Origin: Hypericibacter adhaerens
GTDB taxonomy: Bacteria; Pseudomonadota; Alphaproteobacteria; Dongiales; Dongiaceae
Reading direction: 5' to 3'
NCBI RefSeq assembly: GCF_008728835.1
Contig: NZ_CP042582.1
Location: forward strand, 310,001 to 374,000
Length of the DNA: 64,000 nt
The notes under the pieces are model-generated. The model saw only the letters and a program-made list of their open reading frames with translations, did not search any database and had not been told where the DNA came from. How positions within the stretch are numbered: position 1 is the stretch's first letter; each line of letters opens with the position of its first letter. This document shows, piece by piece, positions 1 to 64,000 of the stretch. The position numbers and the translations under genes were made by a program.

Positions 1-1428
1 GTCGATGATGGAACGCGGCGAGCGGTTGGTCTCGTCGGTCATCTTGCGCACCTCGCCCTTGGGCGAGACCGCGTAGAGCCCCATGCCGCCGACGCAGACC
101 TGGAGATGGCCCTCCCGGTCGAACGCCATGCCCAGCGGATGGCCGCCGATATGGGCGAAGATCTCGGCGCGCTTGTGGTCGGGCCCGTGGAACTTGACGA
201 TGTCGCCGTGCCGCGAGCCGCAATAGAGATTGTCGTCGCGGTCGAGGATCACGTCCTCGGGTCCCTCGATCTGGCCGAGCCCGATCACCTCGACCTGGCG
301 CAGCTTGTCGTTGAGCGCATAGGGCGAGCCGGAATCCGGCAGCGTCGAGGGCCGCGTCGGCAGGCGGAAATAGGTGGGCGAGACATAGAGCTTGGACAGG
401 ACCTTGTGCCGGTTCTTGAGCCAGCGCACGTCGATCGAGACCGCCATGAGCAGGATCAGCCCCAGCACCATGGAGGTGGCGCCGCTCTGGAAGCCCAGCC
501 GCACCAGCCCGTTGCTGACCAGCAGCACGATGATCGAGCCGAGGATGCCCTTGACCACCGAGCCGCGGCCGCCGCCGAGGCTGTTGCCGCCCAGCACCGC
601 GGCCGTGAGCGCCTGGATGTCGAGGCCCACGCCCGTGTCGGCGCCGGCGCCGCCGAGCCGCGCCGCGAAGAGGAAGCCCGCGACGCCCGCCAGGGCCGCC
701 GAGAGCACATAGGTCATGCAGACCGTGCGGCGGACGGGAATGCCGATATTGTAGGCGGAGCGGCGCGACCCGCCGATGGCGCTCACATGCCAGCCGAGGC
801 GCGAGCGGCTGAGGAAGATATGGGCGATGACGGCGATGACGATCGCCACGATGAAGCTGAAGGGCACGCCGAGCGCGGTGCCGTCGCCCAGATAGAACCA
901 GAGATCGGATTCCACATAGGCGCCGGCGATCTGCACCGAGAACTTCAGCAGCAGCATGTCCACGACGGCGCGGATCATGATCAGCGTGACCAGCGTCGTC
1001 AGGAAGGCGCGCAGGCGCAGATAGCCGACCAGGACGCCGTTCATGAGGCCGACCAGGCCGTTGACCGCGACGACGGCGAGGAAGGCGGCCCAGACCGGCC
1101 AGCCCAGGATGTTCATCGCGATCAGCGCCACCAGGTTGGCGAGCGCGAAGGTCGAGCCGACGCTGAGATCGATGCCGCCGCCCAGCATGACGATCAGCAG
1201 GCCGATCACGATCAGCAGGAACTCGCCGAGCTGGCGCGTGGCGTCGCTCAGATAGCCGATGGAGTAGAAGTCCGGGATGACCGAGCCGAAGATGCCGATC
1301 GTGATCAGCAGGAAGGCGAAGGGGATCAGGTTGTCGATCCATCGCTTCGCCAGGATCTCGCCCAGGAGATGGTCCGGCAGCAGGCGATAGCGCCACCGCA
1401 TCAGGGCATCGGTACCGGCCAGGGCCAT
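1..1428 (-). CDS. ABC sugar permease fused to SMP-30/gluconolactonase-like domain (3' end beyond window)
   Basis: The first 476 codons are seen; the gene runs off the left edge. Residues ~20-340 read as a ribose-type (RbsC/BPD_transp_2) inner-membrane permease, with many hydrophobic helices and the family motif GGGIDLSVGS near residue 90. After a linker, from about residue 375, the chain continues in frame into a six-bladed-propeller sequence of the SMP-30/strictosidine-synthase type (GPEDVILDRDDNLYCG, then GHPLGMAFD). A lactonase-like propeller tethered to a permease would sit in the periplasm or cytoplasm depending on topology, which I cannot settle. It is the third gene after permease 2645-3631 and binding protein 1507-2520. 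No ATPase is visible, so it may lie to the left. The ATG at 1428 was chosen because the permease starts soon after; its ribosome-binding site is weak. Confidence 0.85.
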   Translation of the reverse strand, partial: MALAGTDALMRWRYRLLPDHLLGEILAKRWIDNLIPFAFLLITIGIFGSVIPDFYSIGYLSDATRQLGEFLLIVIGLLIVMLGGGIDLSVGSTFALANLVALIAMNILGWPVWAAFLAVVAVNGLVGLMNGVLVGYLRLRAFLTTLVTLIMIRAVVDMLLLKFSVQIAGAYVESDLWFYLGDGTALGVPFSFIVAIVIAVIAHIFLSRSRLGWHVSAIGGSRRSAYNIGIPVRRTVCMTYVLSAALAGVAGFLFAARLGGAGADTGVGLDIQALTAAVLGGNSLGGGRGSVVKGILGSIIVLLVSNGLVRLGFQSGATSMVLGLILLMAVSIDVRWLKNRHKVLSKLYVSPTYFRLPTRPSTLPDSGSPYALNDKLRQVEVIGLGQIEGPEDVILDRDDNLYCGSRHGDIVKFHGPDHKRAEIFAHIGGHPLGMAFDREGHLQVCVGGMGLYAVSPKGEVRKMTDETNRSPRSIID

Positions 1429-1470
1429 GGGTGTCCGTCTCGAATGGCGGGAAGGGGAGAGCAGAAGGAC

Positions 1471-1493
1471 GAGGCGGCCGGACCGGCCGCCTC
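1471..1493 (-). terminator. GC-rich hairpin between binding-protein and fusion-permease genes
   Basis: This is a perfect 11-bp inverted repeat (GAGGCGGCCGG / CCGGCCGCCTC) around one base, and flanking GGA/TCC pairs extend it. It lies in the 78-bp gap between the stop of the binding-protein gene and the start of the permease fusion. There is no long T-tract, so it is more likely an mRNA-stabilising or partial attenuation hairpin than a full terminator. Confidence 0.6.
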
Positions 1494-1506
1494 TTCCCGG
1501 GGAAAT

Positions 1507-2520
1507 CTAACCCTGCTTGGGCAGGTCCTTCATGCTCCAGCAGGAGTCGGGCTTGAGCGTGTCCTTGGTCAGGATCTTGTTGGGCGTGTAGAGCGAGACC
1601 TTCATGGCGCCCGGCTTCAGGCCGCTCTGGAGCAGCACCTTGATGATGGCGCTCATGTCGGCCGCCTGCCGCGGCACGTCGAAGCTGACATACTCGTCGA
1701 AGCCGCCGCTCTCGAGATTGTCGCAGGCCATCTTCTCGCCGCCGCCGTTGGTGACGACATAGACCTTGCCGGTGAGGCCCGCCTCGCTGATCGCGGCCGA
1801 GCTGCCGAGCGCCATGCCGTCCCAGAAGCTGATCAGGCCGCAGAGATCCGGGTTCTGCTGCAGCACCGTCGCCGTCAGGGCGCGGGCCTTGCTGGCGTCC
1901 CAGTCGGCCGCCTGGTTCGAGACGACCTTGATCTCGGGATGCTGGGCGAAGACGTCGAGGATCGGGCCGATCTGGTAGACGCTGGTCGCCGCGGTCAGCA
2001 CGCCCTGCACGATCGCTACCTTGCCGGAGGTGCCGGAGCCGGCGCCGCACTTCGTGACGAGCGCGTTGGCTTCCGCATGGCCGACCTCGAGCCAGTCGGC
2101 GCCGACGAAGGCGTCGGTCGAGAAGGTGGAGCGCATGTTGACCTGGACGACGTAGATGCCGGCCTTCTCCGCCTTCTCGTTCAGGCGCGCATAGGACTGC
2201 ACGTCGGGATTATGGACGACGATGAGGTCGGGCTTCTCGCTGATGAGCTCGGTCAGCGCCTGGGCGCCGGCCGAGGTGTTCCAGTTCGGGTCGCGGATCT
2301 CGAAGCTGCCGCCGAAGGATTCGACCGTCTGACGGATGCCGCTGGCCCAGCCTTCGGCCAGGTCGAAGCCCGTGGCGAGGGGCAGGAAGGCGACCTTCTT
2401 GCCCTTCAGGGAATCGACGTAAGGGGCGTGGCCGGGATCGACGAGGCCGTCGGCCATCGCGGCCGACGAGCCCAGCAAGAGTCCCGCACAGAGTGCTGCG
2501 AGTATTCGATGACGCGCCAT
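1507..2520 (-). CDS. Periplasmic sugar-binding protein of ABC importer (Peripla_BP_4 type)
   Basis: The protein is 337 residues, the usual length for ribose/xylose-type binding proteins. A Sec signal peptide (MARHRILAALCAGLLLGSSA, cleavage near AMADG) is followed by a two-lobed type I periplasmic-binding fold: KKVAFLPLATGFDLAEGW, a DLIVVHNPD strand, and later GLISFWDGMALG and VYVVTNGG. The start is set by an excellent ribosome-binding site (AAGGAGGAG) a few bases upstream. It sits between two RbsC-type permeases in one minus-strand operon. The ligand cannot be read from the sequence. The neighbouring alpha-hydroxy-acid dehydrogenase and the propeller domain hint at a sugar, sugar acid or lactone. 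Confidence 0.9.
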   Translation of the reverse strand: MARHRILAALCAGLLLGSSAAMADGLVDPGHAPYVDSLKGKKVAFLPLATGFDLAEGWASGIRQTVESFGGSFEIRDPNWNTSAGAQALTELISEKPDLIVVHNPDVQSYARLNEKAEKAGIYVVQVNMRSTFSTDAFVGADWLEVGHAEANALVTKCGAGSGTSGKVAIVQGVLTAATSVYQIGPILDVFAQHPEIKVVSNQAADWDASKARALTATVLQQNPDLCGLISFWDGMALGSSAAISEAGLTGKVYVVTNGGGEKMACDNLESGGFDEYVSFDVPRQAADMSAIIKVLLQSGLKPGAMKVSLYTPNKILTKDTLKPDSCWSMKDLPKQG

Positions 2521-2644
2521 GGTCTCCTCCTTGTGACGGTCGACGTTCTCGTCGACGCGATTGTTGATGGGTCTGGTATGGTCCTGTCGGAACGAGGCCG
2601 GGCGACGGCCGCGCTGGCCTCCGCCATCCGCGTTCCGGCGTCTC

Positions 2645-3631
2645 TCAGATGTCTCCCTGCTGACCGGTCTGCTCGTCCCGCGGGTTGACGATGCTGTCCA
2701 CCAGGAGCGCCACCAGCAGGATGACGCTCTTGATCAGGTTCTGCAGCGTGAAGGGGAGGTCCATGATCGTCATGGCGTTCAGCAGGATCCCGATCAGGAG
2801 CGTGCCGATGACGACGTTGCGGATCCCGCCCTTGCCGCCGCTGAGCCCGATGCCGCCGACGACCACGACCAGGATGACGTCGTAGATCAGGGTCGAGTTC
2901 GCGACCCGCGTGTTCATGCTGGCGACGGCCGCCGCGGTGACGGTGCCGGCGATGAAGGCGATCAGGGACGAGATCGTGTACTGGATCACGATCATGGGTC
3001 GCGTCGGAATGCCGGTGATGCGGGCCGCGAGGTAGTTGTCGCCCATCAGGTAGAAGAAGCGGCCGGCCTTGGTGTAGCGCAGCAGCAGGAAGCCCAGGAC
3101 GCAGACGATCGCGAAGAACACGACCGCGATGGGGACCTGCGCCACATGCATCTTCCCGACCGCGCCGATCCAGGCGGCGCTGGCCGGCAGGTAGATGATG
3201 TCCTGGTTGAAGAGCTGCGACCGGCCGAAGCCATAGACGAAGGCGGCGATGGCGAGCGTCGCGAACAGCGCCGGCACCTCGACATAGGCGATGAAGAAGC
3301 CGTTGAGGATGCCGACCAGGATGGAGAAACCCGCGCCCAGCGCGAAGGCGGTCGCGACGGGCATGCCCTGGTCCGTCATGTAGAGCGCCCAGGCCACGGG
3401 GATGGCCATCGTCGCCACGATCGACAGATCGATGCCGCGGCCGATCACGACCACGGCCATGCCGACGCCGAGAATGCCGAGGACGGAGACGCTCTGCAGC
3501 AGGGAGAGCAGGTTCGAGGAATTGAGGAAGCCGGTCAGCGTCGCCGAGAACAGCAGGAACAGGAGGACGGTGATCGCGAAGACGATCCGCTCCTGGCTGA
3601 ACTGCCCGCGTGGAAGCAAGCCCGCCTTCAT
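2645..3631 (-). CDS. ABC sugar permease (RbsC-like)
   Basis: This is a 328-residue inner-membrane protein with 8-10 hydrophobic helices. It carries the BPD_transp_2 motifs: VVVIGRGIDLSIVATMAIP near residue 60 and VGGIGLSGGKGGIRNVVIGT near residue 260. It is the first gene of the minus-strand import operon and starts about 165 bp inside the regulator/operon divergent region. With the permease-propeller fusion at 1-1428 it would form a heterodimeric channel fed by the binding protein at 1507-2520. The cognate RbsA-type ATPase is not in the window. The N-terminus (MKAGLLPRGQFSQERIVF) is reasonable for the family. Confidence 0.9.
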   Translation of the reverse strand: MKAGLLPRGQFSQERIVFAITVLLFLLFSATLTGFLNSSNLLSLLQSVSVLGILGVGMAVVVIGRGIDLSIVATMAIPVAWALYMTDQGMPVATAFALGAGFSILVGILNGFFIAYVEVPALFATLAIAAFVYGFGRSQLFNQDIIYLPASAAWIGAVGKMHVAQVPIAVVFFAIVCVLGFLLLRYTKAGRFFYLMGDNYLAARITGIPTRPMIVIQYTISSLIAFIAGTVTAAAVASMNTRVANSTLIYDVILVVVVGGIGLSGGKGGIRNVVIGTLLIGILLNAMTIMDLPFTLQNLIKSVILLVALLVDSIVNPRDEQTGQQGDI

Positions 3632-3965
3632 CGCGCCGGCGCTCCGCTGCGGACAAGCGTCACGCCCGCGCCCTCCGCTGTCGCGGAGCTCGTCACGGCA
3701 AACGAAAGCGTGCGCCGATGCGGCGATACGACAAGCGTTCCTGGCAACGCTTGCTCCTCCCCATATCCAACTTGTGCGTTGGCTTCTTTTTGGTAATACT
3801 GGTCAGACCAGTACGACCACAAAGCAAATCCCGCTGTCAAGGGGCGGCGTGGCCGGAAACGCCGCGATTCAGACGCTTTGTCAAGGAACAGGATCTCCGC
3901 ATCGGCCGAATCCCGCGGACCGGGCGAGACGCATAAGCGCGTACGGCAGACAGAAGAGAGCCCGC
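3632..3965. promoter_or_regulatory. Divergent promoter region of the sugar-import operon and the GntR regulator
   Basis: This 334-bp gap lies between divergent genes. On the minus strand a TTGACA hexamer (plus coordinates 3835-3840) is a candidate -35 for the import operon. The matching -10 would fall on or next to the dyad at 3797-3813, so a repressor bound there could block transcription. No convincing gene is present; a 70-codon minus-strand ORF over this region has no recognisable features. Confidence 0.5.
3797..3813. promoter_or_regulatory. FadR/GntR-type operator dyad
   Basis: The 17-bp sequence TACTGGTCAGACCAGTA is a perfect palindrome around its central base. The core TGGTCnGACCA matches the known consensus for FadR-subfamily GntR regulators such as FadR and LldR. 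It lies between the import operon and the gntR-type gene starting at 3966, so that protein is the obvious ligand-responsive binder. Confidence 0.8.
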
Positions 3966-4718
3966 ATGTTCAAGCCCGTCACCCTGCCGCCGGCCCGGCG
4001 TCTTTCCGACGTCGTCGCCCGCCAGCTCGAGCATCTCATCGTCGAGGGCCGGCTTCAGCCCGGCGAGGGGTTGCCCTCCGAGCGCGAGCTGGCGAAGCAG
4101 ATCGGCGTCTCCCGGCCGTCCTTGAGAGAAGCGCTGTCGGAGCTGCGCTCGCGCGGCCTGATCGAGCCGGCGCGCAATGGCGGCGCCGTCGTGACCGAGC
4201 TGACACGGACCAGCCTGACCGAGCCTTTATCGCAGATGCTGGAGCGTCATCCCTCGGCGATCCGCGACCTGATCGAGATGCGCGACGTGCTGGAGGCGCA
4301 TGCGGCGGCGCTGGCGGCGGAACGCGCGACGGCGGCCGACATCCGGAAGCTCGAGGCCGCGCTGGAGGCGCAGATCAGGGGCCGCTCCCGGAACACCGCT
4401 TCGCTCGCCAAGCGCGACCTGGATTTCCATCAGGCCATCGCCCAGGCCTCGCACAATATCGCGATCCTGCATACGGCCCACGGGCTCACCAAGCTGATCA
4501 AGGTGTTTCTGCAGCGCGGCTACGAGATCATCCTGGCCGCCGGGGATGCCCGCGAAGGCAAGGCCGCGGTCGAGGCCCAGCATGCCGCCATCCTGGACGC
4601 GATCCGGGCCCGCGATCCCGAGGCGGCGCGGCGTGCGTCCCATGCGCATCTGCACCAGACCGAGCATATCTGGACCGGCGCCGCCGCCAGCCCGTCCCAG
4701 GCGCGCCGCCGGGCCTGA
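3966..4718 (+). CDS. GntR-family regulator, FadR/FCD subfamily
   Basis: The protein is 250 residues. Residues 10-75 are the winged helix-turn-helix (LPSERELAKQIGVSRPSLREAL, the hallmark of FadR-type GntR proteins). Residues ~95-235 are an FCD effector domain, all-helical with spaced acidic and His residues (LIEMRDVLEAHAA, RDLDFHQAIAQAS, EAQHAAILDAI) that normally bind a metal and a small acid. The ATG at 3966 gives the standard N-terminus. It is divergent from the sugar importer, and its palindromic operator lies 150 bp upstream. The alpha-hydroxy-acid dehydrogenase follows almost directly, so the effector may be a hydroxy acid or sugar acid. Confidence 0.9.
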   Translation: MFKPVTLPPARRLSDVVARQLEHLIVEGRLQPGEGLPSERELAKQIGVSRPSLREALSELRSRGLIEPARNGGAVVTELTRTSLTEPLSQMLERHPSAIRDLIEMRDVLEAHAAALAAERATAADIRKLEAALEAQIRGRSRNTASLAKRDLDFHQAIAQASHNIAILHTAHGLTKLIKVFLQRGYEIILAAGDAREGKAAVEAQHAAILDAIRARDPEAARRASHAHLHQTEHIWTGAAASPSQARRRA

Positions 4719-4797
4719 CGGAATCATGAGCCCGGCAGCGACCGCCCGGCTTGCCCGGGCCCTGCGGCGCTCCGGCTCCGAAGACACGGCGCGAAGC

Positions 4798-6000
4798 ATG
4801 GCGCTCGATCGGGTCATCAGCATCGCCGATCTGAAGCGCATGGCGCGTCGGCGCCTGCCGCGCATGGCCTTCGACTATGTCGAGGGCGGCTGCGACGACG
4901 AGGTGGCGCTCGCCGACAGCGAGGCCGCCTTCCGGTCCTGCCGGCTGATGCCGCGCTACCTGGTCGACATATCCCGGAAGGATCTGACAGCCAGTGCGGC
5001 GGGCCAGTCCTTCTCGCTGCCGATCGGCATCGCGCCCACCGGCAATGCGGGCATGTTCCGGCATGACGCCGACCGGCTCCTCGCCGCCGAGGCCAGGGTG
5101 GCGAACGTCCCCTTCATCCTGTCGGGCGCCAGCAACGCGTCGATCGAGGAGGCGATGGCGGTGGCGCCGGAACATTGCTGGTTCCAGCTCTATGGTACGC
5201 GCGATCCCCGGCTGGCGGAGGACATGGTCCGGCGCGCGCTCGGGCTCGGCGTGAAGGTGCTCGTCGTGACGGTCGACGTTCCCGTCACCTCGAACCGCGA
5301 ACGCAACCGGCGCAGCGGCTTCAGCCATCCGCTGAAGGTGACGCCCGCGATGATCTTCCAGGCGGCCACGCATCCGCGCTGGACGCTGGACTATTTCGGC
5401 CATGGCGGCCTGCCCTATATGGGGAACTTCCGGCCTTACGCGTCCGAGGGCGCGTCGCCGGCGCAGGTGGCCGACCTTTTCGTGGAGCAGTTCCCGCCGC
5501 TCACCCTGACATGGGCGTTCCTCGATCGCGTCCGGCAGCTTTGGCCGCGCAAGCTGCTGGTGAAGGGGATCCTCCATCCCGACGATGCGACCCGCGCGGT
5601 CGCGGCCGGTGCGGATGGGGTCATCGTTTCCAACCATGGCGGCCGGCAGCTCGACCGCGCGATCGCGCCGCTCCTGGCCCTTCCGGCTGTTCACGCGGCC
5701 GTCGGTCAGAAAGCCGAGATCATGCTGGACGGAGGCATCCGGCGGGGGTCGGACATCGTCATCGCGCGCTGCCTCGGCGCCCGCTATGTGTTCCAGGGCC
5801 GCCCGACCCTTTATGGCGTCGCGGCCGCGGGGCGCGCCGGCATCCGCAAGGCGCTCGAGATCTTCGCCCAGGAGCTGGGCACGATCCTGGCCCAGATCGG
5901 TTGTCCGCGGCTCGATGATCTGGGCCCGCAATTCCTCGCGCAGGTACCGGGCGTGGATCGGCAAGCCCTGCGTGGCACCGTCGCGGGTGCCGCCGGCTAA
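4798..6000 (+). CDS. FMN-dependent alpha-hydroxy-acid dehydrogenase (LldD/mandelate dehydrogenase family)
   Basis: The 400-residue TIM-barrel flavoprotein would oxidise an L-2-hydroxy acid to the 2-oxo acid. Visible family features are the N-terminal ISIADLKRMARRRLPRMAFD, the FMN-phosphate and substrate segment LLVKGILHPDDA, the catalytic-base motif SNHGGRQLD (His ~280), and the closing DGGIRRGSDIVIARCLGA. An in-frame ATG at 4726, 7 bp after the regulator stop, would add 24 Arg-rich residues. I prefer 4798 because family alignment begins there, but neither start has a strong ribosome-binding site. The gene is probably co-transcribed with the GntR regulator. The substrate (lactate, mandelate, glycolate or an imported sugar acid) is not decidable here. 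Confidence 0.9.
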   Translation: MALDRVISIADLKRMARRRLPRMAFDYVEGGCDDEVALADSEAAFRSCRLMPRYLVDISRKDLTASAAGQSFSLPIGIAPTGNAGMFRHDADRLLAAEARVANVPFILSGASNASIEEAMAVAPEHCWFQLYGTRDPRLAEDMVRRALGLGVKVLVVTVDVPVTSNRERNRRSGFSHPLKVTPAMIFQAATHPRWTLDYFGHGGLPYMGNFRPYASEGASPAQVADLFVEQFPPLTLTWAFLDRVRQLWPRKLLVKGILHPDDATRAVAAGADGVIVSNHGGRQLDRAIAPLLALPAVHAAVGQKAEIMLDGGIRRGSDIVIARCLGARYVFQGRPTLYGVAAAGRAGIRKALEIFAQELGTILAQIGCPRLDDLGPQFLAQVPGVDRQALRGTVAGAAG

Positions 6001-6005
6001 GGCCT

Positions 6006-6017
6006 CGCGCCGGCGCG
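6006..6017. terminator. Short palindrome between convergent genes
   Basis: CGCGCCGGCGCG is a perfect 12-bp palindrome in the 27-bp gap between convergent genes, followed by a CTTTCT stretch on the plus strand. It could be a weak terminator. The loop is unfavourable, so confidence is low. Confidence 0.3.
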
Positions 6018-6027
6018 CACCGTCTTT

Positions 6028-6492
6028 CTAGAATCCCAGCTCCGTCAGGCCGGGATGATCGTCGGGCCGGCGGCCGAGCGGCCAGCGGAATTTGCGTTCG
6101 GATTCGGCAATCCGCTGGTCGTTGATGCTGGCGAGCCGCCGGCGCATCAGACCCTCCTCGTCGAACTCCCAGTTCTCGTTGCCATGCGAGCGGTACCAGT
6201 TGCCGCTGTCGTCATGCCATTCATAGACGAAGCGCACGGCGATGCGGTTGCCGGCGAAGGTCCAGAGCTCCTTGATCAGGCGGTAATCGAGCTCGCGCTG
6301 CCATTTGCGGGTCAGGAAGGCCTCGATTTCCGCGCGGCCTTGGATGAACTCGGCGCGGTTGCGCCAGCGGCTGTCGGGCGTGTAGGCCTGGGCCACGCGC
6401 TGCGGATCGCGCGTGTTCCAGGCATCCTCCGCGAGCCGCGCCTTCTGCACGGCGGTCTCGGCGGTGAAAGGCGGCAGGGGTGGGCGTGCCAT
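6028..6492 (-). CDS. NTF2-like protein, DUF1348 family
   Basis: The 154-residue cone-shaped NTF2-like fold protein carries the DUF1348 signature: an N-terminal helix ([20 protein letters not shown]), [19 protein letters not shown], and the strand pair [29 protein letters not shown]. Length and motifs match the usual one-domain members. No enzymatic role is established for the family. It appears monocistronic, convergent with the hydroxy-acid dehydrogenase and followed upstream by the Dps-like gene. Confidence 0.85.
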
Positions 6493-6548
6493 CGCGGTCC
6501 TCCGGTTTGGCCAATTGTCTCGATAGTAGGCCGATGCCGCGGCGGACG

Positions 6549-7049
6549 TCAGGTCCGGCGCGCCGCCTCGACCAGGATATGGCCGTGCCGGTCGGCCCTC
6601 TCCATCCAGACTTTCAAGGGAGGGCGAGGAGTCCCGGTGCTGCGCCCGCCGAGGACGGCATCGAGATCGTGGAGACAGGCGGCCAGCGCCACGGTTCCCT
6701 CATGGAACTGGTGCAGCAGCTCCCGCGGAACCGCCGGCATCTCCTCGGCGGCGGGCGGCCGCGCGATCTGATCGAGGCAGCGCAGTGCGATGCCGCCCAG
6801 CGTCTGGATCCGATTTCCCACGGTTTCGAGGGTCACGAGGGTCTGCAGGTCGCCCGCGTCGATCGCCGTCGGATGGTCGCGGAAATATTGCTCCGACAGG
6901 TACCAATGCAGGTTCTTGGTCTTGAGATAGAGCGCGGCGAGATCGGCCAGCGCCGAATCGAACGCCTTCGCGATGGCGACGACCGAGCCGGACCGGTCGA
7001 AGCGGGTGAATCCTGCCGACGGCCGTGACGAACTCTGTTGCGTGTGCAT
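6549..7049 (-). CDS. Dps/ferritin-like protein with altered ferroxidase residues
   Basis: The 166-residue four-helix-bundle protein is recognised by [12 protein letters not shown] (residues 41-51) and [12 protein letters not shown] (79-90), both typical of Dps. A strong ribosome-binding site (GAGGAG) precedes the ATG at 7049. In canonical Dps the ferroxidase site uses two His, an Asp and a Glu, in HW...HxxxD and xxxERxxxLGG. Here the first His (48) is present, the second position reads DHPTAID, with His shifted by one and Pro in its place, and the Glu of ERxxxLGG is Asn79. Iron oxidation may therefore be impaired while shell formation or DNA protection is kept. This reading comes from alignment by eye. 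Confidence 0.85.
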
Positions 7050-7174
7050 GGGGCTCCTCCTCGGGCTCGCGCGTTGTGGTCCCAGGCTAGGCGGGACAGC
7101 CGAAAGAGGATTGCGTCCAGCCGCCGGCCGTTGAACGAATCGCGCGCGCCGGGGCCGGCCGGCGGGAAGGCCGT

Positions 7175-7957
7175 TCAGGGTCTGGGCGAACGGGTGTCGG
7201 CCCAGGCGACGCAGAAATCCGCGACCTGCTCCCAGCCGGGCTCGGTCAGGACCCAATGGGAGCGACGCGGCAGAAGGCGCAATGCGGTCTCGACCGGCGA
7301 GGCCAGATGGGCGCGAAAGAGGGCTCGGGTCATGTCGGGCTTGACGATGCGGTCTTCCTCGCCGCTCACCAGCAGCAGCGGTGCGCGGCGGGGATTGGCG
7401 AAATCGACGCCCGTCCCGATCCCGAGCGCCGCCTCGACCATGAGGCTCCGGCCGGTCGGCACCAGATAGCGCTCGCAGGCGGCGTCGCGTTCCGCCGGCG
7501 GCAAGGTCTGCGCGACGCGGCTGCGGAAGAAGGATCGGCTCAGAAGCGGCGTGCGGCTCCAGTCGCGCAGGGCCAGGATCGCGGTCAACAGGAACCAGGG
7601 CTGACGCGGGCCCGGCAGCGCATGACGCGGCGGCAGGGCGCCGATCCCGACGCCGGCGGCACCCAGGCCGCGATCCAGCAGCAGCTGGACCAGCAACCCG
7701 CCGAAGGAATGGCCGATGAGGATCGGCGGCGCCGGCAGGCCGGCGATGATGCCGGCGTAGTGATCGAGGATCGCGCCGACCGTCAGGGTCGCCAGCCGCG
7801 GATCGGGATGCCGCCGCTGCTCGGCCGGGGGCCGCCCGTGGAAGGGCCAGGCCGGTGCCAGGCATTCATAGCCGGCGCGCTCCAGCCGGTTCTGCCATGT
7901 CTGCCAGCAGGCCGACGAGGCGCCGGCTCCGTGGATGAGAACGACTGATCTCGACAT
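7175..7957 (-). CDS. Alpha/beta-fold hydrolase
   Basis: This is a 260-residue single-domain hydrolase. The oxyanion-hole strand is VVLIHGAGASSACW at residues 4-17, the nucleophile elbow is GHSFGG, the acid is probably Asp in SGEEDRIV, and the catalytic His is in RRSHWVL near the C-terminus. No signal peptide is seen, so it is probably cytoplasmic. The ATG at 7957 was chosen because the first strand follows directly. The substrate is unknown. It lies between the Dps-like gene and the two-component genes, all on the minus strand but with gaps of over 100 bp, so an operon is not certain. Confidence 0.85.
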   Translation of the reverse strand: MSRSVVLIHGAGASSACWQTWQNRLERAGYECLAPAWPFHGRPPAEQRRHPDPRLATLTVGAILDHYAGIIAGLPAPPILIGHSFGGLLVQLLLDRGLGAAGVGIGALPPRHALPGPRQPWFLLTAILALRDWSRTPLLSRSFFRSRVAQTLPPAERDAACERYLVPTGRSLMVEAALGIGTGVDFANPRRAPLLLVSGEEDRIVKPDMTRALFRAHLASPVETALRLLPRRSHWVLTEPGWEQVADFCVAWADTRSPRP

Positions 7958-8134
7958 GGCGGGCCCGTATATCCATGCCTCCTCGGAGGGAGGCATGCTG
8001 GCTCTCGTTGAAGCGCGGGCGGGCCGGTCGGGGCTTGAACGTTCCTGCGGTCGAAGGACCGAACGCGCCGCCGCGTCGCCGCTGCCATGACGGTGGTTTC
8101 CTGCGCCCGCGGATCGATCTCGAAAAGGTTCAGC

Positions 8135-8779
8135 CTAGGAGCGGCGGATGCCCAGCGTCTCGGCGATGCGCACCAGGTCGGCGAAGGAACGGGCGCCCAT
8201 CTTCTGCATGACATGGCCGCGGTGGATCTTGACGGTGACCTCGCTGAGGCCGAGTTCGCCGGCGATCTGCTTGTTCATCAGCCCGGCCGTGGCGAGCGCC
8301 ATGACCTCCTGCTCGCGCTTGCTCAAGGTCTCGAGCCGACGGCGCAACCCGTCGAGGCCCGCCTCGCTGATGCGCCGGGCGCGGTCGCGCTCGATCGCCG
8401 CCGCCACGGCGTCGAGCATGTCCTGGTCGCGGAAGGGCTTGGCCAGGAAATCGACGGCGCCGGCCTTCATCGCCTTGACCGACATGGGGATGTCGCCATG
8501 GCCGGTCATGAAGACGATCGGCGTCCGGTTGTTCGCCGCGGCGAGCTGCCTCTGGAACTCGAGCCCGCTGATCATCGGCAGCCGGACATCGAGAACGAGG
8601 CAGCTCGCGGCCTCCGGCATCCCCTTCTGCAGCAGCTCCTTGGGCGCCAGGAAGACCTCGACGCGATAGCCCACCGAGCGCAGCAGGCTGCTGAGGGCGC
8701 TCCCCACCGCCTCGTCGTCGTCGAGGATGACGACGAGGGGCGCCTCGCTCGGATCGCCCGTGAGGGGTTTCGCGCTCAT
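8135..8779 (-). CDS. FixJ-family two-component response regulator
   Basis: The 214-residue protein has a receiver domain (residues 12-128) with acidic pocket DDD at 20-22, phospho-acceptor Asp64 in LVLDVRLP and Lys114 in FLAKPF. A LuxR/GerE-type DNA-binding domain follows (~140-208) with LSKREQEVMALATAGLMNKQ and VKIHRGHVMQKM. A strong ribosome-binding site (AAGGAGGA) precedes the ATG, which overlaps the stop of the upstream kinase gene by 4 bp (ATGA), so the two are translationally coupled. The architecture matches FixJ-type regulators, but no nitrogen-fixation or redox context is present here, so the target genes are unknown. Confidence 0.93.
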   Translation of the reverse strand: MSAKPLTGDPSEAPLVVILDDDEAVGSALSSLLRSVGYRVEVFLAPKELLQKGMPEAASCLVLDVRLPMISGLEFQRQLAAANNRTPIVFMTGHGDIPMSVKAMKAGAVDFLAKPFRDQDMLDAVAAAIERDRARRISEAGLDGLRRRLETLSKREQEVMALATAGLMNKQIAGELGLSEVTVKIHRGHVMQKMGARSFADLVRIAETLGIRRS

Positions 8780-10548
8780 CGTCCTCCTTCCGCCGCCGTC
8801 GAGAGCAGGATATGGAAGCTCGCCCCGTGCCCGCCGCCATGGTCGGCATTGTTCTCGGCCCAGATGCGCCCGCCATGGGCCTCGACGATCGAGCGGCAGA
8901 TCGAGAGACCCAGCCCGATGCCCTCCTGCCGGGTGGTGAAGAAGGCGTCGAACAGCCGCGGCATCGCCGCCGGGTCGATGCCGGTGCCCCGATCGCACAC
9001 CGAGATGCGCACCGCCGCCGGCGATTCGGCGCGCGATTCGACCGTCACTTCCTTCGGCCGCCCCGCGACCTTCTCCATCGCATGCATCGCGTTGATGATC
9101 AGGTTGATCACGATCTGCTGCAGCTCGATCCGGTCGAAGCGCAGCTCGGGCAATCGGGCCTCGAGATCGAGCTTGATCGAGACTCCATGGTCGGAGGCCT
9201 CGCGGTCCACCAGCAGGGCAGCCTCCTCGATGGCGGCGTTGATGTCGAGGGGGACGATCCGGGGATCGGAGCGTCGCGACAGGTCGCGCAGCCGCTGGAC
9301 CACCGCGCCGGCGCGCCGGCCCTCGCTGACGCTGCGCTGGACGCAGGCCCGGGCCTCGCCCAGCTCCGGGGGCTCGCGGTCGAGCCAGCGCAGGCAGGCC
9401 TCGCCGTTCGTGACGATCGCCGCCAAGGGCTGGTTGACCTCGTGCGCGATCGAGGCCGTGAGCTCGCCCAGGGTGGAGACGCGCGAGACATGGGCCAGCG
9501 CCGACTGCGCCTGCTGCAATGCGCGCTGCGCCCGGTCGCGTTCGGTGGTGTCGAGCACGGAGACCAGCACGTTGCGATAGGATTCGGTCTCGGGCGGGAA
9601 GGTGGCCGACATCAGGATGGCGCGGCGCTCGCCCGTCACGGTCTGGATCGCGCTCTCATAGGCGAAGGAGCGCTTGCCCTCGAACATGGCGCAGAGCATC
9701 TCCTGAAAGGATTCGACCGTCTCGGGCAGGAAGAAGCTCTTCAGCGAGGCGGTGACCTCGATCTTGTCGCGGGCGCCCAGCAGACGGACCGCCGCGTCGT
9801 TCACGTCGAGGATCTGCACCATCGAGATGCAGTTCTGGACGAACTGCGGATTGGCGGCAAGGTAGCTGCGGATGTCGGCGATGCCGCGCTGGCGGAGATT
9901 GCGCAGCGCGGACTGGATCGCGCTGAAATCCTCCTCCCAGATCGCGACCCCGGCCGTCTGGAAGATGCGGCGGTAGCGCCATTCGCTTTCGGTCAGGATT
10001 TCCGTGGCGCGCTGGTTCCGCAGCGCCAGCAGCGTGGTGATGGCGATGGCGGCGAGGCTGACGAAACAGCGCAGCAGCGGGCCGTCATTGAAGCTCAGCC
10101 CATGGCCGATGAAGAAGCTCAGCATCGTCAGCAGGGCGCAGCCGAGCGAGACCAGCATCAACCCCCGGCGATCGCAAAGATCGACCGACATCATGATGAC
10201 GATGGCGTAGAGCACGGCGACGGCGATGCCGGCCGGGCTCAGCGTGTCGAAGAAGAAGATCGCGCCAGCCAGCGCGATCGCGACGGCCTTGCGGAGCGTC
10301 GGGCGGCCGGGTTGCGGCGGGAGGGCTCGTATCGGGGGCGGGGCGCCCGCACCCCTGTCTGCGGCGGATGGAACAGCCAAAGAGTTTCGTCTTCCCCAGA
10401 TGGGCCGGCGGGAGCGGGCGATCATAGCCCATCGCGCCACGGGCGAGGCCACCGGAAATCGCTCCGGCGGGCCGGTCTCGGGACCATCGGTCACACGGTT
10501 GCGCCCGCCTTCGCAGGCTGCGGCCCGCCCTCGCCGCCGCGCCATCAT
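8776..10548 (-). CDS. Membrane sensor histidine kinase with PAS-like region (FixL/TodS-type core)
   Basis: The protein is 590 residues if the ATG at 10548 is used. Three or four hydrophobic helices (~85-165) form a membrane input module. A PAS-like stretch follows (~185-330, RRIFQTAGVAIWEEDF..., then ILDVNDAAVRLLGA). The kinase core has an H-box, TASIAHEVNQPLAAIV (~residue 365), of the HEVNQPL type seen in FixL relatives. The ATPase domain has QIVINLIINAMHAM, VCDRGTGI and EGIGLGLSI. The first ~80 residues are Arg- and Pro-rich and may be untranslated; the Met at 10425 is an alternative start. It is coupled to the FixJ-like regulator by a 4-bp overlap. The signal is unknown. Confidence 0.88.
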   Translation of the reverse strand: MMARRRGRAAACEGGRNRVTDGPETGPPERFPVASPVARWAMIARSRRPIWGRRNSLAVPSAADRGAGAPPPIRALPPQPGRPTLRKAVAIALAGAIFFFDTLSPAGIAVAVLYAIVIMMSVDLCDRRGLMLVSLGCALLTMLSFFIGHGLSFNDGPLLRCFVSLAAIAITTLLALRNQRATEILTESEWRYRRIFQTAGVAIWEEDFSAIQSALRNLRQRGIADIRSYLAANPQFVQNCISMVQILDVNDAAVRLLGARDKIEVTASLKSFFLPETVESFQEMLCAMFEGKRSFAYESAIQTVTGERRAILMSATFPPETESYRNVLVSVLDTTERDRAQRALQQAQSALAHVSRVSTLGELTASIAHEVNQPLAAIVTNGEACLRWLDREPPELGEARACVQRSVSEGRRAGAVVQRLRDLSRRSDPRIVPLDINAAIEEAALLVDREASDHGVSIKLDLEARLPELRFDRIELQQIVINLIINAMHAMEKVAGRPKEVTVESRAESPAAVRISVCDRGTGIDPAAMPRLFDAFFTTRQEGIGLGLSICRSIVEAHGGRIWAENNADHGGGHGASFHILLSTAAEGGR

Positions 10549-10707
10549 ACCTTGGTATTAGAGGCGCAGCCTTGTGTCCTATCCCGCTTTCCGCAGGTCG
10601 AATTGTTCGTCGGGGGCTTCCTGTCCGATGGTGGATACGTGGCCGGGTGGTTCCGGCTCGCCACCGACCGATGCAACCGACGCTCTCAATCAAGAAGGGG
10701 ATCGACC

Positions 10708-11358
10708 ATGCTTCAGCAAACCGCCGCCAGCATCACCGCCAAGCCGCAGGGCACCGCCCATATCCAGGCCAGCGCGTCGCTGCGCTCGATGCCGGTCGAT
10801 GGCGACGATGTCCAGTCCGCCCTGGTCCGGCTTCTGACCAGCGCCAGCGGCTATCTGGAGCGCGACCAGGCGGCCGCGAAGCGCTGCCTCGATCGTGCGG
10901 CGAGCCTGCTGGAATCCATGGTGCCGGCGACCGCCGGCGCCGTCGCCAAGGCGGAGCCGGCGCGCCTGCTCCGCGGCGGCCTCGCCCCCTGGCAGATCAA
11001 CCGCGTGAAAGCCCATCTGGACGCCAACCTCGCCGAAGCGGTCGCGATCGAGGCGCTGGCCGCCCTTTGCCGCCTCAGCGTCAGCCACTTCGCCCGGGCC
11101 TTCAAGGTCAGCTTCGGCGAGACGCCGCACGCCCATCTGGTGCGGCTGCGGTTGGCCCGCGCGCGGACGATGATGCTGACGACCGACGAGCCGCTGAGCC
11201 AGGTGGCGCTCGATTGCGGCTTTGCCGACCAGTCGCATTTCTCGCGCCTGTTCCGCCGCCAGGAAGGCGCCAGCCCCAACGCTTGGCGCCGCGCCCGCGG
11301 CGCCGCGCCAGAAGGCGAGCGCCGGTCGGAGTCCGCCCTCGCTTCGGCCGCTGCCTGA
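10708..11358 (+). CDS. AraC-family transcriptional regulator
   Basis: The protein is 216 residues. The C-terminal ~100 residues are a clear AraC/XylS double helix-turn-helix: INRVKAHLDANLAEAVAIEA, LSVSHFARAFKVSFGETPH, and the signature QVALDCGFADQSHFSRLFRR. The N-terminal ~90 residues do not resemble a cupin sensor and may only be a dimerisation or linker region; such short AraC proteins are common in Alphaproteobacteria. The ATG at 10708 follows GAAGGGG. It is divergent from the histidine kinase and separated from it by ~160 bp. An unusual hairpin array and a terminator follow the gene. Confidence 0.9.
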   Translation: MLQQTAASITAKPQGTAHIQASASLRSMPVDGDDVQSALVRLLTSASGYLERDQAAAKRCLDRAASLLESMVPATAGAVAKAEPARLLRGGLAPWQINRVKAHLDANLAEAVAIEALAALCRLSVSHFARAFKVSFGETPHAHLVRLRLARARTMMLTTDEPLSQVALDCGFADQSHFSRLFRRQEGASPNAWRRARGAAPEGERRSESALASAAA

Positions 11359-11373
11359 CGACGGATCCACGAA

Positions 11374-11546
11374 TTCCCGCGGCTCATGCCCCCCAGCCGC
11401 GGGCGGGAGCCGGGTTCATGCAGAGCCCGGCTCCCATCCCCCAACCGGACCCGCTCATGGATACGGCGGGTCGCCTTGAGAGCTCCCGCGGTCATGCCCC
11501 CAGGCCGCGGGCGGGGTGCCGGGCTCACGCAGAGCCCGGCACCATC
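11374..11546 (+). repeat. Array of five hairpins, two ~65-bp direct repeats, loops sharing TCATG/TCACG
   Basis: Two direct copies (11374-11438 and 11483-11546) each fold into two hairpins. The first has arms CCCGCGG/CCGCGGG; the second has arms GAGCCGGG-like and CCCGGCTC-like. A fifth hairpin (GACCCGC at 11448-11454 with GCGGGTC at 11466-11472) lies between them. The second hairpin differs between copies by a compensated pair (AGCCGGG/CCCGGCT against TGCCGGG/CCCGGCA), which suggests the structure is selected. Every loop holds TCATG, or TCACG in one. The array sits between the AraC stop and the terminator at 11551, so it is the AraC 3' UTR, a separate small RNA, or the start of a dodecin leader. 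Confidence 0.65.
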
Positions 11547-11550
11547 ACCA

Positions 11551-11590
11551 GCAGGGCCCGCTTCCGACAGGAGCGGGCCCTGCAGCTTTT
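11551..11590 (+). terminator. Strong intrinsic terminator
   Basis: A perfect 12-bp stem (GCAGGGCCCGCT / AGCGGGCCCTGC) with a 9-base loop is followed by AGCTTTT. It ends the AraC transcript, or the hairpin-array RNA, 80 bp before the dodecin start. The distance also allows a transcription-attenuation role for dodecin. Confidence 0.8.
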
Positions 11591-11670
11591 GGGGCCTGAC
11601 GCCGGTCCCTGGTCGGTCTCCGGTAAGGAGAGTAGGATTTCAGCCCCAACCTCGACTGGGGAGAAACGGC

Positions 11671-11871
11671 ATGTCTGTCGCCCGTGTCACCAAATTGACG
11701 GCCAGCTCGACCAAAGGCTTTCAGGATGCGGTGGAGGTCGCGGTCAAGCGCGCGGCCAAGACCCTGCGCGGCATCACCGGCATCGAGGTGCTGTCGCAGA
11801 AGGCCAAGATCGCCAAGGGCAAGATCGAGGAATACCGCGTCACGCTCGAGGTGACGTTCATCCTGGAGTAG
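11671..11871 (+). CDS. Dodecin-family flavin-binding protein
   Basis: The 66-residue protein is the normal dodecin size, with VTKLTASSTKGFQDAV, the helix RAAKTLRGITGIEVL, and the final strand EEYRVTLEVTFILE. Dodecins form dodecameric shells that store or buffer flavins or other small cofactors. The ATG at 11671 follows GGGGAGAAAC. Gene order (AraC, hairpins, terminator, dodecin) suggests it has its own promoter in 11591-11660. The next gene is convergent and encodes a flavin-dependent monooxygenase, a possible but unproven functional link. Confidence 0.9.
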   Translation: MSVARVTKLTASSTKGFQDAVEVAVKRAAKTLRGITGIEVLSQKAKIAKGKIEEYRVTLEVTFILE

Positions 11872-11934
11872 GGGGCGTCCTCGGCCTCGCACGGGCGCCC
11901 TCGCCGGGGCGGCCCGTTGCTTGGGATGAAGGAA

Positions 11935-11954
11935 GGCGAAGCGGCCGCTTCGCC
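11935..11954. terminator. Palindromic hairpin between convergent genes
   Basis: GGCGAAGCGGCCGCTTCGCC is a perfect 20-bp palindrome between dodecin and the convergent monooxygenase gene, with further GGAAG/CTTCC pairing outside it. It is a probable bidirectional terminator-like element, although there is no T-tract. Confidence 0.5.
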
Positions 11955-11970
11955 GACGCTTCCGTCTGCC

Positions 11971-13314
11971 TCAAGGGAAGAACCGATTGGCGGGCCGCGG
12001 CAGGCCCAGATTCTCGCGCAAGGTGCGGCCTTCATAGGCGCGCCGGAACAGGCCGCGGCGCTGCAGCTCGGGCACGACGCGATCGACGAAGGCGTCGAGC
12101 CCTTCCGGCAGATAGGGGAACATCACGTTGAAGCCGTCGCAGCCCTCGGTGACGAGCCATTCCTCCATCTGGTCGGCGATCGAGGCCGGCGTGCCGATCA
12201 TCTCCAGCGTGCCGTAGCTGCCGCCCACATACTGAGCAAGCTGCCGCACGGTCAGGTTCTCCCGCTTCGCCTTGTCGATCAGCTTCTGACGCGCGCTCTT
12301 GCTGGCATTGCTTTCGGGGATCTCCGGCAGGGGCCCGTCGAGATCGAAAGCTGAGGCGTCGGTGCCCAGCTGGACCGAGAGCGAGGCGATGCCGCTGTCC
12401 GGATGCACCAGCGCGTCGAGCCGGGCCTTGCGTTCCTGCGCCTCCGCCAGGCTGTCGCCGACCACGACGAAGCAGCCGGGCATGATCTTCAGGTGATCGC
12501 GCGGCCGCCCGAGCGCCTCCATGCGCCCCTTCACATCGGCATAGAAGCGCCGGCCGTCGGCCAGGTTGTTCTGGCCGGTGAAGACGACCTCGGCCGTCTC
12601 GGCCGCGATCTGCCGACCGGCGTCCGACGAGCCGGCCTGGACGATCACCGGCCAGCCCTGGATCGGCCGCGCGACGTTCAGGGGCCCGCGCACCGAGAGA
12701 AACGGTCCCTTGTGGTTCAGGATATGGAGCTTGTCGGGATCGAAATAGACGCCGGATTCCTGGTCGCGGATGAAGGCGTCGTCGGCCCAGCTGTCCCAGA
12801 GGCCGGTGACGACATCGAAGAATTCGCGGGCGCGGCGGTAGCGAACCGCATGGTCGAGATGCTCCTCGAGCCCGAAATTCTTGGCCTCGAGCGGGTTGGC
12901 GGAGGTGACGAGATTCCAGCCGGCGCGCCCGCCGCTCAGATGGTCGAGCGAGGCGAACTTGCGCGCGACGTGATAGGGCTCGTTATAGGTGGTGGAGGCG
13001 GTGGCGATGAGCCCGAGCCGTTCCGTCACCACGGCCAGCGCCGGCAGCAGCGTCAGGGGATCGAAGGAGGTCACGGTCGCGCTGCGCTTCAGCGCCTGCA
13101 TCGGCATGTTGAGCAGCGCCAGATGGTCCGCCATGAAGAAGGCGTCGAAGAGCCCGCGCTCGAGCGTCTGGGCGAAGCGCTTCAGATGCGCGAAGCTGAA
13201 GTTGGCGTCCGGAAAGGCGCCGGGATAGCGCCAGGCGGCGGTGTGGATGCTGACGGGGCGCATGAAGGCGCCGAGCCGCAGCTGTTTCGGGGCTTTCGAT
13301 GACGGGTGGGCCAA
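11971..13314 (-). CDS. FMN-dependent LLM-class monooxygenase (NtaA/SnaA/DszA family)
   Basis: The 447-residue two-component flavin monooxygenase would use FMNH2 supplied by a separate reductase. Family marks are RLGAFMRPVSIHTAAWRYPG at the N-terminus, FDAFFMADHLAL, the TERLGLIATASTTYNEPYHV strand, HLSGGRAGWNLVTS (~residue 125), the VIVQAGSSDAGR loop and the C-terminal SYGTLEMIGTPASIAD. Length and motifs match DszA/NtaA/EmoA enzymes, which oxygenate organosulfur compounds or aminopolycarboxylates. No reductase or sulfur-transport gene is adjacent, so the substrate is open. It is convergent with dodecin and divergent from the hypothetical operon at 13920. Confidence 0.9.
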   Translation of the reverse strand: MAHPSSKAPKQLRLGAFMRPVSIHTAAWRYPGAFPDANFSFAHLKRFAQTLERGLFDAFFMADHLALLNMPMQALKRSATVTSFDPLTLLPALAVVTERLGLIATASTTYNEPYHVARKFASLDHLSGGRAGWNLVTSANPLEAKNFGLEEHLDHAVRYRRAREFFDVVTGLWDSWADDAFIRDQESGVYFDPDKLHILNHKGPFLSVRGPLNVARPIQGWPVIVQAGSSDAGRQIAAETAEVVFTGQNNLADGRRFYADVKGRMEALGRPRDHLKIMPGCFVVVGDSLAEAQERKARLDALVHPDSGIASLSVQLGTDASAFDLDGPLPEIPESNASKSARQKLIDKAKRENLTVRQLAQYVGGSYGTLEMIGTPASIADQMEEWLVTEGCDGFNVMFPYLPEGLDAFVDRVVPELQRRGLFRRAYEGRTLRENLGLPRPANRFFP

Positions 13315-13919
13315 TGATCCGATCCTTGTTGCCGGAGACGATCCTCGCTCGCGCGAGGCCAGCCCAAGAGATGCTCATGAAAGCGACCGACAGCAAGCCG
13401 TTGCCGCGATCCCCCGCATAATCGGTGCGGGCGGAGGTTCCTCGGTCACCGGACGTCGTCCTGGTATCGCTCTTGTAACGAACCGGAGATCCGCGCTCTT
13501 CGCGGGGTCGGCGCTGCACCGGTCCGGCAGGATCTGTCAGGGGGACAAGGAAAGCTTTCGAGCGAAGCCAAGAAAATATCGCCTCGCCGGCCGTTGACAC
13601 GGTCGGCTCGGACGCCAACGAAGAAAACGACAGGAGCTCCTGGCCTGGACTCCGCCGCAGGCCTCCCGTCGAGGGTTGTGATTAGAGTCTTATGCGGCGG
13701 CGATAGGAATATTGGCGGATCAACCAAATTTCCGCGCCGCAGGTCTCCTGTGAGTTCCCTGTGACATAGGTCGAGTCGAGGCCAAAAAGGTCGCCTGTCG
13801 GCCACCCCACCAAAGCTTTACGTGCGCGAAGGGCGCGCCAGCGCCGGAATGAGTGCAAGCTGAAGCGGCAGGAAAAAGCCCGCGCATTCCGATGCGCGCT
13901 GGCGGGGGCGGGGTGCGTC
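13315..13919. promoter_or_regulatory. 605-bp divergent upstream region with a leader hairpin before the 13-gene operon
   Basis: No convincing gene is visible. Near the operon start, 13837-13844 (GCCAGCGC) pairs with 13896-13903 (GCGCTGGC), and 13845-13851 (CGGAATG) pairs with 13885-13891 (CATTCCG). Together they make a 15-bp stem with a 4-base bulge that ends 16 bp before the ATG at 13920. The stretch 13675-13760 is less GC-rich than its surroundings and is the likeliest promoter zone. A TTGACA at 13594-13599 has no good -10 partner. Confidence 0.5.
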
Positions 13920-14870
13920 ATGAACCGGGAGGCACGCTCGGCGCGAGGGAATCTGCACTGGCAGCCGCCAGCGGACGCCCGCGAGCGCGTGGATGCGCTC
14001 ATGCCGGTCTATCGCCGCTTCGTCACCGCCACGCTCGAGCCGATCGTCAAGGCGCATTACCCGGCCTTGCTCGAGAATGCCTCCAACGAATACCGGAAGA
14101 TGGTCGAGCTCAGCACCAAGATGATGCTGGTCGGCCATGCCTGCACCGAGCTCGACGATTATCCCTATGACGAGCGCCGGCAGCGCATCGCCTGCCTCTT
14201 CGGCTGTTGCTGCTTCCTGGCCGACAGCTTCATCGACGATTTCGGCGACGAGGCGACGAAGGCTTATCTGGCGCGCCTGGAGCAGCTCTTCGCGACCGGC
14301 TGGTTCGAGCTGCGCAACGAGCGCGAGCGGCTGTTCTATGTCGTGGTCTCCAGGCTCTTCGCCGAACGCGACATCCTGGAGCCGACCCTGCGCCAGGCCA
14401 TCCTGCGCCTCTTCGAGGCGCAGCGGCGCGACGTCGACATGCGCTTCCTCGAGACCCGGGTGAAGGAATTGCCGCGCCCGCAGCGGCTGGCGCTGCTCAA
14501 GCGCTGCGCCCGCGACCGCAGCGGCCATGCGATCATCCTGCTGGCGGCCTTCCTGCTGCCGCATCTGTCGCTCGACTACATGCGGCTGATCTTCGTCGCC
14601 GGCGCGCTCATCATGTTCATCGACGATCACGGCGACTGCTATGCCGACCGCGCGGATCGCCGCGTCACCTACATGAACGCGCTGGAGCGGCCCGAGCCGG
14701 CGCTGAAGCGCATCTTCTTCTCCCATATCCAGAAGCTGGCGCAGGGCTTCCGGCCCGCCGCCGGCCGCGACCTGCTGATCGCCTTCCTCACCCGCTACTA
14801 CGTGACCCGCCTGCAGAAGCATCGGGAGCAGCGCCGCCTGCGCGGGCCGGCCTGGGCCGTCTATGAGTAG
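13920..14870 (+). CDS. Class I isoprenoid-synthase-like protein, first gene of hypothetical operon
   Basis: The 316-residue protein is predicted all-helical. Two aspartate clusters stand where class I terpene and prenyl synthases carry their Mg-diphosphate motifs: DSFIDDFGD at residues 102-110 and FIDDHGDCYAD at 233-243, about 130 residues apart. The helix around motif one is Cys-rich (GCCCF). I infer a diphosphate-dependent isoprenoid enzyme (cyclase, synthase or prenyltransferase), but overall similarity to any named family is not visible. No signal peptide is seen, though a helix near 222-234 is hydrophobic. The stop overlaps the next start by 8 bp. A reductase of the geranylgeranyl-reductase family later in the operon supports isoprenoid chemistry. 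Confidence 0.7.
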   Translation: MNREARSARGNLHWQPPADARERVDALMPVYRRFVTATLEPIVKAHYPALLENASNEYRKMVELSTKMMLVGHACTELDDYPYDERRQRIACLFGCCCFLADSFIDDFGDEATKAYLARLEQLFATGWFELRNERERLFYVVVSRLFAERDILEPTLRQAILRLFEAQRRDVDMRFLETRVKELPRPQRLALLKRCARDRSGHAIILLAAFLLPHLSLDYMRLIFVAGALIMFIDDHGDCYADRADRRVTYMNALERPEPALKRIFFSHIQKLAQGFRPAAGRDLLIAFLTRYYVTRLQKHREQRRLRGPAWAVYE

Positions 14871-15591
14871 CGAGCATCAGGGGAAGGCCGAAGGCCCGGG
14901 AGCGGGCGGCTCGATCGGCGACTATGTCGCGATCAAGATCCAGGAGCTCTACCGGGAGAGCAAGATCGACGCGCGCGAGGCGTTGCTCAAGATCGACAAT
15001 CGCGAGGAAGCGGCCCAGGCGCCCTTCCAGTTCGACCCCGCGGCCGGGCTGCTGCATCGGCGCGACTGCAAGGCGATCCCCGACAGCGCCCGCAGCGCGC
15101 TCTACGGCGTCTGGCGGGTTTCCGCGGTCGAGGCGAAGTTCGCCTGCCCGCGTTGCCGGCCGGCGGGTGCGGCGGAAAGGCCCGAGCCGGAGAGGAAGGC
15201 CGCCGGCCCGGAATCGGCCCAGGCCGGCGCATCGGCGCAGGCCGATCCCCGCAAAGACAGCAAGCCGCCGCAGGGCGATGTCGCGGATCTCCTCTATGGC
15301 GTGCTCTCGATCGTGAACCAGTTCGGCAGCGTGCTGCGCGAGCGCGGGCGCGAGTTCCGCAAGGGCGGCGAGGGCGGGCGCATCAAGACCGAGCTCGAAG
15401 GGCTCTATGCGAAGCTCGGCGAGCGCGAGAAGGGGCTGGTGCTGATGACGATGCTGTCGCTCGACCAGATGACGCGCAAGATCCGCGACCTCGAGCAGGA
15501 CCTGAACGGCGCCGGGAAGCCGGCCAACAAGACCGCGAACGGCCATGACAACGGGCATCCGGCCGCCGACGGCAAGGGGGAGAGCGCATGA
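14863..15591 (+). CDS. Hypothetical protein with Cys pairs and shared GVxxVNQxGS motif
   Basis: I do not recognise this 242-residue protein. Residues 17-50 are a charged helix (IGDYVAIKIQELYRESKID). The middle has three spaced Cys sites (RRDCKAIP, then ACPRC), which could bind a metal or form disulfides. A Pro/Ala/Lys-rich linker follows, then a predicted amphipathic helix LLYGVLSIVNQFGSVLRER (nucleotides ~15292-15345). A charged helical segment precedes a polar Asn/Gly/His tail. The GV-x-x-VN-x-x-GS element recurs in the proteins at 17985 and 21515. The start overlaps the end of the isoprenoid-synthase-like gene by 8 bp, which indicates translational coupling. Confidence 0.75.
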   Translation: MSSEHQGKAEGPGAGGSIGDYVAIKIQELYRESKIDAREALLKIDNREEAAQAPFQFDPAAGLLHRRDCKAIPDSARSALYGVWRVSAVEAKFACPRCRPAGAAERPEPERKAAGPESAQAGASAQADPRKDSKPPQGDVADLLYGVLSIVNQFGSVLRERGREFRKGGEGGRIKTELEGLYAKLGEREKGLVLMTMLSLDQMTRKIRDLEQDLNGAGKPANKTANGHDNGHPAADGKGESA

Positions 15592-15619
15592 CGCGTTGCG
15601 GATCCGAGGCGAGGCGCTG

Positions 15620-15829
15620 ATGGCCAACATCACCCTGTCGATCCGGCTGGGCCCGCTGGTGCATTTCGAGATCGTGGGCGAGTCCTGCGAGGAGATCAGC
15701 CGCGCGCTCGAGGGCTTCGAGCGTCTGAACCAGACGGTCGGCACCATGTTCGGCGACCTGGCGGAGCGGGTCTATCCCGACCTCGAGAAGGCCGCGGAGA
15801 CGGGCAAGCCGCGGGAGAGCGCGTCATGA
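15620..15829 (+). CDS. Small hypothetical protein (69 aa)
   Basis: This short acidic protein begins MANITLSIRLGPLVHFEIVG, two probable beta strands, and continues with helices containing one Cys (ESCEEISRALEGFERLNQTV). No family is recognised. The ATG at 15620 follows GAGGCGAGG at a suitable distance. The stop overlaps the next ATG by 4 bp (ATGA). Its place inside an unbroken operon and good coding pattern support it as real. It could be a small adaptor or assembly subunit, but that is only a guess from size. Confidence 0.7.
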   Translation: MANITLSIRLGPLVHFEIVGESCEEISRALEGFERLNQTVGTMFGDLAERVYPDLEKAAETGKPRESAS

Positions 15830-16242
15830 CGCTCAAGTCCAAGATCGAGCTCCATGGCCATCCGGACCTCAAGGTCCGCGCCCGGACCGACCCGATCGAG
15901 CTCGACCTGCGCTGCGAGGGCGCCTTCAAGCTCTCGACCGGTCCCATCCGCGCGCGCATCGAGAAGATCCCCGTCACGGTGCGCATCCCCTTCCTCGCCC
16001 GCGCCCATGGCAATGTCCAGGCGATGACGGTGGGGCCCTTCGACGTGCAGATCGATCCCTTCGACGCCAAGCTCAAGCTCATCGAATGCTGGGCCCGCGC
16101 CAAGATCGGCAAGGATGCGTTGCAGGTCGACCTCAACGGGCTCGGCAACTGCAAGTTCGATGTCGAGCTGACGGCCGAGCTGCCGAAGAAGGCCATCGGC
16201 GCCGCGCTCAAGAGCGCGCTCGAAAGCGACGGGGAGGATTAG
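15826..16242 (+). CDS. Hypothetical beta-rich protein (138 aa)
   Basis: The sequence alternates short beta-like segments (SKIELHGHPDLKVRART, ELDLRCEGAFKLSTGP, IPVTVRIPFLA, QAMTVGPFDVQIDPFDAKLK) and ends with a basic helix (LPKKAIGAALKSALES). It has three Cys. The pattern resembles an all-beta scaffold or a lipid-binding/OB-like barrel, but I cannot assign a family. There is no signal peptide. It is coupled to the previous gene by a 4-bp ATGA overlap, and the next gene starts 5 bp after its stop. Confidence 0.72.
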   Translation: MTLKSKIELHGHPDLKVRARTDPIELDLRCEGAFKLSTGPIRARIEKIPVTVRIPFLARAHGNVQAMTVGPFDVQIDPFDAKLKLIECWARAKIGKDALQVDLNGLGNCKFDVELTAELPKKAIGAALKSALESDGED

Positions 16243-16247
16243 AGGTC

Positions 16248-16961
16248 ATGCGCCCTTATCTGCCCGGGCCGCTCCATCGCCATCCGCCGCCGGCGCAGAC
16301 CGTCGTCACGCATCATGTGACGGCGCGCCACCAGATCGAGATCGAGATCTCGCCGCCGCGCATCGAGCTTTCCTTCCGCGACGAGCGCTTCGTCAACCTG
16401 ATCAACACGCAATACCGCTTCGAGGCGAAGCTCTACAACTCGCGCCTCGGCGTGAGCTGGCAGGTACTGGCCCCCTCGGGCGGGCCCGGTGCCGGCACGA
16501 TCGACGCGCAAGGCCTCTACCAGGCGCCCAACAAAGGTGCGCTGGCGAGCCCGCATACCGATCTCGTGGTCGCGACCTCGGTCGAGGACCCGCTGCGCAA
16601 GGCCTTCGCCTGGGTGACGGTGCTGGGGATCGGGCCGGAGCCGGCCCCGGCGCCGGTGATCGAGATCTGGCCCAAGCGCGCGACGCTCTATTACGTCCAG
16701 GGCGACCACAACGCCTATATCGACGATTCCAACAAGATGCAGCTGTTCGAGGCGCGCCTCAGCCACACCGCCGGCACCGCGGTCGAGTGGCTGGTCGATG
16801 GCGCGCTGCAGGCGGGCACCGCGCCGACCTTCCTCTACAAGCTGCCCAATCTGGGCGGCACGCATCTCGCCACGGTGCGCGCCCGCGTCCAGGCGCAGCC
16901 GGGCGTGTTCGACGACGCGAAGGTGCTGCAGCTCAACTATGTCTGGCCCGGCCTGCTCTGA
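16248..16961 (+). CDS. Hypothetical protein with bacterial Ig-like (Big-type) module
   Basis: The protein is 237 residues. A His/Pro-rich start is followed by ARHQIEIEISPPRIELSFR and then a stretch ending GAGTIDAQGLYQAPNKG (residues ~80-97). The G-TIDA-GLY-AP pattern is characteristic of bacterial Ig-like repeats found in surface and adhesive proteins. A second beta module follows (IEIWPKRATLYYVQGDHNAYIDD... to the C-terminus). No Sec signal is visible, which is odd for an Ig-like surface protein. A non-classical location or an intracellular assembly is possible. GAGGTC lies just before the ATG at 16248. Confidence 0.72.
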   Translation: MRPYLPGPLHRHPPPAQTVVTHHVTARHQIEIEISPPRIELSFRDERFVNLINTQYRFEAKLYNSRLGVSWQVLAPSGGPGAGTIDAQGLYQAPNKGALASPHTDLVVATSVEDPLRKAFAWVTVLGIGPEPAPAPVIEIWPKRATLYYVQGDHNAYIDDSNKMQLFEARLSHTAGTAVEWLVDGALQAGTAPTFLYKLPNLGGTHLATVRARVQAQPGVFDDAKVLQLNYVWPGLL

Positions 16962-16983
16962 CGGGCGCCGTTAGGAGAAACCC

Positions 16984-17718
16984 ATGGTCGATGTCGACGT
17001 CAACAAGGTCAAAAACATAGACCCGGTCCGGATTGCCGAGGTCCGCAACATCGATCCGCTGACGATCGCGAAGATCCAGAAGATCGCGCCCGCGGCGGTC
17101 CATATCAAGGAGCTCAACAATATCGATCCGCTCTCGATCGAATCGGTGCGGATCGACCGGGTGCATAATCTGGACCCGCTCCATGTCGAGCGGCTCGACG
17201 TCACCTCCATCCCGACCGTCAATCTGTCGCTGAGCCGGTTGCCCTCGGTGGCGCTCGAGGTCAAGCGCGTGCCGCCGGTGGCGATCACGCTGCAGCAGAA
17301 CCTGGAGCTCAGCTCGAGCTACACCGTGCATACCCGCTTCTTCGGATTCGAGGTGCTGCGGATGCAGCTCCATGGCTGCACCAAGGTGGTCCCGATGGAC
17401 AAGCACCGGCGCGAGCAGTCGAAGAGCGACGACCGCAGCTATACCGAGGTGGCGGCCGCCGGCAATCCCGGCATCCCGGTCAAGCTCTCGGAAAGCTGCA
17501 GCGTGACGCAGGTGGCGGCACCCCGGCCGCCGGTCCCGCATCGCGACCAGGCGCGCCGCGCCGAGCGCGGGCCGCCGCGGCATCTGGCGGCGGCGCCGCG
17601 AGGACCTGCATCCATGATGCATGCGGGTGCGCCGCGCTTCCAGTTCTCAGCATCGGGCGCAGCGCCTTCCGCTCCCGTCGATCCCTTCGACGGCGGCACC
17701 GTCAACTCGGGAGGCTAG
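16984..17718 (+). CDS. Hypothetical protein with N-terminal NIDPL repeats
   Basis: The protein is 244 residues. Residues ~8-75 are built of a degenerate repeat centred on (N)IDP(L/V)xI: KNIDPVRIAEV, RNIDPLTIAKI, NNIDPLSIESV, HNLDPLHVERL, with alternate hydrophobic residues as in a solenoid or beta-helix. A beta-rich region follows (VAITLQQNLELSSSYTVHTR) with Cys in HGCTKV and SESCSV, then a long Pro/Ala/Arg-rich tail that looks disordered. No known family is recognised. A good ribosome-binding site (TAGGAGAAAC) precedes the ATG. The repeat suggests a structural or scaffold role. Confidence 0.75.
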   Translation: MVDVDVNKVKNIDPVRIAEVRNIDPLTIAKIQKIAPAAVHIKELNNIDPLSIESVRIDRVHNLDPLHVERLDVTSIPTVNLSLSRLPSVALEVKRVPPVAITLQQNLELSSSYTVHTRFFGFEVLRMQLHGCTKVVPMDKHRREQSKSDDRSYTEVAAAGNPGIPVKLSESCSVTQVAAPRPPVPHRDQARRAERGPPRHLAAAPRGPASMMHAGAPRFQFSASGAAPSAPVDPFDGGTVNSGG

Positions 17719-17721
17719 GCC

Positions 17722-17961
17722 ATGACGACGAGTCCCTGCGACTGTCCGCAATGCCGCGCCACGCGGCTCCGCGAGAACGCGATGGCGCTGCCGGTGGCCG
17801 CTTTCTACACCGGGGCCGCGAATGTCGCGGCCATCCGTCACCTGATCCACCGCATCATCTGGGACCGACCCTGGCCGCCGGCGCCGCCGCAGAGCGGCCC
17901 GGTCGTCCATCGCTACCGCTATAGCTGCATCCCGCCCTTGCCGGGCGGCGATCCCTGCTGA
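17722..17961 (+). CDS. Small Cys-containing hypothetical protein (79 aa)
   Basis: The start MTTSPCDCPQCRATRLREN holds a CxCxxC cluster able to bind a metal. A hydrophobic helix (MALPVAAFYTGAANVAAIRH) follows, and the chain ends in a Pro/Trp/Tyr-rich tail with two more Cys. The family is unknown. It begins only 3 bp after the upstream stop, and the downstream gene is 23 bp away, which supports membership of the same operon. Confidence 0.7.
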   Translation: MTTSPCDCPQCRATRLRENAMALPVAAFYTGAANVAAIRHLIHRIIWDRPWPPAPPQSGPVVHRYRYSCIPPLPGGDPC

Positions 17962-17984
17962 AGCCAAGAGAGAGGCGCTGAGCC

Positions 17985-18647
17985 ATGCCTGCCACGAACG
18001 AGCCGGACGGAAACGGTCCGCGGACCGCGGAGAAGCCGCCGCCGGGTGCCCGCGCTTCCGCGAACGAAGGCGGGCTCGATCTGCGCGAGAAGGTCGACCA
18101 GATGGGCGCCATCCTGGCCAAGGGGCTCGATCTCGCCGAGGCCGGCGTCAGTCTCGGCGTCACCATCGTGAACCGGATCGGCAGCGTCGCGCAGCAGCAA
18201 GTGCTGGAGCGCATGGCCGCCGCCATGCAGCCGCAAGCAGAAACGCCAACGGGACCGCCGCAGCCCATGCCGGACGCGGCGATGGGCGAGGCCGCCGGCG
18301 GTCCGCCGCCCGAGACCGCTTCCTTCTACATCACCAACCGGCTGCCGCTGGCGCCGGGCGGGACGCTCCGGGTCTCCTTCTCCATCAACAACGATTCGCT
18401 GGTGACGCCCAAGAAGGTGAAGCTGCGGGTCGAGGGATTCCACGGCGAGACCACGAGCGCCGTTCTGCCGGCCGAGACGCTCGCGATCAAGCCCGCCGCC
18501 AGGACGATCGCGCCGGTCGATTTCGAGAAGTTCGTGCTGCAGGGGGCCGTCCCGCCCGAGACGCCGCCGGACGTCTATTTCGGCTGGATCCTGGTTTCCT
18601 CCGAGGAGGAGCTGCGGATTCCGGTCCGGCTCCAGGTCTCGCCGTGA
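17985..18647 (+). CDS. Hypothetical protein with GVTIVNRIGS helix and C-terminal beta domain
   Basis: The protein is 220 residues. The N-terminus is polar and likely disordered. Residues ~30-75 are an amphipathic helix (LDLREKVDQMGAILAKGL, then GVSLGVTIVNRIGSVAQQQ) carrying the same GVxxVN[QR]xGS signature as the proteins at 14863 and 21515. A Pro/Met-rich linker leads to a beta-sandwich-like C-terminal domain (~105-220: SFYITNRLPLAPGGTLRVSF, KKVKLRVEGFHGE, VYFGWILVSS). There is no signal peptide and no Cys. It may be an assembly component whose helix contacts the others through the shared motif. Confidence 0.72.
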   Translation: MPATNEPDGNGPRTAEKPPPGARASANEGGLDLREKVDQMGAILAKGLDLAEAGVSLGVTIVNRIGSVAQQQVLERMAAAMQPQAETPTGPPQPMPDAAMGEAAGGPPPETASFYITNRLPLAPGGTLRVSFSINNDSLVTPKKVKLRVEGFHGETTSAVLPAETLAIKPAARTIAPVDFEKFVLQGAVPPETPPDVYFGWILVSSEEELRIPVRLQVSP

Positions 18648-18678
18648 GGCCAAGTCTTACCATGAGGATGCAGGCCGC

Positions 18679-20181
18679 ATGAGCGCCAACGGCCATATCC
18701 ACGACGTGGTGGTGGTGGGCGCCGGGCCCGGCGGCAGCAGCGCCGCGACCTTCCTCGCGCGCGAAGGGCTCGACGTGCTGGTGCTCGACCGCTCGGAGTT
18801 TCCGCGCGACAAGGTCTGCGGCGACGGGCTGACGCCGCAGGCGATCTATTGGCTGGACCAGCTCGGCTGCGCCGACGCGGTGATGGCGCAGACGCAAGCC
18901 TGCATCCGCGATTGCGACCTCTTCATCAACGGCAAGCATCTCCTGACCGGCGGCTTCCCTGCCGGCACGGCCTATCCCGATTTTGCGATCCTGCTGGACC
19001 GGCGCCGCTTCGACGACACGCTGCTGCGCAACGCCATCGCCCACGGCGCGCGTTTCGAGGGCGGGCGGATCCTGCGCGAGCTCGAGGTCGGGCGCGACGC
19101 GGTCGAGCTCACCTGCCAGACCCGCGATGGTGCCAAGAGCTTCCGGGGCCGCATCGTCATCGGTGCCGACGGCGTCTCCTCGACCGTGTCGCGCGCCATC
19201 GGCAACAAGCTCAAGACCGGCGCCATGGCGCTCTCGTTGCGCGCCTATTACCGCGACGTCGAATGCGAGGGCGCCCAGATCAAGGTCTATTTCGACCGCG
19301 ACTATTTCCCCGGCTATGGCTGGCTCTTCGTCGACGACGACGGCTTCGCCAATGTCGGGCTCGGCTATGCCGTCGACCGCCATTTCGCCATGCCGGGCAA
19401 GCTCGCCGAGGATTTCCAGCGCTTCCTCGAGCGCGAGCTGGGCACGATGCTGAGCCATGCCGTGCCTTGCGGACCGCCCTCGGGCGGCTCGGCCGCCTTC
19501 TTCAAGCCCAACGCCATCCTCGCGGACCGGATCATGCTGGTGGGCGATGCCGCCAACCATGCCGACCCGCTCAATGGCGGCGGCATCCACAAGGCGATGG
19601 AGAGCGCCTATTTCGCGGCCGAGACGGCGGTGGCCGCCCTCGAGGCCGGCGATTGCTCGCGCGCAGCGCTGGGCGCCTATGAGGAGCGCTGGGGCCGGCA
19701 TGTCGGCTTCGACTGGCAGACGGCCGAGCTTTTCCTCTCGATCGCGAAGAACCCCCACTTGCGCGACTTCTGCCTCTTCACCCTGACCCAGATCGGGCGG
19801 CTGACCGATGCCGACCGGCAGTTCCAGGAATTCTGCAGCGGCGTCTTCAGCGGCGCGCTGTCGCAGAGCATCTGCCTCTCGCCGCGGGCGCTCTATCACG
19901 CCTTCCCGAAGGATCCGCGGGTCTGGCGCGCGATGTTCGCGGCCGAAGGCGGCACGGTGCTCGGGCCCTTGCGCGTCGCGCGGGGTGCCGCCCAGAGCCT
20001 GGGCCGCGCCGGCATCGAGATGGCGCGCGATCCGCTGGTCAATCTCGATTGGGGCATCGAGGTCGCGACCAAGGCGGTGCGCCTGGTCGAACGCGGCGTG
20101 GCGGAGACGCCGGGCCTCACGCAGCCGGCCGGCATCCACCCCGCACTTCTGCAGCAGGTCCGGGCTTCGGCCCCGGGCTGA
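18679..20181 (+). CDS. FAD-dependent oxidoreductase, geranylgeranyl reductase family
   Basis: The protein is 500 residues. The N-terminal Rossmann FAD motif is VVVVGAGPGGSSAATFLA (residues 10-27), followed by the family signature FPRDKVCGDGLTPQA (41-55) with Cys47, the strand IVIGADGVSSTVSR, and the second FAD motif IMLVGDAANHADPLNGGG (~285-302). Such enzymes reduce isoprenoid double bonds, for example in archaeal-type lipids, chlorophyll side chains and menaquinone tails; some relatives are halogenases or hydroxylases. The C-terminal ~150 residues are longer than the core family and partly helical. Together with the isoprenoid-synthase-like first gene it suggests synthesis of a reduced isoprenoid. 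It is the most confidently annotated gene of the operon. Confidence 0.88.
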   Translation: MSANGHIHDVVVVGAGPGGSSAATFLAREGLDVLVLDRSEFPRDKVCGDGLTPQAIYWLDQLGCADAVMAQTQACIRDCDLFINGKHLLTGGFPAGTAYPDFAILLDRRRFDDTLLRNAIAHGARFEGGRILRELEVGRDAVELTCQTRDGAKSFRGRIVIGADGVSSTVSRAIGNKLKTGAMALSLRAYYRDVECEGAQIKVYFDRDYFPGYGWLFVDDDGFANVGLGYAVDRHFAMPGKLAEDFQRFLERELGTMLSHAVPCGPPSGGSAAFFKPNAILADRIMLVGDAANHADPLNGGGIHKAMESAYFAAETAVAALEAGDCSRAALGAYEERWGRHVGFDWQTAELFLSIAKNPHLRDFCLFTLTQIGRLTDADRQFQEFCSGVFSGALSQSICLSPRALYHAFPKDPRVWRAMFAAEGGTVLGPLRVARGAAQSLGRAGIEMARDPLVNLDWGIEVATKAVRLVERGVAETPGLTQPAGIHPALLQQVRASAPG

Positions 20182-20197
20182 GAAAGGAACAGGCAGC

Positions 20198-20398
20198 ATG
20201 GCATCGATCTTGGACTCGGTCGGCAAGCTGGTTCACGGGGCGGCGACCTCGCTCATCGACAACCAGGTTCCCGACAAGCTGGCCGATGTGATCGGCACGG
20301 CGGTGAAATCGGGATTCGACGTGATCACCGACAGCCTGAAGGTGATCCAGGACATCACCAAACCGGCGGAGACCCCGCCCAACGGCAACGGCTCCTGA
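20198..20398 (+). CDS. Small hypothetical amphipathic protein (66 aa)
   Basis: The short protein is mainly one or two amphipathic helices: SILDSVGKLVHGAATSLIDN, then DKLADVIGTAVKSGFDVITD, then a Pro/Asn/Gly tail. The pattern of hydrophobic residues every 3-4 positions suits membrane-surface or particle association. No family is recognised. The ATG follows AAAGGAACAGG. It begins 16 bp after the reductase stop and ends 10 bp before the next gene. Confidence 0.68.
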   Translation: MASILDSVGKLVHGAATSLIDNQVPDKLADVIGTAVKSGFDVITDSLKVIQDITKPAETPPNGNGS

Positions 20399-20408
20399 GG
20401 AGGATGCG

Positions 20409-20828
20409 ATGTATCAGTCACCGATCGGATGGCATGCGGGCGGTTGCCAGAATTGGAGCGGTCCCTACTACCTGGCCTTGATCCTGCCGGTGCCCTGCAT
20501 GCCGAGCGACTGCAAACCCTGCAGCGAGCTGGTGGTGCCGCGCGAGATCGAGGTCGATGCGGCGAGCTCGCCGCAGCAGGGCTTCGTCGGCGGGCATGGC
20601 GAGACCCACCTGACGCTCGAATATCTCGTCGATGCGGGCGCCGCGGCGCCGGCGGTCGAGATCAAGCTCGAAACGGGCGGCACGACCCAGACCTGGAGCG
20701 CCACCGACCTGGCCGAGGGCTATCACGTCGAGGACGGGTTCCTCGCCGCCGAGGCCGGCACCAAGGTCTCGATCTCCGTGACCGACGCGCTGGCGCGCCT
20801 GCGCTGGTGCGAACGGATCTGCTGCTGA
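20409..20828 (+). CDS. Hypothetical Cys-rich beta protein, paralogue of the next gene's C-terminal half
   Basis: The protein is 139 residues. Its N-terminal region has Cys at CMPSDCKPC. The rest is beta-rich (ETHLTLEYLVDAG, VEIKLETGGTTQTWSA, GYHVEDGFLAAEAGTKVSIS) and ends ALARLRWCERICC. The HLTLEY strand and the terminal ARLRWCE...C are shared with the protein at 20854, so both carry one homologous beta domain with a conserved Cys-containing C-terminus. A strong GAGGAGG site precedes the ATG. The terminal cysteines could crosslink or coordinate metal. The family is unknown. Confidence 0.75.
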   Translation: MYQSPIGWHAGGCQNWSGPYYLALILPVPCMPSDCKPCSELVVPREIEVDAASSPQQGFVGGHGETHLTLEYLVDAGAAAPAVEIKLETGGTTQTWSATDLAEGYHVEDGFLAAEAGTKVSISVTDALARLRWCERICC

Positions 20829-20853
20829 CGCCATCCGAGAGAAGGAGAGGGGC

Positions 20854-21483
20854 ATGCATCCCGCACATTCGCATTATTCCGGCCAGGGCTTTCCCGGCGG
20901 CCATCACGGGCCGATGATGCCCGGCCTGCCGATCTATCCGGTGCCGATGGGCCATGGTTTCTGTCACGCCTGCGGCCATCCGAAATCGAAATGCGTCTGC
21001 GGCTGCCGCGAATGCCGCAAGGAATCGAAGGAGCTTCTGGTCAAGGCCGATCAGAAGATCGGCGACGTGCGCCAGACGCCGGGCTTCGCCCAGATGATGT
21101 CGGCCCAGGCCCAGGCGCCGATCGTCATGAACCTGCAGACCGCGGGCTTCCAGACCGCCAATGTCGCCGGCCGCGAGACCCTGGCGCTCGATGCGGCCGC
21201 CGCGGCCCTCCAGGCCGGGATCGGCACCGCCTTCATCGGCGGCGGTTGTTGCGTGCATCTCTCGATCGAATACATGCCGACCTCGCCGACCGCGCAATCG
21301 CTGGTCGCGGTGCTGGTGCAGGACAGCGACGGCACGCTGCTCGCCTGGGCCCGGACCGAGAAGGCCGGCATCGGCTACCAGATCAAGGAATGCATTATCA
21401 CGACCAAGCCCGGGGCCACGGTGACGGTCCTGGTCGTCAACATGACGGCGCGCCTGCGCTGGTGCGAAGTCTTCAGCTGCTGA
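20854..21483 (+). CDS. Hypothetical protein: zinc-ribbon-like Cys cluster plus shared beta domain
   Basis: The protein is 209 residues. The start is His/Gly/Pro/Met-rich. At ~38-55 lies a dense Cys cluster FCHACGHPKSKCVCGCRECR, with the spacing of a metal-binding knuckle. Residues ~65-125 are Ala/Gln-rich (QAQAPIVMNLQTAGFQTANV). The C-terminal ~85 residues (CCVHLSIEYMPTSP... to TARLRWCEVFSC) match the protein at 20409 in strand order and in the final ARLRWCE. There is no signal peptide. GAGAAGGAGAGG precedes the ATG. Function is unknown; a metal-stabilised structural subunit is my inference. Confidence 0.75.
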   Translation: MHPAHSHYSGQGFPGGHHGPMMPGLPIYPVPMGHGFCHACGHPKSKCVCGCRECRKESKELLVKADQKIGDVRQTPGFAQMMSAQAQAPIVMNLQTAGFQTANVAGRETLALDAAAAALQAGIGTAFIGGGCCVHLSIEYMPTSPTAQSLVAVLVQDSDGTLLAWARTEKAGIGYQIKECIITTKPGATVTVLVVNMTARLRWCEVFSC

Positions 21484-21514
21484 CAACGGGCATTTGAGCG
21501 AGGGAGACGAGATC

Positions 21515-22102
21515 ATGGCCAAAGGCACGAAACGCAGCGGCAGCAAGCCCGCCGATGCCCCGCGCACCCGGACCAAGGCGCAGGAGGAGCTCGACAAGTT
21601 CCGCGCCCGCTCGGCCGCTTCGTTCGGATCGGGCGCGGGCGGTGCCGCCACGCCCTTCGCGGCGGCGATCCCCTGGCCGGTGCAGGCGGGTCCCGGCGGC
21701 GCACCCGGCTGGGCCTTGCCACCGTCGGTCATGCCCTATCCCGGCATGACGGGAATGCCGGGCATGCCGACGATGCCCAGCATGCCCAACCTGTCGGGGG
21801 CCAGCGCTGGGATCGGCGACCGGGTCGGCTCGACCTTGGGCCTCGGCGTCGATGTGGTGAACCAGTTGCTCGCTGGAAGCCTCCGCCTGCTGCAGGGCCT
21901 CGCCGGCACCGGCTATGGCTATGCGCCGGCCAACTGGGGCGGCGGTCATGGTCATGGCCACGGTTGCGGCTGTGGTTGTGGCGGCGGCTGCGGCTGTGGC
22001 GGGGGTTGCGATCCCTGCCTCTCCGACTGCTGCGGCTATGATTGCTGCGGCGCCATGGGTGCCGGGAGCTGCTGCCGGCCCAGCGTCGGGAATTGCTGCT
22101 GA
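21515..22102 (+). CDS. Hypothetical protein with Met/Pro repeats, GVDVVN helix and Gly-Cys-His-rich tail
   Basis: The protein is 195 residues and ends the operon. Its parts are a basic N-terminus, a GMTGMPGMPTMPSMPN Met/Pro repeat (~75-90), a helix GDRVGSTLGLGVDVVNQLLA with the recurrent GVxxVN signature, and a 55-residue tail of alternating Gly, His and Cys (GHGHGHGCGCGCGGGCGCGG, then DCCGYDCCG and a final NCC). Such tails occur in metal-loading, crosslinked or cell-surface proteins. A TTG 21 bp upstream is possible, but the ATG at 21515 has the better ribosome-binding site (GAGGGAGACG). Confidence 0.75.
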   Translation: MAKGTKRSGSKPADAPRTRTKAQEELDKFRARSAASFGSGAGGAATPFAAAIPWPVQAGPGGAPGWALPPSVMPYPGMTGMPGMPTMPSMPNLSGASAGIGDRVGSTLGLGVDVVNQLLAGSLRLLQGLAGTGYGYAPANWGGGHGHGHGCGCGCGGGCGCGGGCDPCLSDCCGYDCCGAMGAGSCCRPSVGNCC

Positions 22103-22145
22103 GGGAGAGCCGGTGTCCCTGAGACCCGTTCCATTCCTTGTCAGG

Positions 22146-22216
22146 GTCAGGCCCGGACTTGATCCGGGCATCCAGCCTTTGCGGCTCTGGATCGCCGGAT
22201 CAAGTCCGGCGATGAC
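22146..22216. repeat. Extragenic inverted repeat (CCGG-type palindromic element)
   Basis: Two 30-bp arms (22146-22175 and 22187-22216) are near-perfect inverted copies, each itself palindromic around CCGGACTTGATCCGG-like cores, with an 11-base loop. This kind of palindrome is a common intergenic repeat in alphaproteobacterial genomes. Its position between convergent transcription units suggests it also acts as a bidirectional terminator for the 13-gene operon and the hydrolase. Confidence 0.8.
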
Positions 22217-22369
22217 AGGAAAGAGCAAGTTGCCCGCGCCGCAGGGAGGGGGAAGGACGGCGCGGGCATTTGCTCTACCTGAATGAGGGTTTGATGGTTG
22301 GGGGGAACCACACCCTCGAGAATATCAACGCGACACTCGGGGCCCGCGTTCCGAGAAAATTTTTCCGCG

Positions 22370-24409
22370 CTACATCAAGTCCCTGGGGATGCGCTGAGTC
22401 CAGCTCCGCGAGAACACGCGCTGCTCGCCCTCGAAGGCCTGGAGGTCGGCCTCGACGATGAACTCGGCGGCGGTGCAGGCGATGGCGCAATGGCTCTTGA
22501 TGCGCGTCTCCCAGCCCTGGTCGTGGCGGTTGGTGAGATCATGATCGGCCTCGGCATAGGCCGTGGCCGGGTCCGCCGGGTGCATCCGGTAGCGCAGATG
22601 CTTCACCATCTCCGTCGTGACGCCGGTGCCGTTATGGGTCGAGCGTCCGTCGTCGCGCAGCACCTCGATGAATTGCGCGCCGGTCGCGACATCCATCGTC
22701 ACATGGCGATAGACATTGCCCGGCCGCAATGTCGTCCGGTCGCTCTGGGGCAGCGGCTCGGGCGGGCCGAACGTCACCTGCGCGTCGCTCGCCTGCGGCC
22801 GGCGCACCGGTAAGGACAGCGTCGATGAGCCGGCCGCAATCGTGAGGGTCGCCGCTTTCGGCGCCGGCCACAGGATCGGCCAATAGGCGGTCGAGATCGC
22901 GACGCGCACGCGATGGCCGGCGGCGAAACGATGGCCGATATCGTTGAGCGGAATGCGGATCTGGTAGCTCTTGCCCGGCGCGAGCGGGGTGGGCGCGGCA
23001 TGGCTCTCGCGGTGGGTCAGGTTGAGGAGCCCGTAGGTAACACGTGTTACCTGCCCGTCCGGCGCTACGTCGTTGAGCCGCAGCACCGCGGTCGCGACCG
23101 GCTGGTCCGAGGCGAGCGTCAGCGTCACCACCGGCGCCCCCAGGATCTCCAGCGGTGCCGCCAGCGGCTCGCCGTCGAAGACCAGCGAGTTCGCATCGTC
23201 GCCGCGCTGGTCGAGCGGCAGCTCGGGCCCGAGCCCGCCCAGGCCGTAGGGACACCACTCGCCGCCGGCGCTGCCCGTCGTCTGCGGCGAGGCGATGGCG
23301 AGCGGCGCCGGCTTGCCTGCGGCGGCGCCGAGCGTTCCGTTCTGGCGCAGGCCCGCGTCGTTGAGATGCAGGGTCTGCGGCACGATGTTGGCCGAGGGCC
23401 AGGACGGTTCCGAGACCCAGCGGCCCGGCCGCGTCTCATAATGGCTGGCCGGTGCCACCGAATCCTGGACGTACGCGCGCAGCATCGGCTCCTGCATGAT
23501 CCCGGTGTCCTTGCCCTTCAGCCAATGGTCCCACCAGCGCAGCGATTCGGTGAGATAGCCGATGGCGGGACCGGGCACGCCGACATGGCCGTATTTGTGG
23601 CCCCAGGGACCGACGATGCCCTGCGCCGGCACCTTCAGGGTCTTGAGCAGGCGGAAGACGGTGTTGGTATAGCCGTCGGCCCAGCCGCCGACCGCCATCA
23701 CGGGACATTGGATGCGGCCGATATCCTCGCCCACCGAGCCGTGCTTCCAATATTCGTCGCGGCGCTGGTGCGTGAGCCAGGTGCCGAAGACGGGCGTCAT
23801 CGCCTCCAGCCGCTCGAGCCACATCCGGCGCCAGCCTTCGCCCACGATCAGCGGATCGGGCGAGCGGCCCATGATCGAGAAGAAGGTCGAGCCCCATTCC
23901 AGGTTGCCGGTGATATGGGCGCCGCCCATGTAATGCATGTCGTCGGCATAGCGGTCGTCGGTCGAGCAATAGGTGATGATGGCCTTGAGCGCCGGCGGCC
24001 GTCGCGCCGCGACCTGGAGCGAGTTGAAGCCGCCCCACGAGATGCCCATCATCCCGACATTCCCGTTGCACCAGGGCTGCTGGGCGAGCCAGGCGATCGC
24101 GTCCACCGCGTCGTCCTGCTCCTGCTTCAGATACTCGTCGCGGATCACGCCCTCGGAATCGCCGGTGCCGCGGATGTCGAGCCGCACGCAGACATAGCCA
24201 TGGGCCGCGAGGTAGGGATGGGAGAGATCGTCCCAGTCGCGCGTGCCGTCGCGGCGGCGATAGGGGATGTATTCGAGGATGGCCGGCAGCTTCTGGCGTT
24301 CGGCCTCCTCCGGCATCCAGACGCGCGCCGCGAGCCGGGTTCCGTCCGACATCGGAATCCACATCGTCTCGATGTGACGGACCGCGGATCTCGGCGAAGC
24401 GTCGCTCAT
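22370..24409 (-). CDS. CocE/NonD-family hydrolase (copy 1)
   Basis: The 679-residue protein has an X-Pro dipeptidyl-peptidase (S15)-type catalytic domain and a C-terminal jelly-roll. The nucleophile Ser is in MMGISWGGFN (~124), the acid in a DDRYADD/GWADGY segment and the His in GPWGHKYGH. The C-terminal domain has VTLTLASDQPVATAVLRL and typical strands. Members hydrolyse esters or amides, for example cocaine esterase, alpha-amino-acid ester hydrolases and glutaryl acylase. No signal peptide is present. It is closely similar throughout to the protein at 26415-28445, so this is a local paralogue pair flanking an alcohol dehydrogenase and a TetR-type gene. It probably forms an operon with the dehydrogenase (53-bp gap). 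Confidence 0.9.
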   Translation of the reverse strand: MSDASPRSAVRHIETMWIPMSDGTRLAARVWMPEEAERQKLPAILEYIPYRRRDGTRDWDDLSHPYLAAHGYVCVRLDIRGTGDSEGVIRDEYLKQEQDDAVDAIAWLAQQPWCNGNVGMMGISWGGFNSLQVAARRPPALKAIITYCSTDDRYADDMHYMGGAHITGNLEWGSTFFSIMGRSPDPLIVGEGWRRMWLERLEAMTPVFGTWLTHQRRDEYWKHGSVGEDIGRIQCPVMAVGGWADGYTNTVFRLLKTLKVPAQGIVGPWGHKYGHVGVPGPAIGYLTESLRWWDHWLKGKDTGIMQEPMLRAYVQDSVAPASHYETRPGRWVSEPSWPSANIVPQTLHLNDAGLRQNGTLGAAAGKPAPLAIASPQTTGSAGGEWCPYGLGGLGPELPLDQRGDDANSLVFDGEPLAAPLEILGAPVVTLTLASDQPVATAVLRLNDVAPDGQVTRVTYGLLNLTHRESHAAPTPLAPGKSYQIRIPLNDIGHRFAAGHRVRVAISTAYWPILWPAPKAATLTIAAGSSTLSLPVRRPQASDAQVTFGPPEPLPQSDRTTLRPGNVYRHVTMDVATGAQFIEVLRDDGRSTHNGTGVTTEMVKHLRYRMHPADPATAYAEADHDLTNRHDQGWETRIKSHCAIACTAAEFIVEADLQAFEGEQRVFSRSWTQRIPRDLM

Positions 24410-24462
24410 GGGAAGGTCTCCTTGGATCGAAGCTTAATGCGGATCGGGAAGAAAGGCAGGGC

Positions 24463-25632
24463 TCAGGCCGCCGCCTCGAGGATGGATTTCAGGGACGCCG
24501 CGTCGACCGGCACCGGATTCATGTCGGCGCAGATGTCGGCGGCGGCGAGGCGCGCCACCCGGTCGAACTCGGACGGAGCCAGGCCCAGGCCCGCGACGGT
24601 TTCGGGAATCCCGATCCGGCGGCGCAGATCGAGGATCCAGCGATGCACGGCGGGAAAGGCCTCGCCCTCGAGGCGAAGGATCTCGGCCAGCGACATCATG
24701 GCGGGCTCGATCGCCGGCCGGTTATAGGCCAGCACGAAGGGCATCAGCACCGCGTTGGTGAGGCCATGATGGCAGCCCTTGAGCGCGCCGATGGCGTGGC
24801 TCAGCGCATGCATCGCGCCCAGCCCCTTGCCGAAGGCGGTGGCGCCCATGATCGCCGCCGCCATCATATAGCCGCGCGCGGTCAGGTTCTGCGGCTCGGC
24901 CAGCGCCACCGGCAGCCAGCGCCCGATCATGGCGATGCCCGAAGCCGCGATCGCATCGGCCATCGGATGGAAGCTCGGCACGCAGAGCGCCTCGAGATTG
25001 TGGCTCAGCGCATCCATGCCCGTGGCCGCGGTGAGGCCGCGCGGCAAGGTCACGGTCAGTTCCGGATCGGCGATCACGGCCTTGGGCAGCATGGCGGGAT
25101 GCAGAACGGCGCGCTTCGTCGGCCCACGTTCGTCGGTGATGATGGCGCTGGGCTCCACCTCCGCGCCGGTCCCGGCCGTGGTCGGGATCGCGATGATGGG
25201 GACGCCGGCGCGCTCCGATTGGGCGGCGGCGTGATCGGGCCAGGCGAACCGCCAGAGCGAACCGCCCGCGCCCGCCATGAGCGCGATCGTCTTGCCGCCA
25301 TCGAGCCCGCTGCCGCCGCCCAGTGCCACCACCCCGTCGGCGTTCCAGGCCCGGAACGCGGCGACGCCCTCGGCGATGTTGCCGCCGGTCGGATTCTCCT
25401 GCAGGCCGGTGAAGAAGCGCGGCGCGATGCCGGGCCCGTCCGCCGCCGCCAGCACGCGCTCGGCCAGCGGCGTCGCGGCCAGCCCGCGATCGGTCACGAT
25501 CAGCGGGCGCTTCATCCCGAACCGATCGCAGAGCGCCCTCAGTTCCGAGACGCGGCCCGCGCCGAAGCGGATCTCGGTCGGAAACAGCCAGTCGCCGCGC
25601 AAGGGCAGGGCCGTGGACGGGGTGCCGTTCAT
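24463..25632 (-). CDS. Iron-containing alcohol dehydrogenase
   Basis: The 389-residue group III Fe-type alcohol dehydrogenase has an N-terminal NAD-binding part with VALGGGSGLDGGKTIAL and PTTAGTGAEVEPSA. The helical C-terminal domain has the metal ligands in TGMDALSHNLEAL (Asp and His), GAMHALSHAIG and GCHHGLTNAVLMP. All ligands appear intact. It is the first gene of a minus-strand pair with the CocE-type hydrolase and divergent from the BetI-like regulator, with a dyad between them. A combined pathway of ester or amide cleavage followed by oxidation of the released alcohol or semialdehyde is plausible. Confidence 0.92.
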   Translation of the reverse strand: MNGTPSTALPLRGDWLFPTEIRFGAGRVSELRALCDRFGMKRPLIVTDRGLAATPLAERVLAAADGPGIAPRFFTGLQENPTGGNIAEGVAAFRAWNADGVVALGGGSGLDGGKTIALMAGAGGSLWRFAWPDHAAAQSERAGVPIIAIPTTAGTGAEVEPSAIITDERGPTKRAVLHPAMLPKAVIADPELTVTLPRGLTAATGMDALSHNLEALCVPSFHPMADAIAASGIAMIGRWLPVALAEPQNLTARGYMMAAAIMGATAFGKGLGAMHALSHAIGALKGCHHGLTNAVLMPFVLAYNRPAIEPAMMSLAEILRLEGEAFPAVHRWILDLRRRIGIPETVAGLGLAPSEFDRVARLAAADICADMNPVPVDAASLKSILEAAA

Positions 25633-25706
25633 CTTTCGTCACCGGTTGGGTCGGAGATTTCGAGGGCCCACTATGACGCAAGCCGGTTGACAGGGCAAAC
25701 AGCGGA

Positions 25707-25722
25707 TTGTTCAATCGAACAA
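25707..25722. promoter_or_regulatory. TetR-type operator dyad
   Basis: TTGTTCAATCGAACAA is a perfect 6-bp inverted repeat around AATC. It is centred 45 bp before the BetI-like gene and 80 bp before the divergent dehydrogenase start. The GTTCAA-type half sites resemble TetR-family targets, so autoregulation and control of both arms is likely. Confidence 0.65.
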
Positions 25723-25767
25723 CAAATCATCCGGTGATCATTGGATCGCCGTGACCAGGACCCCTCG

Positions 25768-26418
25768 ATGGCGAATGCCACCCTGCGGCGCTTCCGCCGC
25801 GACGAGCTGATCGACGCGACCATCACCGCGATCTACGAGGACGGCCTCAAGGACACGACGCTCGCCGCCATCGGCCGGCGCGCCGGCCTGTCCCCGGCGC
25901 TGGTCAATCATTATTTCGACGGCAAGGAGGCGCTGCTCGAGGCGACCATGCGCCGCCTGCTGCGCAACCTGGGCGACGATATCGCGGCGCGCCTGCCGGC
26001 CGAGCCCACGCCGCTTGGGCGGCTCCATGCCATCATCGACGGCTGCTTCTCGCGCCGGCATTTCCTGCCCGAATCGATGGTCGCCTGGCTCACCTTCTGG
26101 CTCGAGGTCAGGCGCAACCCGCGCTTCGCCCGCCTGCAGCGCATGCTCAACCGTCGCTTCGAATCGAACATCATGTTCGCGCTCCGGCAGATGGTGCCGG
26201 CCCCGCTCGCCGAGGACATCTTCCTCGGCCTGACCGCGCTCATCGACGGCTTCTGGTGGGCCTATGCGATCGACGCCAAGCGGATCCAGCCCGCCCGCGC
26301 GCGGCGCCTCTGCCGCGACTACCTGGCCAGCCGCCTGCCGCCCGGCGCGGGGATGGCGGGGCCCTCCAGGCGCCGCCGCCGCGCGGCCGCATCACCGAAA
26401 GCAAGATCACGATCATGA
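25768..26418 (+). CDS. TetR/AcrR-family regulator, BetI-like
   Basis: The protein is 216 residues. The N-terminal helix-turn-helix reads RRDELIDATITAIYEDGLKD, then LAAIGRRAGLSPALVNHYFD, very close to BetI. The middle ESMVAWLTFWLEVRRNPRFARLQ is typical of the BetI C-terminal domain. The tail is unusually Arg/Ala/Ser-rich, because the frame extends to a 4-bp overlap with the next gene (ATGA). The start at 25768 was chosen over an upstream TTG. The effector is unknown; there are no choline or betaine genes nearby, so regulation of the hydrolase/dehydrogenase set is more likely. Confidence 0.88.
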   Translation: MANATLRRFRRDELIDATITAIYEDGLKDTTLAAIGRRAGLSPALVNHYFDGKEALLEATMRRLLRNLGDDIAARLPAEPTPLGRLHAIIDGCFSRRHFLPESMVAWLTFWLEVRRNPRFARLQRMLNRRFESNIMFALRQMVPAPLAEDIFLGLTALIDGFWWAYAIDAKRIQPARARRLCRDYLASRLPPGAGMAGPSRRRRRAAASPKARSRS

Positions 26419-28445
26419 ATGCCGAGCCGATCATCCGCGACGTGTCCGACAAGATCGATTCCATCGAGCTCGCCTGGATCCCGATGACGGACGGGCGGCG
26501 GCTCGCGGCCCGACTCTGGATGCCCAAGGATGCCGCGCGCAACCCGGTGCCGGCGGTGCTCGAATACATCCCCTATCGCCGGCGCGACGGCACGCGCCCG
26601 CGCGACGAGGAGATGCATCCCTGGGTCGCGGCGCAGGGCTATGCCTGCGCCCGCATCGACATCGCCGGCAGCGGCGATTCCGACGGGCTCCTGCTCGACG
26701 AGTATCTGAAGCAGGAACAGGACGACGCGATCGAGATCATCGCCTGGCTCGCGTCGCAGCCCTGGTGCAGCGGCTCGGTCGGGATGATGGGCATCTCCTG
26801 GGGCGGCTTCAATGGCTTGCAGGTGGCGGCGCGCCGGCCGCCGGCGCTCAAGGCCGTGATCTCGCTCTGCTCGACCGTCGACCGCTATCACGACGACGTG
26901 CATTTCATGGGCGGCTGCCTGCTCGCGGACAACATGGATTGGGGCGGCGCCTTCTTCGAATATGCCGGCCTGCCGCCCGACCCGCAGATGGTGGGACCGG
27001 GCTGGAAACAGACCTGGCTCCGGCGGCTGGAGGCCTTGCGGCCCTTCCCGCCGCTCTGGCTCGAGCATCAGCGCCGCGACGCCTTCTGGAAACATGGCTC
27101 GGTCTGCGAGGAGTACGGCGCGATCCAATGCCCCGTGCTGGGCGTCAGCGGCTGGGCCGACGGCTATACCGCGGCCGTGTTCCGCCTCGCCGAGAATCTG
27201 AAAGTGCCCTGCAAGGGCATCGTCGGCCCTTGGGGCCATCTCTATCCGCAGCGCGGCGTGCCCGATCCCGCCATCGGCTTCCTGCAGGAAGCGGTGCGCT
27301 GGTGGGACCGCTGGCTCAAGGGCAAGCAGAACGGGGTCGAGAAGGACCCGACCTTGCGGCTCTATCTCCAGGACAGCGTGCCGCCGCAGTCGCATTACGA
27401 TTTCCGCCCGGGCCAATGGATCGCGATCGATCGCTGGCCGGCGGCGGCGATCGAGAAACGGGTGCTGGCACTGAACCCGCAAGGGCTCGCGGCGAAGCCG
27501 GAAGCGGGGGCGGCGCTGACGCTCCGCTCGCCGGAGACGACCGGTCTCGCCGGCGGCGAATGGTGCGCCTATGGGCTGGGCAAGGTGGCGCCCGAGATGC
27601 CGCTCGACCAGCGCATGGACGATGCCGGATCGCTCACCTTCGATCTGCCGGCGCTGCCCGAGCCGCTGATTGTGGTGGGAGCGCCTTCCGTCACGCTCGA
27701 GATCGAATCCGACAAGCCTCAGGCGCTGGTCGCGGTGCGGCTCAGCGATGTGGCGCCCGACGGGGCCGCGACCCGCGTCGCCTATGGGCTGCTCAATCTC
27801 GCGCAGCGCGACAGCCATGAGCATCCGGACGCGCTGGCGCCGGGCAAACGCTATCGCGTGACCGTGCCCTTGACCGAATGCGCCCACCGCTTCGCCACCG
27901 GCCGGCGCGTGCGCATCTCGGTCTCGAGCTGCTACTGGCCGATGGCCTGGCCTTCGCCCGAGGCGGCGGTCCTGACGCTCCATACCGGCGAGAGCCGCCT
28001 GGCGTTGCCGGTGCTGCCGGCGGGCGAGATTCGGGGCTATCCCGGTTTCGGACCGGTGGAGAAGGCGACGGCGCTGCGGCGCACCGTGTACGATCCCGGC
28101 CGCGAGCAGCGCCAGGTGATCTTCGACGCCGAGAGCGGCGAAACCGTGGTGCGCAACAGCCGCGACGACGGGCTGGCGCGGATCGACGATATCGGCACCG
28201 TGATCCATTACGGCAAGGTCAAGGAGTTCGCGATCGCGCGCAACGATCCCCTGACCGCGCGCTGCACGGTCTCGACCGAGATGCACTACAAGCGCGACGG
28301 TTGGGATGCCCGGCTCGAGACGCGGATCCTGATGTCCTGCGACAAGACCCACTTCATCTTCCATTCCGATATCGACGCCTATGACGGCGGCCGGCGCTTC
28401 TTCAGCCGCAGCTTCGACCAGCGCGTTCCGCGCGATCATCGATGA
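26415..28445 (+). CDS. CocE/NonD-family hydrolase (copy 2)
   Basis: This 676-residue paralogue of the protein at 22370-24409 shares EYIPYRRRDGTR, DEYLKQEQDDA, MMGISWGGFNGLQVAARRPPA (Ser ~128), GWADGYTAAVF and GPWGHLYPQRG. The layout is the same: S15-type catalytic domain then jelly-roll. The TetR-type gene overlaps its start by 4 bp, so expression follows that regulator. Two such enzymes on opposite sides of one regulator could cleave related substrates. The peptide/opine-type importer that follows after 270 bp suggests an imported amide, ester or peptide-like compound. Confidence 0.9.
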   Translation: MNAEPIIRDVSDKIDSIELAWIPMTDGRRLAARLWMPKDAARNPVPAVLEYIPYRRRDGTRPRDEEMHPWVAAQGYACARIDIAGSGDSDGLLLDEYLKQEQDDAIEIIAWLASQPWCSGSVGMMGISWGGFNGLQVAARRPPALKAVISLCSTVDRYHDDVHFMGGCLLADNMDWGGAFFEYAGLPPDPQMVGPGWKQTWLRRLEALRPFPPLWLEHQRRDAFWKHGSVCEEYGAIQCPVLGVSGWADGYTAAVFRLAENLKVPCKGIVGPWGHLYPQRGVPDPAIGFLQEAVRWWDRWLKGKQNGVEKDPTLRLYLQDSVPPQSHYDFRPGQWIAIDRWPAAAIEKRVLALNPQGLAAKPEAGAALTLRSPETTGLAGGEWCAYGLGKVAPEMPLDQRMDDAGSLTFDLPALPEPLIVVGAPSVTLEIESDKPQALVAVRLSDVAPDGAATRVAYGLLNLAQRDSHEHPDALAPGKRYRVTVPLTECAHRFATGRRVRISVSSCYWPMAWPSPEAAVLTLHTGESRLALPVLPAGEIRGYPGFGPVEKATALRRTVYDPGREQRQVIFDAESGETVVRNSRDDGLARIDDIGTVIHYGKVKEFAIARNDPLTARCTVSTEMHYKRDGWDARLETRILMSCDKTHFIFHSDIDAYDGGRRFFSRSFDQRVPRDHR

Positions 28446-28492
28446 GCCGGGAGCGGGAGAAGGACCGGCGCAGGGCGGCCGGATCGGGGCGG

Positions 28493-28506
28493 TCCAGAAT
28501 ACTGGA
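28493..28506. promoter_or_regulatory. Short dyad upstream of the Dpp-type operon
   Basis: TCCAGAATACTGGA is a 5-bp inverted repeat around AATA in the 274-bp gap between the hydrolase and the binding-protein gene. It may be an operator for the importer. I see no clear promoter hexamers and nothing else in this gap apart from an AGCCC/GGGCT stem at about 28525-28545. Confidence 0.3.
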
Positions 28507-28719
28507 ATAAGGGCCATTTAAGCGCAGCCCAAGCAGGGCTGAAGGAAGGGCGGGGACGGGCGCACGGTTCCGGAATATCGGGGCCGCGTTCAACAGGAGA
28601 GATTGTCGACAGGCGGAGAAGGCGTCATGCTCGACGCCAATCGGACAGCCGACAGGCCGGTTTTGGGGTCTGGCCGGGATTGTCGCGAAAGAAATCGAAA
28701 CTCGACAGGGAGACTGGAC

Positions 28720-30276
28720 ATGGATTTCAAGCTTAGCCGTCGCACCGTGCTGCAGAGCGCAGCCGCCATGGCGACGATCACGGCGCTCGGGATCAAGCCC
28801 GAGCATGTGCTGGGCGCCGAGGGGGGCATCCTCAAGGTGCGCATGGTCGGCGACATCCAGGTGCTGGATCCCGGCTACATGATCGGCGGCGCCGAGACCA
28901 GCGCGCTCTATGCCTGCACGCCGCGCCTGGCGGTGCCGGTGCATGACGCGAACGGCAACTGGACCTGGGCGCCCTCCGCCTATGTCGAGAAGGTGGCGCA
29001 GGACGACGACACCCACATCTCCTTCACCCTGAAGAAGGGGCTGAAGTGGAGCAGCAATGGCGGGGAGGTCACCGCCGAGGACGTGAAGTTCTCCTTCGAG
29101 CGGATGATCAACAGCGACTGGTCCGCGCGCTGGCCCACCCTCGACCATGTCGAGGTCAAGGATTCGCACAGCGGCGTCATCGTCCTGAAGACGCCCTTCG
29201 TGGCGACCTGGCTCCTGGGCATCGCCTCGGAATCGGGCTCGATCCTGCCCAAGGCGCTGACCGAGAAGCTGCAGGACGCGAAGTTCACCACCGAGTTCCC
29301 GGCGCAGTGCGGCCCCTACACCATGACGGAGTGGACGCCGAAGCAGAAGATGGTGCTGAAGGCCAATCCGGACTATGTCGGCGACAAGCCGGCCTTCGCC
29401 GAGGTGCATTTCATCGACGTCGAGGACACCAAGGCCGCCGAGCTCGCCTTCGAAGGCCATGAGATCGACGTGACCTCGATCACGACCGAGACCGCGGCCC
29501 GCTACAAGAAGTCGCTGCCGGCCGGCGCCAAGCTGGTCGAGACGCCGGGTCCTTTCTATTCCTGGATCGGCATGAACACCGATCATCCGCTGCTCAAGGA
29601 CATCAAGGTGCGCAAGGCGATCCAGCGCGCGATCGATGTCGACTCGATCCTGCAGGGCGCCTATGCCGGCGTCTCGCCCAAGGCCTTCGGCTGCATCCCG
29701 ATCGGCATCCTCGGCCATCGCGACGCGGCGAAGTATTCGTATAATCCCGACGAGGCGAAGGCGCTGCTCAAGGAGGCCGGCGTGTCGGGCCTCAAGCTCG
29801 ATCTCGTGACCCTGAACCAGACCGAGCGCATCGCGGCCTGCCAGATCATCCAGGCCAACCTCGCCGATGTCGGCATCGAGGTCACGATCAAGCCGGTCGA
29901 TTCCGGCCCGTTCTGGAACCTCGGCCTCGAATCCAAGGGCGACGACTGGAAGAACCTGCAGCTCTGGATCATGCAGTATCGCTGCTCGCCCGATCCGTCG
30001 GACCCGATCCAGTGGTTCCTCAAGGACCAGGTCGGCGTCTGGAACTGGGAGCGCTGGTCGGATCCCGAGTTCGAGGATCTCTACAAGAAGGGCCTCGAGG
30101 AAGCGGACACGAAGAAGCGCGAACAGATCTATCTGCGCATGCAGGAGATCATGGAGGACACCGGCGCCTATGTCTGGCTGACCTTCGATCCGCTGTTCTA
30201 TGCCCATGCCGACACGGTCACGCCCGCCTTCGAATCGGGCGGCGAAGTGCGCGCCGAGCTCTGCACCAGGGCCTGA
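28720..30276 (+). CDS. ABC importer substrate-binding protein, family 5 (peptide/opine/nickel type)
   Basis: The 518-residue protein has a twin-arginine-like export signal (LSRRTVLQSAAAMATITALG) and a DppA/OppA-type fold: GILKVRMVGDIQVLDPGY, the family segment ISFTLKKGLKWSSNGGEVTA with EDVKFSFERM, and the later KVRKAIQRAIDVDSILQGAY. The ATG at 28720 follows CAGGGAG. It leads an operon with two permeases and two ATPases, a complete Dpp-type importer. A large hairpin separates it from the first permease. The ligand is unknown. The CocE hydrolases upstream and the BtpA/PfkB genes downstream are the only clues. Confidence 0.92.
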   Translation: MDFKLSRRTVLQSAAAMATITALGIKPEHVLGAEGGILKVRMVGDIQVLDPGYMIGGAETSALYACTPRLAVPVHDANGNWTWAPSAYVEKVAQDDDTHISFTLKKGLKWSSNGGEVTAEDVKFSFERMINSDWSARWPTLDHVEVKDSHSGVIVLKTPFVATWLLGIASESGSILPKALTEKLQDAKFTTEFPAQCGPYTMTEWTPKQKMVLKANPDYVGDKPAFAEVHFIDVEDTKAAELAFEGHEIDVTSITTETAARYKKSLPAGAKLVETPGPFYSWIGMNTDHPLLKDIKVRKAIQRAIDVDSILQGAYAGVSPKAFGCIPIGILGHRDAAKYSYNPDEAKALLKEAGVSGLKLDLVTLNQTERIAACQIIQANLADVGIEVTIKPVDSGPFWNLGLESKGDDWKNLQLWIMQYRCSPDPSDPIQWFLKDQVGVWNWERWSDPEFEDLYKKGLEEADTKKREQIYLRMQEIMEDTGAYVWLTFDPLFYAHADTVTPAFESGGEVRAELCTRA

Positions 30277-30292
30277 GGCGACCGACGACAAG

Positions 30293-30355
30293 GGGCCTCC
30301 CTGCCGCCCGCCCGCCGCTTCATCCAGACGCGGCGGGCCGAGGGCGGGGAGGCCC
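30293..30355 (+). terminator. Large hairpin after the binding-protein gene (attenuator)
   Basis: The left arm begins GGGCCTCCC and the right arm ends GGGAGGCCC. The inner GCCCGCCGC/GCGGCGGGC pairing makes an imperfect stem of about 25 bp. It is followed by CGCTTTCGTT, a short T-rich run. It lies between the binding-protein and permease genes and probably terminates a fraction of transcripts. Confidence 0.65.
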
Positions 30356-30433
30356 GCTTTCGTTGCATTCCCGCGAACGCCCGGTAAGCTCGGGTCCCGG
30401 CCTTCTCGATCACGCCCGCCGCAGGGAGACGGC

Positions 30434-31378
30434 ATGCTGATCTATTTGCTCCAGCGCATCGGCCTCTCGGTCCTCATCTGCGTCACCGCCATGACGCTGC
30501 TGTTCGCCGCCATCCATGTGATCCCGGGCGATCCGGCCACGATCATGCTGGGCACGCGCGCGACGCCGGAGGTGCGCGCGCGGCTGGAGAAGGAGATGGG
30601 GCTCGACCAGCCGGTACCGGTCCAGTTGGTCAAGTTCCTGGGCCGCGCCGCGACCGGCGATCTCGGCACCGACGTCTGGAGCAAGCGCGCCGTCGGGACC
30701 ATCGTCATGGAGAACCTGCCCTATACCCTGACGCTGATCTTCACGGGGCTCGGCTGGGCGGCGCTGGTCGGCATCCCGCTCGGCTGCTATTCCGCCATCC
30801 GCCGCAACAGCTTCATCGACAAGTTCACCGGCGTGATCTCGGTCGGCACGATCTCGATCCCGTCCTTCGTGGTGGCGATCTACGCGCTGCTCCTGTTCGC
30901 GATCCAGCTCAATCTCTTTCCGGTGATCGGCGCCGGCGAGAAGGGCGACCTCGCCGACCAGCTCTGGCATCTGGTGCTGCCGAGCTTCGCCGTCGGGCTG
31001 GGCTGGGTCGGCTATCTCGCCCGCATCGTGCGCGCCTCGATGCTGGAGGTGATGGGCGAGAACCATGTGCGCACGGCGCGCGCCTTCGGCCTGCCCGAGC
31101 CCAAGATCGTGCTGCAATATGCGCTCCGGATCGCGATCCTGCCGACGGTGACGCTCCTGGCGCTCGCCATCGGCGGCCTGCTCTCGAGCGCCGTCTTCGC
31201 CGAGAACATCTTCGCCCGCCCCGGCATCGGCAAGCTGATCGTCGATTCCGCCAATGTGCGGAACTATCCGGTGGTGCAGGGCGCCGTCATGGCGACGGTG
31301 GCGCTGTTCGCCTTCGCCATGCCGATCGCCGATCTCATCGTCGCCTGGCTCGATCCCCGTGTCCGCACAGCCCTCTGA
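30434..31378 (+). CDS. ABC permease, DppB type
   Basis: The 314-residue inner-membrane permease starts MLIYLLQRIGLSVLICV and has six hydrophobic helices. The EAA-type cytoplasmic loop lies in ARAFGLPEPKIVLQYALRIA, and the NLPYTLTLIFTGLGWAALVG segment is typical of DppB/GsiC. The ATG at 30434 follows CAGGGAGACG. The downstream DppC-type gene begins inside its 3' end. It works with 31359-32252 to form the channel. Confidence 0.92.
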   Translation: MLIYLLQRIGLSVLICVTAMTLLFAAIHVIPGDPATIMLGTRATPEVRARLEKEMGLDQPVPVQLVKFLGRAATGDLGTDVWSKRAVGTIVMENLPYTLTLIFTGLGWAALVGIPLGCYSAIRRNSFIDKFTGVISVGTISIPSFVVAIYALLLFAIQLNLFPVIGAGEKGDLADQLWHLVLPSFAVGLGWVGYLARIVRASMLEVMGENHVRTARAFGLPEPKIVLQYALRIAILPTVTLLALAIGGLLSSAVFAENIFARPGIGKLIVDSANVRNYPVVQGAVMATVALFAFAMPIADLIVAWLDPRVRTAL

Positions 31379-32252
31379 CATTCCCGTTCCGGCCGGTTTC
31401 GCCGCGGCGGGCTCGATCCTGCGGCTGCTGCGCCGCCTGAGCCACGACCCGCTCGGGCTGCTCGGCCTGTGCTTCGTGCTGCTGATGGTGTTCTGCGCCA
31501 TCTTCGGTCCCTGGATCTCGCCCGACGATCCCTTCAAGATCCATGTGACCGAGCGCTTCCAGGCGCCGTCGATGGCGCATTTCTTCGGCACCGACAGCCT
31601 GGGGCGCGACGTCTTCAGCCGCGTCATCGCCGGCAGCCGCATCGCGCTCTCGGTCGGCGCCTCCTCGATCCTGATCGCGATGGTGCTGGGGCTGTTCCTG
31701 GGCCTGACCGCCGGCTACGGGCCGCGCTGGCTCGACAATGCGCTGCTGCTGCTGTTCGATTCGGTCTATTCCTTCCCGACCGTGATCCTCGGCCTCACGG
31801 TCATGACGCTCCTGGGCGCCAGCGTCGCCACCCTCATGTTCGTGGTGGTGGTGATCCAGACGCCCGCCTATGCGCGCCTGATCCGCACCGCGACGCTCGC
31901 CGCCAAGAATACCGAATATGTGCTGGCGATCCGCTCGCTTGGCACCAGCCCGGTGCGGATCCTGATCGTGCATATCCTGCCCAACATCATCGGGCCGCTC
32001 TTCATCATCGCCAGCATGGACATTCCCTCGGTGATCGCGCTCGAGGCGGGCCTGACCTATCTCGGCATGGGCATCCCGCCGCCGGCGCCGAGCTGGGGGC
32101 GCATCCTGCAGGAAGGCTTCACCGCGATCCGCGACGCGCCCTGGATCGTGGTCGCCGGCGGCATCCCGCTGATCCTGACCACGCTGGGCTTCACCTTCCT
32201 CGGCGAATCGCTGCGCGACCTCCTGGACCCGCGGTTGCGGAGGATCCTCTGA
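31359..32252 (+). CDS. ABC permease, DppC type
   Basis: The 297-residue permease is recognised by HDPLGLLGLCFVLLMVF, the FGTDSLGRDVFSRVIAGSRI signature of the DppC/OppC family, and the EAA loop IRSLGTSPVRILIVHILPN. The GTG at 31359 is the best start for family length and places the gene 20 bp inside the end of the DppB-type gene; no ATG is suitable. It ends two bases before the ATPase start. The stop-start arrangement indicates a tightly coupled transport operon. Confidence 0.9.
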   Translation: MSAQPSDIPVPAGFAAAGSILRLLRRLSHDPLGLLGLCFVLLMVFCAIFGPWISPDDPFKIHVTERFQAPSMAHFFGTDSLGRDVFSRVIAGSRIALSVGASSILIAMVLGLFLGLTAGYGPRWLDNALLLLFDSVYSFPTVILGLTVMTLLGASVATLMFVVVVIQTPAYARLIRTATLAAKNTEYVLAIRSLGTSPVRILIVHILPNIIGPLFIIASMDIPSVIALEAGLTYLGMGIPPPAPSWGRILQEGFTAIRDAPWIVVAGGIPLILTTLGFTFLGESLRDLLDPRLRRIL

Positions 32253-32254
32253 GC

Positions 32255-33277
32255 ATGGCGGTGGCGCGCTCGCAAGTCCGGACGGCCGCGGCGGAAGCCG
32301 GGAACGTGCTCGACATCCGCGATCTCAGCATCGATTTTCGCACGCCCCGGGGATCGGTCCATGCGCTGCGCCATGTCTCGGTCGCGGTGCCGCGCGGCAG
32401 CATCGTCGGGCTGGTCGGCGAAAGCGGTTCGGGAAAATCGACCCTGGCGCTGGCCGCGATGGGGCTGATGCAGGGCAATGCCGACATCGTCAGCGGGAAT
32501 CTCCGGTTCTCCGGTATCGACCTGCGCGGCCTCTCCGCGGAGGAATGGCGGGCCTTGCGCGGCAAGCGGATCTCGATGGTGTTCCAGGACCCGATGACCT
32601 CGCTCAATCCGGTGCGGTCGGTCGGGCAGCAGATGGCCGACATCCAGTATCGCGAGCGCTCGATCTGGCCGGCGCAGCGGCGGCGCCGGGCCGTGGAGAT
32701 GCTCAAGCGCGTGGGCATCCCCGATCCGGAGCGCCAGCTCAACCGCCATCCGCACGAGTTCTCGGGCGGCATGCGCCAGCGCATCGCGATCGCGATGGGG
32801 CTTTTGGAGAAGCCCGAGCTGCTGATCGCCGACGAGCCCACCACGGCGCTCGATGTCACGCTCGAGGCGCAGATCATCCATCTGCTGCGCGAGCTGCGCC
32901 AGGAGTTCGGCGGCTCGATCCTCTTCATCTCGCACAATCTGGGCGTGATCGCCGAGCTCTGTGACATCGTGGTCGTGCTCTATGCCGGCGAGGTGGTGGA
33001 GCAGGGACCGGTGGGCGAGATATTCCATCGTCCCCAGCATCCCTATACCCAGGCGCTGCTCGAATGCGACCCGGCGCGCATCGACCTGATCAGCCGCGAG
33101 CTGCCCACCATTCCGGGCGACGTGCCGAACCTGCTGCAGGTGCCCCCGGGCTGCGTTTTCGCGCCGCGCTGCCCGAAGGTCTTCGATCGCTGCCGTGTCG
33201 AGGCGCCCGCCGACTGGACCGCCGCTCCCGGCCATATCGCGCGCTGCCATCTGCTCGACGGGGCGGCCCGTGGCTGA
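32255..33277 (+). CDS. ABC ATPase, DppD type
   Basis: The protein is 340 residues. Walker A is GESGSGKST (~residues 53-61), the Q-loop is in MVFQDPMTSLNPV, the signature is SGGMRQR, Walker B is LLIADEPTTALD, and the H-loop is in FISHNLGVI. The C-terminal oligopeptide-transporter extension has CVFAPRCPKVFDRC, the Cys-rich segment that binds an iron-sulfur cluster in some DppD homologues. It pairs with the ATPase at 33270 and overlaps it by 8 bp. All catalytic motifs are intact. Confidence 0.93.
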   Translation: MAVARSQVRTAAAEAGNVLDIRDLSIDFRTPRGSVHALRHVSVAVPRGSIVGLVGESGSGKSTLALAAMGLMQGNADIVSGNLRFSGIDLRGLSAEEWRALRGKRISMVFQDPMTSLNPVRSVGQQMADIQYRERSIWPAQRRRRAVEMLKRVGIPDPERQLNRHPHEFSGGMRQRIAIAMGLLEKPELLIADEPTTALDVTLEAQIIHLLRELRQEFGGSILFISHNLGVIAELCDIVVVLYAGEVVEQGPVGEIFHRPQHPYTQALLECDPARIDLISRELPTIPGDVPNLLQVPPGCVFAPRCPKVFDRCRVEAPADWTAAPGHIARCHLLDGAARG

Positions 33278-34280
33278 GCCCGCGCGCAGCGCCAGGCCGG
33301 ACACGCTGCCGCTGCTCGAGGTCGAGCGGCTGCATGTGCGCTTTCCGCTGATGGGGCCGATCAAGGCGGGCCTGCTTCAGGTGCAGAACCGCTTTCTCGA
33401 TGCGGTGCTGGACGTCTCCTTCCGGCTTCGCGCCGGGACCACCCTGGCGCTGGTGGGAGAGAGCGGCTCGGGCAAGAGCACGCTCGGGCGCGCCATCCTG
33501 GGGCTGGTGCCGATCGCCGACGGCACGGTCAAGTTCGAGAGCGAGGAGCCGCTCAAGACGGGCAAGCCCGCGCCCGGCTATCTGCGCCATGTCGCGATGA
33601 TGTTCCAGGATCCGATCTCGAGCCTGAGCCCGCGCCGCACGGTCAAGTCGCTGATCGCCGAGCCTTTCATCGTCCATGGGCTGACCGATCGCGATCTCGA
33701 TGCGGAGGCCCGGCGGCTGCTGGCGCTGGTGGGGCTGCCCAAGGATTTCGCCGACCGCTATCCGCACCAGCTCTCCGGCGGCCAGGCGCGCCGCGTGGGC
33801 GTGGCGCGCGCGGTGGCGCTCTCGCCCAAGCTCATCGTCGCCGACGAGCCGACGGCGGGCCTCGACGTGTCGGTCCAGGGCGAGATCCTCAACCTGATGA
33901 CCCGGCTGCAGCGCGAGCTGGGCCTGACCTATCTCGTCATCACCCACAATCTCGCGGTGGTCCGCCATGTCAGCGACGAGATGGCGATCATGTATATGGG
34001 CCGCTTCGTCGAGTATGGACCCACGCAGGAGATCTTCGCGCGCGCGGCCCATCCCTACACCGACGGGCTGATCGCGGCCCAGCCGCTGCCCGATCCCGAC
34101 AAGCGGCGCGCGGAGGTGGCGCTCAAGGGCGAGGTGCCGAGCCTGGCGCGCCGGCCGGCCGGCTGCGAGTTCCATACCCGCTGCCCCCAGGCTCAGGATT
34201 TCTGCCGCCACGAACGCCCGGCCGTGCGGGCGCTCAATCCCGGCCACAGCCACCGCTGCCATTTTCCGCTCGTGGGCTGA
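33270..34280 (+). CDS. ABC ATPase, DppF type
   Basis: The protein is 336 residues with a GTG start at 33270. Walker A is GESGSGKST, the Q-loop is in MMFQDPISSLSPR, the signature is SGGQARR, Walker B is LIVADEPTAGLD, and the switch His is in VITHNLAVV. The C-terminal Cys segment is GCEFHTRCPQAQDFC. The signature SGGQARR replaces the usual SGGQRQR, a small variation. It completes the importer begun at 28720. A repeat element and the BtpA-family gene follow. Confidence 0.92.
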   Translation: MAEPARSARPDTLPLLEVERLHVRFPLMGPIKAGLLQVQNRFLDAVLDVSFRLRAGTTLALVGESGSGKSTLGRAILGLVPIADGTVKFESEEPLKTGKPAPGYLRHVAMMFQDPISSLSPRRTVKSLIAEPFIVHGLTDRDLDAEARRLLALVGLPKDFADRYPHQLSGGQARRVGVARAVALSPKLIVADEPTAGLDVSVQGEILNLMTRLQRELGLTYLVITHNLAVVRHVSDEMAIMYMGRFVEYGPTQEIFARAAHPYTDGLIAAQPLPDPDKRRAEVALKGEVPSLARRPAGCEFHTRCPQAQDFCRHERPAVRALNPGHSHRCHFPLVG

Positions 34281-34290
34281 GATTCTTGTC

Positions 34291-34387
34291 CCCTCCCCCG
34301 TCTCGGGGGAGGGCAGGGAGGGGGATGACGCGATGCCGGATACCGAGCAGCCCCCTCTCTAACTCTCCCCCGCAACGCGGGGGAGAG
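34291..34387. repeat. Paired C/G-run hairpins (intergenic repeat element)
   Basis: Two perfect hairpins, CCCTCCCCCG/CGGGGGAGGG (34291-34313) and CTCTCCCCCGC/GCGGGGGAGAG (34363-34387), flank a 49-bp spacer. Related CCCCTCCC/GGGAGGGG elements occur at ~42868-42890 and ~43035-43075, so this is a dispersed intergenic repeat. It splits the importer genes from the BtpA/PfkB pair and may cause partial termination. Confidence 0.7.
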
Positions 34388-34431
34388 GATAAAATGAGAA
34401 ATTCGATTCCCTTTCGTTTGTCCCTTATCCC

Positions 34432-35244
34432 ATGACCCAGTTCCGCGACCTCTTCCCCTCGCCCAAGCCGATCATCGGCGTGATCCATCTGCCGGCCTTG
34501 CCCGGCTATCCGATGTCCAAGGGCATCGACCACGCGATCGAGAAGGCGCTGACCGATCTGGCGGCGCTCGAGGCGGGCGGGGCCGACGGAGCGCTGGTCG
34601 AGAACGAGTACGACCGTCCGCACACCGTGCTGTCGGCGCCGGAGACCACGGCCGCCATGACGCGGGTGACGCGCGAGGTGGTGGCTGCCGCGCGGCGCTG
34701 CATCGTCGGTGTCGAGATCCTGCTCAACGATCCCACGGCCTCGCTCGCCGTCGCCCGCGCGACGGGGGCGAGGTTCATCCGCACCGACTATTTCGTCGAT
34801 CCGATGGAGCGGCCGGAGCATGGCGGCGCCATGCATATCGATCCCGAGGGCCTGATGTCCTACCGTGCCCGCATCGGCGCGGAGGACGTGCTGGTGCTGG
34901 CGGACATCCAGGTCAAGTATGCGCGCATGCTGGTGCCGCGCGGGCTCGACGAATCGGCCCGGCTCGCGCGCGAGCATCGTGCCGACGCGGCCATCGTCAG
35001 CGGCAACGCCACCGGCGAGCCGCCGGCCGTGGCCGATCTGGCGCTCGCCAAGCAGGGCGCCGGCAACTTGCCGATCCTGATCGGCAGCGGCACCGACATC
35101 GCCAATGGGGCCTCGCTCCTGTCGGTCGCCGACGGCGCCGTCGTCGGCACCAGCCTCAAGCTTGGCGATCATATCGCGGTCGAGCGGGTGAAGGCGCTGG
35201 TGGCGCTCGCCCGGGGTCTGGCGCCTCGGAGCGCCGTATCGTGA
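34432..35244 (+). CDS. BtpA/SgcQ-family TIM-barrel protein
   Basis: The 270-residue protein carries the family features KPIIGVIHLPALPGYP at the N-terminus, ALEAGGADGALVENEYDRP, VGVEILLNDPTASLAVARAT, DVLVLADIQVKYARML and a C-terminal phosphate-binding strand GSGTDIANGASLLSVADGAV. BtpA was linked to photosystem I stability in cyanobacteria, while SgcQ belongs to a sugar operon; the enzymatic role is not established. It is followed by a PfkB-type kinase with a 4-bp overlap, so a sugar or nucleoside pathway linked to the importer is likely. Confidence 0.88.
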   Translation: MTQFRDLFPSPKPIIGVIHLPALPGYPMSKGIDHAIEKALTDLAALEAGGADGALVENEYDRPHTVLSAPETTAAMTRVTREVVAAARRCIVGVEILLNDPTASLAVARATGARFIRTDYFVDPMERPEHGGAMHIDPEGLMSYRARIGAEDVLVLADIQVKYARMLVPRGLDESARLAREHRADAAIVSGNATGEPPAVADLALAKQGAGNLPILIGSGTDIANGASLLSVADGAVVGTSLKLGDHIAVERVKALVALARGLAPRSAVS

Positions 35245-36116
35245 GGGTGACGGCGATCGGCGATTGCGGCATCGATCGCTATGTCGATCTGCGCGCCGAC
35301 CGTCCGGGCGGCATCTCGCTCAATTTCGCCGCCAATGCGAAGCGCTGGTTCGACAAGGCCGACAGCATCGCCGTGCTGACGGCGCTGGGCGAGGATCGCG
35401 AGGCGGGGATCGTCGAGGCCACGATCGCGGGCCTCGGCATCGGCGCCTTCATCGCCAAGCGTCCCGGCATCACGCCGGTGCAGTACATCGACCGCGACGC
35501 AAGGGGCGAACGGATCTTCGTGCGCTACGAGGCGGGCGCGCTGGCCGCGCATCGCCTGGGCGGCCCGGAGCGGGAGGTCCTGCGCCACAGCGACGTGATG
35601 ATCGCCACCGTCTTCACCCAGATCCTCGATTTCTTCGAGACCGTGGCCGAGGCGCCCTCGGGTGGATTGCGCGCGCTCGACTATTGCAATCTCGGCACCG
35701 CCGATGAGCCGCTGCGCTATGTGCAGCGCTATGCGACGCGCTTCGATCTGGGGTTCTTCGGCCTGTCGCCGGCGCAGGCGCCGCTGATCGACGCGCTGGA
35801 GACGATCGCGCGCGAGAGGAACCGGCTCTTCATCGTGACTCTGGGCCCCGAGGGCAGCCTGGCCCTGGGCGGCAGGGAACGCATCCGGGCGCCGGCCGTC
35901 GCGGTGCCGAAGGTGGTCGATACCACCGGCGCCGGCGACAGCTTCGCCGCCGGCTTCCTCAGCCTCTACGCCCGCAGCCGCGATGTGGCGGCATCGCTCG
36001 CGCGCGGCGCCGAGGCGGCGGCCCGCACGATCGGCGAGGTGGGCGCCTTCCCGGCGCCCTTGGTGCCCTGGCCGGCCGATGCCCCGGCCGAATGGGCGGC
36101 GCTCAAGCGGTCCTGA
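35241..36116 (+). CDS. PfkB-family carbohydrate kinase
   Basis: The 291-residue ribokinase-fold kinase has a GTG start overlapping the upstream stop (GTGA). The N-terminus VTAIGDCGIDRYVDL and GGISLNFAANAKRW hold the substrate-binding part. The catalytic signature VDTTGAGDSFAAGFLS is intact near residue 230. The sequence resembles fructoselysine-6-kinase-like PfkB proteins more than ribokinase, but that is an impression. It would phosphorylate the imported sugar-like compound or a product of it. The last 14 bp overlap the convergent PAP2 gene. Confidence 0.9.
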   Translation: MRVTAIGDCGIDRYVDLRADRPGGISLNFAANAKRWFDKADSIAVLTALGEDREAGIVEATIAGLGIGAFIAKRPGITPVQYIDRDARGERIFVRYEAGALAAHRLGGPEREVLRHSDVMIATVFTQILDFFETVAEAPSGGLRALDYCNLGTADEPLRYVQRYATRFDLGFFGLSPAQAPLIDALETIARERNRLFIVTLGPEGSLALGGRERIRAPAVAVPKVVDTTGAGDSFAAGFLSLYARSRDVAASLARGAEAAARTIGEVGAFPAPLVPWPADAPAEWAALKRS

Positions 36117-37212
36117 TCGTGAGCCGTGCGAGCCAGCCGCTCGCGAACCAGATGGCAAGGACTCCCAGAATGGCCGCCAGCCCGTCCACGGCGTAATGCC
36201 AGCCGAGATGGATCGAGCCGATCGCGATCACCAGGAAGAAGCCGGCGAAGAACAGCCCGAGAAGGCGCGAGCTGCGCCAGCCCACCAGCACGAAGATCAG
36301 CGCCATCGCCACATGGAGGCTCGGCATCGCCGAGATGCCCGAGCCCAGCGTCGCGGCGTTCTGCTGATAGGCGGCCCACAGCATGTCCTGCGCCCAGAGC
36401 GACATGACCGTCATATGCTGGTCCGCCTCGCGCAGGTAGGCCATGAGCGGCCCATAGGGATCGACGCCACCGACCACGCGGCCGAAATAGCAGGGCCCGA
36501 CCGACGACAGGAAGATGGCGGCGATATTGCCCAGGAGGATCCAGGTGAGGAAGGTCGCGTAGAAATACTGCGCCCTGAGCCGCGGATTCCCCTGCGCGAA
36601 GGCCTGCCAGGTCATCATGAAGGCCAGCATCGGGAACCACAGGTTGTAGACCCAGGATATCGCTGCCGTGATCCAGGGATGGCCGAGCAGCGGATGAAGC
36701 AGTTCCCAGGGCGCCGCCCCGCCCAGCAGCCAGCGATCCCACTGCTCGAAGGTCTGGTCCCAGCCATAGGGGTTGAGGGTCGGGATGGTCGACTTGACCA
36801 TGGTGAAGGTGCTGCCGAAGAGCGGCAGAAAGAGCAGGATCGGCAAGGCCGAAGCGAGGCGCTGCGGCGTCGCCAGAACGGCCCAGAACTCCTGCTTCAG
36901 GCGGACCAGCGGTCGCTTCGGTCGCTCTGCCGCGATCACCCGGATCACGTTGCAGATGAGGAGGTAGACGGTCATGTTCGGCACGAGCACGACATAGAGC
37001 GGCACGTAGAGAAAGACCGAGGTGATCCCCCCGATATCGGCGATATCGGCGACGATCATGCCGATGGTGAAATAGACCGCGATCAGCGAGAGGATCGGTG
37101 CGCTCCGGCGCAAGGATCCGGGCAGCTCGCCGCGAAAGCGTGCCAGCCAGCTCGGGGAAAAGGCGGCGGCGGCAGCCGACGACGGAAGCTGGGCCGGGAT
37201 CGTGACGCTCAT
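36103..37212 (-). CDS. PAP2-superfamily membrane protein, Aur1/Ipt1-like
   Basis: The 369-residue protein has about eight membrane helices. The lipid-phosphatase/inositolphosphotransferase motifs are GISAMPSLHVAMALIF (C2-type, His in PSLH) and IGSIHLGWHYAVDGLA (C3-type, His and Asp), as in the Aur1-like PAP2_3 group. A long SSVGPCYFGRVVGG loop is typical. It may transfer or hydrolyse a phospho-head group of a membrane lipid. It is convergent with the PfkB gene and overlaps it by 14 bp. Its own promoter lies in the 237-bp gap it shares with the small gene at 37450. Confidence 0.85.
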   Translation of the reverse strand: MSVTIPAQLPSSAAAAAFSPSWLARFRGELPGSLRRSAPILSLIAVYFTIGMIVADIADIGGITSVFLYVPLYVVLVPNMTVYLLICNVIRVIAAERPKRPLVRLKQEFWAVLATPQRLASALPILLFLPLFGSTFTMVKSTIPTLNPYGWDQTFEQWDRWLLGGAAPWELLHPLLGHPWITAAISWVYNLWFPMLAFMMTWQAFAQGNPRLRAQYFYATFLTWILLGNIAAIFLSSVGPCYFGRVVGGVDPYGPLMAYLREADQHMTVMSLWAQDMLWAAYQQNAATLGSGISAMPSLHVAMALIFVLVGWRSSRLLGLFFAGFFLVIAIGSIHLGWHYAVDGLAAILGVLAIWFASGWLARLTIRTA

Positions 37213-37381
37213 CCGCTGAGGCTCTCCCTCTAGGGCAGCGGAGAAGAATCCGCGAGAACCCTCAATAGACCGTCAATCGGGTGTGACCGCGATCGGGCAA
37301 GGAGGGCGCCGCTCTCTTGCTCAATCCGTAGTCAATTGAAAAAGCTTCGTTATTTCGCTCTTCCGGCGATGGCTGGAAGCG

Positions 37382-37407
37382 GGAACCGATGCGGAACGAG
37401 GGCCGTT
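37382..37407 (+). promoter_or_regulatory. Candidate EcfG-type (general stress) promoter
   Basis: GGAAC at 37382-37386 is followed after 17 bases by CGTT at 37404-37407, matching the alphaproteobacterial EcfG consensus GGAAC-N16/17-CGTT. It lies 43 bp before the ATG at 37450. The spacing and position fit a stress-inducible promoter for that gene. Confidence 0.55.
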
Positions 37408-37449
37408 TCCCTGGCATCGTGCGGCGGCCCCAGCAGGGAGAAGCGGAAC

Positions 37450-37776
37450 ATGGATACGGAATTCACCACGGCCGAGCTCCAACGACGTCTCAAGGCCCTC
37501 GACCGGCATCTCGCGGCCGCCGCGGACAAGATCCTGGACGGCGGACCGTCCATGGCCGAGCAGCAACGCCAGATCGAGATCCTCCGGCTCAAATCGAGCC
37601 TGCTGCGCCAGCGGCTGCAGGTGGCGGATGCGGATTCCTGGGATCAGGTCAAGACGGGCCTGCAGGCCGACTGGAACGCGCTGGCGGAAAATCTCGAGCG
37701 CTGGATGAAGACCATCGATCGCGACTTCCGGGCGAACTGGTCGCACGAGGAGCGCCGCTCTTCATCGCGCTCATGA
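37450..37776 (+). CDS. Small coiled-coil hypothetical protein (108 aa)
   Basis: This charged helical protein reads TTAELQRRLKALDRHLAAAA, then QQRQIEILRLKSSLLRQRLQ with leucine heptads, then a second helix NALAENLERWMKTIDRDFRA. No known domain is recognised. It resembles small stress-induced helical proteins only in general character. The ATG at 37450 follows AGGGAGAAGC. It is monocistronic, with the EcfG-like promoter upstream and the LysR gene convergent 21 bp after its stop. Confidence 0.7.
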   Translation: MDTEFTTAELQRRLKALDRHLAAAADKILDGGPSMAEQQRQIEILRLKSSLLRQRLQVADADSWDQVKTGLQADWNALAENLERWMKTIDRDFRANWSHEERRSSSRS

Positions 37777-37797
37777 CGCCGGATCGACGCCGATGGA

Positions 37798-38676
37798 TCA
37801 GGCGTCGGCAGCCTGATCCATGATCCAGTCCCGGAACAGCCGGACCTCCGGCTTCAGCGCCTTGTCGTCCTCGCGAAAAAGGAAGTAGTGGGCGTTCTCC
37901 TGCGGCAGCTCCATGTCGAAGGAGGGCCGGACGCGCTTGGCGGCGATGAGGCGCTCGGCATAGCAGCGCAGCACGATCGTATGACCCATGCCGGCTTCGA
38001 CCAGCTCGAGCGCCGCCATCGAGGTGTCCACGGTGACATGCTGGCGATGCACCGGCATCTCGAGGCCGGTGCGCTGGAACAGATGCAGCCAGTCGTCCTC
38101 CAGCCCCATGATGAGGATCAGGTTCTCCGCCTGGATGTCGGCCGGACGGGCGACGGAGGAATGGATCGGGCTCACGGGCACCGAAGGGACCCGGAACAGG
38201 AGCTCGGAACGGAACCCGGCCCAGCTGCCATGACCGTAGCGGATGTCGATATCGACCCGGTCGGCCGGCAGGGCGTCGCCCCAGATCGCCGAATGAAGCC
38301 GGATCCGGATGTCCGGATAGGCCTGGCAGAATTGCGGCAGGCGGGGGGCCAGCCAGAGGACCGCCAGCGAAACCGGGACCCGCAGGTGCAGCGCCGTCTC
38401 CCCGACCGGTCCGAACAGGCCCGCGGTCGAGGCGGAAAGCTCGTCGAAGGCCTTGCGCACCGGCGTCAGATAGGCCCGGCCCATCTCGGTCAGCTTGAGG
38501 CGGCGCGGCAGCCGCTCGAACAGCGGATAGCCGAGCTGGGCTTCCAGCGAACGGACCTGGTGGCTGACCGCCGCCTGGGTCAGCCCCAGCTCGGCGGCGG
38601 CGGCGGTGAAGCTGGCATGGCGGGCCGCGGCTTCGAAAGCCCGGAGCCAGACCATGGAAGGCAGGCGGTACGCCAT
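37798..38676 (-). CDS. LysR-family regulator (GcvA-like)
   Basis: The protein is 292 residues. The start LPSMVWLRAFEAAARHASFT is typical of the GcvA/AmpR subgroup, followed by the helix-turn-helix TAAAAELGLTQAAVSHQVRS. The effector domain runs to the C-terminus (VSLAVLWLAPRLPQF, VDIDIRYGHGSWAGF, GHTIVLRCYAERLIAAKRV). The ATG at 38676 was chosen; the frame extends upstream only to a TTG. It is divergent from the binding-protein gene at 38860. The 183-bp gap contains GCCTAAA and TTTAGGC as widely spaced inverted arms (~38720-38772) in a relatively AT-rich stretch, which may form a LysR site. Confidence 0.9.
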   Translation of the reverse strand: MAYRLPSMVWLRAFEAAARHASFTAAAAELGLTQAAVSHQVRSLEAQLGYPLFERLPRRLKLTEMGRAYLTPVRKAFDELSASTAGLFGPVGETALHLRVPVSLAVLWLAPRLPQFCQAYPDIRIRLHSAIWGDALPADRVDIDIRYGHGSWAGFRSELLFRVPSVPVSPIHSSVARPADIQAENLILIMGLEDDWLHLFQRTGLEMPVHRQHVTVDTSMAALELVEAGMGHTIVLRCYAERLIAAKRVRPSFDMELPQENAHYFLFREDDKALKPEVRLFRDWIMDQAADA

Positions 38677-38859
38677 GTGAAGACCCCGGAAGCGTTTTGC
38701 GACGCACAAATAAAACAGGGCCTAAATACGATAAAGCTTCATTTGATTTGTGCAATCGCCTGCTTTTAGGCTCTAGGTCCTAATAAGGCGAGGGCCGGCC
38801 TCGAACCTGCCCTCCGCCTTGCGAGGCGAGGCGCAATGAACCGGACAAGGGGGATCAGC

Positions 38860-40443
38860 ATGGATCTGGATCTGATGAAGAAGCTGGTCGCTGCGGGGCG
38901 CATGTCCCGACGCGACTTCATCCAGCTGTCGGTCGCGACCGGCCTGACGGTCGCGGCGGCCAACACGGCCTTCGTCTCGGCGGCGCGCGCGGCCCCGAAG
39001 AAGGGCGGCCGGTTCCGCGTCGCCGTCGGCAGCGGCGCCACCACCGACACGCTCGATCCCGCGCTCTATCCCGACACCTTCAACGGCATCTGGGGCTGGG
39101 CGTCGCTGCGCTCGAGCCTGACCGAGGTCCAGGCCGACGGCAAGATCATCGGCGACGCGGCCGAGAGCTTCGAGGCCTCCAAGGGCGCCACGCAGTGGGT
39201 GTTCAAGCTGCGCAAGGGCGTCCAGTTCCACAGCGGCAAGACGCTCGATGCGGACGACGTGGTCGTCTCGATCAACCATCACCGCAGCGCGGATTCCAAG
39301 TCGGCCGCCAAGTCGCTCCTGACCTCGGTCACCGACGTCAAGGCGGACGGCAAGGACACGGTGATCGTGACGCTGTCGGCCGGCAACGCCGACTTCCCCT
39401 ATATCGCGTCGGACTATCACATCCCGCTGATGCCGGCGAAGGACGGCAAGGCCGACTGGCAGTCGGGCGACGGCACCGGCCCCTACAAGATGAAGTCGTT
39501 CGAGCCGGGCGTGCGGGCCGAGGGCACGCGCAATCCGAACTATTTCCGCGACACCTGGTTCGACGAGATCGTGGTGCTGCCGATCCTCGACGTGAACGCG
39601 CGCACCAACGCGCTCGTCACCGGCGAGGTCGATTATATCGACCGCGTCGACCTCAAGACGATGGGGCTGCTCCAGCGCAACGAGAAGATCGGCATCGCCG
39701 AGGTCAGCGGCTTCGCGCATTACATCGCGCCGATGATCACCAACGTCGCGCCCTTCAACGACGTCAATGTGCGCCTCGCGCTCAAATACGCGATCGATCG
39801 CGAGCAGATCGTGAAGAAGGTGCTGCTGGGGCACGGCTCGCCCGGCAATGACAGCCCGATCGCGCCGGGCGTGCCCTTCTATGCCGATCCCGCGCCCAAG
39901 CACAGCTACGATCCGGAAAAGGCGAAGTCCTACCTCAAGAAGGCGGGGATGGATTCGCTCAAGGTCGATCTCTCGGCGGCGGACGCGGCCTTCGCCGGCG
40001 CCGTCGACGCGGCGCAGATCATGAAGGAATCGGCCGCCAAGGCGAACATCGAGATCAACGTCATCCGCGAGCCCAATGACGGCTACTGGGACGCGGTCTG
40101 GATGAAGAAGCCCTGGTGCCTCGGCTACTGGAGCGGCCGTCCGACCCAGGATCTCATGTTCACCACGGCTTACGCGGACGGCGCCGCCTGGAACGAGACC
40201 TTCTGGAAGAACGACCGCTTCAACCAGCTCCTCAAGGCGGCCCGCTCGGAGCTCGATCTGGCCACCCGTGCCGATCAGTACCGGGAGATGCAGCAGATCG
40301 TCCATGACGATGGCGGCGCCCTGGTGCTGATGTTCTACAACTATGTCGGCGCCCATTCGAAGGCGGTCGCCCATCCCGATCAGATCGCGCGCAACTGGGA
40401 CGTCGACGGCCTGAAGATCACGCAGCGCTGGTGGTTCGCTTAA
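38860..40443 (+). CDS. ABC substrate-binding protein, family 5, Tat-exported, without adjacent permeases
   Basis: The protein is 527 residues. The twin-arginine signal MSRRDFIQLSVATGLTVAAA is followed by a DppA/OppA-type fold (GGRFRVAVGSGATTDTLDPA, WVFKLRKGVQFHSGKTLDAD, VNVRLALKYAIDREQIVKKV). An upstream ATG at 38836 is possible; 38860 has the better site (AAGGGGGATC). No permease or ATPase follows; instead there is a hairpin, an enolase-superfamily enzyme and a dehydrogenase. It may share the membrane components of another importer, such as the one at 30434-34280, or supply a distant one. The divergent LysR gene is the likely regulator. Confidence 0.9.
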   Translation: MDLDLMKKLVAAGRMSRRDFIQLSVATGLTVAAANTAFVSAARAAPKKGGRFRVAVGSGATTDTLDPALYPDTFNGIWGWASLRSSLTEVQADGKIIGDAAESFEASKGATQWVFKLRKGVQFHSGKTLDADDVVVSINHHRSADSKSAAKSLLTSVTDVKADGKDTVIVTLSAGNADFPYIASDYHIPLMPAKDGKADWQSGDGTGPYKMKSFEPGVRAEGTRNPNYFRDTWFDEIVVLPILDVNARTNALVTGEVDYIDRVDLKTMGLLQRNEKIGIAEVSGFAHYIAPMITNVAPFNDVNVRLALKYAIDREQIVKKVLLGHGSPGNDSPIAPGVPFYADPAPKHSYDPEKAKSYLKKAGMDSLKVDLSAADAAFAGAVDAAQIMKESAAKANIEINVIREPNDGYWDAVWMKKPWCLGYWSGRPTQDLMFTTAYADGAAWNETFWKNDRFNQLLKAARSELDLATRADQYREMQQIVHDDGGALVLMFYNYVGAHSKAVAHPDQIARNWDVDGLKITQRWWFA

Positions 40444-40464
40444 GACCGGCGCCGATCGTCCGGA

Positions 40465-40498
40465 GCCCGGTTCCGCGGCAGGGATGGCGGAACCGGGC
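40465..40498 (+). terminator. Hairpin after the orphan binding-protein gene
   Basis: A perfect 12-bp stem GCCCGGTTCCGC / GCGGAACCGGGC with a 10-base loop, followed by CTTCTCCT. It lies 22 bp after the stop and 67 bp before the next gene, so it is a terminator or attenuator like those after the other binding-protein genes here. Confidence 0.7.
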
Positions 40499-40565
40499 CT
40501 TCTCCTGAAACCGGCTTGAAAGGTCGCGGGTGGCGTCCTGCCGCCCGCGTGGGAAGAAACGCGAG

Positions 40566-41783
40566 ATGAAGATCACCGATCTCAAGACCTTCGTGGTCGG
40601 CAACCCGCCGCCGCTGGCCGGCGGGCGCTACTTCATCTTCGTCAAGCTCGTCACCGACAACGGCATCGAGGGCGTGGGCGAGGTCTATAACGCGACCTTC
40701 CGGCCCGAGGTGGTCGTGGAGATGGTCAAGGACGTGTTCGAGCGCCACGTCCTCGGCATGGATCCCTTCCGGATCGAGACCTTGTGGCGCAACGTCCATG
40801 GCCGCGGCTACTCGATGCGGCCCGACATCTCGCTCATGGGCGTGCTGTCGGGTCTGGAGATCGCGCTCTGGGACATCAACGGCAAGGCGCTGGGCAAGCC
40901 GGTCTATGAGCTGCTGGGCGGCCAGGTGCATGAGCGGCTCCGCAGCTATACCTATATCTATCCGCGCCCCGAGGATGGCGGCGCCTATTCGAACTCGCCG
41001 GTCTATGACGATCCCGATGCGGCGGCGGCGCGGGCTCTCGACTATCTGGCGATGGGCTTCACCGCCCTGAAGTTCGATCCGGCCGGTGCCTATTCGACCT
41101 TCGATCCGCGCCAGCCGAGCCTCGAATCGATCGAGCGCTCGGCGCTCTTCTGCAAGCGGCTGCGCGAGGCGGTCGGCACCAAGGCCGATCTCCTGTTCGG
41201 GACCCACGGCCAGTTCACCACCTCCGGCGCCATCCGCCTGGCGCGCGCGATCGCGCCCTACGATCCGCTCTGGTTCGAGGAGCCGACGCCCCCGGAGATG
41301 CCGGAGGAGATGGCGAAGGTGGCGCGCCAGACCACGATCCCGATCGCCACCGGCGAGCGGCTCACCACCAAATACGAGTTCAAGCGCGTGCTCGAGCTGG
41401 GCGCCGCCTCGATCCTGCAGATGGCGCTGGGCCGCGTCGGCGGCCTGCTCGAGGCGAAGAAGATCGCGGGCATGGCGGAAACCTTCTACGCGCAGGTGGC
41501 GCCGCATCTTTACTGCGGGCCGGTCGAGGGCGCCGCCAACGTCCATCTCTCGGCCGCCATCCCCAATTTCCTGATCCTGGAGAGCATCGAGCGCTGGGAC
41601 GGATTCCACGCCCGGATCCTCAAGACCGGCATCCGCTGGGAGGACGGCTATGTGATCCCGCCGAGCGGGCCCGGGCTCGGCATCGAGCTCGACGAGGCGG
41701 TGGCGCTCGCCCACCCCTGGAAGGGCGGGGATCTCCATCTCGTGCCGACATACCGGCCGATCGACGGCTACGGCCGGCAATAA
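40566..41783 (+). CDS. Enolase-superfamily (mandelate racemase/galactonate dehydratase-like) enzyme
   Basis: The protein is 405 residues. An N-terminal capping domain (KITDLKTFVVGNPP...) is followed by a TIM barrel with ALKFDPAGAYSTFDP (Lys169), LLFGTHGQFTTSGAIRLAR (212-226), WFEEPTPPE (Glu238/239), ATGERLTTK (Glu264) and APHLYCGPVEGAANVHLS. Most superfamily members have Asp as first metal ligand. Here the corresponding strand reads FGTHGQ, with no Asp, so His214 or another residue must serve; I believe a subfamily shares this. The likely reaction is dehydration or epimerisation of a sugar acid. The ATG at 40566 gives the family N-terminus. It precedes a hydroxyacid dehydrogenase. Confidence 0.88.
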   Translation: MKITDLKTFVVGNPPPLAGGRYFIFVKLVTDNGIEGVGEVYNATFRPEVVVEMVKDVFERHVLGMDPFRIETLWRNVHGRGYSMRPDISLMGVLSGLEIALWDINGKALGKPVYELLGGQVHERLRSYTYIYPRPEDGGAYSNSPVYDDPDAAAARALDYLAMGFTALKFDPAGAYSTFDPRQPSLESIERSALFCKRLREAVGTKADLLFGTHGQFTTSGAIRLARAIAPYDPLWFEEPTPPEMPEEMAKVARQTTIPIATGERLTTKYEFKRVLELGAASILQMALGRVGGLLEAKKIAGMAETFYAQVAPHLYCGPVEGAANVHLSAAIPNFLILESIERWDGFHARILKTGIRWEDGYVIPPSGPGLGIELDEAVALAHPWKGGDLHLVPTYRPIDGYGRQ

Positions 41784-41805
41784 GGGGACGGGGCAGCGCA
41801 CTATC

Positions 41806-42726
41806 ATGCGTTACGGCTATATCGGACTCGGCCATCTGGGCGGGCATCTGGCGGCAAGCCTGATCAAGGCGGGCCATGCGGTCACCCTCCACGACATCGA
41901 TCCGTCGGTGGCGGAGCGCCATATCGCGCTGGGCGCCCGATGGGCTCGCAGCGCCAAGGAGGTGGCGGAAGCCTCGGACGCGGTCTTCACCTGCCTGCCT
42001 TCGCCGGCAGTATCGCGAAAGGTCCTGGTCGGGCCGCAGGGCATCCTCGAAGGGATGCAGCCGGGCGGCACCTGGATCGAGATGAGCACGCTCGGCCGCG
42101 ATGACATCATGACGCTGGCGGCACTCGCCGCGCCGCGCGGCATCTCGGTGCTGGAATGTCCCGTCACCGGCGGCGTGCATCGCGCAGCCAGCGGCGACAT
42201 CACCCTGCTCGTCGGCGGCGAGAAGACGCTGTTCGACCAGCACCGGCCGGCGCTGCAGGCGATGGGCGGCGAGATCTTCCATATGGGCCCGCTGGGGTCG
42301 GCCTCGGTGATCAAGGTCATCACCAACATGCTGGCCTTCATCCATCTGGTGGCGGCGGGCGAGGCGCTGATGCTGGCCAAGCGCGGCGGGCTCGACCTGG
42401 CGCAGGCCTTCCACGCGATCAAGGCCAGCTCCGGCAACAGCTTCGTCCACGAGACCGAGAGCCAGCTCATCCTCAATGGCAGCTACGATATTGGATTCAC
42501 CATGGATCTGGCGCTGAAGGATCTGGGCTTCGCCATGCGCTTCGGCGAGGAGTTCCGCGTGCCGCTGGCGCTGGCCGGCCTCACCAACCAGATCTTCAAG
42601 CAGGCGCAGCAGACCTATGGCGGCGAGGCCTGGTCCACCCAGGTGGTGAAGCTCCTGGAGGATCAGCTCCAGACCCATTTGCGGGCACCGGGATTCCCGG
42701 CGCGGCTGGGCGAGGGGATGGCATAA
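41806..42726 (+). CDS. NAD(P)-dependent beta-hydroxyacid dehydrogenase (3-hydroxyisobutyrate dehydrogenase family)
   Basis: The protein is 306 residues. The N-terminal Rossmann motif is YGYIGLGHLGGHLAASLI, with substrate motif ECPVTGGVHRAASGDITLLV (~residues 120-139) and the catalytic-lysine helix SVIKVITNMLAFIHLVAAGE (Lys in VIKVITN). The C-terminal helical domain has FTMDLALKDLGFAMRFG. The family oxidises beta-hydroxy acids such as tartronate semialdehyde, 3-hydroxyisobutyrate or L-threonate. It follows the enolase-superfamily dehydratase by 22 bp, so the two enzymes plausibly act in sequence on an imported sugar acid. Confidence 0.92.
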   Translation: MRYGYIGLGHLGGHLAASLIKAGHAVTLHDIDPSVAERHIALGARWARSAKEVAEASDAVFTCLPSPAVSRKVLVGPQGILEGMQPGGTWIEMSTLGRDDIMTLAALAAPRGISVLECPVTGGVHRAASGDITLLVGGEKTLFDQHRPALQAMGGEIFHMGPLGSASVIKVITNMLAFIHLVAAGEALMLAKRGGLDLAQAFHAIKASSGNSFVHETESQLILNGSYDIGFTMDLALKDLGFAMRFGEEFRVPLALAGLTNQIFKQAQQTYGGEAWSTQVVKLLEDQLQTHLRAPGFPARLGEGMA

Positions 42727-43248
42727 GCGCGTAGTACAGGATTGCGCCGCTGGTCGCTTCGCTCCAGGGCGTACACCCGAAGCGATACGGATGCCTTTTC
42801 GTCATGCCGGCGAAGGAGCGCGTGAAGAAATCGAGAGCACCACGCAAGGGCGTGGCAAACACTCAAGCCCCCTCCCCTTGCGGGAGGGGGTTGGGGGAGG
42901 GGTGCCACGGACGCAGCTGGGGGCATCCCTGCGATCAATCACCGCTCTGGAGGCAGAAGGCCTAGACAGGGCGCCAAGCGAGCGAGCCCGAGCAGATCAG
43001 GCTCCGCTTATTTGCCAGGATCTCGCACGGCATCGCCCCTCCCCCTACCCCCTCCCGCGAGGGGAGGGGGCGAGAGAGTTCTTTGGCATCGCCGATTTCT
43101 TCACACGCTCGAAGGCCGGCATCCATGGACACCGGACCTTGCTCAATTCTGCTCGATGGGTGTTCCTGGACCCTGGCCTTCGCCAGGGTGACGAAAGAGT
43201 GAACGCGCCTTTCCCTGAAGACGCGTTCATGCAGAGATTCAACCTGCG
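42727..43248. repeat. 522-bp gene-free mosaic of extragenic palindromes
   Basis: No gene is visible. Two 30-bp segments, 42804-42833 and 43093-43122, are inverted near-copies (ATGCCGGC...GTGAAGAAATCG), enclosing ~260 bp. Inside are C/G-run hairpins (CCCCCTCCC/GGGAGGGGG at 42868-42890, and a second at ~43035-43075) like the element at 34291. To the right of the second arm, CCCTGGCCTTCGCCAGGG (~43172-43190) is another palindromic unit. The region separates two convergent transcription units. It may be a decayed MITE-like insertion or a stack of independent repeats. Confidence 0.7.
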
Positions 43249-44562
43249 TCAGATCCTCTCCGCGAGCCCGTCGAGCCGGCCGCTGTCGGCGGCGAGGTCG
43301 AGGAAGGTGTAGCGGTTGCGGATCTCGCGCGCGTGGCGCAGCGCCGTCCGGTAGAACGGCTCGGGCCAGCTCACATCCTGCGGCTTCATCGGCGCGCCGG
43401 CGCAGGCGAGCGCCTTTTCCAGCAGCGGCAGCGGATGGGTTACGGCGGCGATGGCGGTCCGGATCTGCGGCCAGCGCCGGGCGATGCGCTGGTTGAGCGC
43501 GTCGGCGCGGGGGCCGTCGAGCCGCTTCTGCGCGAACTCGGTCCAGCAGGACTTGCCCAGGGCCTCGCCGAAGCGCGCCACGAAGCCGGCTTCGCTGTTC
43601 TTGTCGGGCAGGAGCGTCGGCGGCGGGCCGTCCAGCATCGCCGCCTGCAGCCGCGCCATGCTGAGGGTGGTGACGCCGATCTGCTCGCCATGGAAGGAGG
43701 GCGGCCAGGCGGGGTCGCCCAGCATGTCGGCATAATGGCTGATCAGATGCTCGCCCTGGCTCGCCGGCTGGCTGTTGCCGTGGATCGCGGTGCCGAAGCC
43801 CGAGAGCAGCAGCGTGCGGACCAGCCGCTCCATCGCCTCGATGTCGCCCGAGACCAGCGCCTCGGTCTCCTCCAGCATCGGCTTTTCGTCCGGCGCCAGG
43901 AGCGCGAAAGGCATGATGCGGTAGGGCTGATCGAAGAGCAGATGCGCCAGGAGCCAGTCGGCCTGGGCCGTGGGCCGGCAGAGCGAATCGCCCAGCCCCG
44001 AGCGGATCATCCGCACCGGGGCCGCCGCCATGATCGAGAGATCCATGAAGGCGCCGAGCGGCGCGTGGGCCGTCAGCGACTTCTTGTGCCCATGCAGCGT
44101 GATGGCGGCATTGACCGAGGTATAGCCGTTCATCGAGGGCGCGGTGCCGAACACGACATAGGGCTTGCGGTCCTGGGCGCTCGCATATTTGCAGAGATCG
44201 TTGATGGTCCCTGAGCCCACCGCGACGAGCGCGTCGCAGCGTGCGGTCGCTTCGCGGATGAGCGCCACCGTCTCGCCATCGGCATGAGGCCGCGCGTCCG
44301 GCAGCACCAGGCTGACCACCTCCCCCAGGCCCGCCAGCGCCCGCTCGACCCGCGCGCCGAGGACCGCATGGGTGGTTCGGTCGCTGACGACGGCCAGGCA
44401 CCGGCCGAGCCCCAGCGGCGCCACGAGATCGCCTTCGCTGCCGGCGAGCGAGCGAGCGACCCTCACTGATCGCGTCGCCACCTTGAGCGGCGGGCCGCCG
44501 TCGGGATCGGGGTGGGTGCCCGAAACGATCTGCGCGAGGACGTCCTGTGTCACCTCGATCAA
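43249..44562 (-). CDS. AraM/EgsA-like sn-glycerol-1-phosphate dehydrogenase family protein
   Basis: This 437-residue protein of the Fe-ADH/G1PDH superfamily has NAD-binding ALVAVGSGTINDLCKYASAQ, then VVFGTAPSMNGYTSVNAAI, and metal-ligand regions SLCRPTAQADWLLAHLL, GFGTAIHGNSQPASQGEHLI and PPSFHGEQIGV. G1PDH makes glycerol-1-phosphate from DHAP; bacterial AraM-type enzymes also sit in sugar operons. It is coupled by a 4-bp overlap to the FGGY kinase upstream and belongs to the DeoR-regulated cluster. In this context oxidation of a phosphorylated polyol is more likely than archaeal-type lipid synthesis. Confidence 0.88.
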   Translation of the reverse strand: MIEVTQDVLAQIVSGTHPDPDGGPPLKVATRSVRVARSLAGSEGDLVAPLGLGRCLAVVSDRTTHAVLGARVERALAGLGEVVSLVLPDARPHADGETVALIREATARCDALVAVGSGTINDLCKYASAQDRKPYVVFGTAPSMNGYTSVNAAITLHGHKKSLTAHAPLGAFMDLSIMAAAPVRMIRSGLGDSLCRPTAQADWLLAHLLFDQPYRIMPFALLAPDEKPMLEETEALVSGDIEAMERLVRTLLLSGFGTAIHGNSQPASQGEHLISHYADMLGDPAWPPSFHGEQIGVTTLSMARLQAAMLDGPPPTLLPDKNSEAGFVARFGEALGKSCWTEFAQKRLDGPRADALNQRIARRWPQIRTAIAAVTHPLPLLEKALACAGAPMKPQDVSWPEPFYRTALRHAREIRNRYTFLDLAADSGRLDGLAERI

Positions 44563-46049
44563 GCTCCTGAAGACGGGTCGGCGCCGGCAGGGCCTTGCGG
44601 CGCCGGCTGGTAAAGGGGTTTGAGCGCCGCGAACAGGCGGCGATAGCGCTGATAGGCCTCGTCATAAGCGGGCTTGAGGGCGGGGGCGGGCGACAGCTCC
44701 TGGCTGGTGCCGCGAACGAGGGCCGCCGCTTCGCGCAGATCGGCGACACGGCCGGCCGCGACCGCGGCCAGCATCGCGGCCCCCATCGGCGAGCTGTCGG
44801 TCGCCGCCGGCACTCGAACCGGCAGGCCGGTCAGGTCGGCGCGGATCTGGCCCCAGATCCGGCTCTTCGCCCCGCCGCCGAGCAGCAGGATCGAGTCGGT
44901 CGCGAGCCCCATCTGCGCCAGCCGATCCGTCACGTCGCGCATGGCGAAGGCGCAGCCTTCGAGCAGCGCGCGTGCCCAGTGGGCGCGGCCATGGGCGGGG
45001 GTGAGGCCATAGAAGCAGCCGCGCGCCGCCGGGATCCATTCGGGCGCCATGGCGCCGGTGAGAGCCGGCAGGAAGAGCAGGCCGTCCGCACCGGGCGGCA
45101 CCTGTTCCGCGAGCCTGTCGAGCGCCGCGAAGCTCTCGAGCCCCAGCAGCTCCTTGAGCCAGACGAGCGCGCCGCCGCAGAGCCAGCCCGGATTCTCGAT
45201 CAGATAGGCGCCGCCCGGATAGGCGTGGGTCTCGACCAGGCTCTCCTGGTCGATCGCGGGCGTGGCATGGAGCGCCCCCACCACCTCGCCCGTGCCCAGC
45301 GCCACCAGCACGGGACCGGGATCGACGAGGCCCGCGCCCAGCGCCGTCGAGAAATCGTCGCCGGTGCCGACGGCGACGGGAATCCCGGTGGGAAGGCCCG
45401 TCATCGCGGCGCCTCGCGCGGTCAAGCGGCCGGCGGCGCTGCCGGCATCGGCCAGCGCCGGCAGCTCGCGTTCCTCGATCTCGAAGAGATCGAGCAATCC
45501 CTTGTCGTAGCGCCGGTCGTTCAGCGAATAGACCATGCTGGTCGAGGCCAGCGCATGGTCCATCACCGCTTGTCCCGTCAGCCGCTCGACCAGATAGGAG
45601 ACCGGCTGGTGGAAACGGCGGATGGCCGGATGCTTCTGCCGCTTGAGCCAGCGGATCTTGGCGGCCATGTGGCTGGCATCGAGCACCAGCCCGCCGACGC
45701 GGCGCACGGCCTCGGCCGGGATCGACGCGGTCTCGGCTTCGGCACGGCGGTCGATCCAGATCAGGCAGGGGCCGGCGGCCTCGCCCTTGTCATCGACCGG
45801 CACGCAGCCATCGAGCTGGCCGCACAGCGCCAGCGCCTCGACCTGCCGCGCCTCGATGCCCGCCGCGGCGAGGGCCTGCGCGATCGTCGGGCCCAGGGCG
45901 CGTTCCCACAAGCCGGGGTCCTGCTCGGCCCAACCCGGCTGCGGGAAGCTCGGCTTGTAGGCCTCGGCCGCGCGGCCGCGCGGCTTCAGGGCGGCGTCCG
46001 TGACCACCGCCTTGAGGCTCTGCGTGCCGACATCGATGCCGACGATCAT
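44559..46049 (-). CDS. FGGY-family carbohydrate kinase (xylulokinase-like)
   Basis: The 496-residue protein has two actin-like ATPase lobes. The phosphate-binding loop is IVGIDVGTQSLKAVVTD at the N-terminus, followed by ALCGQLDGCVPVDD, the PCLIWIDRRAEAE substrate-loop Asp and Arg, the catalytic base in VGTGDDFSTALGAG (Asp), and the adenosine motif ILLLGGGAKSRIWGQI. Length is normal. Its partners are an AraM-like dehydrogenase downstream and a class II aldolase upstream. The kinase would phosphorylate a ketose or polyol, to be split later by the aldolase. Confidence 0.92.
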   Translation of the reverse strand: MIVGIDVGTQSLKAVVTDAALKPRGRAAEAYKPSFPQPGWAEQDPGLWERALGPTIAQALAAAGIEARQVEALALCGQLDGCVPVDDKGEAAGPCLIWIDRRAEAETASIPAEAVRRVGGLVLDASHMAAKIRWLKRQKHPAIRRFHQPVSYLVERLTGQAVMDHALASTSMVYSLNDRRYDKGLLDLFEIEERELPALADAGSAAGRLTARGAAMTGLPTGIPVAVGTGDDFSTALGAGLVDPGPVLVALGTGEVVGALHATPAIDQESLVETHAYPGGAYLIENPGWLCGGALVWLKELLGLESFAALDRLAEQVPPGADGLLFLPALTGAMAPEWIPAARGCFYGLTPAHGRAHWARALLEGCAFAMRDVTDRLAQMGLATDSILLLGGGAKSRIWGQIRADLTGLPVRVPAATDSSPMGAAMLAAVAAGRVADLREAAALVRGTSQELSPAPALKPAYDEAYQRYRRLFAALKPLYQPAPQGPAGADPSSGA

Positions 46050-46083
46050 CGCGTCATCCCGCTCTGCGGTACCGCCCGCGCCC

Positions 46084-46749
46084 TCAGCAGCAGGGCGATC
46101 CGGCCTTCTCCTCTTTCACCTGGCCATAGCCGCGGAACTTCTCGATCACGCGCTGGATCTCCGCGTCGGGCAGGATCTTCGGCTTGCCGACCTGGAGCGC
46201 CCGCCAATATTGCGCCGCCAGCGTCTCGACCTCGACCGCGAGCCACATCGCCTTCTTGAGGTTGGGGCCGAGCACGATCATGCCGTGATTGGCGAGCAGG
46301 CAGGCATTGCGGCCCTTGAGCGCCTTGACCGCGTTGTCGGCGGTCTCCTGCGTGCCGTAGGTGGCGTAGGGCGCGCAGAGGATCTTGCTCGTGCCGGCGG
46401 CGGCGATCATGTAATGCACCGCCGGGATGTCCAGATGCAGGCAGGAGAGGGTGGTCGCGAACATCGAGTGGGTATGGACCACGGCGCCCACCTCGGGGCG
46501 CGTCGCCATCAGGTCGCGATGGAAGCGCCATTCGCTGGAGGGCTTGCGCTTGCCCTCGTGGCTGCCGTCGAGCCGCATCATCACGATGTCGGCGGGCTTG
46601 GTCTCCTCATAGGTCATGCCGGAGGGCGTGATCAGGAATCCGCCCGGCACGCGGGCGCTGATATTGCCCGATGTGCCCTGGTTGATGCCGCGGGCGTTCA
46701 TGTTGATGCAGGCGGCGACGATCTCCCGCCGCAGGGCTTCATGCTTCAT
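46084..46749 (-). CDS. Class II aldolase (fuculose-phosphate aldolase family)
   Basis: The 221-residue zinc aldolase/epimerase-fold protein carries NARGINQGTSGNISAR, FLITPSGMTYEETKPADIV, the SSEWRFHRDL catalytic Glu segment, the zinc ligands in VVHTHSMFAT, and LLANHGMIVLG for the third His. The end KAGSPCC has two terminal Cys, unusual for the family. The ATG at 46749 has GGAG at good distance. Within the DeoR cluster it probably cleaves the phosphorylated sugar to DHAP and an aldehyde, linking to the AraM-like dehydrogenase. Confidence 0.92.
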   Translation of the reverse strand: MKHEALRREIVAACINMNARGINQGTSGNISARVPGGFLITPSGMTYEETKPADIVMMRLDGSHEGKRKPSSEWRFHRDLMATRPEVGAVVHTHSMFATTLSCLHLDIPAVHYMIAAAGTSKILCAPYATYGTQETADNAVKALKGRNACLLANHGMIVLGPNLKKAMWLAVEVETLAAQYWRALQVGKPKILPDAEIQRVIEKFRGYGQVKEEKAGSPCC

Positions 46750-46798
46750 CCTCGAATCTCCATGCAAGAAAATCGCCGCGTGCCGCCAGCGGCACGCT

Positions 46799-47569
46799 TC
46801 ACGAATCGTCCCGGCCCACCACCAACAGCTCGAGCGGCAGGTTGGCCAGCGTCGTCACGATCGCCTGGTCCGGCTGCCGGTCGGTCACGAGATGCGTGAC
46901 CTTGTCGAAATTGTCGACGCGGACCGGGGCATAGCGGTTGAACTTGGTGTGGTCGGCGACGACGACCGGCGTGCGCGCGGATTGCAGCATCAGGCCGTGC
47001 AGCTCGCCTTCCTCGCGGGTGTAGTCCATCAGCCACCCCGAGGGCGAAATGGCGCCGGCGCCGACGAAGACGAAATCGGCGAAATAGTGCATCAGCATCG
47101 TCGTGGCGTCGCGGCCGAGCGTGGCGCCGTTGGCCGGCTGCACCTCGCCGCCCAGCATGTAGACGCGGTTCTTGTTGTGGCCGGCGAGCTTGCCGCAGGC
47201 GACGATGTTGTTGGTGAAGATGGTGAGCCCCTCGCGGACGAGCAGCGCGTCGGCGACGCTCTGCATGGTCGTGCCGCTGGAGAGGATCACCGAGGCGCCG
47301 TCGGGCACGAGGCTTGCCGCGAGCCGCCCCATGCTGCGCTTGCCCTCGACATTGGTGACCTGGCGGACCTCCATCTCGGGCTCGTTGCGCTCGAGCGAGA
47401 GCGCGCCGCCGTGGGTCTTGCGCAGGCGGTTGCGCTCGGCCAGCAGCAGCAGGTCGCGCCGGATGGTCTCGCGCGAGACCTTGAGCTTGCGCTGGATCTC
47501 GGTGATCGAGACCGACCCCCGCGAATTCACCATCGACAGGATCTGGTTCTGTCGTTCCTCGGCTAGCAC
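46799..47569 (-). CDS. DeoR/GlpR-family regulator
   Basis: The protein is 256 residues with a GTG start. The N-terminal DeoR helix-turn-helix is AEERQNQILSMVNSRGSVSI, then LKVSRETIRRDLLLLAERNR. The sugar-phosphate-binding C-terminal domain has VILSSGTTMQSVADAL, NNIVACGKLAGHNKNRVYML, GAISPSGWLMDYTREEGELH and ARTPVVVADHTKFNR. It is divergent from the Pot-type importer at 47822. The effector is presumably the phosphorylated substrate made by the FGGY kinase. Confidence 0.92.
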   Translation of the reverse strand: MLAEERQNQILSMVNSRGSVSITEIQRKLKVSRETIRRDLLLLAERNRLRKTHGGALSLERNEPEMEVRQVTNVEGKRSMGRLAASLVPDGASVILSSGTTMQSVADALLVREGLTIFTNNIVACGKLAGHNKNRVYMLGGEVQPANGATLGRDATTMLMHYFADFVFVGAGAISPSGWLMDYTREEGELHGLMLQSARTPVVVADHTKFNRYAPVRVDNFDKVTHLVTDRQPDQAIVTTLANLPLELLVVGRDDS

Positions 47570-47821
47570 GCCCGTTTCCTTTCGCCGGCCCGCTCCCCGC
47601 GCCCGCCCGTCTCTATACCGGCCGGCAGCGATTCGGGCCCATCGGCCCTCTCCAGCAAATCCGCCATTCTGCTGCCCGGAAATCGGGCATCGGCGCCCCT
47701 CGATGAGGCATTTTTAGCACTATATTGCATTTAGTAGCAATTGTGTTGCAATCTGTGGAGACCAAGAAGATGGCGAAGGCCATCACGCCGATCCGTCGGC
47801 CCATCACAGGGAGAGAACGCC
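47570..47821. promoter_or_regulatory. Divergent region of the DeoR cluster and Pot-type importer, with overlapping dyads
   Basis: This 252-bp gap has a distinctly AT-rich core at 47710-47760. It holds ATTGC..GCAAT (47724-47741, 8-base centre) and, overlapping it, GCAATTGTGTTGC (47737-47749). Repeated GCAAT/ATTGC half sites of this type suit a DeoR-family operator controlling both arms. Confidence 0.55.
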
Positions 47822-49024
47822 ATGTCGATTGCTCACACGAGACGCATTGCTTTGCCGGCGCGGCGCGTCGGCACCACCCGCCGGGCGCTGCTCAAGGGCG
47901 CGGCGATCGCCGGCGCCGGATTGGCCTTCCGCCCCATGGCACCCTTCGTCAGCAACGCCGAAGCGGCGACGCCGACCTTGCGGCTGCTGATGTGGCAGCC
48001 CTACGCGATCAACGAGACGATCGCGGAGTTCGAATCCAAGTTCGGCGCCAAGTTCGCGCCGACCTTCTTCGACGGCAATTCCGAGGCCTTCAACAAGATG
48101 AAGGTCGGCGGCACCAAGGATTTCGACATCGTCCAGGGCGACGGCTTCTGGCCGCGGCTCTATTTCCGCCAGGGCCTCACCCAGGCGGTCGACTACGGCA
48201 AGATCCCGAGCATGGCGAACGTGTTCCCGGATTTCCTGCCGCCGAAATTCCCGCTGCTGGCCGACGAATCCGGCGAGCACAAGGTCGCGGCGCCCAACTG
48301 CTGGGGCGATTACGGGATCACGGTCAATGCCAGCCAGGTCGCTCCTGAGGATATCGGCTCGATCGCCCTGCTGCTGAACGACAAATACAAGGGCAAGATC
48401 TCGACCAACTCGCGCTTCGAGGAGAACATCGCGCTGATGGGCATCCTCGCCGCGAGCAATCTCGGCACCATCTCGGCCGAGCGGCCGGACGGCAAGCCCT
48501 TCAATCCCTACAACCTCACCGACGCCGAGCTGGAGGAGACCAAGAAGCTCCTGATCCAGCAGAAGAAGCTGCTGCTGACCCGCTATCAGGACTATGACGC
48601 GCTGGACCGGCTGATGCGCGGCGGCGCGGTCTGGGCGGCGCCGGAATTCACCGAGACCTATCGCCACCTCACCGTGCTGAAGCAGGACGGCAAGCTCGAT
48701 TTCGACATCCAGCATGTGCTGAAGCCGAAGGAGGGCGGGCTCGGCTGGGTCGATACCTGGATGATCAGCTCGGGTGCGGATTCCGAGCGGGTCGAGCTCG
48801 CCCATCATTGGATGGACAGCTTCCTCAAGAAGGACAACTACGTCCGCGTCGTCCGCTCGACCGGCTATGGCGGCACCGTCGATCTGCGCGACCTGCTCAC
48901 CGCCAACGAGATCGAGCTTTACTTCCAGAATCGCAGTAGCGAGGCTAGCCAGCTCCACATGTTCGACCAGCCTTCCTCTCCCGAGAAGTGGGAGCGGATC
49001 TGGTCCGACGTGGAAGCCTCGTAA
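47822..49024 (+). CDS. ABC substrate-binding protein, spermidine/putrescine (PotD) type
   Basis: The 400-residue protein has a twin-arginine-like signal (GTTRRALLKGAAIAGAGLAF) and a PotD-type fold: LRLLMWQPYAINETIAEFES, the VGGTKDFDIVQGDGFWPRLY lobe, and later GGAVWAAPEFTETYRH. The ATG at 47822 follows CAGGGAGAGAACG. It starts a four-gene importer (binding protein, ATPase, two permeases). Despite the family name, its place opposite the sugar/polyol genes under a DeoR regulator suggests a carbohydrate or polyol ligand; Pot-type systems carry many non-polyamine substrates. Confidence 0.9.
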   Translation: MSIAHTRRIALPARRVGTTRRALLKGAAIAGAGLAFRPMAPFVSNAEAATPTLRLLMWQPYAINETIAEFESKFGAKFAPTFFDGNSEAFNKMKVGGTKDFDIVQGDGFWPRLYFRQGLTQAVDYGKIPSMANVFPDFLPPKFPLLADESGEHKVAAPNCWGDYGITVNASQVAPEDIGSIALLLNDKYKGKISTNSRFEENIALMGILAASNLGTISAERPDGKPFNPYNLTDAELEETKKLLIQQKKLLLTRYQDYDALDRLMRGGAVWAAPEFTETYRHLTVLKQDGKLDFDIQHVLKPKEGGLGWVDTWMISSGADSERVELAHHWMDSFLKKDNYVRVVRSTGYGGTVDLRDLLTANEIELYFQNRSSEASQLHMFDQPSSPEKWERIWSDVEAS

Positions 49025-49048
49025 CGTCGGGGGAACGTTGCGAAGCGA

Positions 49049-49076
49049 GCCGCCCCCTTTCGGGGAAGGGGGCGGC
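49049..49076 (+). terminator. Hairpin after the PotD-type gene (attenuator)
   Basis: GCCGCCCCCTTT pairs with AAGGGGGCGGC around a short CGGGG loop, an 11-bp stem, with no T-tract after it. It lies between the binding-protein and ATPase genes, the same position as hairpins in the other binding-protein operons of this window. Confidence 0.6.
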
Positions 49077-49100
49077 GCCGGCGTCCTTGTATCGACAGCG

Positions 49101-50201
<1,101 letters not shown>

Positions 50202-50206
50202 CGCCC

Positions 50207-51115
50207 ATGAGCGCCGGCACGCTCACGATTGCGACCAGAAAGACCAAGCTGCACCGGCTGTTCGCCTATCGCTTCGCCATGCTGGCGGGGCCCGGCGCGC
50301 TCTTCATCCTGGTGGCGCTGCTGCTGCCGCTGCTCTCGATCGTGGTGTTCAGCTTCTGGCGGACCCAGAGCTACGAGCTCTTCGCCGACTGGAACCTCGA
50401 CAACTACCGGGTGATGCTGAGCGAGGCCGCCTATCGCGTCTTCTTCCTGCGCTCGCTCGGCATGGCGCTCGCCGTGACGCTCGCCTGCCTCGTCATCGCT
50501 TGGCCGATCGCCTATTTCATCGCCAAGCATGGCGGGCGCTACCGCCTGCTGCTGGTGCTCCTGCTCGCGGCACCCTTCTTCACCGGCGTGATCCTGCGCA
50601 TCGCGGCCCTCCAGGGCCTGTTCGGGCCGATCGGGATCATCAACATGACGCTGACCGAGCTCGGCATCCCGCCGATCCAGGCGCTGATGTACACGCCGCT
50701 CGCCGCCATCATCGGGCTCGTCTATCTCTACCTGCCCTTCATGATCACGGCCGTCTATCTCTCCGTGATCAACTTCAATTTCGAGCTCCTGGAGGTGGCC
50801 AAGATCAACGGCGCCAGGCCCTGGCGCGCCTTCATCGAGATCACCTGGCCGCTCAACTGGATCGGCACGGCGATCGGGCTGGTCGTGGTCTTCATCCCCT
50901 GCCTCGCCTCGGCGGTGACGCAGCGCTTCCTGGGCGGCACGCAATCGGCCTCCTTCGGCATGAGCCTCGCCCAGCAATTCGGCGAGACCGGCACCTGGGC
51001 ACTGGGCTCGGCCATGGGGGTCGCGCTGTTCTTCTCCTCGCTCGTCGCCATCCTTCTGATCGGCCGCTCGATCAACCTGAAGCGCAGCGGCTTCACGGGA
51101 GCCATCAACCGATGA
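50207..51115 (+). CDS. ABC permease, PotB type
   Basis: The 302-residue inner-membrane protein has six helices (FAMLAGPGALFILVALLLPL first) and the EAA cytoplasmic loop EVAKINGARPWRAFIEITWP. The family segment LYLPFMITAVYLSVINFNFE is present. It overlaps the following permease start by 4 bp (ATGA). With 51112-51948 it forms the translocation pore of the importer. Confidence 0.92.
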   Translation: MSAGTLTIATRKTKLHRLFAYRFAMLAGPGALFILVALLLPLLSIVVFSFWRTQSYELFADWNLDNYRVMLSEAAYRVFFLRSLGMALAVTLACLVIAWPIAYFIAKHGGRYRLLLVLLLAAPFFTGVILRIAALQGLFGPIGIINMTLTELGIPPIQALMYTPLAAIIGLVYLYLPFMITAVYLSVINFNFELLEVAKINGARPWRAFIEITWPLNWIGTAIGLVVVFIPCLASAVTQRFLGGTQSASFGMSLAQQFGETGTWALGSAMGVALFFSSLVAILLIGRSINLKRSGFTGAINR

Positions 51116-51948
51116 CGGCGACATCGACGATCGCGGGTCCCCGGCGACGGCTGATGGCGTCGGCACTGGTCATGGGGCTGGTGCTGGCGGCGGTCTATGT
51201 CTTCCTCTATGCGCCGATCTTCTATGTGATCTACACCTCGTTCTCCGCCGACATCGTCTGGCCCTTCCCGCCACGCTTTTCGGCGCAGTCCTATAGCGAT
51301 CTCTTCGCCAGCTCGCTCTACGGGACGGCGCTCGCCAACAGCGTCACGCTGGCGCTGGGCAGCGCCGTCATCTCGACCGTGCTGGCGGCGGCCGGCGCCA
51401 TCGGCATCCTGCGCTACCGGTCGCGCTGGCGCGGCCTCGCCATGTTCCTGTTCCTGGCGCCGCTCTTCGTGGCCGAGCTCCTGATCGGCATCTCGACGCT
51501 GGCCTTCAACGCGCGCGTGCTGGGGTTGCCGGGCAACCTGTTCTCCGCGATGGCGGCCAATGCCGTGCCCGGCACCTCCTTCGCCTTCCTCATCATCCTG
51601 GCCCAGCTCGTGCGCTACGACTGGAACATGGACGATGCGGCGATGGTGTTCGGCGCGGGGCCGTTCCGCAGCTTCATCGAGATCACGCTGCCGACGATCT
51701 GGCCCTCGCTGCTGGGCGCCTTCCTCATCAGCTTCATCCTGGCCTTCAACGACCTGGAGATCTCGTTCTACAACCTCGGCGCCATCCCGACGCTGCCCTC
51801 GGTCGCCTGGGGCTCGCTGCGGTTCGGGCTGGGGCCGGAGCTGTTCGCGCTGGCGACGCTGGTGAACGGCGCCGTCTGCCTGGTCTTCGTGGTGATGTAT
51901 CTGCTGATGCGCTACCGCATCGTCAGCTTCGGCTATCGCGGCCGCTGA
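51112..51948 (+). CDS. ABC permease, PotC type
   Basis: The 278-residue protein has six hydrophobic helices. It carries the family sequence YAPIFYVIYTSFSADIVWPF, the SYSDLFASSLYGTALANSVT segment and the EAA loop MVFGAGPFRSFIEITLPTIW. Its start overlaps the PotB-type stop by 4 bp. Its stop is only 4 bp from the stop of the convergent Rieske gene, so transcription from the two sides must meet here without room for a terminator. Confidence 0.92.
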   Translation: MTATSTIAGPRRRLMASALVMGLVLAAVYVFLYAPIFYVIYTSFSADIVWPFPPRFSAQSYSDLFASSLYGTALANSVTLALGSAVISTVLAAAGAIGILRYRSRWRGLAMFLFLAPLFVAELLIGISTLAFNARVLGLPGNLFSAMAANAVPGTSFAFLIILAQLVRYDWNMDDAAMVFGAGPFRSFIEITLPTIWPSLLGAFLISFILAFNDLEISFYNLGAIPTLPSVAWGSLRFGLGPELFALATLVNGAVCLVFVVMYLLMRYRIVSFGYRGR

Positions 51949-51952
51949 CGGA

Positions 51953-53137
51953 TCAGGAGGCACGCTCGCGCTGGATCGGGCTTTCCCGCCAGCCCGCGAG
52001 CCGGCCCGCCAGATAGCGGGTGAAGTCGTGGATCTCGCGCTCGAGCCAGCTCAGCCGCCCCGGCTGGGCCAGCGGCGCCTGGACGCCCTGATAGAGGCCT
52101 TCCACCACGAAGCGGTCCTCGGCATTCACCTTGTCGAAGAAATCGAGCAGCTCGGCCTTCTCCTTCTCGAGATCCGGCATGACGGCCACGACCTCGGGCG
52201 CCAGCGCCACGCCGAAGCGGACATGCACCTCGCCGATCGATTTGGGGCGCAGCGACAGATACCAGAGATGATCGGGCGCCAGCACATACATATGGGCGGG
52301 AAACACCGTCGGCATGACGGTCGTGTAGCGGAAATGGCCTTCGAGCCGCGTGTTGGCGGGATGGGCGCGGCCATAGCGCGCGGTCTCGTCCTTGGTGAAG
52401 GTCTGGACCGTGAAGGCCGCGTGGCGCTCGGCCGGGAAGCGGGTATCCTCGACCGGCATCCAGGCGCCGACCGTCGCGCGGTGGGCGACGGGCAGGTGGT
52501 AGCCCTCCATGAAGTTCTCGGTCAGGAGCTTCCAGTTCGTGCTCCAGACATGGTCCTGGAGGGCCACGGGGATGTAGTGCTGCATCTGGTAGGGCGTCAC
52601 CATCGGCGCCAGCGCTGCCAGCAGCTCTGCAACCGGCGGCGCCCGCTCGTTGAGCGTGACATAGACCCAGCCTTCCCAGACTTCCGTGCGGATGGCGGGA
52701 AGATGGTGGCTGCGCGGCTCGAAGCCCGGCGTGCGCTTCATATGCGGGGCGCCGATCAGCCTTCCATCGAGCTCGTAGGTCCAGGCGTGATAGGGGCAGG
52801 CCAGGCGCTGGCAGCTTCCCTGGCCCTCGACCAGCCGCATCATCCGGTGCAGGCAGACATTGGAGAAGCCGCGGATGACGCCGTCGCGCCCGCGCATCAC
52901 GAAGACCGGCTGGTCGTTGATGGAGAAGCTCAGATAGTGGCCGGGCGCGGGCAGGTCGGCCGCGAGCCCGACGCAATGCCAGTCGCGGGCGAAGATCTCG
53001 GCCTTCTCCAGCGCCTGGATCTCGGGCGCGCGATAGAGGGCCGGCGGCATCGCGGTCGCCTGCTCGAGGCTGCCCTCGGCGAGAGCCCGCAACCGCGCCA
53101 GGGTGGCGTCGAGCTCGGCGCTGTCTCTGTCGGGCAT
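51953..53137 (-). CDS. Rieske non-heme iron oxygenase, alpha subunit
   Basis: The protein is 394 residues. The Rieske [2Fe-2S] motif is C95-L-H97 ... C114-P-Y-H117 in FSNVCLHRMMRL and RLACPYHAWTYEL, with standard 16-residue spacing. The mononuclear iron ligands are in LTENFMEGYHLPVAH (His214, His219). The proportions resemble the oxygenases that demethylate or hydroxylate quaternary amines (GbcA/StcD-like) as much as ring-hydroxylating dioxygenases. No ferredoxin reductase is adjacent. It lies next to a D-threonine-aldolase-like gene on the same strand, though 95 bp separates them. Confidence 0.9.
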   Translation of the reverse strand: MPDRDSAELDATLARLRALAEGSLEQATAMPPALYRAPEIQALEKAEIFARDWHCVGLAADLPAPGHYLSFSINDQPVFVMRGRDGVIRGFSNVCLHRMMRLVEGQGSCQRLACPYHAWTYELDGRLIGAPHMKRTPGFEPRSHHLPAIRTEVWEGWVYVTLNERAPPVAELLAALAPMVTPYQMQHYIPVALQDHVWSTNWKLLTENFMEGYHLPVAHRATVGAWMPVEDTRFPAERHAAFTVQTFTKDETARYGRAHPANTRLEGHFRYTTVMPTVFPAHMYVLAPDHLWYLSLRPKSIGEVHVRFGVALAPEVVAVMPDLEKEKAELLDFFDKVNAEDRFVVEGLYQGVQAPLAQPGRLSWLEREIHDFTRYLAGRLAGWRESPIQRERAS

Positions 53138-53232
53138 GTCTCTCCCTCTCTCCTGCCGACGGGGCCATGATCCGGGCGGGTGGCCCCGGCCGTCAAGCCT
53201 CCGGCGCCGGGTTCAGGCGGGGATCGCTTTCG

Positions 53233-54405
53233 TCAGCGCACGCAGCCACGCGCCTCGATCGGCCAATATTCCGTCCCGCCGCCGGCATCGATGACCGCGA
53301 ACCGGTCCGCCAGGTTCGCCACCGGGCAGGCATGGTTCGGCAGGATGCGGACGCGTGAGCCGATCTCGAGCTTCCGGCCGCCATGCTCGACGAAGCCATG
53401 CTCCTCGGAGAGGCGCGTCAGGCCCAGCGCGGGCGCGTCCGGCTCCCCCAGCGCGAAGACGGTGTCGAAGCCGCGCAGGCTGTCGGACCCGTGGGGCCCG
53501 CGGTCGGAGCTCATCACCTTCGAGCCGGCATCGACGATCGCGTAGCGGTCGTTGCGGCTGACGACGGTCGCGAGCACGCTGAGCGCGACCTGCTCCGGGC
53601 GGGCCACGCCCAGCGCCACCTGGGTCATGTCCATGAACACATAGTTGCCCGGCCGCGCCTCGGTCAGCCCCGTGAAATCGTCGTTCAGGATCACGGTGGG
53701 CGTGCTGCCGACCGAGATCTCCCGCACCTCGATACCCATCTGGTAAAGCTTCTCGGCGAATCCCAGCAGCAGCTCGCGTTCCTCGGCCGCGATCTTGCGC
53801 ACCCCTTCCGGCGTGCCGGCGCCGTAGGCGTGGCCGGCATGGGCCAGGAGCCCGGCGAAGCGCAGGCCGGGCGCCCGCTCCAGCGCCGCGGCCAGATCGA
53901 GCGAGCCGCGAAGGGCCGGATCGACGCCGCAGCGATGCAGGCCCACATCGACCTTGAGGAAGACCGGCAGGCGGTGCGACTGCGCCCGGGCCTCGCCCGA
54001 CAGGACAGCGATGCCCTCGGCGCTGTCGGCGACGATCCGCAGATCGGTCCCCTTGGTCTTGGCCGCGCGGATCAGCCGGCTGATCTTGGCGCGGTCGATC
54101 AGGGGATAGGCGACCGTGATCGAGGGAATGCCGGCCTCGATGAAGACCAGGGCCTCGTCGGTCTTGGAGGCCGTGATGCCCGCGGCGCCGGCCTCGATCT
54201 GCAGCTTGGCGATCACCGGCGACTTGTGGGTCTTGATATGGGGGCGCAGCGCCAGCTTGTGGCGGTGCGCGATGGCCGCGCCCAGGGCGATATTGGCCTC
54301 GAGCGCCGGCCGGTCGATCACGACCGCCGGTGTCTCCAGCCCGGCAAGGGCTCCGTCGCGCGCCGTCAGGGTGCGGGCCGGCGTGGCGTTCGGGGATGGG
54401 TTCAT
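53233..54405 (-). CDS. D-threonine-aldolase/DSD1-family PLP enzyme (alanine-racemase fold III)
   Basis: The 390-residue fold-type III PLP enzyme carries the lysine motif LRPHIKTHKSP (~53-63), KVDVGLHRCGVD, the phosphate-binding SVGSTPTVI, and the metal-binding C-terminal NHACPVANL with its His and Cys. D-threonine aldolases and D-serine dehydratases of this family need both PLP and a divalent metal. It would cleave or deaminate a D-3-hydroxy amino acid. It is divergent from the XRE-cupin regulator, which probably controls it. Confidence 0.9.
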   Translation of the reverse strand: MNPSPNATPARTLTARDGALAGLETPAVVIDRPALEANIALGAAIAHRHKLALRPHIKTHKSPVIAKLQIEAGAAGITASKTDEALVFIEAGIPSITVAYPLIDRAKISRLIRAAKTKGTDLRIVADSAEGIAVLSGEARAQSHRLPVFLKVDVGLHRCGVDPALRGSLDLAAALERAPGLRFAGLLAHAGHAYGAGTPEGVRKIAAEERELLLGFAEKLYQMGIEVREISVGSTPTVILNDDFTGLTEARPGNYVFMDMTQVALGVARPEQVALSVLATVVSRNDRYAIVDAGSKVMSSDRGPHGSDSLRGFDTVFALGEPDAPALGLTRLSEEHGFVEHGGRKLEIGSRVRILPNHACPVANLADRFAVIDAGGGTEYWPIEARGCVR

Positions 54406-54423
54406 GGCCCGTTATAGCGCGTC

Positions 54424-54440
54424 ATTTTCTCTTAGGAAAT
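54424..54440. promoter_or_regulatory. AT-rich dyad between PLP-enzyme and XRE-cupin genes
   Basis: ATTTTCTCTTAGGAAAT is an imperfect inverted repeat (one mismatch pair) in an AT-rich island in the 104-bp divergent gap. TTTC/GAAA-type dyads are typical targets of XRE-cupin regulators. A TTGACA lies at 54450-54455. Confidence 0.5.
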
Positions 54441-54509
54441 ATTTTTTCATTGACAGAATAAGGGCGCCGGGCCTGGGATTGCATTCCCGACCCGACCTGA
54501 TGGTCACCC

Positions 54510-55169
54510 ATGGACCTGACGACCGCCGAGATCGGCGAACGCATCAAGGCGCTGCGCAAGGAACGACGCTGGACCCTGCAGGCGCTGGGCAAACGGTCGG
54601 GTGTTTCGATTTCCGCTCTGTCCAAGGTGGAGAATGCCCAGGTGGCGGCGTCCTTCGACACGCTGCTCCGGATCGCGCGCGGCTTCGGCCTGGGCTTCGA
54701 GGCGATGCTGAACGGAACGCCGTCGCTGCCGGCGGGCCGCCTCACCACGACGCGCGGGGGCGCCGGCGTCTTCTTCTCGACCGACATGTACGAGTACGAG
54801 GTCCATTCGGCCGAGCTGCGCCAGAAGCACATGATCCCGCTCCATATGGAGGTGAAGGCGCGCCGGCTCGGCGACATCAGCCGCTGGAGCACGCATGAGG
54901 GCGAGGAGTTCATCTATGTGCTGCAGGGCGATATCGAGCTCCATACCGAGCTCTATGCGCCGGTGCGCCTGAAGGAGGGCGACAGCGCCTATATCGACAG
55001 CAAGATGCGCCACGCCTTTCTCAACCGCGGCAAGGGCCGCGCCTGGATGCTGTCGATCTGCTTCAGCCAGGATATGAAGCTGCCCGGCAGGCAGAGCGCG
55101 TCGCGCAAATTCCCGGCAGGAGGAGCGGCGCGTCCCGCCGCCCGGCGCCCGGCCGCGGGTCGCGGATAG
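54510..55169 (+). CDS. XRE-family regulator with C-terminal cupin
   Basis: The protein is 219 residues. The helix-turn-helix (8-62) is IGERIKALRKERRWTLQALG, then SGVSISALSKVENAQVAASF. The cupin sensor (~100-185) has HEGEEFIYVLQGDIELHTEL and KEGDSAYIDSKMRHAFLNRG. This architecture regulates amino-acid or amine catabolism in many bacteria. The tail is Ala/Arg/Gly-rich and poorly conserved. It is divergent from the D-threonine-aldolase-like gene and convergent with the ligase gene, leaving a 23-bp gap. Confidence 0.9.
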   Translation: MDLTTAEIGERIKALRKERRWTLQALGKRSGVSISALSKVENAQVAASFDTLLRIARGFGLGFEAMLNGTPSLPAGRLTTTRGGAGVFFSTDMYEYEVHSAELRQKHMIPLHMEVKARRLGDISRWSTHEGEEFIYVLQGDIELHTELYAPVRLKEGDSAYIDSKMRHAFLNRGKGRAWMLSICFSQDMKLPGRQSASRKFPAGGAARPAARRPAAGRG

Positions 55170-55192
55170 GGAGAAGGCGCGCGCGAAGGATC

Positions 55193-56734
55193 CTACTTGC
55201 GCGTATAGCGATGCTTCACCCCGACGGGGAACCAGTCGGGATCGCCGGTCGGCTTCAGCGTCACGCGCGGCAGCCGGTATTCGGGCGGCGTATAGGCCTG
55301 GAACTCGCTGTTGAGGCGCAGGAGCTGCGCCAGGATCGACTGCGCGATGGCATCGCGCTTGGCGTCCTCGGCGGCGATCCCGGGGGCGAGCTCGACGGCG
55401 ATGGCGAGATGGGGCGCCTGGTCGAGCCCCTCGACCGCCTGCAGCACGAACTTGCCGGTGACCCAGCCCGCGATCGGCGGCTGCTCCAGCCCGACCGTGA
55501 CGTTCTCCGGATAGATGTTCGCGCCGAAATAGGAGACGGTGAAGTTGGAGCGCCCGAACACATAGACGAAGGGCAGGGACCGCAGGCCGCGCCCCGGCGG
55601 GGTGGCGGTGCCTCGTTCCCGCGCCAGGGCCGCGACCGGATCGAAGCCGCGCTCGGCGAGGAATCGCAGCATCGCGTCATAGGGGACGATCCCGCCCTTG
55701 TCGGCGATGTGGTAGCGCAGCAGCGGCACGCCGTTGCTGCCGGAGAAGAGCAGGGTGCCGTCGCGGGTCTCGAAATAGCGGGCGCGGGGGTCGTACTGCA
55801 CCAGGGTCGGCAGCCGCGATTCGCCGAAGAGCGCCCGGGCGGCCTCGGGATCTTGGCCGAGATGGCGGCGGATCGTGATGCTGAGCGGCGTCTCGTTGCC
55901 GAGCACGCCCGCATCGGCCGTTCCATAGAGCGCCACCGAGCCGAAGGCCGGCTCGGCGATGCCCGCGCGCTCGCCGACCAGGTCGCGCCACTCCTCGCTG
56001 AAGACCTCGCCCGCCATCACAAGCTTCACGCCGAACGGCCGCCAGTCGATGCCCTCGGCAATGCCGCCGTCGATCACGTCCTTGAGAAAGGGCGGATAGC
56101 CCAGCAGCACCGTCTGCTCGAACTGCGGCGCCAGCTCGCGCACCACGCGCCAGATCTCCGTCTTGTTGTTGCCAGGCGCCACCACCATGATCGGATAGCC
56201 TTTGGCGGCCAGGTGGCGACAGCAGGCGGTGGTGAAGAGGCCGCCGACCCAAGTGCCGAGCGCGAAGCAGACGACCGCCAGCGTGCGGCGTCGGTCCGCC
56301 GCGAAACTGTCATGAAAGGCCTGCTCGAAGCGGGCGGCGGTGCCGAGCTCGTCGCTCACGAAGCGCGGCCAGAAGGTGGGCTTGCCGGTCGAGCCGGAAG
56401 AGACCGCCATCATGTCGCAGCTTTCGAGGCGGCCGTCGCGGCAGAGATCCGCGAGGGGATGGCGCAGCAGATAGTTCGCCTTGTCGGTGAGCGGCAGCCG
56501 CGCGAAGTCGTCCGGCTCCCGGATCGAGGCCGGATCGATGCCCTGCTCCGCGAGGAACCGGCCATAAGCCGGGACGCGCGCCGCCATCTCCCGAAACAGC
56601 GACAGGGCCTGCGCCGCCGGATCGGCCCCGCTCGATCCGCCGAGCAACCGGTCCAGCGGCGTCTCGAGAAATTGCCGCAGCGCCTCGATCGCCCGCTGCG
56701 GCTTGCGCTCATCCATCCGATCGCCTTCGCTCAT
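55193..56734 (-). CDS. Phenylacetate-CoA-ligase-like adenylate-forming enzyme
   Basis: The 513-residue ANL-superfamily protein has the phosphate loop MAVSSGSTGKPTFWPRF (~114-130), a later VALYGTADAGVLGNET region, and a C-terminal SLPFVYVFGRSNFTVSYFG, as in PaaK/CapK-like ligases. A YGTADAG in place of the PaaK YGxTE suggests a divergent subgroup. It would activate a carboxylic acid as acyl-AMP, then transfer it to CoA or another acceptor. The ATG at 56734 was chosen; an in-frame ATG lies at 56716. The neighbours are the XRE-cupin gene and, divergently, the exopolysaccharide operon; there is no obvious pathway partner. Confidence 0.85.
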   Translation of the reverse strand: MSEGDRMDERKPQRAIEALRQFLETPLDRLLGGSSGADPAAQALSLFREMAARVPAYGRFLAEQGIDPASIREPDDFARLPLTDKANYLLRHPLADLCRDGRLESCDMMAVSSGSTGKPTFWPRFVSDELGTAARFEQAFHDSFAADRRRTLAVVCFALGTWVGGLFTTACCRHLAAKGYPIMVVAPGNNKTEIWRVVRELAPQFEQTVLLGYPPFLKDVIDGGIAEGIDWRPFGVKLVMAGEVFSEEWRDLVGERAGIAEPAFGSVALYGTADAGVLGNETPLSITIRRHLGQDPEAARALFGESRLPTLVQYDPRARYFETRDGTLLFSGSNGVPLLRYHIADKGGIVPYDAMLRFLAERGFDPVAALARERGTATPPGRGLRSLPFVYVFGRSNFTVSYFGANIYPENVTVGLEQPPIAGWVTGKFVLQAVEGLDQAPHLAIAVELAPGIAAEDAKRDAIAQSILAQLLRLNSEFQAYTPPEYRLPRVTLKPTGDPDWFPVGVKHRYTRK

Positions 56735-57148
56735 CGCCGCCTCTTCATCTCCGTTAATCCGCGTCGCCTGCGTTAACCCGCATCGCTTGATTGAGCATTG
56801 AATCAAGCATGGTGCCGTCGCGTCTCGCACAAGCCTGCCGGGCTTCATCCGAGTGTCATCGCCGCTTATGCACACCGCGCGAGACACCGCATCGGCCTCG
56901 CCGAAACCGCTGCCACAAGGATGCCACGGCTCGCGTGAAACGCGATATCCGCAAGTGCGCGGATCGGGCGGCAGATGACTGAGCCGGCATTCAACGTTCG
57001 AAGGACTGCCACAACTTTGTTCCCTGAGCCGCTGAGGTGCCGCTGTTAGCGTGATTTTCGCCGCCCCCGAACGCCGGCCCCCTTCGATAGGCGTAACCGC
57101 GGCAACCGTGCCGATGATCTGCAAAAAAGAAATCGACAGGTGGCTTCG
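56735..57148. promoter_or_regulatory. 414-bp divergent region upstream of the exopolysaccharide operon
   Basis: No gene is visible. GCTTGATT at 56785-56792 and AATCAAGC at 56801-56808 form a perfect 8-bp inverted repeat around an 8-base centre, a good operator candidate close to the ligase start. The sequence CTGCCACAA recurs at about 56912 and 57007. No confident sigma-70 promoter was found for either arm. Confidence 0.45.
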
Positions 57149-58570
57149 ATGATATCGGAGAGACGGACTGTTTCGCTGCCTATCGTCTCCGGGTGTCTGC
57201 GGCTCGCCGACCTGGTTGCGGTTCTTGGTGCCGGCCTGATCGCCTATCGGGCCTACCCGCCGGCGCAGCAGGCGCTCGCCGCCGATCTCAGCCTGGTGTT
57301 CGTGGTCATCATCGGCCTGCTCTGCGCCAACGGCTTCCAGCTCGCCCATCTCTATACCCACCCGACGCTGCGTTCGCCGCTGCGCCGGTTCGGCCGGGCG
57401 CTGCTCGCCTGGTCGGTCGTGCTGCTGCTGTTCGCAGCCGCCCTGTTCTTCACCAAGACCGGCGAGAACTTCTCGCGCGGCTGGGTAGTCAGCTGGTTCC
57501 TGATCGGTGCCGCCGGTCTCGGCCTGAACCGGATCGCGCTGAGCGCGCTGGTCGGCCTTTGGACCCGGGACCGCCGGCTCTGCCGCAACCTGGTGGTGGT
57601 CGGCGCCGGCGCCGAAGCCGCCCGCTTCATCGCCATGGTCGAAGCCTCCCACAACGAGGAGGTGGAGATTGTCGGCGTGTTCGACGAACGGCTCAACCAT
57701 CGCCGCGCCGTCGTCGCCGGCCGTCGGCTCAGCGGCAACATCGACGACCTGACGGAGTTCTGCCGCCAGGTCCATGTCGATCAGATCGTGGTCGCCATGC
57801 CCGCCGCGGCGGAGAGCCAGCTCGCGGCGATCTTCGGCCGCCTGCGCCAGCTTCCCGTGGCGGTCAGCCTCTGCCCGGACATCAAGGGCCTGCCGCTCGA
57901 GAACTGCTCGCTCGGCCGCGTGGCCGACCAGCCGGTGCTGAATCTGCTCGATCGTCCGCTCAGCGACTGGAAGTGGGTGCGCAAGGAGATCGAGGACCGG
58001 TTCCTCGCGGCCATCATCCTCCTGCTCATCGCGCCGCTTCTGGGGGCGGTGGCGCTCGCGGTCAAGATCGACAGTCCCGGCCCCGTGTTCTTCCGGCAGC
58101 GCCGCTACGGCTACAACAACCAGATGATCGAGGTCTTCAAGTTCCGGACGATGTACCACGATCAATGCGACGCGGCCGGCGAGAAGGTGGTGAAGCGCGG
58201 CGATTCGCGCGTGACGCGGCTCGGCGGCTTCCTGCGCAAGACCAGCCTCGACGAGCTGCCGCAGATCATCAACGTGCTGCGCGGCGAGATGTCGATCGTG
58301 GGCCCGCGGCCGCATCAGGCCGCGCTCAAGATCGACAACCGCTACTACGACGAGATCGTGGCCGAATATGCGGCCCGGCACCGGGTCCGCCCGGGCATCA
58401 CGGGCTGGGCCCAGGTCAATGGCTGGCGCGGCGAGATCGACACGGTCGAGAAGGCGGTCAAGCGCGTCGAGCATGACCTCTACTACATCGACAACTGGTC
58501 GGTCCTGCTCGACTTCAAGATCCTGCTGCTGACGGTCGTGGCCGTTCTGAAACGAGAGAACGCCTATTGA
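57149..58570 (+). CDS. Undecaprenyl-phosphate glucose phosphotransferase (WcaJ/ExoY family)
   Basis: The protein is 473 residues. Four N-terminal membrane helices (~15-135) and a CoA-binding-like domain ([20 protein letters not shown], ~150-260) precede the catalytic bacterial sugar-transferase domain: [47 protein letters not shown] and [16 protein letters not shown]. It would start repeat-unit assembly by moving hexose-1-phosphate onto undecaprenyl phosphate. The ATG at 57149 has AGGTGG upstream; a GTG at 57140 is possible. It heads the exopolysaccharide operon. Confidence 0.93.
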
Positions 58571-58658
58571 CCGCCCGCAACGCGATGGGGGCGGCCTCGG
58601 TCGAGGCGGCCTCGATCGGGGAACCGCCGCTGCACCGAAACAGAGCCGGGTGCCGACG

Positions 58659-60725
58659 ATGAAGCTTGCCTGGTACGCCGCGCGGCTGCGGCGGATGTCG
58701 GCGCTCGAGATCGCCCTGCGGGCCAACGATGCGGCGCGCAAGGCGGCGTGGCGGTCGCGACACCTGCCGGGGGCAAGGCACTCCCTGCTTCCGTCCCGGC
58801 TGGGTCCCGTCATCTTCGCCACGCCGCTCTCGCGCCTCCCGGCGATTCCGCCGGACGATCCGGCGACCCGGGCGCTGGTCGCGGCGGCCGATCGGGTCAT
58901 GGCGGGCCATTGGGCGGTGTTCGGCCGTCCGCGCGCCGACCTGGCGCCGTCGCCCGACTGGTTCCGCGACGGCGGCACCGATTTCTCCGCCTCCCGGGGG
59001 AATTACAGTTTCGACATCGACTGGCGGCAGGGCGCGCCGGACCGCGATGTGAAGCGGGTCTGGGAGCTGTCGCGCCACCATCACCTGACCCTGCTCGCGG
59101 CCGCCTATGCCCTCACCGGCGAGAACCGCTATGCGGAGCGTATCGCCGAGCATCTCCTGTCCTGGTGGCAGGCCAACCCGTTCCTCAGCGGCATCCACTG
59201 GACCATGGGCATCGAGGTCGGCATGCGGCTGATCGCCTGGGTCTGGATCCGGCGCCTGCTGCAGAGCTGGAGCGACGCGCCGGCGCTGTTCGAGCGCAAC
59301 CCGCTCTTCCTGCGGCAGCTTTACGGGCATCAGCTCTACCTGGCCCGCTTCCGCAGCCATAGCTCCTCGGCCAACAACCATCTGCTGGCCGAAGCGGCCG
59401 GGCTCTTCGCCGCGTCCTGCGCCTTTCGCGGCTTCGCCGAAACCGACCGCTGGCGGGCGCAGGCCATGGCCGTGCTGCGGCGGGAAATCCCGCGCCAGAC
59501 CTTCACCGACGGGGTCAATCGCGAGCTCGCGACCGACTACCATCTCTTCGTTCTCGAGCTCGCCCTGACCGCGATGCTGGAGGGCTATGCCGCCGGCTTC
59601 CCGCTGGGACGGGATGTCTGGCGTGCCGCGCAGGCGATGACCGACGCCATGGCGGCCTGGCTCGATGCCAACGGCAACGTGCCGCGCCAGGGCGACAGCG
59701 ACGATTGCACGGCGCTCCTGCTCGACGCGCCCGCCCAGCCCCGCCCGGACTCGCTGCTCGCGACCGGCGCTTCGCTCTTCACCGCCGCGCCCTGGTGGCC
59801 GCCGGTCCGGCATGGCGGCTTGCGGGCCGCGTTCTGGGCGGCATTGGCGCCGGAACCGCTGGCGCTGTCGCCGCGCCCCGCGGCCCGGCCGTCGCTCTTT
59901 CCCGACGCGGGCATGGCGTTCCTCAGGGGCGAGACCCGGGCCGGCGACGAGATCTGGTGCCGCTGCGATCACGGCCCCCACGGCCTGTTGCCGCTGGCGG
60001 CCCATGCCCATGCCGACGCGCTGTCGGTCGAGCTCAGGATCGGTGGGGTCGAGATCCTCGCCGATCCCGGCACCGGCTGCTACCAGTCCGAACCGCGCTG
60101 GCGCGACTATTTCCGCTCGACCCTGGCGCATAACACGATCGAGCTGGACGACCAGGAGCAATCGGTCGCCGGCGGCATGTTCCTCTGGCTGAAGCCCGCC
60201 CGTTCGCGGCTGATCGCGGCGACGGGCCTCGATGGCGGCCCCGTCGCCGAATGGCAGGCCGCCCATGACGGCTACCGGCGCCTGCCCATCAAGGCGTCGC
60301 ATGAGCGCAGCGTGCGCCTCGATCGCGCCGACGCCACGCTCGCCATCCTCGACCGGCTCGATCTCGCCCGCCTCGGCCGTTGCCGCCTCGCCTTCCATTT
60401 CGGCCCCGCGGTCGAGGTGAGGCTCGAGGGATCCACGGCTTGGCTCGGCTGGTCGGTCGGCAGCGCCGCCCGATGGGCGCAGATGACCCTGCCGGCGGAG
60501 CTGACCTGGTCGCTCTGGCGCGGCTCGGACGATCCGCCGCTCGGCTGGTACTCGGCCGGCTTCGGCCGCCGTCAGCCGGCCTGGACGCTCATGGGCGAAG
60601 GCGCCGTCGAGGGCCGCTGCGAATTCCTGACCCGGATCGCCTTCGATCGCGGTCCTTCGAACGGGCATGACATCGCCGCGGGCGCCGCGGCGGGTCGCCT
60701 GGCCTCTTCCACCAGCCACGGGTGA
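58659..60725 (+). CDS. Heparinase II/III-family polysaccharide lyase-like protein
   Basis: The protein is 688 residues. An alpha-toroid N-terminal half (SFDIDWRQGAPDRDVKRVWE, ANNHLLAEAAGLFAASCAF) is followed by the heparinase II/III beta-sandwich with GLLPLAAHAHADALSVELRI (conserved HAHAD), EILADPGTGCYQ and RSTLAHNTIELDDQEQS. Such proteins are common in exopolysaccharide operons and cleave uronate-containing polymers. No signal peptide is apparent, though export may be atypical. The ATG at 58659 was preferred to a GTG 9 bp upstream. The stop overlaps the next start (GTGA). Confidence 0.9.
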   Translation: MKLAWYAARLRRMSALEIALRANDAARKAAWRSRHLPGARHSLLPSRLGPVIFATPLSRLPAIPPDDPATRALVAAADRVMAGHWAVFGRPRADLAPSPDWFRDGGTDFSASRGNYSFDIDWRQGAPDRDVKRVWELSRHHHLTLLAAAYALTGENRYAERIAEHLLSWWQANPFLSGIHWTMGIEVGMRLIAWVWIRRLLQSWSDAPALFERNPLFLRQLYGHQLYLARFRSHSSSANNHLLAEAAGLFAASCAFRGFAETDRWRAQAMAVLRREIPRQTFTDGVNRELATDYHLFVLELALTAMLEGYAAGFPLGRDVWRAAQAMTDAMAAWLDANGNVPRQGDSDDCTALLLDAPAQPRPDSLLATGASLFTAAPWWPPVRHGGLRAAFWAALAPEPLALSPRPAARPSLFPDAGMAFLRGETRAGDEIWCRCDHGPHGLLPLAAHAHADALSVELRIGGVEILADPGTGCYQSEPRWRDYFRSTLAHNTIELDDQEQSVAGGMFLWLKPARSRLIAATGLDGGPVAEWQAAHDGYRRLPIKASHERSVRLDRADATLAILDRLDLARLGRCRLAFHFGPAVEVRLEGSTAWLGWSVGSAARWAQMTLPAELTWSLWRGSDDPPLGWYSAGFGRRQPAWTLMGEGAVEGRCEFLTRIAFDRGPSNGHDIAAGAAAGRLASSTSHG

Positions 60726-62044
60726 ACAGCGTGAAGATCAGCATTTTCGGCCTCGGCTATGTCGGCGCGGTCTCGGTGGGTTGCCTCGCCGAGCGCGGCC
60801 ACCAGATCGTCGGGGTCGACGTCAACCCGACCAAGACCGCCTTCATCGCCAGGGGGCAATCGCCGGTCATCGAAGCCAAGATCGCCGACCTGATCGCCAA
60901 GGGCGTGCGCGAAGGAAGGCTCACCGGCACCACGGACGGGCCGGCCGCGGTCGCCGTCACCGATCTCGCCTTCGTCTGCGTCGGCACGCCCAGTCAGCAG
61001 AACGGCAATCTCGATCTCAGCTATGTCCGCGGGGTCTGCGAGGAGATCGGCGCGGCGCTCAAGGCGCGCAAGGACTTCTTCGTGGTGGTGATGCGCTCGA
61101 CCGTGCTGCCGGGCACGACGCGCGAGCTGGTGATCCCGCTGCTCGAGCGCGCCTCGGGCAAGAAGGCCGGCGTCGATTTCGGCGTCTGCTTCAATCCCGA
61201 GTTCCTGCGCGAAGGCACGGCGGTCGACGATTTCTTCGGTCCGCCCAAGACCGTGATCGGCGCCACCGACGAGCGCAGCCGGAAGATCCTGGCAAGCCTC
61301 TATGACGGCATCGACGCGCCGATGATCCATACCGAGATCGAGATCGCGGAAATGGTGAAATATGCCGACAACGCCTGGCACGCGCTCAAGGTGGGGTTCG
61401 GCAACGAGATCGGCGCCATCGCCAAGGCGCTCGGCATCGACGGCCACAAGGTCATGGACATCTTCTGCCGCGATACCAAGCTCAACATCTCGCCCAAATA
61501 TCTGAAGCCCGGCTTCTCCTTCGGTGGTTCCTGCCTGCCCAAGGATCTGCGCGCCCTCAACTACCGGGCGCGCCGGCTCGATCTCGACCTGCCGATCCTC
61601 AGCGCCGTGCTCCCCAGCAACGAGCGCCATACCGGCGCCGGCTTCCGGATGATCGCGGACCAGGGCAACCGGCGCGTCGGCGTGCTGGGCTTGAGCTTCA
61701 AGGCCGGCACCGACGATCTGCGCGAGAGCCCCATGGTCGACGTGGTCGAGCAACTGATCGGCAAGGGGTACGACGTGCGCATCTTCGACCGCAACGTCAA
61801 GCTCGCGGGCCTGATGGGCTCGAACAAGAGCTACCTGCTCAATCACATCCCGCACATCTTCAACCTCGTGGTCGACAGCATCGACGCGGTCGTCGACCAC
61901 GCCGAGACGCTGGTCATCGGCAACAACGACCCGGTCCATGGCGAGGTGTTCGAGAAGGTGAAGAACGGCCAGGTGATCGTCGATTTCGCCCGCATCGGCA
62001 ACCGCAGCTCGGACGGGCAGCGCTATCACGGCATCTGCTGGTGA
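60722..62044 (+). CDS. UDP-glucose/GDP-mannose 6-dehydrogenase family (AlgD-like)
   Basis: The protein is 440 residues. The Rossmann start is VKISIFGLGYVGAVSVGCLA, followed by GTPSQQNGNLDLSYV, FCFNPEFLREG-like VCFNPEFLREGTAVDDFF, and the catalytic Cys in FSFGGSCLPKDLRAL. The opening resembles AlgD more than UDP-glucose dehydrogenase, so GDP-mannuronate is a plausible product, making a uronate-containing polymer. The GTG at 60722 overlaps the lyase stop by 4 bp; a second GTG at 60731 aligns better with the AlgD N-terminus and may be the true start. Confidence 0.9.
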   Translation: MNSVKISIFGLGYVGAVSVGCLAERGHQIVGVDVNPTKTAFIARGQSPVIEAKIADLIAKGVREGRLTGTTDGPAAVAVTDLAFVCVGTPSQQNGNLDLSYVRGVCEEIGAALKARKDFFVVVMRSTVLPGTTRELVIPLLERASGKKAGVDFGVCFNPEFLREGTAVDDFFGPPKTVIGATDERSRKILASLYDGIDAPMIHTEIEIAEMVKYADNAWHALKVGFGNEIGAIAKALGIDGHKVMDIFCRDTKLNISPKYLKPGFSFGGSCLPKDLRALNYRARRLDLDLPILSAVLPSNERHTGAGFRMIADQGNRRVGVLGLSFKAGTDDLRESPMVDVVEQLIGKGYDVRIFDRNVKLAGLMGSNKSYLLNHIPHIFNLVVDSIDAVVDHAETLVIGNNDPVHGEVFEKVKNGQVIVDFARIGNRSSDGQRYHGICW

Positions 62045-62048
62045 GATC

Positions 62049-63308
62049 ATGGCCCGTTCCGGCATGGCACGTCGCGTCCTCATCATCGTCCAGAACCTGC
62101 CGGTTCCCTTCGACCGGCGGGTCTGGCTCGAGGCCACCAGCCTGACCCGCGCCGGCTACGCGGTCAGCGTGATCTGCCCCAAGGCCAAGGGCTTCAACCG
62201 GAGCTTCGAGCGGCTCGAGGGCGTCGACATCTATCGCTACGGCCTGCCGATCGACGCCAAGGGCGCGCTCGGCTTCATCGCCGAGTTCCTCTGGTGTTTC
62301 CTGAGGACCTGGATGAAGAGCCTGAAGGTCGCGATCCGCGGCCGCGGCTTCGACGCCATCCATGCCTGCAACCCGCCCGAGACCTATTGGGCGCTGGCCT
62401 GGTTCTGGCGGCCCTTCGGCAAGCGGTTCCTGTTCGACCATCACGACCTGTCGCCGGAGATGTATGCGGCGAAGTTCGAGCGCAGCGAGGGCGCGATGTA
62501 TCGCGGACTGCTGTTCCTCGAGCGCATGACCTTCCGCACCGCCGACCAGGTCATCACCACCAACGAGAGCCACAAGCGCATCGCGGTCGAGCGCGGCGGC
62601 ATGCGGCCCGACCAGGTCCATATCGTGCGCTCGGGACCGGACCTGGCGCGGTTCAAGCGCTATCCGGCCGATCCCGCCTGGCGCCAGGGCAAGCGCCATC
62701 TCGTGGTCTATCTGGGCGAGATCTGCAAGCAGGACGGCGTCGATTACATGCTGCGCGCGCTCAAGGAATTGCGCGAGCAGGGCCGCGACGACATCCAGGC
62801 GGTGTTCGTCGGCGGGGGCCCGCATCAGCCGGAGATCAAGGCTTACGCACAGATGCTGGGGCTTGACGACATGACGACCTTCACCGGCCGGGTCAGCGAC
62901 GAGGATCTCTGTCGCATCCTCTCCTCGGCCGATATCGGCGTCGATCCCGACCCGAAGAACGACTGGTCGGACAAGAGCACCATGAACAAGATCATGGAGT
63001 ACATGTATTTCGGCCTGCCGATCGTGGCCTTCGACCTGCGCGAGACGCGCTTCTCGGCGCAGGAGGCGGCGCTCTACGCCGCCGCCAACGCCGAGAGCGC
63101 CATGGCGGCGCTGATCGCCCAGCTTCTCGACGACGCGCCGCGCCGCAAGCTGATGGCCGAGTTCGGCCAGCGCCGCCTGCGCGAGAGCCTCGCCTGGGAG
63201 CATTCGGTGCCGACCCTGCTCGCAGCCTATGACGCGCTCTTCGCCGGGCCTGCCGCCGAGACGTCGCGCACGCCGCGCCTGGGCCCGCGCTCGTCCGAGA
63301 GGAGCTGA
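62049..63308 (+). CDS. Glycosyltransferase family 4
   Basis: The 419-residue GT-B-fold retaining glycosyltransferase has an N-terminal acceptor domain (RRVLIIVQNLPVPFDRRVWL, HACNPPETYWALAWFW, FLFDHHDLSPEMYAAKF). The C-terminal donor domain has HLVVYLGEICKQDGVDYMLR, VFVGGGPHQPEIKAYAQ, and the E-x7-E region in TMNKIMEYMYFGLPIVAFD. It would add a sugar to the lipid-linked repeat unit. It starts 4 bp after the dehydrogenase stop and overlaps the next ATG by one base (TGATG). Confidence 0.92.
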   Translation: MARSGMARRVLIIVQNLPVPFDRRVWLEATSLTRAGYAVSVICPKAKGFNRSFERLEGVDIYRYGLPIDAKGALGFIAEFLWCFLRTWMKSLKVAIRGRGFDAIHACNPPETYWALAWFWRPFGKRFLFDHHDLSPEMYAAKFERSEGAMYRGLLFLERMTFRTADQVITTNESHKRIAVERGGMRPDQVHIVRSGPDLARFKRYPADPAWRQGKRHLVVYLGEICKQDGVDYMLRALKELREQGRDDIQAVFVGGGPHQPEIKAYAQMLGLDDMTTFTGRVSDEDLCRILSSADIGVDPDPKNDWSDKSTMNKIMEYMYFGLPIVAFDLRETRFSAQEAALYAAANAESAMAALIAQLLDDAPRRKLMAEFGQRRLRESLAWEHSVPTLLAAYDALFAGPAAETSRTPRLGPRSSERS

Positions 63309-64000
63309 TGATCGGCCGCCGACCCTCCGTCGTCCTGGGTGGACGGGCCAGCCCGATCGGCCGCCGCCGCCTGATCGCGACCGGGGCCGCGGCCGCGGCG
63401 CTGGGCGTGCTGCGGCCGCTGCGCGGTCTCGAGGCCGCGCCGGCGAGCTTCTCGAACCACGGCCTGGAGAACCTGCCGCCCTTGCGCGAGCTGGCCCAGA
63501 GCCGAGGGCTGAATTTCGGCGCCCATAACCAGCTCCGCCTCACCAACAAGGACCCGGATTTCGCCGCCGTCTACGCGCGCGAATGCGGCGTGCTGCATAA
63601 CGGCTGGGACTTCATGTGGCGCGTTGTCCACAAGCAGCCCGACAGCTACAACTTCGCCGATGCCGACTGGATGATGGACTATGCGGCCAAGAACGGCATG
63701 AAGGCCGGGGGCCATTGCCTGGTCTGGTACCAGGACATCCCCGACTGGCTGAAGAATCTCACCACCCCCGATGCCGCCAGGCGCGCGATGGTGGACCATA
63801 TCAACGCCGTGGTCGGCCGTTACCGCGGCAAGATCTATCACTGGGTGGTGGTCAACGAGATCTTCGCGCCGGTGCCGAACGCGATCTATCGCTCCTCCTA
63901 CTGGCTCGACATGCTGGGGCCCAGCTATATCGACCTCGCGTTCCGCACGGCGGCCGCGGCCGATCCCAACGCGATCCTGATCCTGAACGACACCCATCTC
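63308..64000 (+). CDS. GH10-family glycosidase (endo-xylanase fold), 3' end beyond window
   Basis: The first 231 codons are seen. A twin-arginine-like export signal (IGRRRLIATGAAAAALGVLR) precedes a GH10 barrel: FGAHNQLRLTNKDPDFAAVY, AGGHCLVWYQDIPDWLKN and the acid/base Glu184 in HWVVVNEIF. The canonical GH10 motif is WDVVNE; here the Asp is Val. The nucleophile Glu lies beyond the window. GH10 proteins inside exopolysaccharide operons probably trim or release the polymer instead of digesting plant xylan. It is coupled to the glycosyltransferase gene by a TGATG overlap. Confidence 0.88.
   Translation, partial: MIGRRPSVVLGGRASPIGRRRLIATGAAAAALGVLRPLRGLEAAPASFSNHGLENLPPLRELAQSRGLNFGAHNQLRLTNKDPDFAAVYARECGVLHNGWDFMWRVVHKQPDSYNFADADWMMDYAAKNGMKAGGHCLVWYQDIPDWLKNLTTPDAARRAMVDHINAVVGRYRGKIYHWVVVNEIFAPVPNAIYRSSYWLDMLGPSYIDLAFRTAAAADPNAILILNDTHL

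Follow-up and report, generated by a model that had tools for sequence, protein, structure and literature searches.

A conserved block of thirteen genes

Thirteen consecutive genes lie on the plus strand at positions 13920-22102 of the window (the whole 64,000-nucleotide stretch of Hypericibacter adhaerens DNA that was analysed), as read from the ORF listing, the sequence and the translations, and together they make up a cassette of about 8 kb. Start codons were chosen from the sequence for genes 3 (15620), 5 (16248), 10 (20198) and 13 (21515), a TTG at 21494 being an alternative possible start for the last of these. Measured against a genome of the same genus (G001), dN/dS is 0.157-0.385 for all 13 genes, and so these are protein-coding genes under purifying selection and not chance ORFs. 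The earlier note on this DNA had described thirteen successive plus-strand genes with short gaps and several overlaps. The genes and the short gaps stand, ten of the twelve junctions being gaps of 3-31 bp, but overlaps number only two, genes 1 and 2 sharing 8 bp and genes 3 and 4 sharing 4 bp.

When all 13 proteins were scanned against Pfam and NCBIfam gene 9 alone passed a curated cut-off, and no family rose above one for gene 1 or for the other eleven. Strongly hydrophobic segments are absent from every member of all 13 families in a simple hydrophobicity screen, where the 19-residue mean stays below a threshold of our own choosing (2.2) and reaches its highest value, 2.18, in gene 1. The family scans and this screen are compatible with the earlier claim that the block holds no transporter, regulator or signal-peptide protein.

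The same gene order is found in 18 further genomes. Counting the host, 10 of the 19 have the whole block uninterrupted, and in the others contig ends cut it. Carriers are Alpha- and Betaproteobacteria, with Caulobacter sp. BK020 and Paraburkholderia panacisoli DCY113 among the named strains, together with Nitrospirota, Nitrospinota, Calditrichota and Chitinivibrionales from metagenome bins. If the Chitinivibrionales are counted as Fibrobacterota, as we assume, five phyla carry the cassette. Single non-proteobacterial loci could be misbinned, because all the named ones are contigs from metagenome bins. Occurrence is sporadic: among 385 genomes sampled in the class of the host the gene-12 family is in the host alone, and among 349 genomes the gene-5 family is in the host, with one weak partial match in a 2345-residue frame of another genome (G988). 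The gene-1 family was present in 14 of 14 genomes checked (G001 and 13 of the 16 gene-9 loci), operons split by contig ends included, and the three gene-9 loci outside that check have gene 1 on the same contig. Flanking ORFs each recur in at most three other genome groups. Pairwise identities of eight of the families correlate (r 0.67-0.95 over 28 comparisons). A gene-1 tree alone is insufficient to prove transfer.

Because the same order recurs in distantly related bacteria, the thirteen genes very probably constitute one undescribed cellular system. The earlier suggestion of one system is upheld by this test of co-conserved gene order, the small proteins accompanying the enzymes, their order unchanged, in distant genomes. 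Full-text literature searches aimed at the system found no published description of it.

Two probable enzymes of isoprenoid chemistry

Gene 9 (18679-20181) encodes a flavoprotein that is, by sequence, a geranylgeranyl-reductase-family enzyme, its reduction of a prenyl chain being putative. It matches TIGR02032, the family of the archaeal and Streptomyces geranylgeranyl reductases (GGRs), with E 2e-59 and 201.7 bits against a cut-off of 158.8, and shares with them the active-site cysteine, the YxWxF..GxG motif and the GGG motif, the full YxWxFP..GxG and GGG definitions being those in excerpts of PMC6309074. The cysteine is C47, within KVCGDGL of the cofactor domain. It is kept in 18 of 21 aligned copies, and the three copies without it are the second tandem copies in loci L011, L012 and L014. 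YxWxF..GxG is present in 20/21 copies and NGGG in 17/21, the remainder having NRGG (three tandem copies) or NGAG (one L019 copy). The window protein has NGGG and reads YGWLFV..GLG, and so differs from the family in carrying V in place of P; it differs also in scoring too low for the cut-off of any named subfamily (MenJ, QhpG, BchP and others). Beside gene 9 no gene of a known lipid, chlorophyll or quinone pathway was recognised.

Gene 1 (13920-14870, 316 aa) probably belongs to the class I isoprenoid-synthase superfamily, of which it would be a divergent member, given a confidently predicted fold and two conserved Asp motifs. The predicted model (pLDDT 87.5, pTM 0.88) has the all-helical synthase fold and matches geranyl diphosphate synthase, epi-isozizaene synthase, MoeN5 and others at VIA Z of about 16-17, the best being 17.3, which is above the Z of 13 at which, by the tool's own note, a helical-fold match may be empty. 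Among the 50 matches listed 235-281 residues align at 7-15% identity. The best Foldseek E is 2.4e-3, with no match at E <=0.001. The first motif is D102-x3-D106-D107 (D102 and D106 in 18/18 rows, D107 in 17/18) and the second D235-D236-x2-D239-x3-D243, whose D235, D239 and D243 are kept in 17/18 rows and which reads DDHGD or DDYGD in the same proportion, a frameshifted L013 copy being the exception in both respects. The D235-x3-D239-x3-D243 spacing is that of the terpene-synthase NSE triad. GKxxRP, the IPP-binding motif of chain-elongating synthases, is not visible in the gene-1 alignment.

Gene 1 is like the class I synthases (prenyl diphosphate synthases, terpene synthases, MoeN5) in predicted fold and in having two Asp motifs, and differs from them in the form of the two motifs (DxxxDD for the first, DDHGDxxxD for the second), in the absence of GKxxRP and in its lack of family matches: none of 11 members matches an isoprenoid Pfam family, and NCBIfam gave no match for the window protein. 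For both enzymes the assignments of the earlier note hold, gene 9 by its score above the family cut-off and its motifs and gene 1 by its fold match.

A possible though tentative reading has gene 1 as a terpene or prenyl diphosphate synthase and gene 9 as saturating its free product, with the small proteins forming a compartment or channel around this terpenoid pathway. Terpene cyclases and prenyl diphosphate synthases are the closest gene-1 folds among the matches listed, and the spacing of the second motif points the same way, whereas the missing GKxxRP argues against it, as does the want of a recognised transporter or further tailoring enzyme within the cassette. Known shell protein families in Pfam and NCBIfam are likewise unmatched by the 13 proteins, the HK97-type shell protein of encapsulins included, the structure models here covering genes 1 and 12. 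The substrates of the GGRs tested so far, free prenyl alcohols and diphosphates according to PMC6309074 (in part), would suit such a pathway. Most of the data would agree just as well with an ordinary terpenoid pathway plus scaffold proteins.

Small proteins, a common domain and cysteine tails

Gene 2 (14863-15591) has a conserved C-terminal part and keeps C69, C95 and C98 in 17/17 members, while H65 is invariant across 12 aligned rows; the four residues may form a zinc-knuckle-like site. A sub-threshold DUF6233 match occurs in 5/12 members (best E 7.7e-4). Gene 3 (15620-15829, 69 aa) and gene 10 (20198-20398, 66 aa) are conserved in position across loci; gene 3 has no Pfam match and gene 10 is probably an amphipathic helix. 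The aligned gene-4 family (15826-16242, 138 aa) has neither a Pfam match nor a sequence relative in the PDB. The profile of gene 5 (16248-16961) matches the phage outer-capsid protein Hoc (E 1.9e-4), pointing to possible immunoglobulin-like domains, with I-set in just 1/13 members at E 0.069. Gene 6 (16984-17718) has N-terminal repeats of the NIDPLxI type and a conserved second half, self-identity over the first 100 residues of 16 members giving z scores of 9.9 at 5, 8.1 at 10, 6.1 at 11 and 6.0 at 16 residues. Gene 7 (17722-17961) is small, Cys-rich and fast-evolving: tblastn recovers few loci, and in 13/13 stretches inspected visually genes 6 and 8 have a Cys-rich ORF between them. Gene 8 (17985-18647) has a helix-like conserved stretch, GLDLAEAGxSLG, a conserved C-terminal part and otherwise weak arrestin-type matches; its stretch recurs in gene 13 (21515-22102; hhalign probability 77.8, E 1.9e-5), and the two probably have a helix in common.

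Genes 11 (20409-20828) and 12 (20854-21483) have a homologous domain, judging by their alignment (hhalign probability 99.1, E 5.9e-19). This domain is predicted to be jelly-roll-like from the gene-12 model (pLDDT 69 overall, about 86 at residues 121-209), whose middling VIA matches tie at Z 8-9 among many beta-sandwich folds (phage, TNF/C1q, GOLD, BcsB, capsid, Ena); carbohydrate-binding modules and phage tailspikes or tail proteins rank high in the Foldseek lists. With this domain and the probable helix of genes 8 and 13, the Cys- or His-rich proteins with shared motifs described in the earlier note are borne out.

The N-terminus of gene 12 is Cys-rich, with CxxC-x6-CxC-x4-C invariant in the family, and gene 13 has 15 Cys and a Gly/Cys-rich tail. 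These cysteines could bind metal in the reducing cytoplasm, together with C69, C95 and C98 of gene 2, the isoprenoid part serving as a membrane tether, a metal or redox store that seems very improbable since it leaves two conserved isoprenoid enzymes and the Ig-like and repeat proteins unexplained, in a cassette that has no recognised metal transporter or regulator.

Polymerisation of proteins 11 and 12 through N- and C-terminal Cys disulfides into an Ena-like fibre or coat, with a hydrophobic coating added by the isoprenoid enzymes, is quite improbable. Ena endospore appendage subunits resemble proteins 11 and 12 in the jelly-roll-like domain and in N-terminal and last-strand Cys, and their N-terminal Cys joins Cys of neighbouring subunits (excerpts of PMC8619143); the gene-12 model matches the Ena2A fibre (9i0y) at Z 8.6 over 104/113 residues with an rmsd of 4.9, a value tied with unrelated beta sandwiches. 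However PF13157, the Ena family, is absent from 13 gene-12 and 14 gene-11 members and from the host genome at E 1, with 14 control genomes likewise empty above cut-off, neither secretion signal nor sporulation context was found, and genes 11 and 12 stand beside isoprenoid enzymes and outside Bacillus.

Cysteine is the last residue in 15/16 (gene 11), 15/15 (gene 12) and 13/15 (gene 13) complete copies, 43 of 46 in all, against 4/280 flanking ORFs and 0/154 members of nine other operon families. Proteins 11 and 12 end RWCExxCC and RWCExFSC, and gene 13 usually ends -CC. That gene 1 prenylates these cysteines and gene 9 saturates the chain, giving structural proteins anchored to membranes or droplets, seems unlikely, even though ends in -CC, -CGC and -CCR are like two-cysteine Rab tails (PMC13290415, in part) and the superfamily members ComQ, PalQ and ChrPC prenylate bacterial peptides (excerpts of PMC5331326, PMC10853753 and PMC13290415). 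Archaeol, a saturated isoprenoid lipid, is reported on a C-terminal-lipobox Cys in archaea (same part of PMC13290415), and such lipoproteins are alike in having Cys near the C-terminus with a saturated isoprenoid, whereas archaeal lipid and lipoprotein genes were not recognised at the cassette. Against prenylation, excerpts of PMC13290415 give tryptophan as the target of all characterised ComQ/PalQ-type enzymes, and those of the 2017 review PMC5331326 have Cys prenylation as undetected in prokaryotes. L020 gene 11 ends ITY, two gene-13 copies end CCR and gene-7 proteins often end in another residue than Cys; the tails may instead bind metal or form disulfides. The fuller proposal of bacterial S-prenylation and saturation of the attached chain on self-assembling jelly-roll and Gly/Cys proteins, giving an isoprenoid-anchored intracellular structure encoded by a 13-gene cassette passed between phyla, is distinctly unlikely.

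Two features set gene 1 apart from the ComQ/PalQ-type tryptophan prenyltransferases, and both also count against the prenylation reading. Gene 1 has the predicted superfamily fold, and its neighbours a conserved Trp-Cys near the C-terminus, but in place of the pseudo motif NDxxx/GDxxx it has a full DDxxD second motif, DDHGD, a DDxx(D) form that PMC5331326 (in part) terms unsuitable for tryptophan prenylation, and the Gln expected before this motif (PMC13290415, in part) is absent from the three preceding residues in 17/18 rows, L019 excepted. Acceptors there are short peptides, against candidate proteins of 139-209 aa here.

A proposed intracellular assembly with a saturated isoprenoid

The preferred reading, to which we give a probability of about one half, is that the 13 genes are a self-contained system, probably passed on horizontally, whose proteins assemble inside the cell into a structure carrying a saturated isoprenoid. 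In this scheme gene 1 would use metal ions held on its two Asp motifs to ionise a prenyl diphosphate and would then either transfer the resulting prenyl cation to an acceptor or close it into a ring, and gene 9 would hydrogenate the double bonds. The body, presumably cytoplasmic, would be made from the jelly-roll-like proteins 11 and 12, the Cys/Gly protein 13, the helix proteins 2, 8 and 10, possibly the Ig-like protein 5 and the repeat protein 6, and would store, hold or be anchored by the product. The jelly-roll-like domain, the cysteine tails, the common helix and the lack of strongly hydrophobic segments are compatible with such an assembly.

An ordered 13-gene block in distant bacteria, with eleven families below cut-offs, strongly suggests a cellular machine that has yet to be described, and one that couples the making and saturating of isoprenoids to proteins of structural appearance, a combination for which full-text searches found no description in the literature. 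If the cysteine tails are lipidated this would be bacterial cysteine prenylation by a new type of enzyme, a modification that the 2017 review (PMC5331326, in part) has as undetected in prokaryotes. If they are not, the cassette is still a new and tractable system, self-contained within about 8 kb and present in named strains.

The thirteen genes as a probable single system

The thirteen plus-strand genes at window positions 13920-22102 exist and are arranged as an earlier note had described in claiming an isoprenoid operon, although some of its start codons have had to be corrected and its "several" overlaps come down to two in the ORF listing and translations. Against their counterparts in G001, a genome of the same genus in which the whole operon is present, all thirteen genes give dN/dS values of 0.157-0.385 and so are under purifying selection as proteins. 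Searches of the 13 proteins against Pfam and NCBIfam leave gene 9, a geranylgeranyl-reductase-family (GGR) flavoprotein, as the sole one above a curated cut-off. No RNA family or tRNA was found within the window. Directly downstream of the operon (22140-22222) is a strong imperfect palindrome (-47.5 kcal/mol, z -5.75) which, with 35 matches in the host genome, itself counted, is a dispersed repeat element.

That these genes form one system is well supported by the recurrence of the same gene order in distant genomes. Gene 9, used as query against GTDB species genomes, gave 16 loci, and tblastn with the 13 window proteins places the cassette genes in identical order around each of them, to the contig limits. 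The fast-evolving gene 7 is undetected by similarity in most loci; in 13/13 stretches a Cys-rich ORF separates genes 6 and 8, these gene-7 homologues being chosen by eye. The cassette is additionally present in G001 and in G600, a genome of the same phylum as locus L009, and so 19 genomes carry it, the window included. All 13 genes stand in a single stretch in ten of these 19 (the window, L038, L008, L011, L012, L014, L016, L017, L019 and L040), the remainder being interrupted by contig ends, with genes 2-7 not seen at L020. The gene-1 family is found in 14/14 genomes checked (G001 and 13 of the 16 gene-9 loci), and at L007, L013 and L018, the loci outside that check, tblastn places gene 1 on the same contig. 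The hosts are named as Acetobacteraceae, Alphaproteobacteria, Proteobacteria, Caulobacter(aceae), Rhodospirillales, Paraburkholderia, Nitrospirales/Nitrospiria, Nitrospinota, Calditrichaeota and Chitinivibrionales; those named outside the proteobacteria are all metagenome bins, in which single contigs may be misbinned, and the Nitrospirota occurrence is firmer because flanking genes are common to L009, L010 and G600.

The system seems to consist of the 13 genes alone, since none of 280 flank ORFs turns up in over three other genome groups; these ORFs are longest-ORF picks, unverified as genes and with some duplicates included, from a set without the stretches L047, L049, L055 and L057. Those that do recur are either shared between close relatives or, if they extend across groups, generic-looking (presumably an ABC-transporter ATPase, an amylase-like and a helicase-loader-like protein). 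No transporter, regulator or recombinase was recognised in the cassette. The minus-strand neighbours in the window at 11971-13314 and 22370-24409, which we take to have the look of a luciferase-like monooxygenase and a CocE/NonD-type hydrolase, are absent from the recurring flank ORFs listed. A gene, presumably alpha-amylase-like, directly follows the cassette in three Nitrospirota-type loci, and a relative lies upstream in the Calditrichota genome (flanks of L009, L021, L040 and L052), perhaps by chance.

Rarity and transfer

Distribution counts are lower bounds, because the genome scans score limited first-look candidates per genome, and stand for gene 1 at 1/385 genomes in the host's class (the host being that one) and, centre genomes included, at 2/245 in the phylum of L009, 1/144 in the genus of the Paraburkholderia and 2/75 in the family of L012; gene 12 is found in the host alone among 385 genomes, and gene 5, among 349, in the host, the one further trace being a weak, partial match within a 2345-residue frame of another genome. 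At E 1e-40 gene 9 is found among 61 relatives in the host, in G001 and as one 34%-identical protein, and in 0/15 of the other same-family genomes within that set. The stretch inside the 2345-residue open frame, L061 (G988:C117:3815-4075), matches gene-5 profile positions 45-131, and the frame is possibly a large Ig-repeat surface protein; gene 5 may itself be Ig-like, judging by its sequence.

Pairwise identity matrices of eight families correlate with r 0.67-0.95, as is expected if the block travels together. Gene 9 shares 58% identity with its Nitrospirota relatives and 56-67% with those of other proteobacteria, and sporadic presence at such similar identity suggests that the cassette has passed by horizontal transfer; the gene-1 tree, with its weak inner support, gives no decision between transfer and loss. 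A mobile origin is rejected, as no relatives were found in viral contigs (genes 1 and 12), in plasmids (genes 1, 9 at E 1e-30, and 12) or in phage records (gene 1), and the GC content of the cassette is that of its surroundings. A known defence system is likewise rejected, the ten proteins of genes 1, 2, 4-6, 8, 9 and 11-13 having given one weak FAD-domain match against PADLOC, that of gene 9. The search for a sigma-70-like promoter site found none and is not informative, and nor are the terminator-like sites (8 against 3.6 expected in shuffles).

The two isoprenoid enzymes

The fold and Asp motifs of gene 1, taken with no match to an isoprenoid Pfam family in 11 of its members, point to a divergent member of the class I isoprenoid-synthase superfamily that is probably active. 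The AlphaFold model, built on an 11-sequence alignment, is confident and all-helical (pLDDT 87.5, pTM 0.88), and its 50 best Foldseek rows are all isoprenoid enzymes by title at probability 0.97-1.00, with a best E of 2.4e-3 and none <=0.001 among the matches listed. In VIA-align the model matches prenyl diphosphate synthases, terpene synthases and MoeN5 over 235-281 residues with Z 16-17, above the Z 13 warning level for helical folds, at which a match may be empty. D102 and D106 are present in 18/18 rows and D107 in 17/18, and a second motif, DDHGDxxxD, in 17/18 (L019 reads DDYGD), the exception being the frameshifted L013 copy. At L013 (773-1873) gene 1 falls into two tblastn pieces in different frames, through sequencing error or decay. 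With the NSE triad of terpene synthases as comparison, the spacing of DDHGDxxxD fits that triad and the second motif of prenyl synthases alike.

Gene 9 lies above the cut-off of the TIGR02032 geranylgeranyl-reductase subfamily (E 2e-59) and under the cut-offs listed for named single-function families. Tested GGRs are described as having an active-site cysteine, YxWxFP..GxG and GGG motifs, and gene 9 is like them in the cysteine, YxWxF..GxG and GGG but unlike them in that V replaces the P of YxWxFP (PMC6309074). The gene is tandem-duplicated in L011, L012, L014 and L019, and the second copies of L011 and L012 (11452-12906) and of L014 (11452-12903) are without the active-site Cys and have RGG replacing GGG. 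Such losses suggest that these three second copies are probably not ordinary reductases, and they look as if turned into non-reducing partners.

Cysteine tails and the remaining proteins

The last residue is Cys in 15/16 copies of gene 11, 15/15 complete copies of gene 12 and 13/15 of gene 13, compared with 4/280 flank ORFs and 0/154 members of nine other operon families; the exceptions are the gene-11 copy of L020 (ITY end) and two gene-13 copies (CCR end). The L020 copy (2699-3136) is without the terminal Cys pair, and on that contig genes 12 and 13 still have theirs. Cys is frequent towards the end of gene-7 proteins, though often not their last residue, and gene 2 has a Cys/His cluster. 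The endings of genes 11-13 are like the two-Cys tails of Rab proteins (PMC13290415). As such tails adjoin a prenyl-transferring fold (gene 1) and a GGR (gene 9), the possibility of their S-prenylation arises, although metal binding or disulfides account equally for them. Tryptophan prenylation by gene 1, of the type carried out by the bacterial peptide prenyltransferase ComQ, is disfavoured because gene 1 fails the published motif rules of known bacterial peptide prenyltransferases, which does not bear on prenylation of cysteine.

Genes 11 and 12 have a common domain (hhalign probability 99.1, E 5.9e-19) and genes 8 and 13 a stretch of ~40 residues (77.8, E 1.9e-5), in profiles from which rows with stops or of unusual length had been removed beforehand. 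AlphaFold models the gene-12 domain as a jelly-roll-like beta sandwich, residues 121-209 having pLDDT about 86. Many beta-sandwich folds match the model with tied scores of Z 8-9, the Foldseek lists have carbohydrate-binding modules and phage tail proteins near the top, and tail-fibre and carbohydrate-binding types are among the matches to predicted viral proteins, which are taken as fold likeness alone. Given these ties and mixed matches the modelled fold is tentative and uninformative on function. Membership of genes 11 and 12 in the Ena endospore appendage subunits (PF13157) is rejected on sequence. Gene 6 has regular N-terminal NIDPLxI repeats (16984-17300), with a 5/10/11/16-residue periodicity suggestive of a solenoid. 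In the PDB, genes 2, 4, 8, 11 and 12 have at best weak sequence matches, and no member of any of the 13 families attains a mean hydrophobicity of 2.2 over 19 residues. An encapsulin-type match is absent among the structure matches listed, which excludes nothing.

No description of the system itself was found in the part of the full-text literature covered, where a differently worded account may have escaped notice. A terpenoid pathway held in a scaffold comes next after the best guess, an isoprenoid-carrying particle or assembly, to which we give a probability of about one half.
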